A stretch of DNA of 64,000 nt from Cystobacter fuscus (GTDB lineage: Bacteria; Myxococcota; Myxococcia; Myxococcales; Myxococcaceae), in NCBI RefSeq assembly GCF_002305875.1, contig NZ_CP022098.1, forward strand, positions 4,278,001-4,342,000. Direction: 5' to 3'. Shown here piece by piece: positions 1 to 64,000 of the stretch. A program made the translations under genes and the position numbers. Every line of letters starts with the position of its first letter. Within the stretch, counting starts at the first letter, position 1. The notes beneath the pieces are model-generated. The model ran no database searches. It was not told the origin of the DNA and saw nothing but the letters and a program-made list of their open reading frames with translations.

Positions 1-73
1 GGGAGAGTCCCCGGTGATGCAGTTCCCGGAGGGTTCCGCGCCTCCGTCCAAGACCGTGGCCAGTGTCGCCTGA
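1..73 (+). CDS. C-terminal tail of an upstream gene (partial)
   Basis: An open frame enters from the left edge and ends at a TGA at 71-73. The visible codons from base 2 give a 23-residue tail ending ...SKTVASVA, mostly with G or C in the third position, as in neighbouring genes. Nothing in the tail identifies a family. It could also be non-coding sequence, because so little is visible. It ends 21 nt before the terpene synthase start, so the two could be co-transcribed. Confidence 0.35.
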   Translation, partial: GESPVMQFPEGSAPPSKTVASVA

Positions 74-94
74 TCCCCCCGGAAACACCCTTCC

Positions 95-1057
95 ATGAGA
101 ACGATTGCCCTTCCCCCGCTCCGTCTGCCGTTTCCCCAGAAGCTCAATCCACACAACCATCAGGCCTGGCCGCACACGGTGGAGTGGGTGAAGCGCTTCA
201 ACCTGCTGCCGGAAAAGGCGATCCCCTACTTCCGCGCGCAGGACTACCACTGGCTGTCCGCGTATGCCTTCCCGGAGGCGGACCTCGAGCAGTTGATCCT
301 CATCAACGACTGCATGACGGCGTTCTACCTCTTCGACAAGCACTGGGACGACGCTCCGCCCGACGCGCTCGAGTCGATGCAGGCTCCGCTGCTCGATGCC
401 CTGTGGGGTCGGCCGCCAGGGGATGCTCCGGAGGGGCCGCTCGAGAACGCGATGCGCGACATGCGGCGGCGGATGATGAAGTACAGCACCGACGCGTGGA
501 TGACGCGCTTCTGCGAGAGCCTCGAGGCCTACTTCAAGGCGTGTGTCTGGGAGGCCAAGAACAAGAGCAACAGCCAGGTGCCCGACGTGGCCTCCTACAT
601 CCGCATGCGCGAGGCGACGGGCGCGGTGCAGCCCAGCTTCGAGCTGGCGGGGGTGCTCGGGCTCGTCCAGATTCCTCCGAGCGTGCTGGAGGAGCCGATC
701 ATCAAGCGGCTCAACCAGCTGGCCAACCACGAAATCACCCTGTTCAACGACATCATCTCCCTGGAGAAGGAGATGCGCGTCGGGGACATGCACAACCTCG
801 TTTTCATCATCCAGAAGCAGAACGAGAAGAACGGGACGGAGTGCTCGCTCGAGGGCGCCATGAAGCAGGCGGCCAAGATGCACGACGACGAGGTGCTCGA
901 GTTCCTCGAGCTGGAGGCCAAGGTGCCCTCGTGGGGCGAGCCCCTGGACACCGAGGTGCGGCGCTACATCGACGTGCTGCGGTGCTGGATGCGCGCCAAC
1001 ATGGACTGGTCGCTGATGTCCACGCGGTACAAGACCCCCGAGGCCCCCGCGGCCTGA
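95..1057 (+). CDS. Class I terpene synthase (terpene cyclase)
   Basis: A 320-residue protein of the size of single-domain bacterial sesquiterpene or monoterpene cyclases. These soluble enzymes ionise a prenyl diphosphate with three Mg ions and cyclise it. Two metal-binding motifs are visible: an Asp-rich motif around residues 81-86 (DKHWDD) and the NSE triad at 218-226 (NDIISLEKE: N218, S222, E226). The helical character and motif spacing fit the family. The product cannot be read from sequence, and no prenyl synthase, P450 or methyltransferase lies beside it, so the substrate must be made elsewhere. The gene stands alone, about 105 nt upstream of ribE, with a weak short hairpin (GCCCC/GGGGC, 1076-1089) between them. 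Family assignment is firm; the product is unknown. Confidence 0.85.
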   Translation: MRTIALPPLRLPFPQKLNPHNHQAWPHTVEWVKRFNLLPEKAIPYFRAQDYHWLSAYAFPEADLEQLILINDCMTAFYLFDKHWDDAPPDALESMQAPLLDALWGRPPGDAPEGPLENAMRDMRRRMMKYSTDAWMTRFCESLEAYFKACVWEAKNKSNSQVPDVASYIRMREATGAVQPSFELAGVLGLVQIPPSVLEEPIIKRLNQLANHEITLFNDIISLEKEMRVGDMHNLVFIIQKQNEKNGTECSLEGAMKQAAKMHDDEVLEFLELEAKVPSWGEPLDTEVRRYIDVLRCWMRANMDWSLMSTRYKTPEAPAA

Positions 1058-1147
1058 GCCGTCCGCCTGCCTGGTGCCCCAGGTGGGGCGTCCGGGCTTT
1101 CGTGGCCCGTCCCGAGGGAAGGTGCGGAACCCGGGACGAGGATCCGT

Positions 1148-1153
1148 TATAAG
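1148..1153 (+). promoter_or_regulatory. Possible -10 element (TATAAG) before ribE
   Basis: TATAAG lies 9 nt before the ribE ATG at 1163, so transcription would begin at or next to the start codon. I see no convincing -35 at 16-18 nt upstream. No FMN riboswitch core is visible in the 105-nt gap, although this riboswitch is common before ribE-type genes. Confidence 0.3.
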
Positions 1154-1162
1154 CCCGTCGCA

Positions 1163-1810
1163 ATGTTCACCGGACTCATCCAGGACATCGGCGTGGTGGA
1201 GCGAGTCATCCCCGGCGGGATGACGGACTTGTGGATTCGCACGGCGCTGGGCGCGCGGGACTTCGCGCTCGGGGAATCGATCGCGGTGGATGGCGCCTGC
1301 CTCACCGTGGTGGAGCGCGCGGGAGACTCCTTCCGCGTCCAGGCCGCCCCGGAGACGCTGCGGCGCACCACCCTGGGCGCCCGGCAGCCGGGCTCGCGCG
1401 TCAACCTCGAGCGGGCGCTCGCCCTGGGAGACCGGCTGGGCGGCCACCTCGTCGCCGGCCACGTGGACGCGGTGAGCGAGGTGCTGGAGACGCGCGCCGA
1501 GGGCGGCTCGTGGGTGATGGTCTTCCGCCTCCCCGCCGAACTCGCCCCCTTCTTCATCGAGAAGGGCTCGGTGGCCATCGACGGCATCAGCCTCACCGTC
1601 AACACGGTGGGGACGGATCGCTTCAGCGTCCAGCTCATCCCCGAGACGCAGGAGCGCACCACGCTGCGCTCGCGCGGAGTGGGCGAGCGGGTGAATCTGG
1701 AAGGCGACATGATTGGCAAGTACGTGGCGCGGCTCGTGTCGCTGCGCCAGGGCCCGGGCGGCGGTGGCCTCTCCGAGGCGGTCCTCAAGGCGGCGGGCTT
1801 CGGCGGTTGA
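1163..1810 (+). CDS. ribE: Riboflavin synthase, alpha subunit
   Basis: A 215-residue protein, the usual length for the family. It starts [10 protein letters not shown], the classical N-terminus of riboflavin synthase, which dismutates two 6,7-dimethyl-8-ribityllumazine molecules to riboflavin plus the pyrimidine precursor. The two internally repeated lumazine-binding (FAD-synthetase-like beta-barrel) halves are visible: each carries a [13 protein letters not shown] / [13 protein letters not shown]-type segment and a VNLE motif (VNLERAL, VNLEGD). It begins the local riboflavin gene set ribE-ribBX-ribH, followed by the next gene after 26 nt. The symbol ribE follows E. coli-style use for the alpha subunit; other naming schemes call it ribC or ribB. 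Confidence 0.95.
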
Positions 1811-1836
1811 GCACAGGGAAGCATTCAGGAGCACGC

Positions 1837-3033
1837 ATGGCGCGCGGCAGGCAGCACGAGTCGGACAGCATCACCCTGGTGGAGAAGGCGCTCGCGGAGA
1901 TCCGCAAGGGCCGCATGGTCATCCTCACGGATGACGAGGACCGGGAGAACGAGGGCGATCTCGTCATGGCGGCGGAGAAGGTGACGCCCCAGGACATCAA
2001 CTTCATGGCCACCCACGGGCGCGGGCTCATCTGCCTGGCGCTCGACGAGGAGCGCATCCGGCGGCTCAACCTGCCCCTCATGGTGCAGGACAACACCTCG
2101 TCCTTCCAGACGGCCTTCACCGTCTCCATCGAGGCGGCCCAGGGGGTCTCCACGGGCATCTCCGCCGCGGACCGCGCCCACACCATCCAGGTGGCCGTGG
2201 CGCCGAACGCCAGGCCGTCGGACCTCGCGCGGCCCGGGCACATCTTCCCCCTGCGCGCCCGGCAGGGTGGGGTGCTCGTGCGCACCGGTCAGACCGAGGG
2301 CAGCGTGGACCTGGCGCGCATGGCGGGACTGCGCCCCTCGGGCGTCATCTGCGAGATCATGAACCCGGACGGCACCATGTCGCGCCGGCCGGATCTGGTG
2401 AAGTTCGCCCGCAAGCACCAGATGGTGCTCCTGTCCGTGGCCGACATCATCCGCTACCGCCTGGAGCGCGAGCGGCTGGTGCGGCGGCTCGAGGAGACGA
2501 CGCTGGAGCGCCGCGGCCAGGGCAGCTTCCGGGCCTACACCTACGGCAGCGACGTGGACAGCGCGGTGCACGTGGCCGTGGTCAAGGGCGAGCTGTCCGG
2601 TCGTGAGCCGGTGCTCACCCGCGTCCACCGCACCTGTCTGGTGGGGGATCTGCTGGGCAGCGCCGGGTGCGAGTGTGGCGTGCAGCTCGAGCGGGCCTTC
2701 CAGGCCATCCACGAGGCCGGGCGGGGGGTCATCGTCTTCCTGCAGGGGGACTCGGCGCGGAAGAACCGGCTGCGCTGCACCCATGTCTCCAACGAGGAGC
2801 TGGTGCCCGGGCACAAGGATCAGACGCGCCTGCGCGAGTTCGGCGTGGGGGCGCAGATCCTCAAGGACCTGGGGCTCACCCGGCTGCGCCTGCTCACCAA
2901 CAATCCCAAGAAGATCGTGGGGTTGGAGAGCTACTCACTGGAGGTGGTGGAGCAGGTTCCGCTCATCCCGGCCGCCCCGGCGACCCGGCGCGTGGCCGCT
3001 CGCCGTCCCCCGCGCGGCCGTCAGGCCTCCTGA
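1837..3033 (+). CDS. ribB: 3,4-dihydroxy-2-butanone-4-phosphate synthase fused to degenerate GTP cyclohydrolase II domain (RibBX-like)
   Basis: A 398-residue protein. ATG 1837 was chosen because a purine-rich AGGA precedes it and the protein then begins just before the DHBP synthase domain; the frame is open far upstream but only through ribE. Residues about 10-205 are RibB, with the catalytic [16 protein letters not shown] loop, which makes the four-carbon unit of riboflavin from ribulose 5-phosphate. Residues about 225-385 resemble GTP cyclohydrolase II. The zinc-ligand pattern remains ([14 protein letters not shown]) and so does the LLTNNPKK segment. The catalytic EGRxIGL loop between them is replaced by [11 protein letters not shown], so GTP cyclohydrolase activity is doubtful. 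This matches the RibBX variant described in Proteobacteria. A separate ribA would be needed elsewhere. Confidence 0.88.
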
Positions 3034-3067
3034 GCGCCGGGGGGTGGGGGAAAACTCTGTCGGGACG

Positions 3068-3083
3068 CCAGCCGGGTGGCTGG
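3068..3083 (+). promoter_or_regulatory. Small hairpin before ribH
   Basis: CCAGCC, tetraloop GGGT, GGCTGG form a perfect 6-bp stem in the 67-nt gap between ribBX and ribH. There is no T-tract, so it is not a standard terminator. It may only be a processing or stability structure, or chance in GC-rich DNA. Confidence 0.25.
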
Positions 3084-3100
3084 TGTAGAGAGGTCGGGAC

Positions 3101-3592
3101 ATGCCTCGCTACATCGAAGGTGACTTCCTCCCCCCCAAGGGCCGCTTCGCCATCTGCGTGGCCCGTTTCAACGCGTTCATCACCGAGGAGCTGGTGAAGG
3201 GCGCGCTGGACACGCTGGTCCGCCACGGCGTCGCCGACGGGGATATCGACGTATTCCGTTGTCCGGGCACCTATGAGCTGCCCGCGCTCACGCGGCGCGT
3301 GTCGGAGACGCGCTCGTACGTGGGCATCATCACCCTGGGCGCCGTCATTCGCGGCGGCACGCCCCACTTCGACTACGTGTCGGGCGAGTGCACCAAGGGC
3401 ATCGGCCAGGTGGCCTTCACCTCGCAGGCGGCCGTCACCTTCGGCGTGCTCACGTGCGACACGGTGGAGCAGGCGATCGACCGGGCGGGCGTGAAGGCCG
3501 GCAACAAGGGCTCGGAAGCGGCCGCGGCGTGCATCGAGATGGTCAACCTCCACGCGAAGCTCGCCACGCTGACGGACGGGAAGAGGAGCTGA
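3101..3592 (+). CDS. ribH: 6,7-dimethyl-8-ribityllumazine synthase
   Basis: A 163-residue protein, typical for lumazine synthase, the penultimate riboflavin enzyme. It condenses the RibB product (dihydroxybutanone phosphate) with the ribitylamino pyrimidine. Visible signatures are FAICVARFNAFITEELVKGA near the N-terminus, the VFRCPGTYELP substrate loop, GAVIRGGTPHFDYV with the catalytic His, and NKGSEAAAACIEMVNL near the C-terminus. The family forms icosahedral or pentameric assemblies that often host riboflavin synthase. It is followed after 3 nt by nusB, the common ribH-nusB pairing, which supports one transcript. Confidence 0.96.
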   Translation: MPRYIEGDFLPPKGRFAICVARFNAFITEELVKGALDTLVRHGVADGDIDVFRCPGTYELPALTRRVSETRSYVGIITLGAVIRGGTPHFDYVSGECTKGIGQVAFTSQAAVTFGVLTCDTVEQAIDRAGVKAGNKGSEAAAACIEMVNLHAKLATLTDGKRS

Positions 3593-3595
3593 CAC

Positions 3596-4015
3596 ATGGG
3601 TGCGCGCAGAACGGCACGCGAGCGGGCCCTCCAGGCGCTCTACCAGATGGAGATGACGCCGGGCTCCATCCATGATGCCCTGGAAGCGGCCTGGGCCGCC
3701 GCCGAGGTGACGAACAAGGAGCCCGAGGCGGTGAAGTTCGCCCGCGAGCTCACCGAGGGCGTCATGGCGCACCGCGCGGAGATTGATCGGCTCATCGAGC
3801 AGCACAGCCACAACTGGCGCCTGGATCGCATGTCACGCATCGATCGCAACGTGCTGCGCCTGGGCGTCTTCGAGCTGAAGTACCGCCCGGACATCCCCAA
3901 GAAGGTGTCGCTCAACGAGGCGGTGGAGCTCGGCAAGAACTTCGGCACCGAGGAGTCCAGCGCCTTCGTCAACGGCCTGCTGGATCGCGTGGCCGTCGCC
4001 CTGGGGAAGCAGTGA
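3596..4015 (+). CDS. nusB: Transcription antitermination factor NusB
   Basis: A 139-residue all-helical protein of the usual NusB length. It starts MGARRTARERALQALYQME, the characteristic arginine-rich N-terminus that binds boxA RNA. The C-terminal half keeps RMSRIDRNVLRLGVFEL and PKKVSLNEAVELGKNFGTEESSAFVNG-like family motifs. NusB with S10 (NusE) loads on nascent rRNA leaders to prevent premature termination and also assists rRNA folding. It lies 3 nt after ribH, and its TGA overlaps the GTG of the next gene (GTGA), so all are probably co-translated. Confidence 0.96.
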   Translation: MGARRTARERALQALYQMEMTPGSIHDALEAAWAAAEVTNKEPEAVKFARELTEGVMAHRAEIDRLIEQHSHNWRLDRMSRIDRNVLRLGVFELKYRPDIPKKVSLNEAVELGKNFGTEESSAFVNGLLDRVAVALGKQ

Positions 4016-4500
4016 ACGTCTCCGCGCACGAGCTGGGCCTGGGCGGATTGGACGCGCTGGCGGACGTGGACGCCCTGTGCCTCTTCGTGGGCGAGGACGA
4101 CCGGCCCCTGCCCGGCACCGCCGGCTATGTGGACTGGCGCTTGTGCGGCACCCTGTCGCGCGTGCTCCAGTCCGGCTTCTTCGTGGGCGCCCAGGACGAC
4201 TCGCTCCTGCTGCCCACCGATGGTCGCTTCAGCATCCCCCGCGTCTTCGTCATGGGCCTGGGCCGGCGGCGCGGCCTGGAGCCGTCCTCCCTCGGCGAGG
4301 CGCTCGCCTCCGCGGGCAAGGTGCTCACCCGGGCCAGGGTGGAGTCCGTTGCCCTGGAAGTCCCCGGACAGGACGCCCTGGACGAATCCGTCCGCCTCTC
4401 CGCCCTCCAGGAACACTTCCTCCCGGCTTTCCGGGGAAGGAAGGTGGCCGTGCTGGCGGACAAGGAACTCGCTCGCCGCCTTTCCGGCCGCAAGGGCTGA
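4012..4500 (+). CDS. Stand-alone protein resembling the N-terminal domain of M17 leucyl aminopeptidases
   Basis: A 162-residue protein whose GTG start overlaps the nusB stop. Residues about 15-130 look like the macro-domain-like N-terminal domain of leucyl aminopeptidase (peptidase_M17_N): alternating beta strands such as ADVDALCLFVGEDDRPLPG and RVFVMGLGRR, with the basic GxGxRR-type turn. No C-terminal catalytic metallopeptidase domain follows, so it should not be a peptidase by itself. A role in nucleotide or DNA binding, as proposed for PepA N-domains, is only a guess. It closes the ribH-nusB transcription unit, ending 51 nt before the chemosensory operon. Confidence 0.6.
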   Translation: MNVSAHELGLGGLDALADVDALCLFVGEDDRPLPGTAGYVDWRLCGTLSRVLQSGFFVGAQDDSLLLPTDGRFSIPRVFVMGLGRRRGLEPSSLGEALASAGKVLTRARVESVALEVPGQDALDESVRLSALQEHFLPAFRGRKVAVLADKELARRLSGRKG

Positions 4501-4551
4501 ATCTCGCCCCCTCTCGTCCTTCTGGTAGGATGTGAGGCTCGGTCGCACGAA

Positions 4552-4926
4552 ATGACGTCCAAGATTCTCATCGTGGAGGATTCGAAGGCCTCGCGGGAGT
4601 TGATCTCCGCGACGGTGGAGTCCATCCCCGGGCTGGAGGCCATCGCCACCAGCAGCGGTCTGGAGGCGCTCAAGCTGCTGCCCCAGCACGCCTTCGCGCT
4701 CATCATCACCGACATCAACATGCCCGACATCAATGGGCTGGAGCTCATCCGCTTCGTCAAGACGAACCCCACCTTGCGCGACACGCCCCTGTTCATCGTC
4801 ACCACCGAGGGCCGCGAGAAGGACCGTGACCGGGGACTGGCGCTGGGCGCGGCGGAGTACCTCGTCAAACCCTTCTCCCCGCAGAGCCTGGAAGGGCTCG
4901 TGCGGCGCTACCTCAAGCTCGCGTGA
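4552..4926 (+). CDS. Single-domain response regulator (CheY-like)
   Basis: A 124-residue receiver domain with nothing attached. Phosphorylation residues are in place: acidic pocket ED at 9-10, phospho-acceptor D54 in IITDINMPDINGLEL, the T/S switch in FIVTT, and K106 in YLVKPFSP. It is the first gene of the Che operon; its stop overlaps the GTG of cheA (GTGA), so it is the likely direct phosphate acceptor for that kinase. With no output domain it should act by protein contact, as CheY or FrzZ-type proteins do. The start is the first ATG after a 51-nt gap; no strong Shine-Dalgarno is obvious. Confidence 0.92.
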   Translation: MTSKILIVEDSKASRELISATVESIPGLEAIATSSGLEALKLLPQHAFALIITDINMPDINGLELIRFVKTNPTLRDTPLFIVTTEGREKDRDRGLALGAAEYLVKPFSPQSLEGLVRRYLKLA

Positions 4927-7211
4927 ACTCCGCCGGCAAGGCCCTGGCGGAGTTCGTCGCCGAGGGAACGGAAATCCTCGAGTCGCTGGGCAAGGAACTG
5001 CTCGTGCTGGATCAACAGCGCGGGGTGGAACCCGAGCCGGACATCATCAACGGCATCTTCCGGGCGGCGCACTCGCTCAAGGGCCTGGCGGCGCTCTTCG
5101 GCCAGGAGCGCATCGCCAGGCTCGCCCACCAGTCCGAGGATCTGCTGGATCGGCTGCGGCTGGGCCGGCTGTCGCTGGATGACCAGGTGCTCGATCTGCT
5201 CATCGAGTCGCTGGACGTGCTCCAGGCCCTGCTGGCGGAGGCCGCGCGCGAGGAGTCCTCGGACGCCTTGAACGAGCGCGTGAAGGAGCTGGGCGAGCGC
5301 CTAGCCAACCTGGGCACCGCCTCGGCGGCGGCCGACGAGGATCCGCTCGATCGGCTGGAGCTGGACCCGCAGGTGCGCTCCGTCTTCACCGAGTACGAGG
5401 AGCACCGCCTGCGCGAGAACGTGCGCCGGGGCGTGGCGCTCTTCCGCATCCGGGCCGCGTTCGACCTGTCCGACTTCGACACCGGGCTCACCGAGCTCAA
5501 CGTGCGCCTCAAGCCCCTGGGCGAGGTCGTCAGCACGCTGCCCTCGTCGGAGCCCGGAGGCCTGTCGGGCATCGCGTTCGATCTCATCTTCGGCTCCCGG
5601 GTGTCCGAAGCGGAGCTGGCGGCGAAGCTGCAAGGTACGCCCGCGCAGCTCTTCGCGCTCACCGTCCGTCCGAGTGCCGCGGCCCTGGTCCCGGTCGGGT
5701 CCGCCCCGGAGACACCGGCCGCGCCGCTTCCCCTCGCGCTCCCACCCGCCGAGGCGCCCGCGGCGAAGAAGACGACCCGGCGCAAGCCTCGCGCTTCCAA
5801 GACGGGCGCGGGGTCGTCCACGTCGGCGGAGGACGTGGCGCCCGCGGACGCTCCGCTGGTGAAGGCCTCCTCCCTGCGCGCCGTCGAGCCGGTCGTTCCG
5901 GCGCTCCCCGCGTCCGACACCTCCTCGCTGCCCGTGGTGCGCACGCTGACCGAGGAGCCGGTGGCGCCGCGTGGCCCCAAGGCGGAGAGCGAGTCGGCGC
6001 GCAGCCTGACGCAGACGGTGCGCGTGGACATCAGCCGCCTGGACGCGTTGATGAACACCGTGGGTGAGCTGCTGCTCATCAAGGCGAACCTGCAGCGCAT
6101 GGCGGAGAGCGCCCGGGTGGACGCCGGGGTGACGCTCTCCAAGGTGTGGGGCCAGGATCTCTCGCGCGAGACGCGGCAGCTCGAGCGCAAGCTGGACGCG
6201 CTCCAGGAGGGCCTGCTCGAGGCGCGCATGGTGCCGGTGGGTCAGGTGTTCGACCGACTGGCCCGGCTGGTGCGCCGCATCGCGCGCGAGGTGGGCAAGG
6301 AGATCGACTTCGTCATCGGCGGCGGCGACGTGGAGCTGGACAAGCTCATCGTCGAGGAGCTGAGCGATCCGCTCATGCACATCATCCGCAACGCCATCGA
6401 CCACGGCGCCGAGTCGCCCGAGGCCCGACTGGCGGCGGGCAAGTCACGGCGGGCCCGGGTGTCCCTGCAGGCCGAGCAGAAGGGCAACCACGTCCTCATC
6501 AAGGTGAGCGACGACGGGGCGGGCATCGACGAGCTGGGGGTGCGTGAGCTCGCGCTGCGCAAGGGCCTCATCACCGAGGCGCAGGCGCGCGAGATGAGCC
6601 GGCGCGAGCTGCTCAACCTCATCTTCCTGCCGGGCTTCTCCACGGCGCGCAGCGTGTCCGAGCTGTCGGGCCGGGGCGTGGGCCTGGACGTGGTGAAGAA
6701 CAACATCGGCAACCTGTCCGGCATCATCGACGTGTGGAGCGAGCGCGGGATGGGCACCGCCTTCCACATCACGCTGCCCGTCACGCTCGCCATCATCCGC
6801 GCGCTCGTCGTGGGGGTGAGCGGGCGCACCTACGCCGTGCCCCTCAACAGCGTGCTGGAGATCCTCTCCGTCAAGCCGGCGGAGATCCGCACGGTGGAGC
6901 GGCGCGAGGTGTTGGATCTGCGGGGCACCACGCTGCCGCTCATGCGCCTGGCCCGGGTGTTCAACCACCCCGAGCGTCCCGCGGACCGCTACTTCGTGGT
7001 GGTGGCGGGGCTGGCCCAGGAGCGCCTGGGCATCGCCGTGGATGAGCTGCAGGGCCAGCAGGACATCGTCGTCAAGTCGCTGGGTGGCCGCCTGCAGGGC
7101 GTGCGGGGGATTTCGGGGGCCGCCGACCTCGCCAACCGGCGCACCGTGCTGGTGTTGGATGTGGGTGCCCTGCTCGAAGAGGGGATGAGCTCCGAGCGCC
7201 GCCGGGCCTGA
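4923..7211 (+). CDS. cheA: Chemotaxis histidine kinase CheA
   Basis: A 762-residue kinase. Domains in order: Hpt at about 1-110 with phospho-accepting H50 in FRAAHSLKGL; an unusual second region; an Ala/Pro/Lys-rich linker at about 250-365; the dimerisation helices (VDISRLDALMNTVGELLLIKANL); the ATPase with N box HIIRNAIDHGAE, G1 DDGAGID and G2 GRGVGLDVVK; and a C-terminal CheW-like regulatory domain (about 630-755). All kinase boxes look intact. No receiver domain is fused, unlike FrzE. It lies within a coupled operon with CheY-like, CheW, CheR and CheB genes. No chemoreceptor gene is in the window, so the receptor that drives it must be encoded elsewhere. Confidence 0.95.
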   Translation: MNSAGKALAEFVAEGTEILESLGKELLVLDQQRGVEPEPDIINGIFRAAHSLKGLAALFGQERIARLAHQSEDLLDRLRLGRLSLDDQVLDLLIESLDVLQALLAEAAREESSDALNERVKELGERLANLGTASAAADEDPLDRLELDPQVRSVFTEYEEHRLRENVRRGVALFRIRAAFDLSDFDTGLTELNVRLKPLGEVVSTLPSSEPGGLSGIAFDLIFGSRVSEAELAAKLQGTPAQLFALTVRPSAAALVPVGSAPETPAAPLPLALPPAEAPAAKKTTRRKPRASKTGAGSSTSAEDVAPADAPLVKASSLRAVEPVVPALPASDTSSLPVVRTLTEEPVAPRGPKAESESARSLTQTVRVDISRLDALMNTVGELLLIKANLQRMAESARVDAGVTLSKVWGQDLSRETRQLERKLDALQEGLLEARMVPVGQVFDRLARLVRRIAREVGKEIDFVIGGGDVELDKLIVEELSDPLMHIIRNAIDHGAESPEARLAAGKSRRARVSLQAEQKGNHVLIKVSDDGAGIDELGVRELALRKGLITEAQAREMSRRELLNLIFLPGFSTARSVSELSGRGVGLDVVKNNIGNLSGIIDVWSERGMGTAFHITLPVTLAIIRALVVGVSGRTYAVPLNSVLEILSVKPAEIRTVERREVLDLRGTTLPLMRLARVFNHPERPADRYFVVVAGLAQERLGIAVDELQGQQDIVVKSLGGRLQGVRGISGAADLANRRTVLVLDVGALLEEGMSSERRRA

Positions 7212-7249
7212 ATCGCTCCCGGGGCCATGGGCCTGCTATTCTTGGCGCC

Positions 7250-7816
7250 GTGCCCGCCTTGTCCGTCCTGCTCGACAGCTTCTTCTACCGCCCCGATGAG
7301 GACGTGGGCCTCATCCAGGAAGTGGTGGCCGGGACCGATGAGTCGCTCGAGCCCGTCGCGGAAGAGGTGCCCGAGGAGTATCTGGCCTTCCAACTGGAGG
7401 GCGAGCTCTACGCGGTCCCCATCCACGGCGTGCGGGAGATCGTCAAGGTACCATCCTTGACCGAGGTGCCTCGCGCCGCCCCCAACCTGCTGGGCGTCAT
7501 GTACCTGCGCGGCGAGGTGCTGCCCGTCTACGACATCAAGGTGAAGCTGCGCCTGGCCGACAAGGCGCCCCTGGTGGCGGGTCCGGACGCCACCGTGACG
7601 CCTCCGCGCGGCACGCGCATCATCGTCGTGCAGGCCTCCGACGGGCTCGCCGGCATCTGGGTGGACGCCGTCAACGAGGTGGTGCGGCTGCGTCCCTCGA
7701 TGCTGGAGCTGGCCCCGCCCGGTGTGGGCGGTGGAGAGCGCGACTGCGTGGTGGGGCTCGGGCGGCGCAAACAGGAACTCTTCATTCTGCTCGATCTCTG
7801 GCAGGCCCTTTCATGA
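7250..7816 (+). CDS. cheW: Chemotaxis coupling protein CheW, first copy
   Basis: A 188-residue protein with GTG start 38 nt after cheA. After a roughly 40-residue acidic N-terminal extension it has the CheW SH3-like double barrel: YLAFQLEGELYAVPIHGVREIV, then the family motif NLLGVMYLRGEVLPVYDIK. CheW bridges receptors and CheA. The N-terminal extension is longer than in E. coli CheW. TATTCT lies 8 nt before the GTG and could be an internal -10, though no -35 was recognised. The 3' end overlaps the next gene by ATGA. Confidence 0.9.
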   Translation: MPALSVLLDSFFYRPDEDVGLIQEVVAGTDESLEPVAEEVPEEYLAFQLEGELYAVPIHGVREIVKVPSLTEVPRAAPNLLGVMYLRGEVLPVYDIKVKLRLADKAPLVAGPDATVTPPRGTRIIVVQASDGLAGIWVDAVNEVVRLRPSMLELAPPGVGGGERDCVVGLGRRKQELFILLDLWQALS

Positions 7817-8382
7817 GACAGCGAATCAACGTCCTCACCCGCGTGACGCAATCGCGCGCCGAGGAAGAAGCCGCGGCGGAGCGGGATCCGCTCGTGCAGC
7901 TGTGCGCCTTCTTCGTGGGCACCGAGGAATACGCCGTGGACATCATGCGGGTGGAGGAGATCCTCCAGCCCCAGCGCCTCACGCCCCTGCGCGGCTCGCC
8001 TCCCTTCATCGAGGGCGTCATCCGGCTGCGCGGCGCCATCCTCCCGGTGGTGGACCTGCGCAAGCGGCTGCTCGGCCAGCCCTCACCCGTGGACACCCCC
8101 AAGACGCGGCTGCTGGTGTGCTGGCTGGGCCGCCGGCGCGTGGCCTTCACCGTGGACCGGGTGTCCGAGGTGGTGCGGCTGCGCAGAAGTGACATCAAGC
8201 CCGCGCTCGGAGCGGTGGGCTCGGCGCCCTTCGTGGTGGGCGTCTATGGCGCGCCCGAGGGCCGCGATGCTTCCGCGCCCGGTGGCGAGCGCCTCAAGCT
8301 GCTGCTGGACGTGAAGGCCCTGCTGCTGGCGGAGATGCTGGCCGAGTCCAACTCCAACCCCAACCGACGGGTGAACGGATGA
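7813..8382 (+). CDS. cheW: Chemotaxis coupling protein CheW, second copy
   Basis: A 189-residue CheW-domain protein starting at an ATGA overlap with the first cheW gene. Core signatures are QLCAFFVGTEEYAVDIMRVEEIL and FIEGVIRLRGAILPVVDLRKR. It is only distantly similar to the preceding CheW and is therefore not a recent duplicate. Two coupling proteins in one operon may serve different receptor classes or stabilise a receptor array. The stop overlaps the start of the HEAT-repeat gene. Confidence 0.9.
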   Translation: MRQRINVLTRVTQSRAEEEAAAERDPLVQLCAFFVGTEEYAVDIMRVEEILQPQRLTPLRGSPPFIEGVIRLRGAILPVVDLRKRLLGQPSPVDTPKTRLLVCWLGRRRVAFTVDRVSEVVRLRRSDIKPALGAVGSAPFVVGVYGAPEGRDASAPGGERLKLLLDVKALLLAEMLAESNSNPNRRVNG

Positions 8383-10358
8383 GCGAGGAGGGGCGGAACG
8401 CCGAGGAGGTGCGTTACCGGGCCCTGCTGGATCTGGACGTGTCGCGCCCGGAGGCCCGAGAGGAACTGGTGACCGGCCTGCACGACGAGAGCTGGCGGGT
8501 GCGCCGCGCGGCGGCCGAGGGGCTCGTGCGGCTGCCGGAGCGCGGGGCCGTGGTGGAGCGGCTCATCGCCGTGCTGGGCGAGCGCGACGAGACGGGCGCG
8601 CGCAACGCCGCGGCGGAGTCCCTCGCGGGCATGGGGGCCTCGGCGGTGCAGCCCCTGGTGCACCTGCTCGGACACGCGGATCCGGACCTGCGCAAGTTCG
8701 CCGCGGACATCCTCGGCCAGCTCGCGCTGCCGGAAGCGGAGGGCGCGCTGGTGGCCGTGCTGCTGGAGGATGGGGATCTCAACGTCCGGGTGGCGGCGGC
8801 GGAGGCCCTGGGCCGGGTGGGGGGACGCGGCGCGGCGTTCGCGCTCGAGCGCGTGCTGTCCAACCCCGAGCCCCTCCTGCGCCTGAGCGCCCTGGAGTCG
8901 CTCGCGGCGCTGCGCCATCCGCCCCCGCTCGCCGACGTGGTGCCCCTGCTCAACAACCCCCTGCTCAAGCGCAGCGCCTACCGGGTGCTGGGCCTCATCG
9001 AGCGCACCGAGGTCGTGGCGCTGGTGTGCCGGGGTCTGGCGGCGTCCGAGTCGCGCTCCACCCGGGAGGCGGCGCTCGTGGCGCTCGGCCAGCACTCCGC
9101 GCGGATGGCGGATGGCGCGCGTCCCGCCATGTACGCGGCCGTGGGCGAGGCGCTCCGGCGGCTGCTCGGGGCGGTGAGCTGGGTGACGAGCGCGCTGGAG
9201 TCCGGAGACATCGAGGTGAAGACCGGCGCGCTCGTGGCCGCGGCGGCCCTGCGCGAGCCCCGGCTGGCGCCCCTGGTGGCCGAGGTGGCCCAGGAGGAGC
9301 GGCTGGTGCCCGAGGTCATGCGCACGCTCGCGTGCTTCGGCCCGGAGACGGGACGCGAGCTGCTCGCGAGCATGGACCGGCTGTCCTTCCCCGCGCGCGA
9401 GGCGGCCGGACAGGTCCTGGTGGACATGGTGGACGAGTCCTTCGTGCCCGAGCTCGTCCAGATGCTCGACTGGGGCGAGGTGGATTTGAAGGGCGTGGCG
9501 GCGCGGGCGCTCGGACGCACGGGGGCGCTGGAAGCCGTGGAGCCGCTGGCGGGCTTCCTGTCCAACCCAGAGCTCGCCGGGGTGGCCGCTCGCGCGTTGG
9601 TGGCGCTGTCGGCGGGCTTTCGCGCGCAGGTGCTCCAGGTGCTGCAGACGTCCCTGGAGCAGGGGGCTCAGCCCGTGGTGCTCAACGCCCTGGTGCGCGT
9701 GGGCGGCACGGCCCAGCTCCCCCTGGTGCGGCGCATCGCCCGGGAGGCGTCCGTGCCCCTGCGTGCCACCGCCGTGGAGGTGCTCGCCGCGGTGGATCCC
9801 TCCGGGGGTCTGGAGCTGGCGCGCGTGGCGCTGGTGGACGAGGCCCCCCGGGTGCGTGCCGCCGCGGTGCGGGTGCTCGGCCAGGTGGGGGATGTCTCCC
9901 TGGCGCCGCTGCTGCAACGGGCCCTGTCGGATGATGCGTTGGAGGTGCGGCTCGCCGCCCTGGAAGCGGTGGGCGAGTGCGGAGCGGTGGCGCTCGCGGA
10001 GGACCTGGAGGCCTTGGTGCGGCATCCGGATGGAGCCATCGCCTTCCGGGCGGTGCGCTCGCTGGCGCGCCTGGGCGTGCTGCGCGACGAGGTCATCCAA
10101 CACGCGGTGGCCCATGAGGACCACGAGGTGGTGAAGGCGGCGCTGCTGGCGGGCGCGGCCTCCGGGGGCGGCGAGGCCCTGGCACTGGGCCTGCTCGGCC
10201 ATGCCCACTGGGACGTGCGCGCCGCGGCGGCCCGGGTGCTGGCGGACTCCCGCGAGGAGCGGCTGCTGCCGCCGCTGATGAACGCATTGCTCTCCGAGAC
10301 GGATGCACTGGCTCGTCGGGCGCTGGTGGACGCGGTGGAACGCTTGTCGGGACGTTGA
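8379..10358 (+). CDS. HEAT-repeat protein of the chemosensory operon
   Basis: A 659-residue protein made almost entirely of alpha-helical HEAT/PBS-lyase-like repeats of about 30-35 residues: recurring blocks such as LHDESWRVRRAAAEGLVRL, ADPDLRKFAADILGQLALP and DEAPRVRAAAVRVLGQVGD. No signal peptide, membrane segment or catalytic motif is visible. Such solenoids bind partner proteins. It is translationally coupled on both sides (ATGA after cheW; TTGA or short overlap with cheR), so it is very likely a working part of this Che pathway. From memory, the M. xanthus Che7 system uses a HEAT-repeat protein (Cpc7) as output; equivalence is not shown here because the fatty-acid desaturase and receptor of Che7 are absent. 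Confidence 0.85.
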   Translation: MSEEGRNAEEVRYRALLDLDVSRPEAREELVTGLHDESWRVRRAAAEGLVRLPERGAVVERLIAVLGERDETGARNAAAESLAGMGASAVQPLVHLLGHADPDLRKFAADILGQLALPEAEGALVAVLLEDGDLNVRVAAAEALGRVGGRGAAFALERVLSNPEPLLRLSALESLAALRHPPPLADVVPLLNNPLLKRSAYRVLGLIERTEVVALVCRGLAASESRSTREAALVALGQHSARMADGARPAMYAAVGEALRRLLGAVSWVTSALESGDIEVKTGALVAAAALREPRLAPLVAEVAQEERLVPEVMRTLACFGPETGRELLASMDRLSFPAREAAGQVLVDMVDESFVPELVQMLDWGEVDLKGVAARALGRTGALEAVEPLAGFLSNPELAGVAARALVALSAGFRAQVLQVLQTSLEQGAQPVVLNALVRVGGTAQLPLVRRIAREASVPLRATAVEVLAAVDPSGGLELARVALVDEAPRVRAAAVRVLGQVGDVSLAPLLQRALSDDALEVRLAALEAVGECGAVALAEDLEALVRHPDGAIAFRAVRSLARLGVLRDEVIQHAVAHEDHEVVKAALLAGAASGGGEALALGLLGHAHWDVRAAAARVLADSREERLLPPLMNALLSETDALARRALVDAVERLSGR

Positions 10359-10384
10359 GTGAAGGGGGGAGGGCCGCGCGGGTG

Positions 10385-11254
10385 ATGCCTTTCGATACAG
10401 GCAGGCCGGAGATGACCGCGGAGGAGTTCCGCCTGTTGCGGGACTTCGTGTATGCCTACTGCGGCATCCTGGTCCGCGACGACATGAAGTACGTCATGGA
10501 GCGCCGGTTGTGGCCCCGGCTGGAAGCCCTGGGCCTGACGGATTTCAGCACCTACTACCGCTACCTGCGCTTCGACGCCCAGCGCCGCTCCGAGCTGGAG
10601 ACGGCCGTCGAGGCGCTCACCACCCACGAGACGTACTTCTTCCGCGAGCCGCGCCAGCTCAAGGCCTTCTCCGAGGAGGTGTTGCCGGTGCTCGAGCGCC
10701 GCAACGCGCGCTCGCGGCGCCTGCGCATCTGGTCCGCGGGCTGCTCGTCCGGGGAAGAGGCCTACACCGTGGCCATGCTCCTCTTGGAGAGCGGGCGCTT
10801 CGAGGGGTGGGAGCTCGAGGTGCACGGCACGGACATCTCCCGCCGGGTGCTCAACGCGGCGCGCCTGGGCGAGTACGGGCCGAGTGCCCTGCGCTCCACG
10901 TCCGCGGACAAGCTCGCGCGCTACTTCGTCCACGTGGGGCCCAACCGCGTGCGCGTGCGCGACGACGTGCGCGCCATGGTGTCCTTCGGGCACCACAACC
11001 TGCGCGACGTGGACTCCGTTCCCCTGGCCTCGCGCGTGGACGCCGTCTTCTGCCGCAACGTGCTCATCTACTTCGACGCGCCCGCGCGCCAGCGTGTGCT
11101 GCGGCTGCTCTACGACAAGCTGGTGCCTGGCGGCTACCTCATGCTGGGGCACTCGGAGAACCTCATCAACCTGAGCGCCGACTTCGAGCTGGTGCACCTG
11201 CGCGGGGATCTCGTCTACCGCAGGCCCGAGATGGGCGGGGGAGGGGGCACATGA
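10385..11254 (+). CDS. cheR: Chemoreceptor methyltransferase CheR
   Basis: A 289-residue SAM-dependent glutamate methyltransferase. Residues about 10-75 form the N-terminal helical domain (EEFRLLRDFVYAYCGILV); the Rossmann domain follows with RIWSAGCSSGEEAYTVAMLL (SAM-binding) and FCRNVLIYFD. The frame also permits a TTG start at 10355 overlapping the HEAT-gene stop; ATG 10385 was preferred because a GGGGGAGG tract lies upstream, although the spacing is a little long. CheR normally methylates receptor glutamates for adaptation. Its presence, with CheB, implies that this pathway uses a methylated receptor even though none is encoded here. Confidence 0.94.
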   Translation: MPFDTGRPEMTAEEFRLLRDFVYAYCGILVRDDMKYVMERRLWPRLEALGLTDFSTYYRYLRFDAQRRSELETAVEALTTHETYFFREPRQLKAFSEEVLPVLERRNARSRRLRIWSAGCSSGEEAYTVAMLLLESGRFEGWELEVHGTDISRRVLNAARLGEYGPSALRSTSADKLARYFVHVGPNRVRVRDDVRAMVSFGHHNLRDVDSVPLASRVDAVFCRNVLIYFDAPARQRVLRLLYDKLVPGGYLMLGHSENLINLSADFELVHLRGDLVYRRPEMGGGGGT

Positions 11255-12288
11255 GCGCCGAGGAACCCCTGAAGGTGTTGGTGGTGGACGACTCGGCGCC
11301 CAACCGCCGGCTGCTCACGGAGCTGCTGGAGTCCTCGCCGGACGTGCGCGTGGTGAGCACCGCCTCCGACGGCAACGAGGGCCTGCGCCAGGTGCTGGCG
11401 CTGCACCCGGACGTGGTGACGTTGGATCTGGAGATGCCGCGGCTGGGCGGCTACTCCTTCCTGCGCCTGCTCAAGAGCGCCGCGCCCACGCCCGTCATCG
11501 TCATCTCCAGCTACGCGCACAAGGCGGACGTGTTCAAGGCGCTGGAGCTGGGTGCCTTCGACTTCATCGCCAAGCCCTCCAAGCCCACGCCCGACGCGCT
11601 GGAGCGGCTGCGCCGGGAACTGCACGAGAAGGTCCACGCCGCGCGGCGGGTACGCGCGGAGCTTCAGCCCACGGTGCGCCGCCCGCGCGTCATTCCCCTG
11701 GAGCCCTCGTTCGTGGTGGGCGTGGGCGCCTCCACGGGTGGCCCGCCCGCGGTGCAGCGGCTGTTGGAGTCGCTCTCGCCCGAGCCCTCGATGAGCCTGC
11801 TGGTGTGCCAGCACATGCCCAAGCAGTTCACCCGCGCCTTCGCCGAGCGCCTGGATCGCCTGGGCCCCTTCACGGTGCGCGAGGCGCAGGAGGGAGACAC
11901 GCTCCAGCCGGGCCATGTCTTCATCGCCCCCGGTGGACGGCAGCTCGTGGTGTACCGGCAGGGTGGGCAGTACACGCTCGGGACACCGCCGCCGACGATG
12001 CAGGACAAGCACGCGCCCTCGGTGGACCGGCTCTTCATGAGCCTGGCGGAGGTGTTCGGTTCCAAGGCGGTGGGTGTGGTACTGACGGGCATGGGCTCGG
12101 ACGGGGCCCTGGGCGCCAAGAGCATCCGCAAGGCGGGCGGTGAGGTGTGGGCGGAGTCGGAGCGCACGGCGGTCATCTACGGAATGCCCCAGGAGGCGGT
12201 GGCCACCGGAGCGGTGAGCCGGGTGCTGCCGCTCGGGGAGATCGGCCCGGCGCTGGTGGAGCTGGCACGGAAGAGACGGGTGACATGA
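11251..12288 (+). CDS. cheB: Chemotaxis methylesterase/glutamine deamidase CheB
   Basis: A 345-residue two-domain CheB starting at an ATGA overlap with cheR. The receiver domain (1-125) has D59 in VVTLDLEMPRLGG and AKPS. A basic linker (about 125-150) leads to the methylesterase domain, with the catalytic triad visible: S161 in VGASTGG, H188 in CQHMPKQF and the Asp in LTGMGSDGALG. CheA phosphorylation of the receiver is expected to activate demethylation of receptor glutamates. The stop overlaps the ATG of the following oxygenase-like gene. Confidence 0.95.
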   Translation: MSAEEPLKVLVVDDSAPNRRLLTELLESSPDVRVVSTASDGNEGLRQVLALHPDVVTLDLEMPRLGGYSFLRLLKSAAPTPVIVISSYAHKADVFKALELGAFDFIAKPSKPTPDALERLRRELHEKVHAARRVRAELQPTVRRPRVIPLEPSFVVGVGASTGGPPAVQRLLESLSPEPSMSLLVCQHMPKQFTRAFAERLDRLGPFTVREAQEGDTLQPGHVFIAPGGRQLVVYRQGGQYTLGTPPPTMQDKHAPSVDRLFMSLAEVFGSKAVGVVLTGMGSDGALGAKSIRKAGGEVWAESERTAVIYGMPQEAVATGAVSRVLPLGEIGPALVELARKRRVT

Positions 12289-13088
12289 AGACCTTTCCCG
12301 CGCAGTTCGCGGATCTGCTCACGCCCCGGGGGCGGCGCATCCTGGAGGGCCGGGACGACGAGGCCTGCGGCGCGCTCCTCAAACCGGGCCAGCGCTTCGT
12401 GGCGCTCCATGGGGTGATCGACGCGCGCAAGGCGGCGGCCTGCCGGGACGCGCTGGAGGCGGCGCTGCCGGGCACGCTCTCGCCCATGGAGGACCCCATT
12501 CCCCCCGAGAGCATCCTCGGGATGACGGAGAACTACGAGGAGCTGCTGCCCAAGACGGTGCGGGTGAGCACGGCGATGCTGGAGAGTCGGCGCTCGCGCT
12601 CGTATGCGGCCGCGGAGCGGGTGGGGCTGGTGGAGATGATGCGCTCGGACAGCTTCGCGGCGTTCGCGGCGGCGGTGAGTGGCCGGTCGCTGCGGCGCAA
12701 GTGGGGCATCCAGGTGCTGTGCTACGGCCCGGGGGACTACGCGGGGCCGCACAACGATCACCACCCCGAGGACGAGGAAGCGCGCGACGGCTACGTGGAC
12801 ATGCACCTCACGTTCGCCACGCCCGCGGTGGCGCACCAGTGGCTCATCTACTCCAAGCAGGGACACTTCTCGGAGATGAAGAGCGTGAACACGCTGGGCG
12901 GCATCACCGTGTACCGGCTGCCCTTCTGGCACTACACCACGCCGCTCATGGCCCGGCCGGGTCGCGACGAGGACGCACGGCGCTGGGTGCTGCTCGGCAC
13001 CTTCCTGGACGCGCCCGCGCAGCGCCGCAAGGGCACCGCCGTCGAGCCGCCTCCCGTGTCGGCCGCCTCCGTGCTGCTGCGGCGCTGA
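12285..13088 (+). CDS. Putative 2OG-Fe(II) oxygenase coupled to the Che operon
   Basis: A 267-residue protein starting at an ATGA overlap with cheB. I do not recognise a named family. Residues about 140-245 look like a prolyl-hydroxylase-type 2-oxoglutarate/Fe(II) fold. CYGPGDYAGPHND supplies an H156-x-D158 iron pair at the expected place after a tyrosine-rich strand. A second histidine (H216, LPFWHYTTPL) lies before a basic stretch with R224/R227 that could bind 2-oxoglutarate. The sequence is cytosolic, with no signal or membrane segment. Translational coupling suggests a role tied to the Che pathway, perhaps its output, but substrate and activity are unknown. A catalytically inert cupin-like fold is the alternative. 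Confidence 0.6.
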   Translation: MKTFPAQFADLLTPRGRRILEGRDDEACGALLKPGQRFVALHGVIDARKAAACRDALEAALPGTLSPMEDPIPPESILGMTENYEELLPKTVRVSTAMLESRRSRSYAAAERVGLVEMMRSDSFAAFAAAVSGRSLRRKWGIQVLCYGPGDYAGPHNDHHPEDEEARDGYVDMHLTFATPAVAHQWLIYSKQGHFSEMKSVNTLGGITVYRLPFWHYTTPLMARPGRDEDARRWVLLGTFLDAPAQRRKGTAVEPPPVSAASVLLRR

Positions 13089-13101
13089 AGTGCCCTCGGG
13101 G

Positions 13102-15228
13102 ATGCCCGTGAGGGTTTCTGTCACGACGCGGGGTGGTGGAGTGGCGTTGCTGCTGCTGGCCGTCGTCGTGCTGGCGGGGTGCGCCGCGAGTGCTCCACTC
13201 GTCCTGGCCGAGGGGACAGGCGGGTCCGGCGCTTCCTCGGGAGAGGCACTCGCCTGTGGCGGACAGGCCCTGCCTGCGGGGTGGCCCGACCTGTCGTCGG
13301 GTGATTCCGAGGCGTTGCTGGCCCCCTTCCTGGGATGTGCCTCGCCCGGGGACTACGTGGCGTTGCAGGAGCGAGTGGACATGCCCCGGCTGGTGGAGGC
13401 ACTGGACGGCTGGAGCGCCGTGCGGCTGGGTGCCCTCGGGCCGGTGCGCGCGGATGCCGCCGATGTCCTCGCCCGCAAGCGCGCCGGCTTCCTGATTGAG
13501 GCCACCGAGCGTTATGGGCACTACCACGCGGAGGTGTTCGCCCTCTTCGTGCTGCACTCGGCCCATGACGACGAGGTGCGCGCGCTGCTGCGCCTGCTGG
13601 CCCGGGACAAGCAGTTGGGACAGACGCTGGGGCTGATGCCCGCCGTGCGTGAGGAGCTGGAGCGGCGAGGACTGCCGCTGGCGGCCTATCCGGAGCGGGC
13701 CGAGCGGCCCCGTGACGTGCTGAGGGGGCTGGGCCGCGCGGCCCGGGACGCGCTCTCCACCAGTCCGACGAGTGACGGCGGGCGGTACAGCGAATTGTCC
13801 GAGCGGTGGAAGCAGTTGCCCGCGCCCTACCAGGAGGCGGCGCACGAGGTGGAGTGGGCCCTGGCGCTGCGGCACTTCAGTCCTGGGAGCGTGGTGGTGG
13901 GCAGCTTCGACGCGGTGACGTTCGGCGTGCCGCTGGGCTTCTATTACCTGGTGCTCGGCACGGGGCAGGGGGTGGCCTCGCTGTCCCGGGGCCAGTACGA
14001 GCAGGCCACACGGGAGTTGGCACCGGCCCTGTTGCTCGGGGCGCTGTACGCCGGAGGCCGGGGCCCGCGAGTCCTGTCCGAGGCGCGAGGTGCCTCGGGG
14101 GCCGGACTGGCCGAGCCGCGCCTGACGGCGCTGAAGGAACGGGTGCGGCAGTTGGAGGCGAGGCTGGGCGTGGAGGGACTGCGAGCGCTGGCCCGGGACA
14201 TCCAAGCCAGCCGGGAGGCGGGCCACTTCGTGGCGGTGGGGGGAGTGGATGCCGCGCTGGCCCTGCGTGAGGCGCGGGGAGATGTGGCCAGGGCCCAGGC
14301 GATGATGGCCAGGGCCCGACCCGAGGCCACGGGCTCGCCAGCGGGGAAGGGGGGGACGGGGGCGAGTTCCGGGAAGGTGGCCACGGTGGCGGACGACGCC
14401 ACACGCTCCACCCTCGAGCGGAGTGGTGCCGCGGAACGCTCCAGGGGCATCGCCTCGCTGGTGGACGAGGAGGTGGGCCTCACCCGGGACGTGGTGGAGG
14501 CCCGGCTGGCGCTGGTGGAAAGCGAGGCCACGGGTCCGCGTCTGCCCAGGGACGTGGTGGTGCTGGAGAGGCAGCGGCCCTCCTTGGATGCGCCTCCGTC
14601 CGGAGCCGAGGGCAACCCGCGTTGGAGTGAGTACGTCGCCTACTACGAGAGGCGGCTGGGGGAACTCGAGCGGGGGAAGGCCGTCGAAGGGCCTCTGCGC
14701 TGGGTTGCCTACGAGCGGATGTGGGGCGGATTCACCCGGGGACTCGCCTTCGAGCGCTTCATGGTGAACCTGTTGCGCGAAGACGCGAAACGGCCTCGGG
14801 CGCAGCGTCGCTTCCTCGGTGACTTCGACCAGCCTCGCGTCGAGGCATACGTGGGCGTGAAAAAACAGGAGACCGGTTTGCGCTACGCGGATGTGCTCGT
14901 CATCGAAGAAGGCGCGCTCGGCGGGCGAACACGTCGTGTGGAGACGTTCAGCTTCAAGAGCCGCGACCTGTCGGGACTGAAGTACAAAGATCTGAAGGCG
15001 CAGATCGTTGTGGATGCGAAGGAAGCTTTGACGAAGTACGGCGAGACGCTGAATATCCGCCGAGGCTCCCTCCAGTCCCTTTTCCCAGGGGGCAGTGAGG
15101 TGCAGGTCCCGAGGGTCCGCCTCATCTACGAGGGAGGCAACCTCAAGCCCAGGGATCCAGACTTCTTGAAGAGAGCCGTGAACGAAACCAGGCAATTGGT
15201 CCCGGGTGTGGAGGTGTTGGTCCAATGA
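13102..15228 (+). CDS. Polymorphic lipoprotein toxin (SitA-like), copy 1
   Basis: A 708-residue predicted outer-membrane lipoprotein. The hydrophobic signal VALLLLAVVVLAGC ends in a lipobox with C27; ATG 13102 gives a compact signal (GTG 13090 or 13111 are alternatives). A long shared stalk (about 30-590) contains a Gly/Ala-rich helical segment and ends at GLRYADVLV. The last ~115 residues are a cassette-specific tip with RYAD...VETFSFKSR, resembling a PD-(D/E)xK nuclease core in which Ser sits where Glu is usual. The stalk resembles myxobacterial SitA polymorphic toxins, lipoproteins passed between kin by outer-membrane exchange; family and delivery are inference. The stop overlaps the immunity gene start (ATGA). 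The tip has visibly lower GC than the stalk. The start lies 13 nt after the Che operon. Confidence 0.75.
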   Translation: MPVRVSVTTRGGGVALLLLAVVVLAGCAASAPLVLAEGTGGSGASSGEALACGGQALPAGWPDLSSGDSEALLAPFLGCASPGDYVALQERVDMPRLVEALDGWSAVRLGALGPVRADAADVLARKRAGFLIEATERYGHYHAEVFALFVLHSAHDDEVRALLRLLARDKQLGQTLGLMPAVREELERRGLPLAAYPERAERPRDVLRGLGRAARDALSTSPTSDGGRYSELSERWKQLPAPYQEAAHEVEWALALRHFSPGSVVVGSFDAVTFGVPLGFYYLVLGTGQGVASLSRGQYEQATRELAPALLLGALYAGGRGPRVLSEARGASGAGLAEPRLTALKERVRQLEARLGVEGLRALARDIQASREAGHFVAVGGVDAALALREARGDVARAQAMMARARPEATGSPAGKGGTGASSGKVATVADDATRSTLERSGAAERSRGIASLVDEEVGLTRDVVEARLALVESEATGPRLPRDVVVLERQRPSLDAPPSGAEGNPRWSEYVAYYERRLGELERGKAVEGPLRWVAYERMWGGFTRGLAFERFMVNLLREDAKRPRAQRRFLGDFDQPRVEAYVGVKKQETGLRYADVLVIEEGALGGRTRRVETFSFKSRDLSGLKYKDLKAQIVVDAKEALTKYGETLNIRRGSLQSLFPGGSEVQVPRVRLIYEGGNLKPRDPDFLKRAVNETRQLVPGVEVLVQ

Positions 15229-16565
15229 AGGCGCCGAGCGTGCATGGCTTGCAGCCGGAGGACAGCCTCAAACTCATTTTCGACGCTGCTTTCGACTCGA
15301 AAGCGGCACTGAAGAGTGAGTTGGAGCCGTTTCTCCAGTCGCTTGAGGAGTACGCCAATGGGTGGCTGCCGGATGTCGCTGAGGGCAAGCGGCGACGCAA
15401 ATACGCCCGCGCCGCCATCTGGAAGGCACTGGAGGAGCAGCGCGGCGAAAAAAGCACGTCCATCGGGCTCTATCGCACGAAGTGGCCCTCGTTGGATATG
15501 TCGCTCAGTCTCTGGTTTCCACCGCTGTCTCCCAACCTGGGAGTCTTCATCAACGTGAAACCGCTCTCTTTCTTCTCGGAGGTGGAGCGTTGCCGCCACT
15601 TCGTGGAGATGGTGCGCACATGGGCCTCTCGCTACCCGGTTGCCTATGCCATGGCCCACAGTACCGATGACAGAGCATTGGCGGGCGCTCCCAATTTCGG
15701 CCGCGACGACGAGACTGAATGCAGAGACGGTTTCGACAAGATCTACGAGGTGTGCTGGCTCAACGTCTTCGGTCCGAAGTTGGTGGAAACCGTCGGCCGC
15801 GAGCGCATGCTGTCCGCGCCGGCCTGGAGGGTGGAGGAGTTGCCCAATGGTGGCGTGCTCCTGGTGACGAGGCCCACCGTCACGGACTTCGCCAGCGAGG
15901 AGGCGCGCCTCGTCCAGGCTCGCGTTCACTGTCACCTCCGGCCGGACCTGGACTTCTCCACCGTACTGCGCACCCTGCGCGAGCGCAGCGCCACGCTCGC
16001 TCCCGTGGAGCCCCGCTTCCACCCTGAGCTGGCCCCGCTCCTCTCGCGCGTGGTGGACGACGTCGCCAGCTACGAGCGGCAGCGGAAGATTGCCGAACTC
16101 AACGCGTGGCAACCTCCCGAGCCCGAGGAGTGGCGACCCGCCGACTCGGCCCTGCCTTCGGACGTGGAGGACCCGGAGCGAGCGTGCGCGCACTACCGCT
16201 ATCTCGCCGAGCACCTCGTGGCCCTGCTGCACACGAAGGTGCCCTCCATCTTCGAGGCGACACCCGAGTCCCTCACGGAGGCCGACTTCTACTTCTGGCA
16301 CGAGGAGTTCCCGACGAGCCGCCTGCGGGAGAACATCGACGCGCACGCGGTGCCCGCCATTGGCGCCTACCTGGGTCAGGTGCTGGTGCGAAACCTCGGA
16401 GGCCGGTGGATTCCGCGCGAGAAGCTCGAGGAGGCCCAGGTGCTCGTGGGCCACCGCGTCTGGTTTCCCTTCGTCCGCGCACGTCATTACATGCGCTCGC
16501 GCCAGGCGCTCCTGGACCACTCCCTGACCTGGCTCTACCGCGTGGCCGAGCGGCACCGTTCCTGA
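13128..16565 (+). repeat. Tandem duplication, copy 1 (toxin/immunity cassette)
   Basis: This stretch matches 16731-20168 at a constant offset of 3603 bp from the toxin signal sequence to the immunity stop. The outer parts are nearly identical, with only a handful of codon changes. The block of about 14905-15745 has diverged strongly but keeps the same length. Confidence 0.95.
15225..16565 (+). CDS. Putative immunity protein for toxin copy 1
   Basis: A 446-residue soluble protein starting at an ATGA overlap with its toxin, the usual toxin-immunity layout. There is no signal peptide, so it acts in the cytosol, where a nuclease tip would also act. The middle (about 170-270: CWLNVFGPKLVE, then GGVLLVTRPTVTD) resembles the immunity families Imm52/DUF3396 only loosely. 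Residues about 1-175 differ from the second immunity protein (roughly 60% identical by eye). The remaining ~270 residues are almost identical, with only two changes seen (DAHAVPAI versus DTRAVPAI). The N-terminal part is thus likely to give specificity. It is larger than most immunity proteins, and its conserved half may have another role. No characterised relative was recognised. Confidence 0.65.
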   Translation: MKAPSVHGLQPEDSLKLIFDAAFDSKAALKSELEPFLQSLEEYANGWLPDVAEGKRRRKYARAAIWKALEEQRGEKSTSIGLYRTKWPSLDMSLSLWFPPLSPNLGVFINVKPLSFFSEVERCRHFVEMVRTWASRYPVAYAMAHSTDDRALAGAPNFGRDDETECRDGFDKIYEVCWLNVFGPKLVETVGRERMLSAPAWRVEELPNGGVLLVTRPTVTDFASEEARLVQARVHCHLRPDLDFSTVLRTLRERSATLAPVEPRFHPELAPLLSRVVDDVASYERQRKIAELNAWQPPEPEEWRPADSALPSDVEDPERACAHYRYLAEHLVALLHTKVPSIFEATPESLTEADFYFWHEEFPTSRLRENIDAHAVPAIGAYLGQVLVRNLGGRWIPREKLEEAQVLVGHRVWFPFVRARHYMRSRQALLDHSLTWLYRVAERHRS

Positions 16566-16680
16566 CGGCTCTGTCTCCACCTCGCACTGTCTCTGACGAG
16601 CACTAGTGAGTAGCTCCCTGAGGAACTGGAGAGGGTGGCTATCCTTGAGGAACGGTGGTGCTACCAACGAGGATGCCCTC

Positions 16681-18831
16681 ATGCCAACGATCAGCCGCGC
16701 GCGCTTCTCCGTGAGACGAGCTGTCATAGAACGGGGTGGTGGGGTGGCGTTGCTGCTGCTGGCCGTCGTCGTGCTGGCGGGGTGCGCCGCGAGTGCTCCG
16801 CTCGTCCTGGCCGAGGGGACAGGCGGGTCCGGCGCTTCCTCGGGAGAGGCACTCGCCTGTGGCGGACAGGCCCTGCCGCCGGGGTGGCCCGACCTGTCGT
16901 CGGGTGATTCCGAGGCGTTGCTGGCCCCCTTCCTGGGATGTGCCTCGCCCGGGGACTACGTGGCGTTGCAGGAGCGAGTGGACATGCCCCGGCTGGTGGA
17001 GGCACTGGACGGCTGGAGCGCCGTGCGGCTGGGTGCCCTCGGGCCGGTGCGCGCGGATGCCGCCGATGTCCTCGCCCGCAAGCGCGCCGGCTTCCTGATT
17101 GAGGCCACCGAGCGTTATGGGCACTACCACGCGGAGGTGTTCGCCCTCTTCGTGCTGCACTCGGCCCATGACGACGAGGTGCGCGCGCTGCTGCGCCTGC
17201 TGGCCCGGGACAAGCAGTTGGGACAGACGCTGGGGCTGATGCCCGCCGTGCGTGAGGAGCTGGAGCGGCGAGGACTGCCGCTGGCGGCCTATCCGGAGCG
17301 GGCCGAGCGGGCCCGAGACGTGCTGCGGGGGCTGGGCCGCGCGGCCCGGGACGCGCTCTCCACCAGTCCGACGAGTGACGGCGGGCGGTACAGCGAATTG
17401 TCCGAGCGGTGGAAGCAGTTGCCCGCGCCCTACCAGGAGGCGGCGCACGAGGTGGAGTGGGCCCTGGCGCTGCGGCACTTCAGTCCTGGGAGCGTGGTGG
17501 TGGGCAGCTTCGACGCGGTGACGTTCGGCGTGCCGCTGGGCTTCTATTACCTGGTGCTCGGCACGGGGCAGGGGGTGGCCTCGCTGTCCCGGGGCCAGTA
17601 CGAGCAGGCCACACGGGAGTTGGCACCGGCCCTGTTGCTCGGGGCGCTGTACGCCGGAGGCCGGGGCCCGCGAGTCCTGTCCGGGGCGCGAGGTGCCTCG
17701 GGGGCCGGACTGGCCGAGCCGCGCCTGACGGCGCTGAAGGAACGGGTGCGGCAGTTGGAGGCGAGGCTGGGCGTGGAGGGACTGCGAGCGCTGGCCCGGG
17801 ACATCCAAGCCAGCCGGGAGGCGGGCCACTTCGTGGCGGTGGGGGGAGTGGATGCCGCGCTGGCCCTGCGTGAGGCGCGGGGAGATGTGGCCAGGGCCCA
17901 GGCGATGATGGCCAGGGCCCGACCCGAGGCCACGGGCTCGCCAGCGGGGAAGGGGGGGACGGGGGCGAGTTCCGGGAAGGTGGCCACGGTGGCGGACGAC
18001 GCCACACGCTCCACCCTCGAGCGGAGTGGTGCCGCGGAACGCTCCGGGGGCATCGCCTCGCTGGTGGACGAGGAGGTGGGCCTCACCCGGGACGTGGTGG
18101 AGGCCCGGCTGGCGCTGGTGGAAAGCGAGGCCACGGGTCCGCGTCTGCCCAGGGACGTGGTGGTGCTGGAGAGGCAGCGGCCCTCCCTGGATGCTCCGCC
18201 GCCCGGAGCGGAGGGCAACCCGCGCTGGGGTGAGTACGTCGCCTACTACGAGAGGCGGTTGGGGGAACTCGAGCGGGGGAAGGCCGTCGAAGGGCCTCTG
18301 CGCTGGGTTGCCTACGAGCGGATGTGGGGCGGATTCACCCGGGGACTCGCCTTCGAGCGCTTCATGGTGAACCTGTTGCGCGAAGACGCGAAACGGCCTC
18401 GGGCGCAGCGTCGCTTCCTCGGTGACTTCGACCAGCCTCGCGTCGAGGCATACGTGGGCGTGAAAAAACAGGAGACCGGTTTGCGCTACGCGGATGTGCT
18501 TGTCATCGAAGAGGGTGAACTCGGCGGCCGGCCGCGTCGAGTCGAGTCATTTAGCTTCAAGAGCCGCAATCTCGCGTTGCTCGAGGAAAAAGAGTTGAGA
18601 GTACAGGTGATGGAGGACGCGAGAGAGGCTCTACGCAAGTACGGCGGAGCGCTGGACATCCGTCGAGACATCCTCCAACCCTTTTTTCGAGGGCAAAGAG
18701 AGGTTCCCGTCCAGAGGGTTCGTCTCGTCTACGAGGGGGGCGTGCTCAAGCCCAATGATGAATTCATGCTGAACGCAATCTTGAGAGCAACGGAGAGAAA
18801 GATTCCGGGAGTGGAGGTTCTGTTCCAATGA
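16681..18831 (+). CDS. Polymorphic lipoprotein toxin (SitA-like), copy 2
   Basis: A 716-residue lipoprotein, the tandem duplicate of the toxin at 13102. ATG 16681 is preferred (GAGGA upstream; a GTG at 16606 would bury the signal under 25 extra residues). The signal ends at the lipobox LAGC with C35. The stalk differs from copy 1 at only about seven residues that I could see (for example LPPGWP for LPAGWP, SGARGAS for SEARGAS). From about EEGELGGR onward the tip diverges: my hand alignment of the last 106 residues gives 61 identities and no gaps. The RYAD...VESFSFKSR signature is kept, so the activity class should be the same while immunity specificity probably differs. The stop overlaps the second immunity gene by ATGA. 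Confidence 0.75.
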   Translation: MPTISRARFSVRRAVIERGGGVALLLLAVVVLAGCAASAPLVLAEGTGGSGASSGEALACGGQALPPGWPDLSSGDSEALLAPFLGCASPGDYVALQERVDMPRLVEALDGWSAVRLGALGPVRADAADVLARKRAGFLIEATERYGHYHAEVFALFVLHSAHDDEVRALLRLLARDKQLGQTLGLMPAVREELERRGLPLAAYPERAERARDVLRGLGRAARDALSTSPTSDGGRYSELSERWKQLPAPYQEAAHEVEWALALRHFSPGSVVVGSFDAVTFGVPLGFYYLVLGTGQGVASLSRGQYEQATRELAPALLLGALYAGGRGPRVLSGARGASGAGLAEPRLTALKERVRQLEARLGVEGLRALARDIQASREAGHFVAVGGVDAALALREARGDVARAQAMMARARPEATGSPAGKGGTGASSGKVATVADDATRSTLERSGAAERSGGIASLVDEEVGLTRDVVEARLALVESEATGPRLPRDVVVLERQRPSLDAPPPGAEGNPRWGEYVAYYERRLGELERGKAVEGPLRWVAYERMWGGFTRGLAFERFMVNLLREDAKRPRAQRRFLGDFDQPRVEAYVGVKKQETGLRYADVLVIEEGELGGRPRRVESFSFKSRNLALLEEKELRVQVMEDAREALRKYGGALDIRRDILQPFFRGQREVPVQRVRLVYEGGVLKPNDEFMLNAILRATERKIPGVEVLFQ

Positions 18832-20168
18832 GGCGGCTGAGCGTGCACGATTTGAAGCCGGAAGACAGCCTCCGACTTGTTTTTGAAGGTGCCTTCGATC
18901 CACTTGCGCCACGTGAAAGCGAGCTGACACCTGTCCTCCAAGCTCTCGAGGAACACGCAGATGGTTGGATGCCGGACGTCGCTGAAGGCAAGCGGCGGCG
19001 CAAATACACTCGTACCGCTATCTGGAAGGCATTGGATGAGGAACGCGACGATGTGTACACGAGTCTCGGGCTCTATCGTACGAAATGGCCCGCGTTGGAC
19101 ATGACTCTTGCACTTTGGCTGCCCCCTCGTGCGCCCATGTTGGACATCTCAATCAACGCCAAGCCGCTTTCCTTCTTCGCGGAAGCGGAGCGCTGCCTCA
19201 AGTTCGTGGAGATGGTACGTGCCTGGGCCTCACGCTACCTGGTCTCCCATGCCGTGGCTCACAGCAATGATGACATCAACCTGGCGAGGTTTCCCGACTT
19301 TGGCCGCGACAAGGAAACCTGGTTCAGAGACGGTTTCGACAAGATTTATGAGGTGTGCTGGCTCAACGTCTTCGGACCGAAGCTGGTGGAAACCGTCGGC
19401 CGCGAGCGCATGCTGTCCGCGCCGGCCTGGAGGGTGGAGGAGTTGCCCAATGGTGGCGTGCTCCTGGTGACGAGGCCCACCGTCACGGACTTCGCCAGCG
19501 AGGAGGCGCGCCTCGTCCAGGCTCGCGTTCACTGTCACCTCCGGCCGGACCTGGACTTCTCCACCGTACTGCGCACCCTGCGCGAGCGCAGCGCCACGCT
19601 CGCTCCCGTGGAGCCCCGCTTCCACCCTGAGCTGGCCCCGCTCCTCTCGCGCGTGGTGGACGACGTCGCCAGCTACGAGCGGCAGCGGAAGATTGCCGAA
19701 CTCAACGCGTGGCAACCTCCCGAGCCCGAGGAGTGGCGACCCGCCGACTCGGCCCTGCCTTCGGACGTGGAGGACCCGGAGCGAGCGTGCGCGCACTACC
19801 GCTATCTCGCCGAGCACCTCGTGGCCCTGCTGCACACGAAGGTGCCCTCCATCTTCGAGGCGACACCCGAGTCCCTCACGGAGGCCGACTTCTACTTCTG
19901 GCACGAGGAGTTCCCGACGAGCCGCCTGCGGGAGAACATCGACACGCGTGCGGTGCCCGCCATTGGCGCCTACCTGGGTCAGGTGCTGGTGCGAAACCTC
20001 GGAGGCCGGTGGATTCCGCGCGAGAAGCTCGAGGAGGCCCAGGTGCTCGTGGGCCACCGCGTCTGGTTTCCCTTCGTCCGCGCACGTCATTACATGCGCT
20101 CGCGCCAGGCGCTCCTGGACCACTCCCTGACCTGGCTCTACCGCGTGGCCGAGCGGCACCGTTCCTGA
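16731..20168 (+). repeat. Tandem duplication, copy 2 (toxin/immunity cassette)
   Basis: Second copy of the 3.4-kb cassette, separated from copy 1 by about 165 bp of unrelated sequence that holds the copy 2 start region. It diverges at about 18508-19348, spanning the end of the toxin gene and the beginning of the immunity gene. Because the variable block differs throughout, the duplication is not a simple assembly artefact. Confidence 0.95.
18828..20168 (+). CDS. Putative immunity protein for toxin copy 2
   Basis: A 446-residue partner of the second toxin, of the same length as the first immunity protein and starting at an ATGA overlap. The N-terminal part (SVHDLKPEDSLRLVF...) aligns with copy 1 over its whole length with many substitutions. 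From about DGFDKIYEVCWLNVF to the end the two are almost identical. Lower-GC codons (TTTTTGAAGG, for example) concentrate in the divergent N-terminal part, suggesting that the block evolved or arrived separately from its flanks. The predicted role is protection of the producer and its kin against the cognate tip. Cross-protection between copies is an open question. Confidence 0.65.
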   Translation: MRRLSVHDLKPEDSLRLVFEGAFDPLAPRESELTPVLQALEEHADGWMPDVAEGKRRRKYTRTAIWKALDEERDDVYTSLGLYRTKWPALDMTLALWLPPRAPMLDISINAKPLSFFAEAERCLKFVEMVRAWASRYLVSHAVAHSNDDINLARFPDFGRDKETWFRDGFDKIYEVCWLNVFGPKLVETVGRERMLSAPAWRVEELPNGGVLLVTRPTVTDFASEEARLVQARVHCHLRPDLDFSTVLRTLRERSATLAPVEPRFHPELAPLLSRVVDDVASYERQRKIAELNAWQPPEPEEWRPADSALPSDVEDPERACAHYRYLAEHLVALLHTKVPSIFEATPESLTEADFYFWHEEFPTSRLRENIDTRAVPAIGAYLGQVLVRNLGGRWIPREKLEEAQVLVGHRVWFPFVRARHYMRSRQALLDHSLTWLYRVAERHRS

Positions 20169-20186
20169 CCGGCTCCGCCAAAAGAA

Positions 20187-20221
20187 TCGGGGAGGAGCCG
20201 CCCCCAGCAGCTCCTCCCCGA
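20187..20221 (+). terminator. Strong hairpin after the second immunity gene
   Basis: A perfect 12-bp inverted repeat (TCGGGGAGGAGC / GCTCCTCCCCGA) with an 11-nt loop starts 19 nt after the immunity stop. It lacks a T-tract, as is common in GC-rich genomes. It is the likely end of the toxin cassette transcript; no such hairpin follows the first cassette. Confidence 0.6.
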
Positions 20222-20599
20222 CGAACTCCCCCTGCTTCCGCCCCCGACCCGCCACCCGACCCGCCCGACCCGCCCGTCCAACCCCGACCCGCCCGACTCC
20301 CCCTGACCCGCCACCCGACCCGCCCGTCCGCCCGTCCTACCCCGTTCCGCCCCACCACCCCGGCCGCCCGTCCTGCCCCGCTGCCTTCTTGAAAGAGGTA
20401 TGAGCATTCGCCGTGCCAATGGCACCTCACCGCCAGTCGCCTGGAATCTCGGGCGCTTGGTACGTGGAGGCCGCCTCTCTCGCCCTCGAGGGCGGTAAGT
20501 CTTACTCGCAGCGTCTCTTCTCCCGCCGGAACTTCCCCCGGACAGCGCCCTCTTGGTCTCTCGACCCGGGGAGGAAGCGACCGCAGCGCTGTCGGGGCA
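20222..20599. other. Gene-free stretch with C-rich direct repeats
   Basis: About 380 bp without a credible gene. Its first part (20241-20380) is low-complexity, almost free of A and T, built from units like CCCGACCCG. A 22-bp unit beginning GACCCGCCACCC occurs twice, at 20246-20267 and 20305-20326. The rest shows no recognisable coding or regulatory signal. Confidence 0.5.
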
Positions 20600-20866
20600 G
20601 GTCGTCGAATCACCCTGAAGTCTTACCTTGGAGGACAGGGTGGGCAGACGGGAAGGGCACGGAACCCATGCTTCGGCCTGAAGGGTGTCCGACTCGGACG
20701 CCAGGCGCCTGGTGGCTCGGGTGAGTCACCCTTCATTCCCACGGGGGCGTTCAATCCCTCGCGTACGGGTGACACGCGCGTGGCGCGGGGGTGGCTCGTG
20801 AAGCCCGAGGCGCCCTTGAACAACGTGGGCTTCCGCCTCGCGCGGGACCTCGAGCCAGCCCCATGA
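20600..20866 (+). pseudogene. C-terminal remnant of a formylglycine-generating-enzyme (SUMF1)-like protein
   Basis: An open frame with strong G/C third-position bias ends at TGA 20864-20866 and reads ...TGAFNPSRTGDTRVARGW, then NNVGFRLARDLEPAP at its end. The GDTRVARG...NVGFRLARDL pattern is the usual C-terminus of SUMF1/FGE-sulfatase-type nonheme enzymes, which are common in myxobacteria. The preceding ~250 residues of that domain are missing, and no start codon with a ribosome site is seen. It therefore looks like the surviving 3' end of a gene cut off by rearrangement at the edge of the toxin island. The left limit is uncertain. The 254 bp that follow, up to the histidine kinase start, show nothing clear. 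Confidence 0.45.
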
Positions 20867-21120
20867 CGCTTCCCGCGCGGGCGCCTGTCCACATGGGGAC
20901 ATCGTGGCGTATTGCCACAGAGCCTTCTCGATGGGCCATCGGGCGACGCGAGCCGGGCGCGCCGCTCGGAAGGCCCCGGTGGCGGTGCGGCCTCGCGCTC
21001 GGGAGTGCGGCGGAACGCCACAACCGAGCTTCCTTCGTCCGCGGACGGCTCCCCAGGGAGGAGGGGTTGGCATGTCACTCGCAATGCTCGGGAGGGTTCT
21101 TCGCACGAGAGGTCAGCCCG

Positions 21121-22221
21121 ATGAAGATGCAATCCAAGGTGGTGGTGCTCGCGGTGATGGGGGCTGTCCTGGTGGCCAGCGCGAGCGCCCTTTCCCGCCA
21201 GCCGACGTTCGCCGCCAGTGTCAGCCTCATGGTGGTGTGCCTGATGGGGGTCTGGGCGACGCTGCACGGGCAGCCGCTGCGCCGGGCGTATGGGTTGGAG
21301 GAGGAGGGGACGGGCCTGGGCGAGTTCGCGCGGTGGACGCCGGCGAGCCCCGGTGCCGGGTACCCGCGAGCAGTGGAGGACGGGAGTGAGGTGCGCCGCC
21401 GGAACGCCGAGCAGGAGAAGGCGGTCCGGCAGCGCACGTCCGAGCTGGAGCTGGCCAACGCGCGGCTCGGCGAGCAGTTGCGGCAGCTCCAGGTCGCGCA
21501 GGCACGGCGGATCTCCACCGAGCGGTGGGGAGCGCTCCACCAGTTCTCGGTGGGTCTGAGCCATGAGCTGAGCGATCCGCTCACCATCCTCCTGAGCAAC
21601 ATCGACTACGTGCAGTTGCAGCTTGGGCTGTCGGGGGCGAGCTGCCCGGAGGAGCAGGCGAGGATGCGTGAGGCGCTCGCCGATGCGCGCCAGGTGGCCG
21701 AGCGCATCCGCCGCATCGCGGAGGACCTCGAGAGGCTCTCCGTGCCGGCGGACCTGGAGGAAGGCCCGGTGGATGTCGTGGCCACCCTGCGCGGCGCGAT
21801 GGAGAAGGCGGCGCTCGAGAGCGAGGGCCGGGCGCGGTGGGTGTCGGTGTTGCACGCGGTGCCGCGGGTGCGGGGAGATCGGGCACGGCTGCACCAGGTG
21901 TTCCAACACCTGTTCACCCACGCGGCCCGTGAGCTCCCGCTGGAAGGGGAGGTGCCGATGCCGCTCCAGCTCTCCGTGCGGATGTCCAGCGCCTCGAGGG
22001 TGGTCGTGGAGATGAGCGCGGGGAGAGGCGTTCCCGCCGAGAACCCGGAGCGGGTCTTCCAGCCGTTCGTCGCGCCCCGGCCCACGGGAGTGGGCACGGG
22101 CCTGGAGCTGGCGGTGTGCCATCGCCTCGTCACCGCGCTCGGTGGTGCGCTGTCCGTGCACAGTGAGTCGGACCGTGGCTTCTTCTTCCGTGTGGAGCTG
22201 CCGACGTTCCAGGACGCCTGA
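21121..22221 (+). CDS. Membrane histidine kinase with degenerate ATP-binding domain
   Basis: A 366-residue protein; ATG 21121 was chosen because it places two membrane helices at the N-terminus (about 6-25 and 29-49). A coiled coil (about 85-130) leads to the dimerisation domain with H148 in LSHELSDPLT. The catalytic domain is clearly HATPase-like, but key residues are changed. Both N-box asparagines are His (H263 and H267 in QVFQHLFTHA). The G1 Asp is Ser (S299 in EMSAGRG). The G2 box (VGTGLELAVCHRL) survives. The changes argue for weak or no ATP binding, so it may be a pseudokinase that acts by dimerisation. No response regulator is adjacent. It lies between the two toxin groups. Confidence 0.8.
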   Translation: MKMQSKVVVLAVMGAVLVASASALSRQPTFAASVSLMVVCLMGVWATLHGQPLRRAYGLEEEGTGLGEFARWTPASPGAGYPRAVEDGSEVRRRNAEQEKAVRQRTSELELANARLGEQLRQLQVAQARRISTERWGALHQFSVGLSHELSDPLTILLSNIDYVQLQLGLSGASCPEEQARMREALADARQVAERIRRIAEDLERLSVPADLEEGPVDVVATLRGAMEKAALESEGRARWVSVLHAVPRVRGDRARLHQVFQHLFTHAARELPLEGEVPMPLQLSVRMSSASRVVVEMSAGRGVPAENPERVFQPFVAPRPTGVGTGLELAVCHRLVTALGGALSVHSESDRGFFFRVELPTFQDA

Positions 22222-22371
22222 CGCCCACTTCCAGCTCCCGGATGTTGGGTGCTGGCACATCACGGTGGCGTCTGGTGGACGTGGGCCTCGCGGGCCGTGG
22301 TGGAATGGGTGACCACTGGCTCCTTGGCTGCGGCATGGAGGTCGCCGTGAAGGGCCTGGTGCTGGGGATGG

Positions 22372-23952
22372 ATGATGCACGCTGTCTTGTTGCGTGTTGG
22401 GTGGATGGGCCTGGTGCTCGCCATGGCCCTGTTGTCCACCGGTTGCGCGTCGGTGAGGCCCCCGACGGGCCTGGGGCGGAGCCTGCGCTACACGCCTCAC
22501 CTGGCTGGGGGGTCCCCCGAAGGGCCGAGCGCTGAGCCTCCGCGCGTCTTCGCTTCTCTTCCTCCGTCCCCGCTGGAACCCGAGACGTCGGAGCGGTCGC
22601 AACACCGCGGAGACAATCGTGGGCCCATGACGGGGATGGGCCCTGTCGGTGTGGAGGGGGCCGTTGGGAGCACGATCCCCCATGACTCCACTCAACCCGA
22701 GCGGCGGAGCGCGACCCTGACGCGCCAGGCGGTCCTTGGTGCCGTGCTCGACGTGTCGGGCTCCACTCGCCGCCTCTCCGGTGCGCTCTCCAGGCTCAAG
22801 GCCAGCAAGCTGGGCATCGCCGGCCGCTCCGCTGGTCTCTTTGCTCCCTATGTCGTCTATGGCGAGCGTCAGCTGCGATGGATCGAGGCTGAGCTGGCTG
22901 CCGCTACCAGGCTGTCCAGCACCGCATCGGAGATGGATGGCCCGGGCATGGAACTGGCCATCCTGCGCCTCTCCGGGCCCCGGCTCGAGGCTGCCATGTC
23001 GGGCGTCATCCTGCTCGCCGCATGGCTCGACTTCCTGAACCTCGCTGACGTCGTACTTCAGCAGTGCCCCTTCTACAGCGTGGAGAAGCTGTTCGTGGAC
23101 CTGGGCCGCTTGCAGAAGCAGATCGAGCCCGCCATGACAGCGCTTTCCTCCCTGGAGCCGGGGCAGGTCGAAGCCGCGGCGACCGACCTCCCCGCGCTGA
23201 TAGGCCACCTCACCGGCGAGTTCGATGCGACCCGTAAGGCAGTGCGCGTGGCGGAAGAGCGCGGCAGGCGATTCGTGGCGGTGGCGCAGAGCCTCGAGAT
23301 GCTCACCCTGCTATCGGCGATGAAAATGTCGCTACCACGGCTACCGCCGGCGGCTCCCGCCACGCTCGGCATGGGCCTCGCGGTGGGCTCTGGCGGCGTG
23401 ATGATGGGCACGCGGATCGTGGTCTCCGCCGAGTGGGTGGGAATGATGCACCAGCTCGTGCGGGCGGGTGTCCTCTCCATTTCCGTCGCCAGCGCCGCCG
23501 TCCGGATTCACGCCGGTCAGGTGATGATGGCCGAATCGAACCAGGAACTGCCACGGGGCGTGCGCGAAGCGCTCGGTGATGGACCCGAAGTGCGTGCCAT
23601 GCGCCAGACTGGAAGAGCGGGGGCGGGAATGGCCGAGCTCCCGCGGCACCACGTCTTGCCGAGAGAGTTCCGCGACTGGTTCGAGAAGCGCGGCTTCACT
23701 GGAGAAATGAGCATCGATCAATTCTGCGTCAGGATGGAGCAGGCAAAACATGAGGCGATCCACGGTGGTGGGGACTGGCGCCTGGGTCGACAATGGCCCG
23801 GCGAGTGGAACCAAATGCTCATGGGAGCGTTGCGTGACGCCGAAACCAGAACTGGCCGGATGTTGACGAGAAACGAGATCCTGCGGCTCGTCGCGAAGTA
23901 TATGAAGGAGTACAGAATCCCGATGAATTTCACGTCTTGGGGTGGAAAATGA
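22372..23952 (+). CDS. Lipoprotein toxin of a second class (DUF2380/SitA6-like, HHxxP tip)
   Basis: A 526-residue predicted lipoprotein with lipobox LSTGC (C25 from ATG 22372; ATG 22375 is equally possible). A low-complexity Pro/Ser linker (30-110) precedes a helical region with a hydrophobic segment around 300-380. The C-terminal ~105 residues carry HHVLPREFRDWFEKRGF, a later HEAIHGGG and a C-terminal EILRLVAKYMKEYRI helix. This pattern resembles the DUF2380 lipoproteins of myxobacteria, which I associate with SitA-type toxins, and looks like a His-rich HNH/AHH-type nuclease. It is unrelated to the 13.1-20.2 kb toxins. The stop overlaps the next gene by ATGA, as expected for an immunity partner. 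Activity is inferred, not seen. Confidence 0.7.
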   Translation: MMHAVLLRVGWMGLVLAMALLSTGCASVRPPTGLGRSLRYTPHLAGGSPEGPSAEPPRVFASLPPSPLEPETSERSQHRGDNRGPMTGMGPVGVEGAVGSTIPHDSTQPERRSATLTRQAVLGAVLDVSGSTRRLSGALSRLKASKLGIAGRSAGLFAPYVVYGERQLRWIEAELAAATRLSSTASEMDGPGMELAILRLSGPRLEAAMSGVILLAAWLDFLNLADVVLQQCPFYSVEKLFVDLGRLQKQIEPAMTALSSLEPGQVEAAATDLPALIGHLTGEFDATRKAVRVAEERGRRFVAVAQSLEMLTLLSAMKMSLPRLPPAAPATLGMGLAVGSGGVMMGTRIVVSAEWVGMMHQLVRAGVLSISVASAAVRIHAGQVMMAESNQELPRGVREALGDGPEVRAMRQTGRAGAGMAELPRHHVLPREFRDWFEKRGFTGEMSIDQFCVRMEQAKHEAIHGGGDWRLGRQWPGEWNQMLMGALRDAETRTGRMLTRNEILRLVAKYMKEYRIPMNFTSWGGK

Positions 23953-24419
23953 GCGAGGACCATTCTTGGGAAGGCAATTGGAAGGTCCGCCTGAAGGAAC
24001 GGGTCCGCGATCGTGGTTTCTCCTCGCTCACCGCCTTCGCCGAGGCACGTCCCACCACGTCGCTGGCGGATCTGGCCGAGGAGCTTGGTGCGCAGGATGT
24101 CAACGCCGTGCAGGTGTTCAGCGGATTGGTGGCCGAGGCTGAGCAAAACCATCAGCTCACACGTCTGGTACGTGGGCAACTCGTGCGTGAGTTGTCCGAT
24201 GATCTCCCCGATGGTTGGCCGGCAGTCCTGGACGACACGAACCGTTTCGAAGTCGCCATGGCGCTCGCCCGATGGAAGAGCTACACCCCAGAAACCCACA
24301 AGGCGCGCGTCGATCAGGCCAGCGACGCGCTCTTCGCCACGCCGCCGCCGCCCAGTTGGCGCCCGCTCGGTCCCGACGACGAGTTGCTCCTCTCCCTGTT
24401 GCCTGACGAGGAGGTTTGA
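23949..24419 (+). CDS. Putative immunity protein for the DUF2380-like toxin
   Basis: A 156-residue cytosolic, mostly helical, acidic protein with ATG overlapping the toxin stop. I do not recognise its family. It has no signal peptide, cysteine motif or catalytic signature. Features seen are an N-terminal SWEGNWKVRLKERV, a helical core (SLADLAEELGAQDVNAVQV) and an acidic C-terminus ending PDEEV. Position and translational coupling are the only evidence for an immunity role. It is not similar to the larger immunity proteins at 15.2 and 18.8 kb. Confidence 0.6.
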   Translation: MSEDHSWEGNWKVRLKERVRDRGFSSLTAFAEARPTTSLADLAEELGAQDVNAVQVFSGLVAEAEQNHQLTRLVRGQLVRELSDDLPDGWPAVLDDTNRFEVAMALARWKSYTPETHKARVDQASDALFATPPPPSWRPLGPDDELLLSLLPDEEV

Positions 24420-24493
24420 ACTTCCCCCCACGTCCGTGCCTGCCCGGGAGGCGTCGCCCGCCGGTACTCAATCTCATCGAAGGAGCTTCGAGC

Positions 24494-24973
24494 ATGACTG
24501 AACCCTCTGCCAGGACGCGGAGCACGCGCGTTTCGCGAATCATCAAGGCGCCACGTGAGGCCATCTATCGGGCCTTCCTCGAGCCCGAAGCGGTGGCCGC
24601 GTGGCTCCGGCCGCCCGACATGCTGGCGCATGTGCACGAGTTCGACCCGCGTGAAGGTGGCAGGTTCCGCATGTCGCTGACCTACAAGCATCCAGCGGCT
24701 TCACCCCGAGGCAAGACCTCCGAGGACACGGACACGTACCAGGGAAGATTCGCCCAGTTGCTCCCATACGAGAAGATCGTGGAGATCATCGAGTTCGAAT
24801 CGCAGGACGCCGCGTTCGCGGGCGAGATGAGGTTCACGGCCCTTCTCGCCGATACCGGGGAGGGAACCGAGGTCTCCTTGATCTGCGAGGACATACCGCC
24901 GGGCATCAGGCTCGAGGACAACGAACTGGGCTCGAGCCTGTCACTCCAGAACCTCGCGGCGTTCATCGAGTGA
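24494..24973 (+). CDS. SRPBCC-domain protein (AHSA1-like)
   Basis: A 159-residue protein with ATG 24494 after AAGGAGC. It shows the START-like helix-grip fold of the AHSA1/activator-of-Hsp90 family: an opening strand (STRVSRIIKAPREAIYRAFL), a following VAAWLRPPDM turn, and FDPREGGRFRMSLTY typical of this family. Such proteins bind small hydrophobic ligands or act as co-chaperone-like factors; the ligand is unknown. The C-terminal helix ends SLQNLAAFIE, slightly shorter than many relatives. It is convergent with the methyltransferase gene, 24 nt away. A 20-bp segment at about 24450 in its leader is repeated near 26010. Confidence 0.8.
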   Translation: MTEPSARTRSTRVSRIIKAPREAIYRAFLEPEAVAAWLRPPDMLAHVHEFDPREGGRFRMSLTYKHPAASPRGKTSEDTDTYQGRFAQLLPYEKIVEIIEFESQDAAFAGEMRFTALLADTGEGTEVSLICEDIPPGIRLEDNELGSSLSLQNLAAFIE

Positions 24974-24997
24974 GTTCACCGCGGAGTTTCGAGCGGC

Positions 24998-25735
24998 TCA
25001 CCGCTCGCAGCGCAGTGCCACCGCGTGAGGGTTGTCGAGGTAGTCCTGCCAGAAGGCCTGGCCGAACTTCGAAATCCCCTCGGGGGAGCACTCGGGGCGC
25101 GTCCAGGTGAGGGTGCGGAAGCCGGCCTCGCGCAGCGCTCGCTCGTACGTGTCCCGGCTCCAGTGGGAGAAGTGGATGGTGAAGGGGCTCTTCGTGTGCA
25201 ACTCCGCGGAAATCGCCTGTCCTTCCCGAGGGGTCTCCGGGTAGTCCAACATCGTGATTCCGTAGCGGGTGCTGTTGGGGCCCTTCGCGCTGAACTCGGG
25301 GTTGAAGGCGTAGGTGACGAAGCTGCCCCCCGGCTTCACGTGGTCATGGATGTTCCGGCACATCCGAAGCAGGTGCTCGGGCGAGTTCGCGTAGTGCAAC
25401 AGATAGACGGCCGTCACGACGTCGAACGAGCCCAGCGGGGACATGTCGGCCACGTCGGACACGTGGTAGTCGATGCCCAGCGGTTGCGCTGCTTCGTACC
25501 CCCGCGCTCCGCGAATCATCTCCTCCGAGATATCCACTCCCACCACCCGCGCGGCGCCTCGCGTCTTGAACTGCCGCGTGTACAGCCCATCGCCACAGGC
25601 CAGGTCGAGGACGTTGCTTCCCTCGAGGGGGCCGAGCGCCTTGAAGAAGGTGTGTCCCTCGATGTACTCCGAGCGCACCGGCAGTACGTCCCAATCCGCG
25701 ACCTTGTTTCCAATCTGATCGTATTGTGCCGACAT
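24998..25735 (-). CDS. Class I SAM-dependent methyltransferase
   Basis: A 245-residue protein. The ATG at 25735 was chosen over an upstream ATG (25762) because a strong GGAAGCGGGAG ribosome site sits directly before it and the protein then begins MSAQYDQIG. Motif I is VLDLACGDGLYTRQF (SAM-binding GxGxG-like), followed by VVGVDISEEMI, and motif II lies around FDVVTAVYLLHYA. It resembles UbiE/type-11 methyltransferases for small molecules. The substrate is unknown. It is transcribed alone, convergent to the SRPBCC gene. Confidence 0.88.
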   Translation of the reverse strand: MSAQYDQIGNKVADWDVLPVRSEYIEGHTFFKALGPLEGSNVLDLACGDGLYTRQFKTRGAARVVGVDISEEMIRGARGYEAAQPLGIDYHVSDVADMSPLGSFDVVTAVYLLHYANSPEHLLRMCRNIHDHVKPGGSFVTYAFNPEFSAKGPNSTRYGITMLDYPETPREGQAISAELHTKSPFTIHFSHWSRDTYERALREAGFRTLTWTRPECSPEGISKFGQAFWQDYLDNPHAVALRCER

Positions 25736-25820
25736 CTCCCGCTTCCTTTCCTGACAGGGCACGAGCAGGGTTGTACGGCATGTTACCCCAACGGGCCTTC
25801 ACCGGGACCGGGTCGTGCTG

Positions 25821-25985
25821 TCACGGATGCGCTTCTGGCGGCGGGGAGGCGGTGGGTGGCTCGAGCCGCTCGAGGACCTTCACCGCGTTCTCGTTCTTGG
25901 GGTTGTCGGGCGTTTTGGGCACCTTCCATTCGAAGTTCGCGGAGCCATTCGTCCTCTCGTAGGTCCGTGGGTTACGATCCGACAC
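25821..25985 (-). CDS. Small open frame, possible short protein or gene remnant
   Basis: A 54-codon frame from GTG 25985 to a TGA at 25823-25821 with protein-like, G/C-biased codons (NGSANFEWKVPKTPDNPKNE..., Pro-rich tail). The same frame runs without a stop back to the Dyp peroxidase stop codon. It lies within the 300-nt gap between the Dyp gene and the methyltransferase gene. I recognise no family. It may be the 3' end of a lost gene or an unannotated small protein. Confidence 0.3.
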   Translation of the reverse strand: MSDRNPRTYERTNGSANFEWKVPKTPDNPKNENAVKVLERLEPPTASPPPEAHP

Positions 25986-26010
25986 CGAGGCGATTGCACG
26001 GGTGGGTTCT

Positions 26011-26036
26011 GCCCGGGAGGCGCCGCCCGCCCGGGC
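26011..26036 (-). terminator. Hairpin directly after the Dyp peroxidase gene
   Basis: GCCCGGG and CCCGGGC arms (7 bp) with a 12-nt loop follow immediately after the minus-strand stop codon at 26037-26039. No T-tract. The left arm lies in a short sequence also found near 24450. Confidence 0.4.
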
Positions 26037-27578
26037 TCAACCCGTGGCGGGCTCCAGGTGTGCCAGGAACTCCAAGGCGCCGACGCCGGGCATGAAGAAG
26101 TAGCCCCCGCCCTTCATGGTCACGAAGCGCTGGATGCCCGTCACGCATCGCCGCAGCGGCGTCATGGGGATCGTCATCATGCCGCTCTCCTGGTTCGACG
26201 AGACGGGATCCCGCTCATCGTACAGCCGCCCGAACTTCTCGTTGTGCAACCAGCTCTGCTGGATGAACTCGAACTGCCGGCCGAGCTGGGCGTTGAGCGC
26301 GATGAAGATCAGCCCCTGCTCCGGGGAGGCGCTCTCCGCCTGGGGCTCACCGTGATAGGGAATGCCGCGGCGGAGGATCCGGTGCCGCCGGCTCACCTGC
26401 CTGGACAGCTCCGGATCGGGCGCGAGGGAGTCGCGCGGATTGGCGCGCCGGACGTGAGACGTCACCGGGCAGCCCAGGCCCGCGGCATCGTCCTGGCTGT
26501 AGTTGAACGCATTGGAGTGCCCGTGGGGTCCCGGCTCGGGGGCCTCGTGTTGACCCGGCTTCAAGGGGGCGCCATTGGACCAGCGTCCCATGAGCTTGGC
26601 CTTCAACCATTCCTTCTTCTGCGTGTCGTCCTGGAGGCGATCGTCGGCGAGTTCCTTGCTCTTCTTCTCCACGAACGCGTTGAAGCCGTCGACGTCCTGC
26701 TGGAGCTTGCGCAGCACGAGATAGGAGCCGTTGCGGCCCAGGTCCTTGCGCCCCGCCTGCTCCGCCGTGTTGAGCCGGCCGAGGGCATCCCTGCTCGCGC
26801 GGACGGTCGGCGGGAGCGGCTTCTCTTGATATTCATTGTCATGACCCAGGATGAACTCACCCGTGGCGATGGGGCTGTCGTAGTCCTCGGGATGACGCCC
26901 GGGCTTGCTGAAGCCCTGGACCACCGGCTGGGAGATCCCATCCTGGAAGCCAAAGGGCTCCCGGAAGGTGACCCGCCCGTCCTTGTCCCTCGGGTGGGTG
27001 GCGCGCTGACAGTAGAGTTCCTGGACACCCGCCTTCGCGAGCAGCGTCCGCTGGTGGGCCAGCCGGGTGCTCAGCTCGTCCTCGTTCTGGGCATAGAGCA
27101 TCAACAACACATGGATGTCCTCGTCGCGCGGTCCCTCGGGACACGTGCCGCCGAACTCCCAATGTTCGGGGGCGCTCGACCCGGTATCTCCGAGCACGTG
27201 GGCCCGTGCGGCCATGCCCTTGCGGAACTCGTAGGGGAACGTCTGGAGCGCGTCCTCGTCCAGGCCCAGGGCCTTCAGGCCGTGCCAGGTGAACGCCACG
27301 TTCAGACACGCGGTCCACCGCTCGAGTCGCTCACTGGGGATCTCCGCCGCCGTCGTGAGTTCCCCTTTCAGCATCTCCCGGAGCCACGCCCGGCACGGAC
27401 CGGCGTCCTGGATCCTCAACAGCAGGAAGGCGGCGGCCGCCATGCGCTTGTAGCCATGGACGATGAGCCCCTGGACGTCGTCCAGCTTCACGGGCGGCGG
27501 GGGTGGAGTCGCCTTCGGAGCGGCGGCTCCTGAGAGGAGTCTGCGCGCGTAGGACACCCAGCTTCCGGGTCGTGACAT
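26037..27578 (-). CDS. Dyp-type heme peroxidase
   Basis: A 513-residue heme peroxidase of the longer Dyp subgroup. The family motif is present as FQDGIS (catalytic Asp). A likely proximal heme His is in TSHVRRANPRD and a distal Arg region in HRILRRGIPYHGE. The C-terminal half has the Dyp signature IFIALNAQLGRQFEFIQQSWL. No Tat or Sec signal is visible at the N-terminus (MSRPGSWVSYARRLLSGA), so it is probably cytosolic or encapsulated. The preceding gene's frame runs 248 nt into it in another reading frame. These enzymes oxidise dyes and phenolic compounds with H2O2; the natural substrate is unknown. Confidence 0.88.
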   Translation of the reverse strand: MSRPGSWVSYARRLLSGAAAPKATPPPPPVKLDDVQGLIVHGYKRMAAAAFLLLRIQDAGPCRAWLREMLKGELTTAAEIPSERLERWTACLNVAFTWHGLKALGLDEDALQTFPYEFRKGMAARAHVLGDTGSSAPEHWEFGGTCPEGPRDEDIHVLLMLYAQNEDELSTRLAHQRTLLAKAGVQELYCQRATHPRDKDGRVTFREPFGFQDGISQPVVQGFSKPGRHPEDYDSPIATGEFILGHDNEYQEKPLPPTVRASRDALGRLNTAEQAGRKDLGRNGSYLVLRKLQQDVDGFNAFVEKKSKELADDRLQDDTQKKEWLKAKLMGRWSNGAPLKPGQHEAPEPGPHGHSNAFNYSQDDAAGLGCPVTSHVRRANPRDSLAPDPELSRQVSRRHRILRRGIPYHGEPQAESASPEQGLIFIALNAQLGRQFEFIQQSWLHNEKFGRLYDERDPVSSNQESGMMTIPMTPLRRCVTGIQRFVTMKGGGYFFMPGVGALEFLAHLEPATG

Positions 27579-29037
27579 GGGGAACTCTCCTGTGAAGGGT
27601 TGGGATTGGACGGCGATGGGTGGAGCGCAGTCGCTCCTGGACGATGGAGATGGCCTGACGAAGGCTCAGGAGCTTCTCCTGATAGGGAAACCGGCCCTGT
27701 TCCAGATAGGTCTTCAGGGTCTGGCGCATGGGCGCGTTCCCTGGATGGCTCGAGTCCTTCGTGGCGAGGACCTGGCGCAGCGAGAGGGCCTCGTGGAGGT
27801 CGGTGACGGCCACGGTGGTGGGGGGGGCCTCGCCATGGAGCAGGGCGCTGTAGTGGACGAGGGTGGGGCATTGCACGCCGCGGATCCACTCCTTGAAGGG
27901 CTCCACGAAGGGCTGGCCCGAGGGAAAGCCTTTCGAGCCACTCCAGATGAGCTTGAGGAAGGTGCTCACATCCTGGTGGTCCACGAACGCGTCGATATAG
28001 GCTTCCCAGCTCTCGTCATAGGTGACGATGAACAGCAATTGCCGCTTCGCGCCGCGCTGGAAGATGGCCCACCGCGCGAAGTGGATGACCCGCATGTCGT
28101 TCATGCCCACCAGGTTGCGTTTCAGCCGCCAGTTGATGAGCCCCATGAAGAAGCGTTGCCGGAGCTGGTCGAGCGCGTTGGAGGGGACGTCGGTGACGAG
28201 GATCATCGAGTTCTGGATGGGCCCCTGCCGCGCCTCGATCTCCTCGCGCAACGCGTCGGGGATGGTGACGTGCTCGACCGTCTGGCGCGGACGCGTGAAC
28301 CGGTTCTTGAGCCGGACGAGCAGGCGCAAGGGCTTGTCGACGAGGAGGTAGGTGAGGGTGGCGAGGGCCGCTTCGAGGAGCGCGGCGCTCTGGTTGCGTT
28401 CCCACTCCGGAGTGGTCACGCGCGCGAGGTGGGGGCCGAGGTGTTCGCGCAAGTCGTCGTACAAGGAGGTGGGCTCGAGCCGCTCCAGGAAGGGACGCCG
28501 GTGCGGGTTGTTCAAATAGGCCTCGGCCCGCGCGCGCATCTCCTGCAACTCCCGGATCGCCGGGACGGAGGCGACGCGGTAGGCGAAGTCGACGTGCCGG
28601 GTGCTGTAGGGCACCGCGTGCTCCAGCAGGTACTCCTTGACCTGCGCGGGCCGGGCCAGCCCCGCCTCCGGGTAGCCCTCGCAGTGGGAGTAGAGCTCAT
28701 CGAAGGTCGTGTCTCCCGACAGGGAGGACTGGGCGGCGAGTGCGTCCACGAGCAACTCGAGGGTGGTGCGGAGCTGTTCGCGCCCATGGAGCGAGGTGGA
28801 CAGGCGCAGGTCGGCACCGAAGAGCAGGTAGCAATCCTCGCGAGGCCCCGCCGCCAGGCCGTCCCAGGGCGCGCCGCCGAGGATGCCCCAGTGCGCGAAA
28901 TAGAGCACCTGGATGCCTCGGAGCGGGTGGGACTGACGCGCCTGGATGGTCCGATCCAGCCTCCGCAGCGTGGAGGTCAAACCCTCCACGGCTTCAGGAC
29001 GGATCTTCGTGATGATGCTCAATGTGCCGTGGAACAT
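27331..29037 (-). CDS. Dyp-associated protein with two ferredoxin-like repeats
   Basis: The frame is 568 residues long, but the last ~80 (Arg/Pro/Gly-rich) are read through the Dyp gene in another frame and look like shadow sequence. The true protein may be about 485 residues. I know no named family. Two similar blocks are visible: VLYFAHWGILGG...CYLLFGADL near residue 45 and VIHFARWAIFQR...LLFIVTYDESWEAY near 315. This hints at two alpha/beta ferredoxin-like halves, the same building unit as in Dyp peroxidases. A non-heme partner or regulator of the peroxidase is possible. Its start overlaps the receiver gene by 19 nt, so the three minus-strand genes form an operon. Confidence 0.6.
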   Translation of the reverse strand: MFHGTLSIITKIRPEAVEGLTSTLRRLDRTIQARQSHPLRGIQVLYFAHWGILGGAPWDGLAAGPREDCYLLFGADLRLSTSLHGREQLRTTLELLVDALAAQSSLSGDTTFDELYSHCEGYPEAGLARPAQVKEYLLEHAVPYSTRHVDFAYRVASVPAIRELQEMRARAEAYLNNPHRRPFLERLEPTSLYDDLREHLGPHLARVTTPEWERNQSAALLEAALATLTYLLVDKPLRLLVRLKNRFTRPRQTVEHVTIPDALREEIEARQGPIQNSMILVTDVPSNALDQLRQRFFMGLINWRLKRNLVGMNDMRVIHFARWAIFQRGAKRQLLFIVTYDESWEAYIDAFVDHQDVSTFLKLIWSGSKGFPSGQPFVEPFKEWIRGVQCPTLVHYSALLHGEAPPTTVAVTDLHEALSLRQVLATKDSSHPGNAPMRQTLKTYLEQGRFPYQEKLLSLRQAISIVQERLRSTHRRPIPTLHRRVPHVTTRKLGVLRAQTPLRSRRSEGDSTPAAREAGRRPGAHRPWLQAHGGRRLPAVEDPGRRSVPGVAPGDAERGTHDGGGDPQ

Positions 29038-29471
29038 GCGCTGTCACCCAGTCCGAAGAGGAGCGTGGTACGTGTTGAACAGGAATTGCGAGGCGCCTTG
29101 CCTGGTGGGCGCTGCCGCCGGGCGTCGGAGTGGGCGAGCACCCGGCGCACCAGGCCCTCGAACTCTTCCAGGGGAGAACTCTTGGGCACGAACCGGGCGC
29201 CCGGGGCATGGGGGTCTCCCGAGGAGCTGTGGATGATGATGGGAATGTCGTGCAGGCGCTCGTCCGCGTGGAGTTCATGGCACAACTCCAGCCCGTCCAT
29301 GCGGGGCATCATCCAATCCGTCACCACCAGCTCCGGTGGGGACTGTCGGGCGAGGGACAGGGCCTCACGTCCGTCGTGCGCCTCGATCACCCGGTAATCC
29401 ATCTGCTCCAGCACCTCCCGGAAGAGGTCGAGCAGGTCTTGTTCATCGTCAACCAGGAGAATCGTGCGCAT
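29019..29471 (-). CDS. Response regulator receiver protein
   Basis: A 150-residue protein. Residues 1-120 form a receiver domain: D8/D9 in the acidic pocket, phospho-acceptor D52 in VVTDWMMPRMDG, and K97 in FVPKSSP. The last ~30 residues have no recognised domain and overlap the next gene. It has no DNA-binding output. It is first in the Dyp operon and divergent from the giant kinase gene, so it could couple an unknown kinase to this operon. Confidence 0.88.
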   Translation of the reverse strand: MRTILLVDDEQDLLDLFREVLEQMDYRVIEAHDGREALSLARQSPPELVVTDWMMPRMDGLELCHELHADERLHDIPIIIHSSSGDPHAPGARFVPKSSPLEEFEGLVRRVLAHSDARRQRPPGKAPRNSCSTRTTLLFGLGDSACSTAH

Positions 29472-29806
29472 GGTGCCCTCCGCTTGGTTTCGAGATGTCT
29501 CTCCCTACACGGAAGGAGTTTGACTACCCTCTCTGTGATCCCGGCCGGACCTGCATGAAGATGTCCGTGAAGATGGGAATGAGCGGGCTGGGGAGCGGGC
29601 CTGGGGAGGCGGGCGTTGTCAGGGGTTGCCTGTCCGCCACCTGTTCCTCCGCGCGAGCCATCCCCGGCCAGGATGGATGTCTCCTTCCTCGGGGGAGGGC
29701 TCGCCAGGGCGGGCGGCCATTCCTTGCTCACGTTCGCGCTGGTTCTTAATCCTGATGATGAGGCGCTGCGCCAGGTGGTCCGGCGGGAACACCGGAGGGC
29801 GAAGGG
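29472..29806. other. Divergent intergenic region
   Basis: 335 bp between the minus-strand receiver gene and the plus-strand kinase gene must hold both promoters. I found no convincing -35/-10 pair, sigma-54 -24/-12 pair, repeat or RNA gene. A GAAGGG tract just before the ATG at 29807 serves as ribosome site. Confidence 0.5.
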
Positions 29807-33937
<4,131 letters not shown>

Positions 33938-33969
33938 TGGAACGGCTCGAGAGAACGCGGGGACCGAAG

Positions 33970-34593
33970 ATGGCGATGGATCGTGAGCAGTTGGAACAGG
34001 ACATCCGGGAGTTGTGCCGGAGCGCGGATACCGGACGGGCGGTGGAGCGCGCGCTGCAAGGCTATGGAATGGAGATCATGAGGCTCATTGCCTCCGTCAT
34101 GCACAACCCGGAGCAGGCCAATGATGCCTTCAGCCTCTTCTGTGAGAACCTCCTCAAGGGGCTGCCAGGGTTTCGCTGGGAGAGTTCCTTCCGGACGTGG
34201 GCCTACCGGCTGGCGCGCAACGCGTGCTACCAGTTGTTGCACGCGCCCGCCGCGCGCGAGACACCCGTCACCGCCTCGCTGATTCCCGAGCAGCCCGAGC
34301 CGGGCCGCTCCGACACGCAGCCCTGGCAGAGGACCTCGGTCAAGGAGCGCTTCCGCGCCCTGCGTGACAGCCTGCAACCCGAGGAGCGAATGATCCTGAT
34401 GTTCCGGGTGGATCAACGGCTGTCGTGGACGGAGGTGGCGCGGGTCATGTGGGACGAGGACGAGCCGCCCACGAGCGCGGCGCTCAACCGCAAGGCGACC
34501 TCCCTGCGCCAGCAGTTCCAGCGCATCAAGGCGCACCTGCGCACCATGGCCATCGGCCAGGGGCTCATCGAGCAGGACAACCTGGGAGGCTGA
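33970..34593 (+). CDS. Sigma-70-family (ECF-like) RNA polymerase sigma factor
   Basis: A 207-residue protein. ATG 33970 (MAMDREQLEQ) was chosen; GTG 33937, overlapping the kinase stop, is an alternative. Region 2 is seen in ...NPEQANDAFSLFCENLLKGL and FRTWAYRLARNACYQLL; region 4 in LQPEERMILMFRVDQRLSWTEVARVM, a helix-turn-helix. It is divergent from classical ECF factors. Myxobacteria commonly place such factors directly after large kinases, and here it lies next to the kinase-ATPase, so phosphorylation-controlled sigma activity is a reasonable inference. Confidence 0.78.
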   Translation: MAMDREQLEQDIRELCRSADTGRAVERALQGYGMEIMRLIASVMHNPEQANDAFSLFCENLLKGLPGFRWESSFRTWAYRLARNACYQLLHAPAARETPVTASLIPEQPEPGRSDTQPWQRTSVKERFRALRDSLQPEERMILMFRVDQRLSWTEVARVMWDEDEPPTSAALNRKATSLRQQFQRIKAHLRTMAIGQGLIEQDNLGG

Positions 34594-34596
34594 TGC

Positions 34597-34822
34597 TCAG
34601 CGCCTGCCCCGGCGGGGCACCTGGCAGCACGGGCGGAAGAGCAGCCCGCGTGGGGTGGAAGAGGTGCTTGCCATGGGCTTCCACGCCCACGAGCGCCCGT
34701 CCGGACAGCCGCCTTGCATCCTGGGTGAAGCGCCCCTGGGGAGAGTCGGCGGTGAACTGGCGTCCCACCAGCCAGCGGTGGTGGACGCGCGCGAGGCGAT
34801 GGATGATGTTTCCTTCGGGCAT
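34597..34822 (-). pseudogene. Remnant of a Nei/Fpg-type DNA glycosylase gene
   Basis: From ATG 34822 on the minus strand the frame begins MPEGNIIHRLARVHHRWLVG and continues through SPQGRF to VEAHGKHLFH (residue 56). This is unmistakably the N-terminus of a formamidopyrimidine-DNA glycosylase/endonuclease VIII protein with catalytic P2 and E3. After that the similarity stops and the frame ends ~30 codons later. In another frame a short tail LLFRPCCQVPRRGRR follows; it could be the last residues of the C-terminal zinc finger. About 200 internal codons are therefore missing, so the gene is a deletion remnant. The 139 bp between this and the next gene show no clear signal. Confidence 0.7.
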
Positions 34823-34961
34823 TCCGGAGAGGTAACGCCCGGGGGATGACCTGTCACGTCATCCCGCCCGCCCGGGGGCTGGCCGCGCGGGAAGTCATGG
34901 ACGTGACGGACGCTCAGTCCTTTCCCTGCTTTGGAGGGCGGCGGTGCTATCGTGGCCCGTC

Positions 34962-35345
34962 ATGACGCAGCAGATCCGTGCGCTGGTGGTGGACGACTCG
35001 CAGGCGATGAGGCGCAGCCTCATGTACGCCCTGCAGCGGCTGGGCACCTGGCTACACACCGAAGAGGCCCAGGATGGGGCCGAGGGCCTGAAGAAGCTCA
35101 CCCTGGGCCGCTACGATCTGGTCCTCACCGACATCAACATGCCGCTGATGGACGGGCTCAAGCTCATCCACCACCTGCGCCAGACGGAGGCCTACCGCAC
35201 GGTGCCCATCGTGGTCATCACCACCGAGTCGGCCATGGAGGACCGGGCGCGGGCCATGGCGCTCGGGGCGAGCGCCTACCTGGTCAAGCCGGTGCAGTCC
35301 AAGGTGGTCCAGGACACGGTGCGGGGCCTGTTGCGGCTCGAGTAG
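34962..35345 (+). CDS. Single-domain response regulator (CheY-like)
   Basis: A 127-residue receiver domain with ATG 34962 (a GTG at 34944 is possible). Conserved residues: D11/D12, phospho-acceptor D57 in LVLTDINMPLMDG, T in VVITTES and K109 in AYLVKPVQ. It has no output domain. It is monocistronic, upstream of leuS by about 100 nt. TATCGT lies 9 nt before the ATG and may be a -10, without a clear -35. It is similar in type, but not notably in sequence, to the receiver at 4552. Confidence 0.92.
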   Translation: MTQQIRALVVDDSQAMRRSLMYALQRLGTWLHTEEAQDGAEGLKKLTLGRYDLVLTDINMPLMDGLKLIHHLRQTEAYRTVPIVVITTESAMEDRARAMALGASAYLVKPVQSKVVQDTVRGLLRLE

Positions 35346-35442
35346 GGGCGGAGTCGGCTCCCTCCTCGGGGGTCAGCGGGACGGGGCGGGTGGCGTCTGT
35401 TGTTGCTTGGGGACGGACGCCCCACTAAGACCCTTCACCGTC

Positions 35443-37947
35443 ATGGCCATGAACGAGCGTTACGAGCCGCAGGCAATCGAGAAGAAGTGGCAGGAGCGTT
35501 GGCAGGAGGCGGGAGTGTTCCGCGCGGGCGCGCGCCCCGGAGCCCCGAAGAAGTACATCCTCGAGATGCTTCCGTACCCCAGCGGGAAGATGCACATGGG
35601 GCACGTGCGCAACTACCTCATCGGTGACGTCTACGCGCGCTTCTTCCAGATGCGGGGCTACGACGTGCTGCACCCCATGGGCTGGGACGCCTTCGGTCTG
35701 CCCGCGGAGAACGCGGCCATCAAGGACGGCGTGCACCCGGCGGTGCGCACCCGCGAGAACATCGACTCCTTCAAGAAGGAGATCCGCTCGCTCGGCTACA
35801 GCTACGACTGGACGCGCGAGGTGAACACCAGCGAGCCCGAGTACTACCGCTGGAACCAGTGGTTCTTCATCCAGATGCTGAACAAGGGGCTCGTCTACCG
35901 CCGCTTCAGCAAGGTGAACTGGTGCACGGGCTGCCTCACCGTCATCGCCAACGAGCAGGTGAAGGACGGCGTGTGCGAGCGCTGCGAGTCGAAGGTGCTG
36001 GACAAGGAGCTGCCCGAGTGGGCGTTCCGCATCACCCGCTACTCGCAGGAACTGCTCGACGGCCTGGACGAGCTCAAGGAGTGGCCCGAGCGCATCACCT
36101 CCATGCAGCGCAACTGGATTGGCCGCTCCGAGGGTGTGGAGGCGGACTTCGCCATCCAGGGCAGTGAGGAGCGTCTGCGCGTCTTCACCACGCGCGTGGA
36201 CACCATCCACGGCTGCACCTACGTGGTGCTGGCGCCGGACCACAAGCTGGTGGCGCGCATCACCTCGCCCGGGCAACGCGCCGAGGTGGAGGCCTTCGCC
36301 CGGAAGATGGCGGCCATCTCCAAGACGGAGCGCACGGAGGAGGGTGCCACGAAGGAGGGCGTCTTCACGGGCGCCCATGCCATCAATCCCTTCACCGGCC
36401 AGCCGGTGCCCATCTGGGTCGCCAACTTCGTGCTGGCCGACTACGGCACGGGCGCGGTGATGAGCGTGCCGGCGCACGACGCGCGCGACTTCGACTTCGC
36501 GCGCAAGTACTCGCTGCCCGTCCGCGTGGTCATCCAGCCCGCGCAGGGCGACAAGCTGCCCGAGGGAGGCTCCCTCGAGGCGGCGTACACCGAGGACGGC
36601 GTGCTGGTGGACTCGGGCGAGTTCTCGGGCCTGAGCTCGGACGAAGCGCGTCGGAAGATGGGCGCGAAGCTCCAGGCCGAGGGCCGGGGCGAGCCCAAGG
36701 TGACGTACCGCCAGAAGGACTGGGGCTTCAGCCGCCAGCGCTACTGGGGCACGCCCATCCCCATCGTCTACTGCGAGAAGTGCGATCCCGAGCGCAAGGG
36801 TCAGCCGGTGCCGCTCGAGCAGCTCCCGGTACGCCTGCCGGAGATCGACACCGAGGCGGTGCTCACGGGCAAGGGCGAGCCGCCCCTGGCCAAGGTGCCC
36901 GCGTTCGTCAACACCACGTGCCCCACGTGCGGGGGCCCGGCCCGGCGCGAGACGGAGACGATGGACACCTTCGTCGACTCCTGCTGGTACTTCGCGCGCT
37001 ACCTCTCGCCGCGCTTCGACGGGGCGCCCTTCGATCCGAAGGAGGCCCAGCGCTGGCTGCCGGTGGACGTGTACGTGGGTGGCCCCGAGCACGCGGTGAT
37101 GCACCTGCTCTACTTCCGCTTCTGGACGCGGGTGATGAAGCTGCTCGGCCTGTCCCCGGTGGACGAGCCCGTCAAGCGGCTGGTGACCCAGGGCATCGTC
37201 AACGGGCCGGACGGGCGCAAGATGTCCAAGCGCTGGGGCAACGTGGTGGCGCCCGCGTCCATCGTCGAGAAGTACGGCGCGGACACGGCGCGTGCCTACG
37301 TGATGTTCGCCGGGCCGCCCGAGCGCGACTTCGACTGGTCCGATGATCAGGTGGAGGGCGCCTACCGCTTCCTCAAGCGGGTATGGGTGCTCGCCACGCA
37401 GCACCAGGGCGTGGCCGGGGCGACGGCTACGTATGAAGGCACCTACGAGGGCAAGGCGCTGGAGATCCGCCGCGCGGCGCACAAGTGCCTCAAGCGGGTG
37501 GGGGAGGCCATCGAGCGGCTGTCCTTCAACACCGCCATCGCCGGCACCATGGAGTACCTGAACGCGCTGTACGCGCTGGGCACGGCGGAGACGCCCGCGG
37601 AGAAGGCCGCCATGGCCGAGGCCATTCGGGTGCTGACGGTGGTGCTCACGCCCTTCGCGCCGCACCTGGCCGATGAGATCGCCGAGGCCTACGGGGCCAG
37701 GGACTTCGTCGTCACCCAGGGCTGGCCCGATTTCGATCCGGCGCTGGTGGTGGACGACGTGATTCCCTACGCGGTGCAGGTCAACGGCAAGCTGCGCGCG
37801 GAGGTGCGGGTGGCGGCGGACGCGGCCGAGGCGGACGTACGGGCCGCGGCCGAGGCGGACGAGCGGGTGAAGGCCGCCCTGGCGGGCAAGACGCTGCGCA
37901 AGTTCGTCTTCGTGCCCAAGCGCCTCGTCAACTTCGTCGTCGGCTGA
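35443..37947 (+). CDS. leuS: Leucyl-tRNA synthetase
   Basis: An 834-residue class Ia aminoacyl-tRNA synthetase of normal bacterial length; it charges tRNA-Leu. Visible are the HIGH-type motif in LPYPSGKMHMGHVRNY, an editing CP1 domain with TRVDTIHGCTYVVLAPDH, the leucine-specific region with zinc-like cysteines (CPTCGGPARRETETMDTF), and the KMSKS loop as GRKMSKRWGN. The C-terminal anticodon-binding domain ends VFVPKRLVNFVVG. ATG 35443 was preferred; ATG 35449 is possible, and there is no strong ribosome site. Confidence 0.97.
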   Translation: MAMNERYEPQAIEKKWQERWQEAGVFRAGARPGAPKKYILEMLPYPSGKMHMGHVRNYLIGDVYARFFQMRGYDVLHPMGWDAFGLPAENAAIKDGVHPAVRTRENIDSFKKEIRSLGYSYDWTREVNTSEPEYYRWNQWFFIQMLNKGLVYRRFSKVNWCTGCLTVIANEQVKDGVCERCESKVLDKELPEWAFRITRYSQELLDGLDELKEWPERITSMQRNWIGRSEGVEADFAIQGSEERLRVFTTRVDTIHGCTYVVLAPDHKLVARITSPGQRAEVEAFARKMAAISKTERTEEGATKEGVFTGAHAINPFTGQPVPIWVANFVLADYGTGAVMSVPAHDARDFDFARKYSLPVRVVIQPAQGDKLPEGGSLEAAYTEDGVLVDSGEFSGLSSDEARRKMGAKLQAEGRGEPKVTYRQKDWGFSRQRYWGTPIPIVYCEKCDPERKGQPVPLEQLPVRLPEIDTEAVLTGKGEPPLAKVPAFVNTTCPTCGGPARRETETMDTFVDSCWYFARYLSPRFDGAPFDPKEAQRWLPVDVYVGGPEHAVMHLLYFRFWTRVMKLLGLSPVDEPVKRLVTQGIVNGPDGRKMSKRWGNVVAPASIVEKYGADTARAYVMFAGPPERDFDWSDDQVEGAYRFLKRVWVLATQHQGVAGATATYEGTYEGKALEIRRAAHKCLKRVGEAIERLSFNTAIAGTMEYLNALYALGTAETPAEKAAMAEAIRVLTVVLTPFAPHLADEIAEAYGARDFVVTQGWPDFDPALVVDDVIPYAVQVNGKLRAEVRVAADAAEADVRAAAEADERVKAALAGKTLRKFVFVPKRLVNFVVG

Positions 37948-37983
37948 GCCGGTGGGGCGCGGGGAGGGGTGTCCTCCTCGCGC

Positions 37984-38011
37984 TTGACCGGGGGGATCAC
38001 CCCGCTACTGT
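37984..38011 (+). promoter_or_regulatory. Sigma-70-type promoter for lptE
   Basis: TTGACC at 37984-37989, a 16-bp spacer and TACTGT at 38006-38011. Transcription should start around 38018-38019, exactly at the lptE ATG, predicting a leaderless mRNA. The spacer contains a GGGG...CCCC inverted repeat. Confidence 0.5.
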
Positions 38012-38018
38012 GGGCGCC

Positions 38019-38561
38019 ATGTCCCGGCTCTACGCGGTGGGTGGGTTGCTCTGGTTGTCGGTGCTCGGGTGTGGCTACCGCTTCACCCCCCGGTCCGCGG
38101 GGCTGCCCGGCGGTGTGGGTTCCGTCTGCGCGCCCATCTTCCGCAACGACACCGCCGAGCCGGGCCTGGAGACGCTCTTCACGCGCATGTTCCGCCAGGA
38201 ACTGGTGCGCGTGGGGGTCTTGGGCGGCTCCGGCTCCTGCCAGGCGTCCGTCGAGGGCGTGGTGGCGTGGGTGAACAGCGCTCCGACGATCGTCACCGAG
38301 CCCGTCTACGAGGGCAACGTCGCGGTGACGGGGTCGCAGCTCGCCAGCTACCGGGCCTCGGTTGGAGTGACGTTGAGGCTGGTGCGGGACGGCCAGGTCC
38401 TGGCGGAGACGACCGTTTCGGGCAACGAGGACTTCCTGCCGGGCGCGGAAGGGGCGTCCGGCGACGTGCTGCAAGCCGAGGCCAACCGTCAAGCCGCGCT
38501 GTACCGTCTCGCCGAGACGTTGATGCGCGAGGGCTATGATCGGTTGGCCAACAACTGGTGA
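38019..38561 (+). CDS. lptE: LPS-assembly lipoprotein LptE-like
   Basis: A 180-residue lipoprotein. The signal peptide ends at LSVLGCGYRF, giving C18 as the lipidated residue from ATG 38019 (GTG 38010 adds three residues). The opening CGYRFTP and the mixed alpha/beta layout (ICAPIFRNDTAEPGLE...FTRMFRQELV) match LptE, which plugs the LptD barrel and helps insert LPS in the outer membrane. Location next to leuS is the common lptE neighbourhood (leuS-lptE-holA in E. coli; holA is not seen here). It converges on rpsT, 9 nt away. Confidence 0.85.
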   Translation: MSRLYAVGGLLWLSVLGCGYRFTPRSAGLPGGVGSVCAPIFRNDTAEPGLETLFTRMFRQELVRVGVLGGSGSCQASVEGVVAWVNSAPTIVTEPVYEGNVAVTGSQLASYRASVGVTLRLVRDGQVLAETTVSGNEDFLPGAEGASGDVLQAEANRQAALYRLAETLMREGYDRLANNW

Positions 38562-38570
38562 CGCGGAGGA

Positions 38571-38846
38571 CTACTTCGCCGCTGCCTTGGCGCGGTTGAC
38601 GGCCTTGGCGAGGCGCGAGATGCGGCGCGAGGCGGCGCGCTTGTGGATGACGCCCTTGGAGGAGGCCTTGTTGATGCGGCTCGCGGCCGACTTGAAGGCC
38701 TCCGCGGCCTTCCCGGCATCCGGGGAGGCGAGGGTGTCGCGCAGGTTCTTCACGGCATCCTTCACCGTGGTGCGCACGTTGACATTGCGGGCGCGGCGCT
38801 TCTGCGCCTGGCGGTTACGCTTCTCTGCAGACTTGGTGTTGGCCAA
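38571..38846 (-). CDS. rpsT: 30S ribosomal protein S20
   Basis: A 91-residue basic protein starting ANTKSAEKRNRQAQKRRARN, the classic S20 N-terminus, which binds 16S rRNA. The start codon is TTG at 38846-38844, preceded by GGAG six nt upstream. E. coli rpsT also begins with UUG, where the weak start takes part in autoregulation; the same could hold here. The Ala/Lys-rich C-terminus is intact. The gene is monocistronic, convergent with lptE. Confidence 0.97.
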   Translation of the reverse strand: MANTKSAEKRNRQAQKRRARNVNVRTTVKDAVKNLRDTLASPDAGKAAEAFKSAASRINKASSKGVIHKRAASRRISRLAKAVNRAKAAAK

Positions 38847-38874
38847 GGTGATCTCCAGCGTACTTCTGTGGAAA

Positions 38875-38913
38875 GAGGCGCCGTACCTACTTCGGCGCCT
38901 CCCCCACCGTCAA
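38875..38913 (-). promoter_or_regulatory. rpsT promoter with palindrome around the -10
   Basis: On the minus strand, TTGACG (38913-38908), an 18-bp spacer and TAGGTA (38889-38884) form a sigma-70-like promoter, giving a leader of about 30 nt. An 8-bp inverted repeat (GAGGCGCC 38875-38882, GGCGCCTC 38894-38901, 11-nt gap) brackets the -10, which suggests an operator. Confidence 0.5.
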
Positions 38914-38960
38914 GGTTTGCGTGCTTCCGACCGTGATCCAGGCGTCTGGACGCCTTCCCT

Positions 38961-40139
38961 TCAACGGTCTCCGACCGCGTACTCCCACCGCAGCCCGGAG
39001 GGATCCCGGAAGCTCAACCGGCTCGAGCCCCCCTCCGCTTCCAGCGTTCCTCCCGCGGACATGCCTTCCAGGAGGGCGCGCAACCGCTGCACCGCGGCGG
39101 CCGAGGGCGCCGCGAAGGTGAGCAGGGCCGGCGAGGGAGCGGCCGGGCCAGCCACGAAGGTGAGCCGGTACAGGCCATCCCCGTAGACGGCCTCCTCGGG
39201 GCCCGCCCGCTCGGCGCTCCAGCCCAGCAGGGGAGCCACCCGGTCCCAGAAGGCGCGCTGGGCGGGGAGATCCACCACGGGCAGGCGCAGCGCGATCAGG
39301 GGCGCTCGGGGAACCCGGGTGGGGGGCGGCAGGGCCTTCTCCCGGGCCTTGGCCGCCTGCCAGTGTCGTTCCATGTGCGCCAAGGTGGCCTCTCCGAGGG
39401 GAACGGCCTCGGTGCGCAACGCGGACTCGATGTGTTGGAAGCGCGCGGTGAAGCGGCGGATGGCCATGCGCAGCGCGTCCTCGGCCGGGGTGTGGAGGAA
39501 GCGCGCGAGGTTGGCGAGCGCCAGCAGGACGTCACCCAGCTCGTGCTCCAGCTCGTCCCGGTTGCCCGAGGCGATGGCTTCGTCCAGCTCGCCCAGCTCC
39601 TCCTGGAGCTTGGCGCGCACGTGGTGCAGGTCCGGCCAGTCGAAGCCGATGCGGCTGGCCTTCTCCGTGAGGCGCTCGGCGCGCAGCAGGGCCGGGGCCC
39701 GCGTGGGCACCCCGTCGAGCACCGAGCCCTCCTGGCCCGTCTTCTTCTTGCGCTCCTGCGCCTTGAGCTTCGCCCAGTCGGCCATCGGCTGGGGGGTGCC
39801 ATCCGCCTGCTTCTCGCCGAAGACGTGCGGGTGGCGCTGGGTGAGCTTGTCGCTGATGGAGGCGGACACGTCCGCCAACGTGAACTCGCCCAGCTCCTCG
39901 GCGAGCCGGGCATGGAAGACGATCTGGAAGAGCAGATCCCCCAGCTCCTCGCACAGCGGACGCCAGGGCCCCCCGTCGGCGACGCGATCCATCTCGTCGA
40001 GGACCTCGAACGCCTCCTCACTGAGGTAGGGGCGCAGTGAACGCAGGTCCTGCTCCCGGTCCCACGGACAACCATCCGCCGAGCGCAGACGTGCCACGAT
40101 TCCCGCCAACCTCTCCAATTGCTCCCCTGCTGCACTCAT
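38961..40139 (-). CDS. mazG: MazG nucleotide pyrophosphohydrolase fused to a VOC/glyoxalase-like domain
   Basis: A 392-residue protein. Residues about 1-265 are a full-length tandem MazG: RLRSADGCPWDREQ, the metal-binding YLSEEAFEVLDEMD and CEELGDLLFQIVFHARLAEE, then a second helical half (KLQEELGELDEAI, ELGDVLLALANLARFL). MazG hydrolyses NTPs to NMPs and lowers ppGpp-related or mutagenic nucleotides. After a basic linker, residues about 282-392 have vicinal-oxygen-chelate features: LPVVDLPAQRAFWDRVAPLLGW, a central strand/helix repeat, and FRDPSGLRWEY near the end. E. coli MazG lacks this part. The domain's metal residues are not obvious, so it may bind rather than convert a ligand. Confidence 0.85.
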   Translation of the reverse strand: MSAAGEQLERLAGIVARLRSADGCPWDREQDLRSLRPYLSEEAFEVLDEMDRVADGGPWRPLCEELGDLLFQIVFHARLAEELGEFTLADVSASISDKLTQRHPHVFGEKQADGTPQPMADWAKLKAQERKKKTGQEGSVLDGVPTRAPALLRAERLTEKASRIGFDWPDLHHVRAKLQEELGELDEAIASGNRDELEHELGDVLLALANLARFLHTPAEDALRMAIRRFTARFQHIESALRTEAVPLGEATLAHMERHWQAAKAREKALPPPTRVPRAPLIALRLPVVDLPAQRAFWDRVAPLLGWSAERAGPEEAVYGDGLYRLTFVAGPAAPSPALLTFAAPSAAAVQRLRALLEGMSAGGTLEAEGGSSRLSFRDPSGLRWEYAVGDR

Positions 40140-40254
40140 GGCTCTTCCTCCTCTTCTCTCCGAGCGTGGGGCCCGGCGCCAACACGGGAATTCCCGGTGG
40201 CGGGGCGCGACAACTTTCGTGGGACAGGGGGGTCGCCTATCATCGGCCCACCGA

Positions 40255-42426
40255 ATGTCGCACCCCTCTTTCTCGTTGCGCTTTCTTCCGCTGCTGCTGT
40301 GCCTCGCCTCGTGGATGCCCGCGAGGCCGGCGCATGCGCAGCAATATCAGGATCCCTCCATGCTGGAGCCAGAGGAGATGGCGATGCCATCCGATTCGGA
40401 CTCCGAGGATGACGAGGAGGGGACCGCGGCCCGGGGTCGCGGCAAGAAGGGCAAGGGCCGCAAGGGCCAGGAGGACGAGGCGCAGGACGACGCGGCGAGT
40501 GCCGCGGGCCAGGACGCGGGAGTGGTCGTGGCCCCGGCGCCCGCGGCTCCAGCCGCCCCCGTGCCCGGGCCGGTCGCGCGGCCACCTCCGGCGCCCATCC
40601 TCACGCCGCGCATCTCCGATGCGGACCTCCAGGCCGCCTGGGTCAAATGGCGCGACGCGGTGGCGGCGCTGGACAGCGAGGCGGCGCGCGCGGCCCAGCA
40701 GGAACTGGTGACGCTCCGGGAAGACGTGGCGGCCCTGGATCTGGAGTCCTTCAGCGTCGGCTTCATCCGGGCGGCGGAGGGACGGCGCAAGGCGCACGAC
40801 GAGGCGGGGGCGCTGCGACTCGTGGAAAACGCCGCGACGCTCTCTCCGAACCTTCCCTACGCGCGCCTGGCACTCGCCCAGGCCTATGCCGAGCGCTCGC
40901 CCGAGGCCGTGGGCAAGTACTCGCGCGAGCTCCGGGCCGCGCTCGAGTTGATGCTGAGGGATCCCCGCTACCGCCGCCCGGTGCTGGCGGATTTCGGGAC
41001 GGTGGTGCTGCTGGCGCTGCTGGCCACGGCGATGGTGGTGGTGGGCGTGCTCTTCGTGCGGCGCGCGCGCTTCCTGCTCCACGACTTCCACCACCTCTTT
41101 CCCCGTGCCTCGGCCCACTGGCAGTCCACGGCGCTCGCGGTGCTGCTGCTCTTCGGCACGCCCCTGGCCCTGCGCTGGGGCGTCGTGCCCACGCTGTTGC
41201 TGCTGCTGGGCTCCGTGTCGTTCTACCTGGCGCGCTCGGAGCGGGTGGTGGCCACGTTGCTGCTCGTCCTGTCGGCGCTCGTCCCCCTCGCGGCGGGCAA
41301 GCTCGCCCAGTCCTCGGTCTTCGCGGGGACGGTGGCCGAGGACGTCTACGTGCTTGAGCACGGCGGAATCGACGCGGAGCCCGTGGCCCAGCGCGTGCGC
41401 GCGCGCCACGAGAAGAAGCAGGCCAGCTTCGCCGAGCTCTTCGCGCTCGGCCGGTTCGAGGCGCGCCGGGGCCAGCTGCCGGAAGCCATCACCCACTACA
41501 AGGCGGCCATGGCGCTGCGTGCCGGGCACGCGCCGTTGATGACCAACCTGGGCAACGCCTTGCTGGCCACGGGCGACATGGACGGCGCGGCGCGGCTCTA
41601 CACCCAGGCCCTGTCGGCGGACCCGGGGCTGGCCGCGCCCGCCTTCAACCTGGCCGAGGTCTACCGCCGCCGTGCCGCCGTGGCGCCGGACTCGGAGATC
41701 AGCGCCCAGAACCAGAAGGCGCGTGACGCGCTCGAGACCGCGGGCCGTCTGGATCGCGAGCTGCTGATGTGGGAGCGGCCGCCGGATGATCGGCTGACGA
41801 TGAACCGCCTGCTGCTCGCGCCCGTGCTGCCCCTGACGGACCTGCCGGTCGTCGAGGACACGGCCCTGGCCTCGCGCGTGGAGGCCCAGCTGTCGAGCCG
41901 GTTGCTCGGAGGCGGCTCGGGCATCTCCGCCTGGGGTCCGCTCGTGCTCGGGGCGCTGCTCGTCGGCATGCTCGGCTTCGCCCGAGGCGTCTTCAAGCCG
42001 TCCCACGATTGCGAGAAGTGTGGCCGTCCGGTGTGCCGGCGCTGTGACAAGGAGCTGGGCGTGGCCAGCAAGCTGTGCGCCCAGTGCGTCAACGTCTTCT
42101 CGCGCAAGATCGTGGTGGAGGCGCGCGTCCGGGCCCGCAAGCACATCGAGATCGAGCGCAACCGCCAGTGGGCGAGTGGCGTGTCCTACGTCTTCGGCGG
42201 CCTGGTGTCGGGCGCGGGCCATCTCTTCAACGGGCTGGCGGTGCGCGGCACGCTCTACGCCTTCCTCTTCCTCTTCGGGGTGGCGGGGGTGCTGTTGCGC
42301 TCCGGGGTGCTGCGCTCGCCCTATGGGGAGGTGCCGCTGTACCTCAAGCTCGCCCCCCTGTTGCTTCTCCTCATCCCCCTTCACCTGCTGTCGCTGCGCG
42401 GGCTGTACCGCCGCCAGAACGAGTAG
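40255..42426 (+). CDS. Membrane TPR protein with zinc-ribbon motif
   Basis: A 723-residue protein. ATG 40255 was chosen because it opens a signal peptide (SLRFLPLLLCLASWMPARPAHA). A charged, low-complexity region (DSEDDEEG, RGKKGKGRKG) follows. Membrane helices appear around 245-265 and in a cluster at about 285-360. TPR-like helices (GQLPEAITHYKAAMALRAGH..., LATGDMDGAARLYTQALSADP) span about 395-490. Near residue 585 a CEKCGRPVCRRCDKELG segment and CAQC form a four-to-six-cysteine zinc ribbon, followed by two more membrane helices. No named family is recognised. It precedes a DUF4388 gene by 12 nt, so the two are probably one operon, perhaps for envelope scaffolding. Confidence 0.75.
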   Translation: MSHPSFSLRFLPLLLCLASWMPARPAHAQQYQDPSMLEPEEMAMPSDSDSEDDEEGTAARGRGKKGKGRKGQEDEAQDDAASAAGQDAGVVVAPAPAAPAAPVPGPVARPPPAPILTPRISDADLQAAWVKWRDAVAALDSEAARAAQQELVTLREDVAALDLESFSVGFIRAAEGRRKAHDEAGALRLVENAATLSPNLPYARLALAQAYAERSPEAVGKYSRELRAALELMLRDPRYRRPVLADFGTVVLLALLATAMVVVGVLFVRRARFLLHDFHHLFPRASAHWQSTALAVLLLFGTPLALRWGVVPTLLLLLGSVSFYLARSERVVATLLLVLSALVPLAAGKLAQSSVFAGTVAEDVYVLEHGGIDAEPVAQRVRARHEKKQASFAELFALGRFEARRGQLPEAITHYKAAMALRAGHAPLMTNLGNALLATGDMDGAARLYTQALSADPGLAAPAFNLAEVYRRRAAVAPDSEISAQNQKARDALETAGRLDRELLMWERPPDDRLTMNRLLLAPVLPLTDLPVVEDTALASRVEAQLSSRLLGGGSGISAWGPLVLGALLVGMLGFARGVFKPSHDCEKCGRPVCRRCDKELGVASKLCAQCVNVFSRKIVVEARVRARKHIEIERNRQWASGVSYVFGGLVSGAGHLFNGLAVRGTLYAFLFLFGVAGVLLRSGVLRSPYGEVPLYLKLAPLLLLLIPLHLLSLRGLYRRQNE

Positions 42427-42438
42427 ACCGGAACGACG

Positions 42439-43632
42439 ATGGCGCTCACGGGAACCCTCAAGGACTTCGGCATCGCGGACATCCTGCAGCTCATCGGGCA
42501 GCAGCAGAAGACCGGGGTGCTCTACCTCAAGAGCAAGGATCAGGACGTCCAGGTCTTCATCCGGGACGGCAACATCGTGCGTGCCGAGAGCGTCACGCGC
42601 AAGAAGAAGGACCTGCTGGGCAACATGCTGGTGAGCGCCGAGCTCATCACGCCCCAGCAGCTCGAGAGCGCGCTGGAGATCCAGAAGCGCACCCTCAAGC
42701 GGCTCGGGGACGTGCTCACCTCCACGGGCGCCATCTCCGCGGAGAAGCTCAAGCAGATGATGCGGCTGCAGGTGACGGAGTCGCTCTACGGCCTCTTCTC
42801 CTGGAAGGCGGGCGACTACGAGTTCAAGCAGGAGGAGAGCGTCCAGGTGGACGCGGACGATCTCGCGCCGCTGCGCGCCGAGAGCGTGCTCATGGAAGGC
42901 TTCCGGATGGTGGATGAGTGGCCCCACCTGCGCAAGAAGCTCTCCAACGAGGCCACCACCTTCGAGAAGCTCAAGGAGCTGCCGCCGCAGAAGGCCCAGG
43001 AGAAGGAGGACGACTTCGACGCGTCCTTCGACGATGCCTTCTCCGAGGAGAAGAAGGACGAGAACAAGGGCGAGTTCAAGTCCATTGGCAGCACCGAGCG
43101 CCGCGTGTACAGCCTCATCGGCCCGGGGCGCGACGTGCGCAAGCTGGTGGATCTCAGCTGCCTGGGCGAGTTCGAGACCTGGAAGGCCCTCGTCAACCTG
43201 CTCAACCTCGACTACATCCGGGCCCTGCCGCCCTCGGGCCTCTCGAGCCTGTCGTCGTCCGCGCGCGGTGGGGATCTGCTCGTGCGGCTGGGCGGCATGC
43301 TGGCGCGCGCCGCGGTCACCCTCCTGGTGATCGCCGCGCTGGGCTTCGTCGCCTCGCGGCTGCGGCCGGACACGTGGGACTTGCAGGGCTCGTCGGCCTC
43401 CTCGTACTCGGACCCGGCCGCCCAGCGTCTGGTGTCTCGTGCCCAACAGGTCCGAATCGAGGCCGCGCTGGAGGTGTTCCGCCTCGAAAAGGGCAACCTC
43501 CCCGAACGGTTGGACTCCCTGGTGGAGGTGGGTCTGCTGCGAAACGAAGACCTGCGCTACCCGTGGAGGGATGATTACTATTACCGTCGTACGTCGGACC
43601 GGCAGTTCATCCTCCTGCCCCCCTTGCGCTAG
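42439..43632 (+). CDS. DUF4388 protein with membrane helix and pseudopilin-like C-terminus
   Basis: A 397-residue protein. Residues 1-110 are a DUF4388/PATAN-like domain (LTGTLKDFGIADILQLIG, KTGVLYLKS, FIRDGNIVRAES), a module common in myxobacterial gliding and signalling proteins and thought to mediate protein interaction. A helical segment and an acidic linker (FDASFDDAFSEEKKDENKG) follow. One membrane helix (about 290-312, AAVTLLVIAALGFVA) leads to a C-terminal ~65-residue segment, RIEAALEVFRLEKGNLPERLDSLVEVGLL...YPWRDDYYYR. This segment closely resembles the C-terminal core of type II secretion major pseudopilins (GspG), but without the N-terminal prepilin signal. The function is unknown. 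Confidence 0.78.
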   Translation: MALTGTLKDFGIADILQLIGQQQKTGVLYLKSKDQDVQVFIRDGNIVRAESVTRKKKDLLGNMLVSAELITPQQLESALEIQKRTLKRLGDVLTSTGAISAEKLKQMMRLQVTESLYGLFSWKAGDYEFKQEESVQVDADDLAPLRAESVLMEGFRMVDEWPHLRKKLSNEATTFEKLKELPPQKAQEKEDDFDASFDDAFSEEKKDENKGEFKSIGSTERRVYSLIGPGRDVRKLVDLSCLGEFETWKALVNLLNLDYIRALPPSGLSSLSSSARGGDLLVRLGGMLARAAVTLLVIAALGFVASRLRPDTWDLQGSSASSYSDPAAQRLVSRAQQVRIEAALEVFRLEKGNLPERLDSLVEVGLLRNEDLRYPWRDDYYYRRTSDRQFILLPPLR

Positions 43633-43723
43633 GTGGGCTGCTCGCTGGTGAGCGACACCGGAGGCTGGAAGTCGTTATCGAGGCCGTTACTGAAGTGAGG
43701 TTGAAAGCCGAGACCCCGCACTC

Positions 43724-44815
43724 ATGGGATGGGATGAATTGCGAAACCCCGCCACTGTAGAGGCCCAAGAAGTCAGCCCCACCTCCGCCAAGGTGGATGT
43801 CCGCGACAACGCGACGACCCTGGCGCTGTGTGGCAACCAGAACGAGAACCTCAAGCTCATGGAGCGCCGCCTCGGTGTCCGCGTGGGACAGCGGGGGACG
43901 GAACTGCACCTGTCGGGACCCGCGGATGCCGTGGCCTTCACGGTGAAGCTGGTGGAGAGCCTCGAGGGGATGATCCGGGCGGGCCGTGCCATCTACCGCG
44001 AGGACGTGGAGCAGGCCATCAAGGTGTTGGGTCGCGGAGGCGTCGAGTCGCTCCAGGACGTGATGATGGGGCCCGTGCTCAAGAGCTCGGGCAACAGGCA
44101 GATCGCTCCCAAGAGCCTCGCGCAGAAGCGCTACGTGGACGCCATCCGCGCCAACGACATCGTCTTCGGCATCGGCCCCGCGGGCACGGGCAAGACGTAC
44201 CTGGCCATGGCCATGGCGGTCTCCTATCTGCTCGACAGGAAGGTCAAGCGCATCGTCCTGGCGCGTCCGGCGGTGGAAGCCGGTGAGAAGCTGGGCTTTC
44301 TGCCCGGGGACCTGGCCGAGAAGGTCAATCCCTACCTGCGCCCGCTCTACGACGCGCTCCACGACATGATGCCCATCGAGCGCGCCACGAGCTTCATCGA
44401 GCAGGGGGTGGTGGAAGTGGCGCCGCTGGCCTTCATGCGCGGCCGCACGCTCAACGACTCCTTCGTCATCCTCGACGAGGCGCAGAACACCACCGTCGAG
44501 CAGATGAAGATGTTCCTCACGCGCCTGGGCTACAACAGCAAGGCGGTCATCACCGGTGACGTGACGCAGGTGGACCTGCCGGTGGGACGGATGAGCGGCC
44601 TGCACCACGCGCGCTCCATCCTGCGCAACATCGAGGGCCTGTGCATCACCGAGTTCACCGAGGTGGACGTGGTGCGCCACCCGCTGGTGCAGGAGGTGAT
44701 CCGCGCCTACGATCGCTTCGATGCCGCCCAGCAGGCCGCCAAGGCGCTCAAGCAGGCCGAGCAGGCCGCCGAGGCCCCGGTGCCCGCCTCCAGCGACGAG
44801 CCGCCCGGCGCGTGA
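43724..44815 (+). CDS. phoH: PhoH-family ATPase
   Basis: A 363-residue protein. The N-terminal ~110 residues form a KH-like RNA-binding module ([26 protein letters not shown]). The ATPase has Walker [16 protein letters not shown] near residue 151 and Walker [22 protein letters not shown], then [11 protein letters not shown]. PhoH/YbeZ acts in RNA metabolism together with the YbeY endoribonuclease; here a ybeY fusion lies 2.6 kb downstream in the same direction, after the 7TM-HD gene. This phoH-HDIG-ybeY order is widely conserved. Confidence 0.93.
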
Positions 44816-44910
44816 ACTCGCTGGTCGAGTGGTGGGGCGGGGGAGCGATTGGCAGGCAACACGCCGCCTCCCGCCTTGCTTGAAGTCTCCGTCCCGCCTC
44901 TCATAGGTTG

Positions 44911-47415
44911 ATGACCGCCATGGCCGAACCGGAATCGCCGCCCCCCGGACCCAGTCCGCTGGACGCCTTGTCGCGCCGTTTCCGGCTCGGCCCCCAATGG
45001 GGCCGGCGCCTGACGAACCTGCTGTTGCTGGGGGTGGTGTCGGTCGCGGCCGGCTTCGTCATCTCCCCGGGCCTCTACAGCCAGCAGATCCCCGCCCTCA
45101 CCGAGGAGAACCTGGGCCGGCCCTTCCGGACCAACGCGCCGGCGGGGTTCAAGGCCGGGCGGGACTACGACATCCTCCACGGGGCGATGACCGAGAAGCG
45201 GCGCCAGGAGGCCCGCGCCGCGGTGCGCCCGGTGTACGACCTGAGCCCGGGGGTGGCGCCGGAGCTGCGCACCGCCGTGAGCGGCGCCTTCTCGGACATG
45301 CGTCGGCGCCTGGCGGAGAAGGAAGCCGCCGCGCCGCCCGTGCCCGCGGAGGCCACCGAGACGCGCAAGCCGCGCAAGGCGCCCGCGCCGACGGTGGAGG
45401 AGCGCGAGCGTCAGCGCCTGGAGCTGGAGGCGATGCGCGAGGGCTTCCTGGTGTTGCTCTTCGGGCGCCGGGACGCGGAGATCGACGCGGACGACTTCCA
45501 GGCGCTCAACGCGGGGCGCTTCTCTCCGCTCCTGGAGGCGGCCACGCTGTCGCTCGTGGAGCGGGCCTACGGCTTCTCCGAGCCCCTGCCGGTGTACATC
45601 GCCCCGGCGCGCGAGGAGCTCGCGCGCGAGGGTGCCCAGGGCATCACCGTGAGGGACTTGCGCCACAATGGCGAGCAGACCCTGGCGATCACGGCGCCCA
45701 CCGTGGTGGACCTGCGCGAGACCTATACGGAGCTGGAGCGTTTCGCCTCCGTTCCGGGCAACCTCCTGCCGGACGCCCCCGTCGTGCAGCGCCGGGCGGT
45801 GTTGCGGCTGGCCAAGCGGCTGGTGCGGCCCAACCTCACCATCAACCTGGCGGAGACGGACGCCCGGCGGCGCCTGGCGGCGGCGGCGGTGAAGGACGCC
45901 GTCATCTCCATCAAGAAGGGCCAGCGCGTCATCGGCGACGGGGAGCTGGTCAACGAGACGCACCTGGTGGCCATCCGGGGCATGCGCGCGCAGACGGACC
46001 GGTTGGATCTGCTGCAGTTGCAGGTGGGAGGCACGGGCCTGGTGGCGCTGCTCATCTCCGCCACGTACCTCTTCTGCCGGGCGGCCTTCCGGCGCTTCCG
46101 GCCCACGCGCAAGGACGCGCTGCTCCTGGGGCTGCTGCTGGTGTCGATGCTGGGTCTGGCGCAGATCTGGGTGTCCATCGCGGACGCGGTGCAGGACCGC
46201 TACGCGGCACTGCCCCTGGAGGCCTTCTACTACGCCTTCCCCGTGGCGGCCGGAGCCATGCTGGTGCGCTTCGTCCTGTCGGAGGAAATGGCGCTCTTCT
46301 TCGCCATCGTGCTCGCGTGCCTGTGCGGCGTGATGCTGGGCAACTCGTTGTCCTTCGGCATCTACGCGCTGGTGGGGGCCCTGGTGGCGGCCGACCGCAT
46401 CACCCGCGCCAAGGATCGGGTGGGCATCTTCAAGGCGGGCCTCATCACCGGCGTGGCCAACCTGCTCGGGGTCCTCTTCCTCTTCCTGGCCGAGGGCAAG
46501 GGGCTCACCCCCGACACCCTCCTCACCGCGGTGTTCGCCTTCCTGGGCACGACGCTGGGCGTGCCGGTGGTGGTGCTGGCGCTCACGCCGCTCATCGAGT
46601 CCGTGTTCGGCTACGCGTCGGACCTGAAGCTGCTGGAGCTGGCCAACCTCAACCACCCCGCGCTCAAGGAGCTCATCGTCCAGGCGCCGGGCACCTACCA
46701 CCACTCCATCATCATCGGCACGCTGGTGGAGAACGCCGCGGAGGACATCGGCGCCAATCCGCTGCTGGCGCGCTCGTGCGCCTACTACCACGACATCGGC
46801 AAGGGCCGGAATTCGCTCTACTTCGGGGAGAACCAGAAGGGGGACAACCGGCACGATGGGCTCGCCCCGGCGATGAGCGCCGTCATCATCAAGCGCCACG
46901 TCACCGAGGGGCTGGAGATGGCGCGCCAGTACCGGCTGCCCAAGCTGGTGGCGGACGCCATTCCCCAGCACCACGGCACCCGGCTGGTGGGCTACTTCTA
47001 CCACAAGGCCCTCAAGGAGCAGGAGGGCAAGGAAGGCGCGCCTCCGCTCGACGAGAGCATCTTCCGCTACCCGGGTCCCAAGCCCCAGTTCCGCGAGGCC
47101 GCCCTGGTGATGATCGCCGACGCGGTCGAGGCCTCCACGCGCTCGCTGCCGGAGCCCACCTCGGCGCGGCTGCAAGCGCAGGTGCAGAAGATGATCAACC
47201 TCATCTTCTCCGAGGGGCAGTTGGATGAGTGCGATCTGACACTTCGGGATTTGAACCTCATCTCGCAGTCCTTCCTGCACACGCTCGAGGGCATCTATCA
47301 TGCGCGTCCCGAGTATCCGGCCGGTGCACTGCAGGCGGGCCCCAAGGGCTCGCTGATGGTGGCGCCGGCGGCGAAGCAGGATGGCAAGGCGCGTCCGGTG
47401 GGTACGGGCACCTGA
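44911..47415 (+). CDS. 7TM-HD cyclic dinucleotide phosphodiesterase family protein (YqfF/PgpH-like)
   Basis: An 834-residue membrane protein. An N-terminal helix (about 30-47) is followed by an extracytoplasmic 7TMR-HDED domain (to about 370), a cluster of seven hydrophobic helices (about 370-560) and a cytosolic HD domain (about 575-780). The HD signature is complete: GTYHHSIIIGTLVENAA, SCAYYHDIGK and the later IPQHHGTRLVGYFYH. PgpH relatives hydrolyse c-di-AMP; whether this organism makes that nucleotide cannot be seen here. ATG 44911 was chosen; ATG 44920 is possible. It lies between phoH and ybeY, its usual neighbours. Confidence 0.9.
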   Translation: MTAMAEPESPPPGPSPLDALSRRFRLGPQWGRRLTNLLLLGVVSVAAGFVISPGLYSQQIPALTEENLGRPFRTNAPAGFKAGRDYDILHGAMTEKRRQEARAAVRPVYDLSPGVAPELRTAVSGAFSDMRRRLAEKEAAAPPVPAEATETRKPRKAPAPTVEERERQRLELEAMREGFLVLLFGRRDAEIDADDFQALNAGRFSPLLEAATLSLVERAYGFSEPLPVYIAPAREELAREGAQGITVRDLRHNGEQTLAITAPTVVDLRETYTELERFASVPGNLLPDAPVVQRRAVLRLAKRLVRPNLTINLAETDARRRLAAAAVKDAVISIKKGQRVIGDGELVNETHLVAIRGMRAQTDRLDLLQLQVGGTGLVALLISATYLFCRAAFRRFRPTRKDALLLGLLLVSMLGLAQIWVSIADAVQDRYAALPLEAFYYAFPVAAGAMLVRFVLSEEMALFFAIVLACLCGVMLGNSLSFGIYALVGALVAADRITRAKDRVGIFKAGLITGVANLLGVLFLFLAEGKGLTPDTLLTAVFAFLGTTLGVPVVVLALTPLIESVFGYASDLKLLELANLNHPALKELIVQAPGTYHHSIIIGTLVENAAEDIGANPLLARSCAYYHDIGKGRNSLYFGENQKGDNRHDGLAPAMSAVIIKRHVTEGLEMARQYRLPKLVADAIPQHHGTRLVGYFYHKALKEQEGKEGAPPLDESIFRYPGPKPQFREAALVMIADAVEASTRSLPEPTSARLQAQVQKMINLIFSEGQLDECDLTLRDLNLISQSFLHTLEGIYHARPEYPAGALQAGPKGSLMVAPAAKQDGKARPVGTGT

Positions 47416-47440
47416 TGCGCGTGGCGGGAGGAGGGCGAAC

Positions 47441-48286
47441 GTGAAGCTGCGCAAGGGGAAGGTGATTCCCCGCGACGATGGGAAGCGCATCGAGGAGTTC
47501 GTGGGCGCGGCGACGACGGGCACCGACTCGGTGTCGGTGGCGCGCATGCTGGCGCCGCCGGGCTGGAGCGAGCCGGCGCAGAAGCCCGAGTTCGACGAGG
47601 TGGTCATCGTCCTCAAGGGCGAGCTGACGCTCGTGGTGGACGGCCGGCGCCAGCTCATCGAGCAAGGGGAGATGGGCCTGGTGCCCCGGGGCCGCCGGGT
47701 GGTGTACCGCAACGATGGGCAGGGCGCGTGCGACTACTATTCGGTGTGCGCACCGGCCTTCCGGGTGGAGCTGGCGAACATCGAGCAGGCCGAGGAGGAG
47801 CCCCAGGAGAACCGGGTGACGGTGCAGGTGGCGCATCCCCAGGGCAAGCGCTTCTCCAAGCAGGTGACGGAGCTGGCCGAGACGTTCCTGGAGAAGCTGG
47901 AGCTGTCCGGGTGCGAGCTGTCCATCTCGCTGGTGGGCGACCATGCCATCCGCCGGCTCAACCGCACCTGGCGCAAGAAGGACAAGGCGACGGACGTGCT
48001 GAGCTTCCCCGCGGGCGAGGCCCCCAAGGGCACGCCCGGGCCGAGGCAGCTCGGCGACGTGGTCATCTCCCTGGACACGGCGAAGCTCCAGGCCCGGGAG
48101 TACGAGCGCACCCTCGAGCAGGAGGTGGCGCGCTACCTGGCGCACGGCCTCTTGCACCTGTTGGGGCACGACCACGAGCGGCCCAAGGACGCGCAGAAGA
48201 TGGCGCGCGCCGAGGAGCGCCTGCTGGGCGCCAGCGGCATGGTGGGGGACGCGGTGGCCCCCCGGGCTCGCAAGCTCATGACGTGA
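47441..48286 (+). CDS. ybeY: Cupin domain fused to endoribonuclease YbeY
   Basis: A 281-residue protein with GTG start after GGGAGGAGGG. Residues 1-110 are a small single cupin barrel (FDEVVIVLKGELTLVVDG, then GEMGLVPRGRRVVYRN). The common double-His cupin metal motif is not evident. Residues about 125-281 are a full YbeY: DVLSFPAG, ELGDVVISLDT-like (RQLGDVVISLDTA), and the zinc motif H235-GLLH239-LLGHDH245 (H-x3-H-x5-H). YbeY trims rRNA 3' ends and takes part in 70S quality control. It is normally ~150 residues, so the cupin is an extra N-terminal module. It is in frame without a stop between the two parts. Confidence 0.87.
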   Translation: MKLRKGKVIPRDDGKRIEEFVGAATTGTDSVSVARMLAPPGWSEPAQKPEFDEVVIVLKGELTLVVDGRRQLIEQGEMGLVPRGRRVVYRNDGQGACDYYSVCAPAFRVELANIEQAEEEPQENRVTVQVAHPQGKRFSKQVTELAETFLEKLELSGCELSISLVGDHAIRRLNRTWRKKDKATDVLSFPAGEAPKGTPGPRQLGDVVISLDTAKLQAREYERTLEQEVARYLAHGLLHLLGHDHERPKDAQKMARAEERLLGASGMVGDAVAPRARKLMT

Positions 48287-48296
48287 GACGGACGGG

Positions 48297-48324
48297 TTGA
48301 GTCGGGCGGCGCGCGTGATAGGTA
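48297..48324 (+). promoter_or_regulatory. Sigma-70-type promoter for the Lnb-like gene
   Basis: TTGAGT at 48297-48302, a 16-bp spacer and TAGGTA at 48319-48324. The ATG at 48332 lies 7 nt after the -10, so the mRNA could be leaderless. The -10 is identical to that proposed for rpsT. Confidence 0.4.
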
Positions 48325-48331
48325 GGTGCGA

Positions 48332-49642
48332 ATGTCCCGCCTCGCCTCATCGATGCTCTGTCTGCTCGGCCTGTTGCTGACCGCCCTTCCGGCGTCCGCG
48401 CAGGAGCTGCCTCCCTGGGGAACCGGGGAGAGCCGGGGGGAGGACTTGTCCGTCTATCTGGTCACCTTCGGGCCCGGCGACGACGTGCCGTCCTGGTTCG
48501 GCCACGGCTCGCTGGTGGTGGAGGACCAGAAGCTGCGCCAGTCGCGCCTCTACAACTACGGCATGTTCTCCTTCGACGAGCGCATGCTCCTGCGCTACGC
48601 GATGGGGCGGCTCGAGTTCTGGGTGGACGACGCGAACCCCGCGGCCGTGTTCCGCTTCTACCGCTCGATCAACCGGGACGTGCGGTTGCAGGAGTTGAAC
48701 CTGGCGCCCGCGCAGAAGGTGGAGCTGGGACGGCTGCTGGCGGAGAACGTGCTGCCGCAGAACCGCAACTACCTCTACCACCACTACAACGACAACTGCG
48801 TGACGCGGCTGCGCGATGCGCTCGACAAGGTGCTGGGAGGTCAGCTGCACGCCGCGGCGAGCGGCCCCGGGCGGATGACGCTGCGCGATCACACGCGCCG
48901 CTACACGGCTGTGGGCCCGCCCATGAGCCTGCTGCTCGACTTCCTGATGAACGACGAGATCGACAAGCCCACCACGCGCTGGCAGGAGGCGTTCCTGCCC
49001 GACGAGCTGGAGCGGCAGGTGGCGGAGTTGCAGGTGCTGGGAGAGGACGGCCAGCGTCACCCCCTGGTGGCCCGGTCCTTCACCCTCTACGCGGCGCAGG
49101 GCCGTCCGGCCACGCCCGCGCAGCCGCCGAACTATGCCCCCGTCCTGCTGCTGCTGGGGCTCGTGCTGGGTGGCCTCGCGGTGGGGCTGGCCCTGTGGGA
49201 ACGGCGCACGGGTGGGCGGGCGCCCCGCGTCCTGCTCGGCCTGCAGAACGTCCTGGTGGGCCTGGTGGTGGGGATTCCGGGACTCGCGCTGTTCATCATG
49301 TGGCTGGGCACGGACCACACGGTGACGTACCGCAACGAGAACCTGTTCCTGGCCAACCCGCTCACCGTGCTGGCGCTGCCCCTGGGCTTCCAGTGGATGC
49401 GCGGCTCGCCGCGGGCGCGCGAGAGGATGTGGCGGTTGTGGGTGGTGCTCGCGGCCCTGGGCGTGCTGGGGCTGGTGCTCAAGGCGCTGCCCCTGTTCGA
49501 TCAAGACAACTGGCGCCTCATCGCGCTGCTCCTGCCCGTGTCGGTGGGCATGGCGGGTGCGATGACGCTGGGGCGCTCCGTGGTGGCGGTGCGACAGGCG
49601 TCCCCACCCCTGGCGCCCACCCTGAAGGCTTCTGGCAACTGA
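48332..49642 (+). CDS. DUF4105 membrane protein (Lnb-like lipoprotein N-acyltransferase family)
   Basis: A 436-residue envelope protein. The signal is SRLASSMLCLLGLLLTALPASA; GTG 48326 is an alternative start. The periplasmic DUF4105 domain (about 30-240) contains WFGHGSLVVED, YNYGMFSFD and YNDNCVTRLRD, with the His and Cys that the Lnb family uses for catalysis. At least five membrane helices follow (about 270-430). Lnb proteins acylate the N-terminal cysteine of lipoproteins in place of Lnt; whether this one does is inference. It would be relevant to the many lipoproteins in this window. It lies 37 nt after ybeY and 18 nt before prfB. Confidence 0.78.
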   Translation: MSRLASSMLCLLGLLLTALPASAQELPPWGTGESRGEDLSVYLVTFGPGDDVPSWFGHGSLVVEDQKLRQSRLYNYGMFSFDERMLLRYAMGRLEFWVDDANPAAVFRFYRSINRDVRLQELNLAPAQKVELGRLLAENVLPQNRNYLYHHYNDNCVTRLRDALDKVLGGQLHAAASGPGRMTLRDHTRRYTAVGPPMSLLLDFLMNDEIDKPTTRWQEAFLPDELERQVAELQVLGEDGQRHPLVARSFTLYAAQGRPATPAQPPNYAPVLLLLGLVLGGLAVGLALWERRTGGRAPRVLLGLQNVLVGLVVGIPGLALFIMWLGTDHTVTYRNENLFLANPLTVLALPLGFQWMRGSPRARERMWRLWVVLAALGVLGLVLKALPLFDQDNWRLIALLLPVSVGMAGAMTLGRSVVAVRQASPPLAPTLKASGN

Positions 49643-49660
49643 CTGGTAGGAGGACACAAC

Positions 49661-50780
49661 ATGGCGAACGACTCGATGGAGAAAATCGGCGGGCTTCGCG
49701 AGCGTCTGATGGCGCTCAGGGGGCATCTTTGACCTCGATCGCAAGAGGTCTCGCATCGCGCTGATCGAGCGCGAATCCACGCTGCCCACGTTCTGGGACG
49801 ACAACACCAAGGCCCAGGCGATGCTCAAGGAGAAGTCCACGCTGGAGGCGAGCGTGGGCTCCTTCGAGAAGGCGCTCCGGGGCCTGGACGACGCGCAGAC
49901 GCTGCTGGAGCTGGCGGCGGAGATGAACGACCCGGCCAGCGCGCAGGAGGCCGAGGACTCGCTCGGCGCCGTCGAGGCGGACATCGCCAAGCTGGAGCTG
50001 GCGCGGATGCTCTCCGGCGAGCAGGACCGGTCGTACTGCTTCATGGACATCAACGCGGGCGCGGGTGGCACGGACTCCATGGACTGGGCCGCCATGCTCA
50101 TGCGCATGTACACGCGCTACTGCGAGCAGCGCGGCTGGAAGGTGGAGATCAACGACTCGCAGGAGGGCGAGGAAGCCGGCTTCAAGAACGTCTCGCTGCG
50201 CATCGAGGGCGAGTACGCCTACGGCTACCTCAAGGCGGAGGTGGGGGTGCACCGGCTGGTGCGCATCAGCCCCTTCGACGCCAACGCGCGCCGGCAGACG
50301 GCGTTCGCCTCGGTGGACGTGTACCCGGAGGTGGATGACTCCATCCAGATCGACATCCCGGAGAAGGACATCGAGCTGAAGTTCATCCGGGGGGGCGGCG
50401 CGGGCGGTCAGAAGGTCAACAAGACCTCGTCCACGGCGCAGCTGCGCCACCTGCCCACCGGCATCATCATCACCTGCCAGACGGAGCGCTCGCAGTCGGC
50501 CAACAAGGACATGGCGTTCAAGATCCTCCGGGGCCGCCTCTACGAGCTGGAGATGAAGAAGCGCGAGGCGGAGCGGGACGCCGCCGAGGCGCAGAAGAAG
50601 GACATCTCCTTCGGCTCGCAGATCCGCTCGTACGTGCTGGCGCCCTATCGCATGGTGAAGGACCTGCGCACGGGCGTGGAAACGGGCAACGTGGACGCGG
50701 TGTTGGACGGAGAGCTGGAGTCGTTCGTCACCGCCCAGTTGATGGGGGTGAAGAACCCCAACCGCGCGGCCTCCGAGTAG
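49661..50780 (+). CDS. prfB: Peptide chain release factor 2, with programmed +1 frameshift
   Basis: The gene is in two frames. ATG 49661 (after TAGGAGGA) reads 23 codons to an in-frame TGA at 49730-49732; a +1 shift at CTTTGA continues as GAC from 49731 to the stop at 50778-50780, giving 372 residues. RF2 signatures are present: the SPF tripeptide near residue 203, which reads UGA/UAA, and GGQ ([12 protein letters not shown]) near 248, which triggers hydrolysis. The frameshift is the classical autoregulation: when RF2 is scarce, ribosomes stall at UGA and shift. Annotation as only the downstream 350-codon frame would miss the N-terminus. Confidence 0.96.
49718..49733 (+). promoter_or_regulatory. 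prfB frameshift site
   Basis: AGGGGG (internal Shine-Dalgarno-like), CAT, then the slippery CTT TGA C. This matches the conserved prfB recoding signal, including the three-nucleotide gap between the Shine-Dalgarno and the slippery codon. Confidence 0.95.
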
Positions 50781-50890
50781 CCCCTCGCCACCGGGCGGGG
50801 AACCTTTCCGCGGCCTCGTTGTCCAAGGCCGCGGGAAGCCAGGGGAGTGGGGTGGAGCCGTGCGCGGGACAGGCCGCGGGGAGGTCACTG

Positions 50891-51493
50891 GTGTCTGCGA
50901 GCGAAGTGCTCGGGAGTCAGGACGTGGAGACGCCGGAGCGCCTGTTGCTGGCGCGGCTGCGGCGTGGCGAGCCGGAGGCCTTCGAGGCCCTGGTGCGCGA
51001 GAACCAGGACCGGCTCTACGACTTCTGCGTGCGGATGCTCGCGGACCCGGAAGAGGCGTATGACGTGGTGCAGGAGGTCTTCGTGAGCGCCCACCAGCAC
51101 CTGGCGCGCTTCCGGGAGGACTCCAAGCTGTCCACGTGGTTGTTCCGTATCGGAAAGAACCACTGTCTCAACCGGCTGAAGTACCTCAAGCGCCGGGGCC
51201 GGGGCCGCTCGGACGAGTACGGCGAGCAGAGCGAGGGCGCGCTGGCACGGGCGCTGGGCTCGCCCCCGGGGCCCGACGAGGCCCTGGAGGCCGCGCGCGA
51301 GCAGGCCCGGGTGCAGTGGGCCATCTCCCAGCTCGAGCCGGACGCGCGCATGCTGGTGGCGCTCCGGGACATCGAGGGCCTGTCGTACGAGGAAATCGTC
51401 GACATTACCGAGCTAGCGTTGGGAACCGTGAAAAGCCGGCTCCACCGGGCCCGGGAGAAGTTGGCGGATGTACTGGGGCGGCTTGAGGAATGA
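50891..51493 (+). CDS. ECF RNA polymerase sigma factor (RpoE-like)
   Basis: A 200-residue ECF sigma factor. GTG 50891 was chosen because GGGGAGG precedes it at good spacing; GTG 50852 and TTG 50819 extend the frame. Region 2: LYDFCVRMLADPEEAYDVVQEVF and FREDSKLSTWLFRIGKNHCLNRL. Region 4: LEPDARMLVALRDIEGLSYEEIVDITEL...TVKSRLHRAREKL. It overlaps the downstream zinc-finger anti-sigma gene by ATGA, the standard sigma/anti-sigma pair. The signal sensed is unknown. Confidence 0.93.
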   Translation: MSASEVLGSQDVETPERLLLARLRRGEPEAFEALVRENQDRLYDFCVRMLADPEEAYDVVQEVFVSAHQHLARFREDSKLSTWLFRIGKNHCLNRLKYLKRRGRGRSDEYGEQSEGALARALGSPPGPDEALEAAREQARVQWAISQLEPDARMLVALRDIEGLSYEEIVDITELALGTVKSRLHRAREKLADVLGRLEE

Positions 51494-51873
51494 ACGGTTT
51501 TCAGCGGAGACTTCGGGATATGCCAGCGCAGCTCAGCCATCGTGAAACCCGGGCCCTGTTCATCGCCTTCGCCGATGAGGAGCTTCCCGCCGACACGGCG
51601 CGTGAAGTGCGCTCCCACCTGGACACCTGTGGCGAGTGCCAGCAGGGGTGGCAGGCCTATTCGAGCACCGTGCTCCGGGTGCGTCAGGTGCCGCGGCACA
51701 AGGCGCCGCCGGCGCTGGCCTCGCAGGTGCTGGCGCGGGTGAAGCGCCAGCGCCGCTCTGGCCTGCGCGGGTTGCAACTGGCGCACGCGCACTACCGGCT
51801 GCCGGTGGAGGTGCTCATCCCCGTGCTGCTCGCGGCCGCGGTGGCGGCCTACCTGCTCGTGTCTTCTTCCTGA
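51490..51873 (+). CDS. Membrane anti-sigma factor with zf-HC2 domain
   Basis: A 127-residue protein overlapping the sigma gene by ATGA. The zinc anti-sigma motif is VRSHLDTCGECQQGW (H-x3-C-x2-C) at about residues 41-55. A basic linker leads to one membrane helix at the C-terminus (about 104-124, VEVLIPVLLAAAVAAYLL). No large periplasmic sensor domain follows, so release of the sigma factor may depend on redox or zinc status or a separate protease route. The start is either the overlapping ATG or ATG 51520 inside. Confidence 0.85.
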   Translation: MNGFQRRLRDMPAQLSHRETRALFIAFADEELPADTAREVRSHLDTCGECQQGWQAYSSTVLRVRQVPRHKAPPALASQVLARVKRQRRSGLRGLQLAHAHYRLPVEVLIPVLLAAAVAAYLLVSSS

Positions 51874-51898
51874 AAGAAGGGGCGGCTGCGTCCATTGA

Positions 51899-51927
51899 TT
51901 GCGTCCCGGGGTGCGCTTGGCTAGCGT
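51899..51927 (+). promoter_or_regulatory. Possible promoter for lysS
   Basis: TTGCGT at 51899-51904, a 17-bp spacer and TAGCGT at 51922-51927, each with moderate similarity to the sigma-70 consensus. Transcription would start about 15-20 nt before the lysS ATG. Confidence 0.3.
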
Positions 51928-51949
51928 GCCGCGCCCTCACGGGATGCCC

Positions 51950-53494
51950 ATGTCCGACACGCCAGAGAACAAGACCGCCGAAGTAGACCTTGGGTCCAAG
52001 GAGCAGGAAATCTACGCGCAGCGCCTCGACAAGGCGCGCAAGTGGAAGGACTCCGGCTTCAACCCCTACGGCAATGGGTACCGGCCCCAGCACCTGGCCG
52101 CCGACATCCTCGCCCGTCACGACAAGCAGTCCACCGAGGAGCTCGAGCAGGCCGGGCCGGTCGCCTACGACGTGGCGGGCCGCATCGTGGCCGTGCGCAG
52201 CTTCGGCAAGGCCGCCTTCGTGAAGCTGCGGGACCGCTCCGGGGAGATCCAGGCCCACCTGAAGAAGGACGCGCTCGGGGACGCCTACGAGCTGTTCAAG
52301 CTGTGCGACCTGGGCGACTTCGTGGCGGTGCAGGGCACGCTCTTCCGCTCGAAGACGGGCGAGCTGACCCTGTCGGCGACGAAGTTCCTGCCGCTCACCA
52401 AGTCCCTGCGCCCCCTGCCCGAGAAGTGGCATGGCCTGTCGGACGTGGAGACGCGCTACCGCCAGCGCTACCTGGACCTCGTGTCCAACCCCGAGGTCAA
52501 GCAGACCTTCCTCAAGCGCAACAAGCTCATCCGCTACATCCGCGAGTTCCTCGACGGGCGCGACTTCATCGAGGTGGAGACGCCGATGATGCACCCGCTG
52601 GTGTCCGGCGCGGCGGCGCGTCCGTTCACCACGCACCACAACGCGCTCGACATCGACCTGTACATGCGCATCGCGCCGGAGCTCTACCTCAAGCGTCTGG
52701 TGGTGGGCGGCATCGAGCGCGTGTACGAAATCAACCGCAACTTCCGCAACGAGGGCATCAGCACCCGGCACAACCCCGAGTTCACGATGCTGGAGTTCTA
52801 CCAGGCCTACGCCACGTTCGAGGACCTGATGGACCTCACCGAGGAGATGCTCTCGGGGGCGGCCAAGGCGGTGACGGGGGACACGAAGGTCACCTACCAG
52901 GGCCACGTGCTGGACTTCGGCAAGGGCTGGAAGCGCATCCCCATGACGGAGGCGATCCGCGAGGCGGTGCCCTCCTTGAGCGACAAGGACATGGCGGATC
53001 CGGACCGGCTGCGGCACGAGCTGCTGTCCAAGGCCCAGGGCGAGGCGGATCGCCGCGCCATCCAGACCATGCACCACGGGGAGCTGGTGGGCGCGCTCTT
53101 CGAGCACCACGTGGAGACCACCCTGGTGCACCCCACCTTCATCACCCAGTACCCCACGGCGGTCAGCCCCCTGGCACGCCGCAATGATCAGAACCCGGAC
53201 TTCACCGATCGCTTCGAGCTGTTCGTCGCGGGCCGGGAGATCGGCAACGCCTTCTCCGAGCTCAACGATCCCATCGACCAGAAGGAACGCTTCCTCTCCC
53301 AACTGGAGGCCAAGCAGCGCGGTCAGCAGGAGACGATGGACTACGACGAGGACTACATCCGCGCACTCGAGCACGGCATGCCGCCCACGGCGGGCGAGGG
53401 CATCGGGATTGATCGCGTCGCCATGTTGTTCACCGACGCGCCGTCGATCCGCGACGTCATTCTCTTCCCCCTCCTCAAGCCGCTTGCGAAGTAG
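51950..53494 (+). CDS. lysS: Lysyl-tRNA synthetase (class II)
   Basis: A 514-residue class II lysyl-tRNA synthetase. An N-terminal OB-fold anticodon-binding domain (about 60-170: YDVAGRIVAVRSFGKAAF, DFVAVQGTLFRSKTGELTL) precedes the catalytic domain. Motif 1 lies around FIEVETPMMHP, motif 2 is NRNFRNEGISTRHNPEFT and motif 3 GEGIGIDRVAMLF. ATG 51950 (MSDTPENK) was chosen; ATG 51944 is two codons earlier. It heads the lysS-lolC-lolD-bamA direction, with lolC starting 12 nt after its stop. Confidence 0.97.
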   Translation: MSDTPENKTAEVDLGSKEQEIYAQRLDKARKWKDSGFNPYGNGYRPQHLAADILARHDKQSTEELEQAGPVAYDVAGRIVAVRSFGKAAFVKLRDRSGEIQAHLKKDALGDAYELFKLCDLGDFVAVQGTLFRSKTGELTLSATKFLPLTKSLRPLPEKWHGLSDVETRYRQRYLDLVSNPEVKQTFLKRNKLIRYIREFLDGRDFIEVETPMMHPLVSGAAARPFTTHHNALDIDLYMRIAPELYLKRLVVGGIERVYEINRNFRNEGISTRHNPEFTMLEFYQAYATFEDLMDLTEEMLSGAAKAVTGDTKVTYQGHVLDFGKGWKRIPMTEAIREAVPSLSDKDMADPDRLRHELLSKAQGEADRRAIQTMHHGELVGALFEHHVETTLVHPTFITQYPTAVSPLARRNDQNPDFTDRFELFVAGREIGNAFSELNDPIDQKERFLSQLEAKQRGQQETMDYDEDYIRALEHGMPPTAGEGIGIDRVAMLFTDAPSIRDVILFPLLKPLAK

Positions 53495-53506
53495 GCAGGA
53501 ATCCCC

Positions 53507-55873
53507 GTGAACGCCGAACGGCAGACCGTCTACCGCTGGAGCCTCATCTGGAGTGGCGTCCTCGTGGCGCTCGTGGGCGTCGTGCTGCTCGGCGTGGCCA
53601 TTGGCCGCGTGGATGCGTGGGCGCGGGTCGCCTCGGTGCTGGGACTGTCCGCCCTGGGCTGGGGTGGGCTCGTGCAGACGATCAACGCGGTCGGCCTGGT
53701 GGCGGTGCAGTCCGCCGTGCCGTCCTCGGTGGGCCTCGTGGGCACCGAGTACCTCGTCATCGGGTCCGCCGCGTGGATCGTGGGCTGGGTCCTCATCGCC
53801 AGTGGCATCCGCCGGGCTCCGGAGTCCACCGAGGGGCCCAGTCCGGCCGCGGGCGCGGTGCTCTATCCCCGGCTCGCGCAGTACCGGGACTTCTACTGGA
53901 GCACGCTGGGCGCCTACGGCGGCGGCATGCTGCTGGCGGAGCTGGTGCTCATCCTCTTGCAGACGTTCCTGTCGAGCGGAGGAGGCGCGAGCGGAGGAGG
54001 GCAGGGGGGTCTGGCGCCGCCGATCGCCTTCGCGGTGTCGCTCATCGTCGCCTCGCTCGTCGCCTTCGCGTGCGGCTTCGTGGGGGCCGCGCGGGCGCGG
54101 CGGCTGGCCATGCCCGAGGCCACCATCGGGGTCATCTACCTCGGCCTGCCCGTGCCCATCGGCCTGACGCTGATGGAGCAGTTGCCGGACCTCCAGGTGA
54201 CCCTGGGCTACCGGCTGCGCGAAGTGACGTACGTGGCGGACATGCTCGGCCGCCCGGTGGTGGGCTACTGGCTGGTGTTCTCGCTGCTGGTGCTCATGCT
54301 GGTGCTGGGCATCAACACGGGCTTCATCGCCGCGGGCAGTGGGCGCATGGACCTGCGGCTGGGCTTCGAGCTGTTCGTCGCCCGGCGCCACGTGGGGGTC
54401 TTCCGCCCCACGCTCGTGTTCGGCACGCTGGCGGTGCTCCTGTTCGGCATCGTTCCGCCGCTCATCATCTACGGCATCATCCGCGCCGTGGAGGCGGCCG
54501 TGGAGCGCACGCGCATCCGCGAACTGGGCCTGAAGGATCCGCTCGCCGCCGCCTCCGCGCTCAACCGCCTGAAGCTGCGCGAGCAGTCGCCCACCATGAT
54601 GATGACGGCGCTCTCGGTGGGCGGCGTGGGCGTGGGCGTGATGGCGCTCATCATCGTCCTGTCGGTGATGAGCGGCTTCGAGGAGGACCTGCAGAACAAG
54701 ATCCTCGGGGCGCACTCACACGTGGTGGTGTCGAAGTACGCGGGCCACCTGTCCGAGTACAAGCGGCTGATGGAGCAGATCGCCAAGGTGCCCGGCGTGG
54801 CGGGCCAGACGCCCTCCATCGACAACCCGGTGATGGTGCTCGCCGAGGACGAGGTGCAGGGCATCGTCCTCAAGGGGATTGATCCGGAGACGGTGGGCTC
54901 GGTGCTGGATCTGCGCCGGAACATGCTGCCCGGGGGCGAGCTGGACAACCTGGAGACCCCCGAGAAGATCGTCCCCCGGCGCTCGCTGGGCCTGGGCTCG
55001 AAGCCCTCCGCCCAGGACGAGGAGGACGAGGAGATCGATCCCATCATCGGGAAGACGACCCGGAGCAGCGAGCAGAAGGTGCTGCCGGGCATCATCCTCG
55101 GCCGGGAGCTGGCCACCATCCTGCGCGTGGTGGTGGGAGACCGGGTGAACGTCATCTCGCCCCAGGGCGCGGAGCTGGGCCCCGCGGGACTCATCCCCAA
55201 GAGCCGCGCCTTCCGCGTGGCGGGCATCTTCTACTCGGGCATGTACGAGTACGACGCCAAGTTCGCCTACATCCTCCTGGCCGAGGCCCAGAAGCTCTTC
55301 AACACCACGGGGCCCACGGGCATCGAGCTGAAGGTGATGGACGTGGACGACGCGCGGCGCATCGCCACGCAGGTGTCGCGCGAGCTGGGCGGCTACCCCT
55401 ACCGCGCCCGGGACTGGGGGGAGATCCACCGCAACATCTTCTCCGCGCTCCGGTTGGAGAAGCTGGTGATGGGCATCATCCTGTCCATCATCATCATCGT
55501 GGCCGCGGGCCTCATCGTGGCCACGGTCATCATGCTCGTGCTGGAGAAGCGCAAGGAGATCTCCGTGCTCAAGGCCCTGGGCGTCTCCGACGGCGGCATC
55601 GTGAAGATCTTCCTCGCCGAGGGTCTCCAGATTGGCGTGGCCGGAGGCCTGCTGGGGCTCTTCTCGGGGCTCGCGTGGTGCTACTTCATCCTGAAGGTGG
55701 GCATCAAACTGGACCCGTCCGTCTATTACATCCCCAACCTGCCGGTGAAGATCGAGCCGGTGCAGACGGCGCTCGCGGTGGTCATCGCGGTGCTGGTCAC
55801 CTACCTGGCGTCCATCTATCCCGCGCTCAAGGCGAGCAGCGTGGAGCCGGTGGAAGGCCTCAAGGCGGAGTGA
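53507..55873 (+). CDS. lolC: LolC/LolE lipoprotein-releasing permease with long N-terminal membrane domain
   Basis: A 788-residue protein starting at GTG 53507. Residues about 350-788 are a normal LolC/E (MacB-type) permease: ALNRLKLREQSPTMMMTALSVGG, a first helix, a large periplasmic domain, and three C-terminal helices around VMGIILSIIIIVAAG. The family signature EISVLKALGVSDGGIVKIFL is present. With LolD it extracts lipoproteins from the inner membrane. The first ~345 residues are unusual: about eight further membrane helices (for example GVLVALVGVVLLGVAIG, GYWLVFSLLVLMLVLGI) not found in E. coli LolC (about 400 residues). An acidic DEEDEEIDP loop interrupts the periplasmic part. lolD follows after 5 nt. 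Confidence 0.9.
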   Translation: MNAERQTVYRWSLIWSGVLVALVGVVLLGVAIGRVDAWARVASVLGLSALGWGGLVQTINAVGLVAVQSAVPSSVGLVGTEYLVIGSAAWIVGWVLIASGIRRAPESTEGPSPAAGAVLYPRLAQYRDFYWSTLGAYGGGMLLAELVLILLQTFLSSGGGASGGGQGGLAPPIAFAVSLIVASLVAFACGFVGAARARRLAMPEATIGVIYLGLPVPIGLTLMEQLPDLQVTLGYRLREVTYVADMLGRPVVGYWLVFSLLVLMLVLGINTGFIAAGSGRMDLRLGFELFVARRHVGVFRPTLVFGTLAVLLFGIVPPLIIYGIIRAVEAAVERTRIRELGLKDPLAAASALNRLKLREQSPTMMMTALSVGGVGVGVMALIIVLSVMSGFEEDLQNKILGAHSHVVVSKYAGHLSEYKRLMEQIAKVPGVAGQTPSIDNPVMVLAEDEVQGIVLKGIDPETVGSVLDLRRNMLPGGELDNLETPEKIVPRRSLGLGSKPSAQDEEDEEIDPIIGKTTRSSEQKVLPGIILGRELATILRVVVGDRVNVISPQGAELGPAGLIPKSRAFRVAGIFYSGMYEYDAKFAYILLAEAQKLFNTTGPTGIELKVMDVDDARRIATQVSRELGGYPYRARDWGEIHRNIFSALRLEKLVMGIILSIIIIVAAGLIVATVIMLVLEKRKEISVLKALGVSDGGIVKIFLAEGLQIGVAGGLLGLFSGLAWCYFILKVGIKLDPSVYYIPNLPVKIEPVQTALAVVIAVLVTYLASIYPALKASSVEPVEGLKAE

Positions 55874-55878
55874 GGACG

Positions 55879-56553
55879 ATGGCACTGCTCTCCATCCGCG
55901 ACGTCTTCAAGAGCTACTTCCTGCACGGCAAGCGCATCGACGTGCTGCGCGGGGTCTCCCTGGACATCGACAAGGGGGAGATGGTGAGCCTCATCGGTGC
56001 GTCCGGGGCGGGCAAGAGCACGTTCCTGCACGTGCTGGGCACGCTGGACATGCCCGCCGCGGGCGAGCTGCTCTTCGAGGGCAGGAGCGTCTTCGCCATG
56101 AACGACGCGGAGATCGCCGACTTCCGCAACCGCACCATCGGCTTCGTCTTCCAGAGCCACTACCTGCTGCCCGAGTTCACCGCGTTGGAGAACGTGGCCA
56201 TGCCGGCGCTCATCCAGCGCCGGGAGCGGGCGCCCACCTATGCCTACGCGCGGGAGTTGCTCGAGCGGGTGGGCCTGGGCTCCCGGGTGGATCATCGGCC
56301 CGGGGAGCTGTCCGGAGGTGAGGCGCAGCGCGTGGCCCTGGCGCGCGCCCTGGTGCTCAAGCCGGCGGTGCTGCTCGCCGACGAGCCCACGGGCAACCTG
56401 GATCCCGCCACGGGCGAGGGCATCCACCAGCTCCTGCGCGAGGTGAACCGGGAGCTGGGCATCACCGCCGTGGTGGTGACCCACAACGAGACCCTGGCGC
56501 GCTCCATGCCCCGGCGTCTGCGGCTGATGGCCGGCCAGGTAACCGAGGCATGA
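55879..56553 (+). CDS. lolD: Lipoprotein-releasing ABC transporter ATP-binding protein LolD
   Basis: A 224-residue ABC ATPase. Walker A is IGASGAGKSTF, the Q-loop FVFQSHYLLPEFT carries the LolD-typical SHYLLPEF, the signature is ELSGGEAQRVALARAL, Walker B VLLADEPTGNLDP and the H-loop VVTHN. It powers the LolC permease encoded just upstream. Nearly all family hallmarks are intact. The next gene (bamA) starts 91 nt later, so a further promoter may lie there. Confidence 0.95.
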   Translation: MALLSIRDVFKSYFLHGKRIDVLRGVSLDIDKGEMVSLIGASGAGKSTFLHVLGTLDMPAAGELLFEGRSVFAMNDAEIADFRNRTIGFVFQSHYLLPEFTALENVAMPALIQRRERAPTYAYARELLERVGLGSRVDHRPGELSGGEAQRVALARALVLKPAVLLADEPTGNLDPATGEGIHQLLREVNRELGITAVVVTHNETLARSMPRRLRLMAGQVTEA

Positions 56554-56644
56554 GGCCTTGCGGAAACCCCCCTCCGGCTCTTTCTCGTTGAGACCCGCTG
56601 ATTTCCTCCCATAGATTGCCCCGCCCTTTACCGGCCGATCGCTC

Positions 56645-59053
56645 TTGAGGCTCCCCGTTCTTCCGCTCAGGTTCCTTGTTCCTCTCCTCGTCGCCGCATG
56701 GACGGTGATGCCCGGTCGCGTGCTCGCGCAGACGAACACGGATGCGCCTCCCGCGACCTCCGCCCCCCGAAGCGCCGATGCGCCGCTCGATCCCGATCGG
56801 CAGGTGCGCGAGGACGAGGTCACCGACATCCGCGTCGAGGGCAACCGCCGCGTCGAGGCCGAGGCCATCCGCCGTACCCTGCGCACCCAGGTGGGCACGG
56901 ATCTCGACACGTCCCGCAGCGCCGAGGATCTCCGGGCCGTCTGGGCGCTCGGCTACTTCAGTGACGTGCAGTTGCTCGTGCAGCGCCTGCCCGCCGGCGG
57001 CGTCATCTACGTGGTGCGCGTGCAGGAGCGCCCGTCCATCCGCTCGGTGAAGCTCGCCGGCAACGAGGAGATCAGCCAGGACGACCTCAAGGAGTCCATC
57101 GAGGTCAAGCCCCTCACCATCCTGGACATGGACACGGTGCGCAGCACCCAGAAGAAGATCCAGGAGAAGTACATCGAGAAGGGCTACTTCCTGGCCGAGG
57201 TGTCCCACAAGATCGAGCCCGTGGCGGGTGGCCAGGTCGACGTGGTCTTCACCGTCGACGAGAACTCGAAGGTGCTGGTGAAGGACATCGTCATCCTGGG
57301 CGCGGAGAAGATCCCCGTCTCCCGGCTCAAGGACGTGATGCTCACCAAGCAGGGCGGCTACCTGTCGTTCCTCACGAGCGAGGGCACCTACCGCGAGGAG
57401 GTCTTCCAGCGCGACCTGCAGGTCATCCAGGCCACCTACTACGACGAGGGCTTCATCAACGTCCGGGTGGACAAGCCCAACGTGTCGCTGTCGGCCGACA
57501 AGCGCGACATCTACATCACCCTCCGGGTGACCGAGGGCGAGCGCTACGACATCGGGAAGATCGACTTCTCCGGCGACCTGGTGGTGCCCAAGGAGGAGCT
57601 GGCGCGCCTGATGAGCACCAACTCCGGCGAGCACTTCAGCCGCTCGAAGCTCGGCACGGACATCCAGGCCATCACGGACGTCTACTACGACCGGGGCTAC
57701 GCCTACGCCAACATCAACCCCGTCACCAACATCAACGCCGACCAGCGCACGGTGGACCTGACCTTCGACGTGCAGCAGGGTCCCCAGGTCACCATCGAGC
57801 GCATCGAGGTGATGGGCAACACCAAGACGCGCGACAAGGTCATCCGCCGCGAGCTGCGCGTCTACGAGGGCGAGCTGTACAGCGGCACCGGCGTGCGCCG
57901 CAGCAAGGAGCGCGTGACGGCGCTCGGCTTCTTCGAGACGGTGGAGGTCAACCAGAAGCCCGGCTCGCGCAGGGACTCCATCGTCCTGACGGTGGAGGTG
58001 AAGGAGAAGGCGACCGGCACCTTCCAGGTGGGTCTGGGCTTCTCCAACGTGGAGGACTTCATCTTCACGGCCCAGGTGTCGCAGAACAACTTCCTCGGCT
58101 GGGGCCAGAGCGTGTCCGCCTCGGCGCAGATCTCCAGCCTGCGCTCGCTCGTGCAGCTGTCGTTCTTCGACCCGTACTTCCTGGACACCAACTACATCTT
58201 CTCCGCGGACTTCTTCCGGGTGGAGTCCAACTACGTCGACTTCGACCGCCGCTCCACGGGTGGCAACATCGGCCTGGGCTACCAGGTGCTCGAGGACCTG
58301 CTCGTCAACGTGGGCTACTCGCAGGAGCACGTGAGTGTCTCCGCCCTGTCGAGCATCGGCGGCGTGCTGCTGGCCAACCGCTTCCTCAGTGGCGTGACGA
58401 GCTCGGCGCGCCTGTCCGTCACCTACGACAAGCGCAACAACCGCCTCTTCCCCTCCCAGGGCTTCATCCACTACGGCTCGGTGGAGTACGCGCCGAGCTT
58501 CCTCGGCGGCTCGTTCCTCTTCGCGCGCTACAGCGCCTACTCGCGCCTGTACTTCCCGCTGCCCCTGGGCGCCGTTTTCAAGACCAACGCCACCGTGGGC
58601 TACATCCAGTCGCTGGACAACCAGCGGCCCCTGCCCATCTCCGAGCTCTACTACCTGGGCGGTATCAACTCGATGCGCGGCTACGCGCTGCGCACCATCA
58701 GCCCCTCGCTGCTCGCGCCCAACTCCGCCTCGCCCGACGCCACCATCCAGTCCATCAACGTGGGTGGCAACAAGCAGTTCATCCTCAACGTGGAACTGGA
58801 GTTCCCCATCTTCGAGAAGGCCGGCATCCGGGGCGTGGTCTTCTACGACGCGGGCAACGCCTACGCCTCCAACGAGCGGTTCTTCGAGGATAAGCAGGAC
58901 AAGCTGCCCCTGGGCCTCTTCCACTCGGTGGGATTCGGCTTCCGGTGGTTCTCGCCGGTTGGTCCCTTGCGCTTCGAGTGGGGAATCCCGCTCACCAAGC
59001 GTCCGGATGATCAGCCCATCCTCTTCGAGTTTACGATCGGCAATTTCTTCTGA
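56645..59053 (+). CDS. bamA: Outer membrane protein assembly factor BamA
   Basis: An 802-residue BamA. TTG 56645 was chosen because it opens a good signal peptide (LRFLVPLLVAAWTVMPGRVLA); no ATG nearby in frame does so. Five POTRA-like repeats occupy about 55-430, each with a V/I-x-x-I-x-V-x-GN-type strand (DIRVEGNRRV, SVKLAGNEEI, IERIEVMGNTKT). The C-terminal beta-barrel includes the conserved loop-6 motif as MRGYALRTISP and ends in a phenylalanine (EFTIGNFF), the usual outer-membrane signal. BamA inserts beta-barrel proteins. It is followed by skp, lpxD, fabZ and lpxA, the standard order. Confidence 0.95.
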   Translation: MRLPVLPLRFLVPLLVAAWTVMPGRVLAQTNTDAPPATSAPRSADAPLDPDRQVREDEVTDIRVEGNRRVEAEAIRRTLRTQVGTDLDTSRSAEDLRAVWALGYFSDVQLLVQRLPAGGVIYVVRVQERPSIRSVKLAGNEEISQDDLKESIEVKPLTILDMDTVRSTQKKIQEKYIEKGYFLAEVSHKIEPVAGGQVDVVFTVDENSKVLVKDIVILGAEKIPVSRLKDVMLTKQGGYLSFLTSEGTYREEVFQRDLQVIQATYYDEGFINVRVDKPNVSLSADKRDIYITLRVTEGERYDIGKIDFSGDLVVPKEELARLMSTNSGEHFSRSKLGTDIQAITDVYYDRGYAYANINPVTNINADQRTVDLTFDVQQGPQVTIERIEVMGNTKTRDKVIRRELRVYEGELYSGTGVRRSKERVTALGFFETVEVNQKPGSRRDSIVLTVEVKEKATGTFQVGLGFSNVEDFIFTAQVSQNNFLGWGQSVSASAQISSLRSLVQLSFFDPYFLDTNYIFSADFFRVESNYVDFDRRSTGGNIGLGYQVLEDLLVNVGYSQEHVSVSALSSIGGVLLANRFLSGVTSSARLSVTYDKRNNRLFPSQGFIHYGSVEYAPSFLGGSFLFARYSAYSRLYFPLPLGAVFKTNATVGYIQSLDNQRPLPISELYYLGGINSMRGYALRTISPSLLAPNSASPDATIQSINVGGNKQFILNVELEFPIFEKAGIRGVVFYDAGNAYASNERFFEDKQDKLPLGLFHSVGFGFRWFSPVGPLRFEWGIPLTKRPDDQPILFEFTIGNFF

Positions 59054-59154
59054 TAGGTCGTCCGTCCGCCCTGTTCCCGGTCTTCCGGGACCGTTGAACA
59101 GGGGAACCGGGGGGACGTCGAACCTTCCAAACTTCCCCCGAGGAGCTGTCGCAC

Positions 59155-59718
59155 ATGTCGCTTCGAAGCAAACTGTCCGTCCTGGCCATTGCCGTGTCGC
59201 TCGCGGTCCCCACGCTGGCCGCCGCCGAAACCAAGATGGGCTATGTGGATTACCAGCGCGTCATGCTCGAGGTGGATGACGGCAAGGCCGCCAAGGCCCG
59301 TCTCCAGAAGTGGCTGGAGGCCCGTCAGAAGGAGATCGACGCCGAGCAGGAGTCCCTGCGCAAGGAGAAGGAGACCCTGGACAAGCAGGCGAGCGCGATG
59401 AGCGAGGAGACGCGCGTCCAGAAGGCCACCGACCTGCAGAAGAAGGTCTACGACCTGGCCCAGAAGTGGGAGAAGAGCCGCGGGGAGGCCGCCGAGCGCG
59501 AGCGCAAGGAGATGGAGCCGATCATCGCGAGGATCGACGACGTCATCAAGAACATCGCCGACCGCGAGGGCCTGGGCATGGTCTTCGAGAAGCGTGACTC
59601 CGGCCTGGTGTTCGCCCTGAGCCAGTATGACCTGACCAACGAGGTCATCCGCTCGTACAACAACGGCAAGGGCAAGGCGAAGGACGCCCCGGTCGCCAAG
59701 GACGCGCCCAAGAAGTAG
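59155..59718 (+). CDS. skp: Periplasmic chaperone Skp/OmpH-like
   Basis: A 187-residue protein with a signal peptide (SLRSKLSVLAIAVSLAVPTLAAA). The mature part opens with KMGYVDYQRVMLEVDDGKAAK, the usual OmpH start, followed by long charged coiled-coil arms (about 55-125) rich in Lys/Glu. The C-terminal strand region FEKRDSGLVFALSQYDLTNEVI completes the core. The tail KDAPVAKDAPKK is simple sequence. Skp traps unfolded outer-membrane proteins before BamA. It is encoded between bamA and lpxD. Confidence 0.93.
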   Translation: MSLRSKLSVLAIAVSLAVPTLAAAETKMGYVDYQRVMLEVDDGKAAKARLQKWLEARQKEIDAEQESLRKEKETLDKQASAMSEETRVQKATDLQKKVYDLAQKWEKSRGEAAERERKEMEPIIARIDDVIKNIADREGLGMVFEKRDSGLVFALSQYDLTNEVIRSYNNGKGKAKDAPVAKDAPKK

Positions 59719-59733
59719 GCACCGCTCTCTTCC

Positions 59734-60798
59734 GTGCATACGCCCAAGCCCCGCCGGCTCGGGGAGCTCGCCGCCCATGTGGGGGGCGAGCTGCTCGGTG
59801 ACGCCGGCCTCGTGATTACCGGACTCAATGGGCTCGTCGAGGCGCTGCCTGGCGAGCTCTCCTTCTATGGCAATCCGCGCTACCGCCGGCAGTACGACGC
59901 CACCCGGGCGTCGGCCGTGCTGGTGGGCCGGGATGCCGAGCCACGCGAGCACGTCTCGCTGGTGCGTGTGTCCAACCCGCACCTGGCCTTCGCCCAGATT
60001 TCCCAGCTCTTCCACCCGCGGCCCACCTACGAGGCGGGCGTGCGGCCCGGCGCCCACGTGCACCCCGAGGCCAGCGTCCACCCGGACGCCACGGTGATGG
60101 CCGGGGCCACGGTGGACAAGGGCGCCCGGGTAGGCGCTGGCGCGGTGCTCTTCCCCGGCGCGTACGTGGGGGAGGCGGCGGTGGTGGGCGAGGACAGCGT
60201 GCTCTACCCCAACGTCACCGTGCGCGAGCACTGCCAGGTGGGCGCGCGCGTCATCCTCCACGCCTCGTGCGTGGTGGGGGCGGACGGCTTCGGCTTCGCC
60301 TTCAACCCCGAGGGCGCCCAGGGCCCCGAGCACTACAAGATTCCCCAGGCGGGCATCGTGCGCATCGAGGACGATGTCGAGGTGGGTGCCTGCACCACCA
60401 TCGATCGGGCGACGATCGGCGAGACGGTCATCGGCCGCGGCACGAAGATCGACAACCTGGTGCAGATCGCCCACAACGTGAAGGTGGGCCCGCTGTCGCT
60501 GCTGTGCGCGCAGGCGGGCGTGTCCGGCTCGTCGGAGCTGGGCACGGGCGTGGTGCTGGCGGGGCAGGTGGGCGTGGTGGGCCACATCCGCGTGGGCGAC
60601 ATGGCCAAGGTCGGGGCCCAGTCGGGCGTGGCGCAGGACGTGGAAGATGGACAGGTGGTGAGCGGCACCCCGGCCATGCCCCATCGCGAGTGGTTGCGGA
60701 CGTCGGCCGCGCTCGGCCAGTTGAGCGAGCTGCTCAAGGAAGTGCGCACCCTGCGGCGCAGGGTGGAGATGCTCGAGAAAAAGGAGAAGGGCGGATGA
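59734..60798 (+). CDS. lpxD: UDP-3-O-acyl-glucosamine N-acyltransferase
   Basis: A 354-residue LpxD starting at GTG 59734, 15 nt after skp. The N-terminal uridine-binding domain (about 1-105: [23 protein letters not shown]) precedes a left-handed parallel beta-helix of hexapeptide repeats ([31 protein letters not shown]...). The active-site region is [11 protein letters not shown] with the catalytic His. A C-terminal helix ends [14 protein letters not shown]. It adds the N-linked acyl chain to lipid A. Its stop overlaps the fabZ start (ATGATG). Confidence 0.95.
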
Positions 60799-61265
60799 TG
60801 GACATCCAGGAGATCCAGGCGCTGCTGCCCCACCGGTATCCGTTCCTCCTGGTGGACCGGGTGGTGGAAATCGTTCCTGGCCAGAAGATCGTGGCCTTCA
60901 AGAACGTCACCATGAACGAGCCCTTCTTCAACGGCCATTTCCCGGGCCACCCGGTGATGCCGGGCGTGCTCATCCTGGAGGCGCTCGCCCAGGCGTCGGC
61001 CATCCTCGCCTACAAGACGGAGAACATGGACCCCGCGCGGTCGGTCTCCTACTTGATGAGCGTGGACGGGGCGCGCTTCCGCAAGCCCGTGGTGCCCGGA
61101 GACCGGTTGCAGCTCAACGTCGAGGTGCTGCGTCACAAGGGCGCGGTGTGGAAGACGAAGGGAACGGCCACGGTTGACGGAGCGAAGGTGGCCGAGGGCG
61201 AGTTCCTCGCCACCGTCGTGGACAAGGACAAGAAGTCGGGCGGCTCCACCGCCGAGGCGTCCTGA
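60795..61265 (+). CDS. fabZ: 3-hydroxyacyl-ACP dehydratase FabZ
   Basis: A 156-residue hotdog-fold dehydratase. ATG 60795 overlaps lpxD; ATG 60798 is equally possible. Signatures are [20 protein letters not shown] and the catalytic [22 protein letters not shown] (active-site His and the later Glu). FabZ supplies unsaturated acyl-ACP for fatty-acid synthesis; its position between lpxD and lpxA balances hydroxyacyl-ACP use for lipid A. Confidence 0.96.
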
Positions 61266-61283
61266 CAGGACGAGGGAGACACC

Positions 61284-62060
61284 ATGGCGCAGGTTCACCC
61301 CACGGCGGTGGTCCACCCGGATGCCCGCCTCCACGAGACCGTGGAGGTCGGTCCCTACTCCATCATTGGTGGCAAGGTGACGATTGGCGCGGGCTCGAAG
61401 GTGGGTGCCCACGTCGTCATCGACGGCCGCACCACGCTCGGCGAGCGCAACCGCATCTCTCCCTTCGCCTCCGTGGGGGGCGTGCCGCAGGATCTCAAGT
61501 ACGCGGGCGAGGACACCCAGCTCATCATCGGCAACGGCAACCAGATCCGTGAGTCCGCCACGCTCAACATCGGCACGGTGGGCGGGGGTGGGGTGACGCG
61601 GGTGGGGGACAACAACATCTTCATGGCCTGCAGCCACGTGGCCCACGACTGCGTGGTGGGCAGTGGCTGCGTGGTCGCCAACAGCGTGGCGCTCGCCGGA
61701 CACGTGGTGGTGGAGGACTTCGTCATCCTCGGCGGGTTGTCCGCGGTGCATCAGTTCACCCGGGTGGGCAAGCATGCCTTCATCTCGGGGGGCGCCATGG
61801 TGACCATGGACGTGCCGCCCTACTGCACGGCGCAGGGAGACCGGGCGGAGCTGTCCGGCCTGAACGTGATCGGCCTGCAGCGCCATGGCTTCAGCGAGGA
61901 GCAGGTGGCCCGTATCAAGGAGGCCTACCGGATCCTCTTCCGCTCGAAGCTGGGACTGGCGGAGGCGGTGGCCCGGCTGAAGTCGGAGCTGGGCGGCCAG
62001 GCGGAGATCGACTACCTGGTGGACTTCATCGCCCAGAGCAAGCGCGGCCTGACGCGCTGA
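61284..62060 (+). CDS. lpxA: UDP-N-acetylglucosamine O-acyltransferase
   Basis: A 258-residue LpxA, first enzyme of lipid A synthesis. The start MAQVHPTAVVHPDARLHETVEVG runs into a left-handed beta-helix of hexapeptide repeats. The active-site block MACSHVAHDCVVGSG contains the catalytic His, and the later GLNVIGLQRHGFSEEQVARIKEAYRILFRS is typical of the C-terminal helical domain. An internal ATG precedes the fold correctly with AGGACGAGGGAGA upstream. lpxI starts 8 nt after its stop. Confidence 0.96.
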   Translation: MAQVHPTAVVHPDARLHETVEVGPYSIIGGKVTIGAGSKVGAHVVIDGRTTLGERNRISPFASVGGVPQDLKYAGEDTQLIIGNGNQIRESATLNIGTVGGGGVTRVGDNNIFMACSHVAHDCVVGSGCVVANSVALAGHVVVEDFVILGGLSAVHQFTRVGKHAFISGGAMVTMDVPPYCTAQGDRAELSGLNVIGLQRHGFSEEQVARIKEAYRILFRSKLGLAEAVARLKSELGGQAEIDYLVDFIAQSKRGLTR

Positions 62061-62068
62061 CGCCCACC

Positions 62069-62872
62069 TTGGAACGCATTGGCCTCATCGCGGGCAACGG
62101 CCGTCTGCCCTTCCTCTTCGCCAGCGCGGCCCGGGCCCAGGGCCTGGAGGTGGTGGCGGTCGCCCACCGGGGCGAGACGGATCCGGCGCTGGCCTCCGAG
62201 GTCGCCTCCCTGACGTGGGTGCGGCTGGGGCAGATGGACCGCATCCTGCGCGCCTTCCGCGACGCGGGCGTCACCCGGGCGGCGATGGCCGGGGGCATCG
62301 GCCGGGTGCGCGCCTTCACCGAGGCCCGGCCGGACCTGGGCGCGGTGCGCATCCTCTCGCGCCTGCGCAGCGTGCGCGATGACGCCTTGTTGCGCGCGGT
62401 GGCCGACTACTTCGAGTCCCACGGCGTCACCATCGTGGCGCCCACGGACTGGTTGGCACAGGCCCTCTGTCCCGCGGGGCACCTCGCCGGACCCGCCCTG
62501 AGCGCGGTCCAGGAAAAGGACGTGGCGCTGGGGCGCGAGGTGGCCACGCTGCTCGGACAGGCCGACGTGGGCCAGACGGTGGTGGTGCGCCAGGGCCACG
62601 TGCTGGCGCTCGAGGCGGTGGAAGGCACCGACGAGGCCATCCGCCGGGGCGCGAAGTACGGCGGTACGGGCGCCGTGGTGGTCAAGCGCTGCAAGCCCGG
62701 GCAGGACCTGCGCTTCGATCTGCCCGCCGTCGGCCCCCGCACCCTGGACGTCATGAAGGAAGTGGGTGCCACCGTGCTGGCGTTGGAGGTGGGGAAGACG
62801 GTGCTGCTGGACGCACCTGAGCTCTTCCGGAAGGCCGACACCGTGGGCATCTCCCTGGTGGGCGTGCCCTGA
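62069..62872 (+). CDS. lpxI: UDP-2,3-diacylglucosamine pyrophosphatase LpxI
   Basis: A 267-residue DUF1009/LpxI protein starting at TTG 62069. It has IGLIAGNGRLPFLFASAARAQG at the start and EGTDEAIRRGA...GAVVVKRCKPGQDLRFDLPAVG near the C-terminus, both family hallmarks. LpxI makes lipid X from UDP-2,3-diacylglucosamine, replacing LpxH in many alpha- and deltaproteobacteria. lpxB, the next pathway gene, is not in the window. The region up to 63098 (226 nt) follows. Confidence 0.92.
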   Translation: MERIGLIAGNGRLPFLFASAARAQGLEVVAVAHRGETDPALASEVASLTWVRLGQMDRILRAFRDAGVTRAAMAGGIGRVRAFTEARPDLGAVRILSRLRSVRDDALLRAVADYFESHGVTIVAPTDWLAQALCPAGHLAGPALSAVQEKDVALGREVATLLGQADVGQTVVVRQGHVLALEAVEGTDEAIRRGAKYGGTGAVVVKRCKPGQDLRFDLPAVGPRTLDVMKEVGATVLALEVGKTVLLDAPELFRKADTVGISLVGVP

Positions 62873-62940
62873 GGGGCTGGCTGGCCGCTCGCTCCCGGAG
62901 AGAGTCGGGGAGTGGATGGTCGCTCGTTTCGGGGTAGGGA

Positions 62941-62972
62941 ATGTTCGAGCCCGAAGGATCTGTTACGAACAT
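62941..62972. promoter_or_regulatory. Inverted repeat before the small lipoprotein gene
   Basis: ATGTTCG (62941-62947) and CGAACAT (62966-62972) form perfect 7-bp arms with an 18-nt spacer in the gap between lpxI and the lipoprotein gene. It may be an operator for a dimeric regulator. No promoter elements were identified with confidence. Confidence 0.3.
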
Positions 62973-63098
62973 CACCGCCGCGAAGGAGCCGGATTCGCGT
63001 TGCACGGCACCCGGGTGCTCACCAGGGTGCCTTCCTCTCGAAGTCCCTCCGTCTTCCGCCGCGATGGCGGACGGTGCCGCCCCAAGGAGAACCCACGG

Positions 63099-63545
63099 AT
63101 GAAGCGACTCGTGCTCCCCGCCCTGCTCGCCCTTGCCTCCCCTGGTTGCATGCACGCGCCCGCGCCCGCCCCCGCGGCCCCCGAAAACGAGGCGACCAAG
63201 TGCGAACTCGTCCAGACCCTGGTGCGCGAGCAGCTCCCGCAGCAGATCCTCTCCGGCCTGGAGGCCGACGGGCATGACGGGCCCACCCAGGTGCTCGTCT
63301 TCGTCCAGGACGCCGACGAGAACGTGCTCGAGCGCCTGTTCTCGGGAGAGCCCTCGTGTGGGGGTCCCAACTTCAAGGTGGTTCGGGAGATTACCCGCGA
63401 GGCGCTGGTGCTCTTCCTCCAGCGCCAGGGCGAGGGCTACGTCTATGACGCGCAGCGCGCGGGCCCCAACCGGATGTCGCTGGGCGGCAAGGCCAAGGGC
63501 GCGGTGATGAAGCGCTCGGGCGTCTGGGCGGCATCCAGCATCTGA
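63099..63545 (+). CDS. Small lipoprotein of unknown function
   Basis: A 148-residue predicted lipoprotein. ATG 63099 follows AAGGAGA and gives a signal with lipobox ASPGC (C17). After an Ala/Pro linker the protein is a compact charged domain (CELVQTLVREQLPQQILSG...QVLVFVQDADENVLERLF, then ...GPNFKVVREITREALVLFL). I do not recognise a family. The 3' end overlaps convergently with the marC frame by about 100 bp, which is unusual and suggests that one of the two ends is over-extended. Confidence 0.65.
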   Translation: MKRLVLPALLALASPGCMHAPAPAPAAPENEATKCELVQTLVREQLPQQILSGLEADGHDGPTQVLVFVQDADENVLERLFSGEPSCGGPNFKVVREITREALVLFLQRQGEGYVYDAQRAGPNRMSLGGKAKGAVMKRSGVWAASSI

Positions 63546-64000
63546 GACACCGTGGGGTGCTCGCGCAGCAGATCCTTGCCGCCATCCGCGATGAACTGCA
63601 CCGCGATGGCCGCGAGGATGAGCCCCATGACGCGCTCGAGGATGGCCACGCCGGACTGGCGCAGCACGCGCTGCACGAGGCTGGCGGCGCGCAGCACGAA
63701 GTAGCTCGTCACGAAGGTGATCAAGATGGCCAGCAGCACGGGCACGGCCGTCACGAGCCGATCCCCGCCGCGGGCCATGAGCACCACGGCGGTGGCGATG
63801 GCGCCGGGACCCGCCAGCAGCGGCATCGCCAGGGGGACCAGTGCCACGTCCTCCTTCACCATGCCTTCCTGGGTCTCGGACGGGGTGGTGCGCGTCTCGG
63901 AGGGGCGCGCCCGGAGCATGTCCAGCGCGGTGATGAGCAGCAGGATGCCGCCGGCCACCCGGAAGGCGCCCAGCGACACGCCGAACACCTTGAAGATGAC
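63443..64000 (-). CDS. MarC-family integral membrane protein (partial)
   Basis: The frame enters from the right edge and ends at 63443; about 185 residues are visible. Features of MarC/YhgN proteins are FRVAGGILLLITALDMLRA, then DVALVPLAMPLLAGPGAIATAVVLMA and two further helices ending ILAAIAVQFIADGGKDLL. The family has about six helices and unknown function despite its name (not part of multidrug resistance proper). The last ~30 residues (after DLLREH) overlap the lipoprotein gene and look less natural. The N-terminal part lies outside the window. Confidence 0.85.
   Translation of the reverse strand, partial: VIFKVFGVSLGAFRVAGGILLLITALDMLRARPSETRTTPSETQEGMVKEDVALVPLAMPLLAGPGAIATAVVLMARGGDRLVTAVPVLLAILITFVTSYFVLRAASLVQRVLRQSGVAILERVMGLILAAIAVQFIADGGKDLLREHPTVSQMLDAAQTPERFITAPLALPPSDIRLGPARCAS

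Follow-up and report, generated by a model that had tools for sequence, protein, structure and literature searches.

YbeY is a near-universal enzyme that helps to finish the small ribosomal subunit. In Cystobacter fuscus its gene appears to begin with a cupin barrel, which raises the question of whether the two domains form one protein, how widely they are joined, and what a cupin might contribute to a ribosome-maturing nuclease. We addressed this question in the window, a 64,000-nucleotide stretch of contig NZ_CP022098.1, and in relatives of its source genome.

One reading frame, two domains

The N-terminal cupin barrel predicted for this YbeY is real. Within a single frame of 281 amino acids both profiles score above their cut-offs, Cupin_2 at residues 36-102 (37.3 bits against 27.2; Pfam) and PF02130, YbeY, at residues 138-262 (124.6 bits against 25; Pfam), and the protein also matches TIGR00043, the NCBIfam model for rRNA maturation RNase YbeY, at 135.8 bits against a cut-off of 45. 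An AlphaFold2 model built on a 66-row alignment contains two well-folded domains (mean pLDDT 94.4) whose placing relative to one another is not usable (pTM 0.74), and Foldseek returned separate matches for each half, to solved YbeYs and to solved cupins. The architecture originally proposed, a cupin of about 110 residues ahead of YbeY, stands, with its boundaries corrected: the cupin reaches to about residue 115 and YbeY begins at about residue 125 (Table 1). The gene is the single ybeY match in a 12.35 Mb single-contig genome.

The first aligned codon of the fusion is start-capable in all 65 fused copies (64 GTG, 1 ATG), and 17 genomes (15 of g35 and 2 of g17) carry an in-frame start candidate 7-8 codons further upstream. 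A longer frame from the ATG at 47381 would run over pgpH.

The expected presence of phoH in the same cluster is borne out by the gene order, phoH-pgpH-(cupin-ybeY)-lnb-prfB, in which pgpH directly adjoins the fusion and phoH is the second gene upstream. The Lnb-like protein scores 83.1 bits for Lnb_N (Pfam cut-off 22.2) and falls below the NCBIfam cut-off for Lnb N-acyltransferase (149.7 against 550). Further downstream, prfB, encoding release factor 2, spans 49661-50780 with a short leading frame from the ATG at 49661, and contains at 49727-49733 the motif CTTTGAC, which we take to be the classical programmed +1 frameshift site; the listed prfB open reading frame at 49821 lacks the N-terminus of the protein.

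Table 1. Positions in the window of the fusion gene, its parts and its neighbours.
Feature	Position	Strand	Remarks
phoH	43724..44815	+	PF02562, 318.9 bits; order same in relatives
pgpH-like 7TM-HD protein gene	44908..47415	+	adjoins the fusion upstream; 25 nt gap to its GTG
Shine-Dalgarno-like GGAGGAGGG	47427..47435	+	5 nt ahead of the GTG start of cupin-ybeY
cupin-ybeY fusion gene	47441..48286	+	281 codons plus stop; single open frame without internal stop
cupin domain, residues 1-115	47441..47785	+	basic N-terminus at residues 1-16; diverged loop at residues 83-92
linker, residues 116-124	47786..47812	+	length and sequence vary between genomes
CAGGAG, 6 nt, GTG (codon 126)	47804..47818	+	possible weak internal start, not conserved
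YbeY domain, residues 125-281	47813..48283	+	profile matches, structure matches, alignment to PDB YbeYs
YbeY zinc-site motif HGLLHLLGHDH (H235, H239, H245)	48143..48175	+	each histidine in 65/65; aligned to PDB YbeYs
Lnb-like gene	48326..49642	+	downstream neighbour of the fusion, also in ten relatives examined

Distribution among relatives

The original prediction held that the architecture would be unusual, and this was correct; it is, in addition, conserved. Among 96 genomes of the same family, most probably Myxococcaceae, representing 26 genera, 65 have the fusion open over both domains in one frame, 29 have YbeY alone, and one (G105) yielded no match. In the remaining genome, G061, the fusion is split by a frameshift, which is likely a draft error, because this piece of contig also carries broken copies of pgpH and lnb. 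In relatives that carry the fusion the frame is uninterrupted, apart from one error-rich draft. Every genus is uniform, ten being fused (66 genomes with G061 included; four of these genera are represented by one genome each) and 16 not.

No cupin match was found near ybeY, at E-values up to 1e-3, in the 17 unfused operons of the family that were read (G014, G072, G012, G013, G009, G073, G005, G047, G020, G021, G074, G004, G108, G008, G015, G102 and G022). Two separate genes in relatives, the arrangement named at the outset as the one that would speak against a fusion, were accordingly not seen in these operons, and the idea that two adjacent genes have been mis-joined was rejected because the unfused operons hold no cupin match.

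Outside the family, a cupin query against 195 genomes of the phylum (the family included) found no fusion among the matches listed, and those listed matches that fall in a ybeY frame are all from within the family. No match joins both domains in 30 genomes with a standalone cupin, nor, under strict E-values and among the matches listed, in samples of 398, 297, 299 and 246 genomes, of which the 398- and 299-genome samples share many members, such that the counts are not additive. These searches would miss a YbeY joined to an unrelated cupin. Within the genomes searched, sequence comparison shows the fusion to be restricted to ten genera of one family.

Selection and the question of an internal start

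The two domains have similar rates of change: across 28 close within-genus pairs dN/dS is 0.094 in the cupin and 0.083 in YbeY, and across 65 copies their mean column conservation is 0.893 and 0.878, respectively. Judged by substitutions, purifying selection is similar on both, and the cupin is maintained as a working domain. Mean column conservation is lower across the junction, at 0.70 for residues 114-135 compared with 0.89 and 0.88 for the domains. In G011 the linker exceeds that of the window by 16 residues, and K/R, A and P abound in it.

GTG commonly encodes valine as well, and this bears on an alternative in which a separate YbeY is also, or solely, made from an internal start, the fusion being partly or wholly an artefact. 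The original prediction allowed for a true YbeY start near residue 120, and the window does have CAGGAG six nucleotides ahead of GTG at codon 126. In 14 of the 65 copies, the window included, codon 126 is start-capable and preceded by a Shine-Dalgarno core; a start-capable codon is present at 114, 126, 128 or 130 in every copy (65/65); and 22 of the 65 full-length starts are without a core under the same rule. Against this, only 38 copies have a start-capable codon 126, the other 27 having GTC there, codons 128 and 130 (start-capable in 44/65 and 59/65, respectively) are never preceded by a core, and 43 of the 65 full-length starts do have one, with an upstream in-frame candidate for some of the other 22. 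The cupin is, moreover, under strong purifying selection and therefore translated. We consider this alternative highly improbable. Some species may make a little free YbeY, which would not amount to a conserved device, and an internal start is unlikely to be the main source of YbeY.

The YbeY half

The H3xH5xH zinc site and the conserved arginine of YbeY are present in the fusion. Alignment to 1xm5 equates H235, H239, H245, D206 and R178 with H114, H118, H124, D85 and R59 of E. coli YbeY, and D206 and R178 are, like the zinc-site histidines, invariant in the 65 fused copies. The available text of PMC5101352 describes D85 of the E. coli enzyme as involved in uS11 binding, and places T42 and R44 with it at the uS11 interface. 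T42 and R44 correspond to S161 and S163 in the fusion, each identical in 65/65 copies. The mean net charge of the YbeY half is +5.2. This half is apparently complete and presumably active.

The cupin half

The N-terminal half has a cupin fold, as seen in its Cupin_2 match, a model pLDDT of 93.9, and a best structural match with Z 14.9 over 115 residues (rmsd 1.8). Its nearest family is an orphan standalone cupin of about 120 amino acids that occurs in many phyla. Members of this family are very conserved across those phyla (61-76% identical to the standalone query), and have no recurrent gene neighbour in the 80 loci examined by naive ORF calling (L143-L222, of at least 555 confirmed); the widespread clusters around these loci consist of the cupin and its shadow frames, and the next clusters are common to 4-5 loci. 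A standalone paralogue is also found in at least 46 of the 66 fused genomes. That in the window's own genome (L102, G000:C1:8560092-8560439) is 33-35% identical to the fused cupin.

We compared the 65 fused cupins with 103 standalone ones, namely the 80 many-phyla loci plus 23 of the 24 found in the phylum; L100, which forms part of a longer protein, was excluded for that reason. Six residues of the orphan family (M36, W42, E53, Y99, C103 and F107) are retained in every fused copy, and five more are retained in most (E50 and Y89 62/65, H113 61/65, Q47 60/65, E44 59/65), although E44 and Q47 are both lost in five fused genomes (G006, G010, G041, G042 and G043). We infer that the six invariant residues, together with E50, Y89, Q47 and E44, line the cupin pocket. 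Other positions have changed in concert, E85 to K/R (58/65), W86 to R (63/65), S90 to R (65/65) and P92 to D (63/65), with R114 becoming mostly M or I, and the GEWV-YSTP loop and VHRD end of the orphan EPGQTPEFDE family are absent from the fused cupins.

The canonical metal ligands of cupin enzymes, HxH...E and a distal H, presumably correspond to positions 46, 48, E53 and 87. No histidine occurs at 46, 48 or 87 in any of the 33 copies in alignment A3, of which 10 are fused and 23 standalone, nor at 43-53 or 87 in the 65 fused copies, in which E53 remains and histidine appears at 85 in five and at 86 in one. This register combines the general cupin motif with a weak alignment to 5zbe, and is compatible with a metal site that uses residues other than histidine. 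Among the alignments compared, 5zbe alone spans the histidine stretch; its first repeat (4.1 bits) places HQH onto 46 and 48, and its second places one histidine onto Q47. From its residues, the fused cupin does not resemble a canonical metal-dependent cupin enzyme.

The fused cupins are also more basic, with a mean net charge over residues 1-115 of +0.6 (n=65), versus -3.2 in standalone cupins of other phyla (n=23) and -3.1 in those of the same phylum (n=23). Residues 1-16 alone have a mean charge of +5.0. Lysine or arginine occupies positions 2, 4, 5, 7, 11, 15, 16, 35, 69, 70, 83, 86, 90 and 108 in at least 90% of fused copies, and the N-terminal stretch also has four conserved acidic residues, D12, D13, E18 and E19.

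Origin of the fusion

In a tree of 39 cupins (120 columns), the 11 fused copies included, of 65, form one clade on a long stem (support 100/99), and group with the two rare standalone cupins of G136 and G959 to the exclusion of the 26 remaining sequences (97/97); the bootstrap is not fully settled and G959 sits on a long branch. For the copies placed on it, this tree shows the fused cupins to be a single lineage, a diverged branch of the orphan family. A tree of phoH, pgpH and ybeY (31 rows, from which G022 was omitted for its long branch) implies two state changes: the fused G103, whose branch is long and whose draft genome is 87% complete, falls apart from the rest on a poorly supported backbone, and the unfused G014 is sister to the nine other fused rows. 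A single fused clade is rejected on these 31 rows (p-AU 0.002). The simplest account is one fusion event, followed by loss in G014, or else transfer, because the fused cupins share a single lineage and a single junction; a misplaced long branch is a further option.

The genome G136, of another family, has the order ybeY-prfB-132 aa ORF-cupin (L125:884-3337), in which the ORF has no Pfam match. This linkage was rejected as the ancestral state, given that it occurs in one genome, that its cupin is nearer to the other standalone cupins (about 50% identity) than to the fused ones (about 42%), and that the related cupin of G959 lies on a different contig from its ybeY. In G147 (L100:3148-4416) the same cupin family is found N-terminal to a SAM methyltransferase (Methyltransf_11, 78.4 bits).

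Possible roles of the cupin

Ligand sensing and docking were the two roles suggested at the outset for the cupin, and both are plausible; the changed, more basic surface together with the missing metal histidines speaks slightly more for docking. We tentatively favour, at a probability of roughly 0.4, an accessory docking domain that would provide YbeY with another point of contact on the pre-30S subunit or rRNA. The basic N-terminus and the basic loop of the cupin would make this contact on the pre-30S, probably with RNA or a ribosomal protein, and the YbeY half would perform its ordinary job at the 16S 3' end and the platform, where PhoH, Era and uS11 are its partners. A small ligand may additionally bind in the retained pocket. 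We infer a contact surface because of the basic N-terminus and the switch at E85, W86 and S90. The charge shift is nonetheless weak evidence for docking, because D12, D13, E18 and E19 are conserved and YbeY is itself basic. The steric limits on fusions within the nascent small subunit, stated for Era in the available text of PMC10582724, also count against docking.

Retention of the pocket core (M36, W42, E53, Y99, C103 and F107) argues for a ligand-binding or enzymatic role over docking alone. In the main rival reading, which we regard as unlikely, a bound small molecule alters the activity or recruitment of YbeY and thereby couples 30S maturation to metabolism. Besides the kept candidate residues (six in 65/65 copies; E50, Y89, Q47 and E44 in 59-62), the purifying selection on the cupin is consistent with such a switch, as is the fold match to ligand-binding small cupins such as uridine-bound Pac13 structures (Z 14.4-14.5), although many other structures match as well. 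However, the five genomes without both E44 and Q47 are still fused, the conserved changes at E85, W86 and R114 imply that the site is not simply ancestral, and we know of no ligand for the orphan cupin family. A bolder version, in which the cupin is a sensor gated by a metabolite or nucleotide and turns the fused YbeY on or off on the pre-30S particle, seems to us quite unlikely; were it true, a clade of multicellular social bacteria would tie the maturation of the small subunit, together with the quality control of ribosomes, to a metabolic signal, by way of a sensor covalently attached to a near-universal factor.

A cupin that keeps an enzymatic task of its own, with the joining merely tying two expression levels together, has a small probability in our estimation. 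The family is also joined to a methyltransferase in G147 (L100) and can therefore move as a module, yet the fused cupin lacks the canonical metal ligands, no partner gene recurs beside its standalone relatives (80 loci, ORFs called naively), and most fused genomes possess the standalone paralogue as well. Cupins often dimerise, and the domain might instead pair two YbeY units by analogy with the CENP-C cupin, presumably a non-catalytic, dimerising one, structures of which the fold also matches (7x85, Z 14.1; 6o2d, Z 13.7). No interface emerged from any of the sequence and model analyses made here, and we likewise hold dimerisation to be improbable.

Whether docking or another role proves correct, a fusion that has become fixed in ten genera (all 66 genomes searched there, the frame being broken in one draft) points to a surface or molecule that YbeY meets in the cell. 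It also offers a testable handle, as the cupin is removable with the nuclease left untouched, and ties a widely distributed orphan cupin family to ribosome assembly.

Comparison with known systems

Standalone YbeYs (TIGR00043/PF02130; 1oz9, 7y7o, 1xm5) resemble the fusion throughout the YbeY half, in the zinc-site histidines and in the phoH neighbourhood, but those solved have no N-terminal cupin, whereas the fusion has some 115 extra residues that form a second domain. The orphan standalone cupin (EPGQTPEFDE...GEWV-YSTP) is homologous to the fused cupin over its full length, with W42, E44, Q47, E53, Y89, Y99 and C103 mostly in common; it differs in that the fused cupins lie on a long separate branch with those of G136 and G959, and are without the GEWV-YSTP motif. 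The cupin-methyltransferase of G147 (L100) likewise has a related cupin N-terminal to another enzyme, in one genome and with a SAM methyltransferase in place of YbeY. The EutQ-like 2pyt and TM1459-like 1vj2 cupins share the fold at about 20% identity; TM1459 (1vj2) is, we assume, a His-ligated metal cupin, and the matching stretch of the fused cupin has no histidine.

No description of a cupin-YbeY protein was found among the titles and abstract beginnings of the open-access papers that literature searches listed. In the portions available, a Xanthomonas transcriptome study (PMC10782981) mentions YbeY and cupin once each, and PMC7515705 contains neither 'fusion' nor 'cupin'. A parallel exists in the YbeY-Era fusions, which according to the accessible text of PMC10582724 occur in Clostridia and a few others, are of a kind taken as a sign that both proteins act together, and belong to a class, Era fusions, that is extremely rare. 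These are likewise clade-specific covalent joinings of YbeY to another domain, but in them YbeY precedes a GTPase known as its partner, whereas here it lies C-terminal to an orphan cupin, and no GTPase domain is found among the profile matches of the fusion (Pfam, NCBIfam). As far as can be told, both halves are of known kinds, and it is their combination and the divergence of the cupin that are new.
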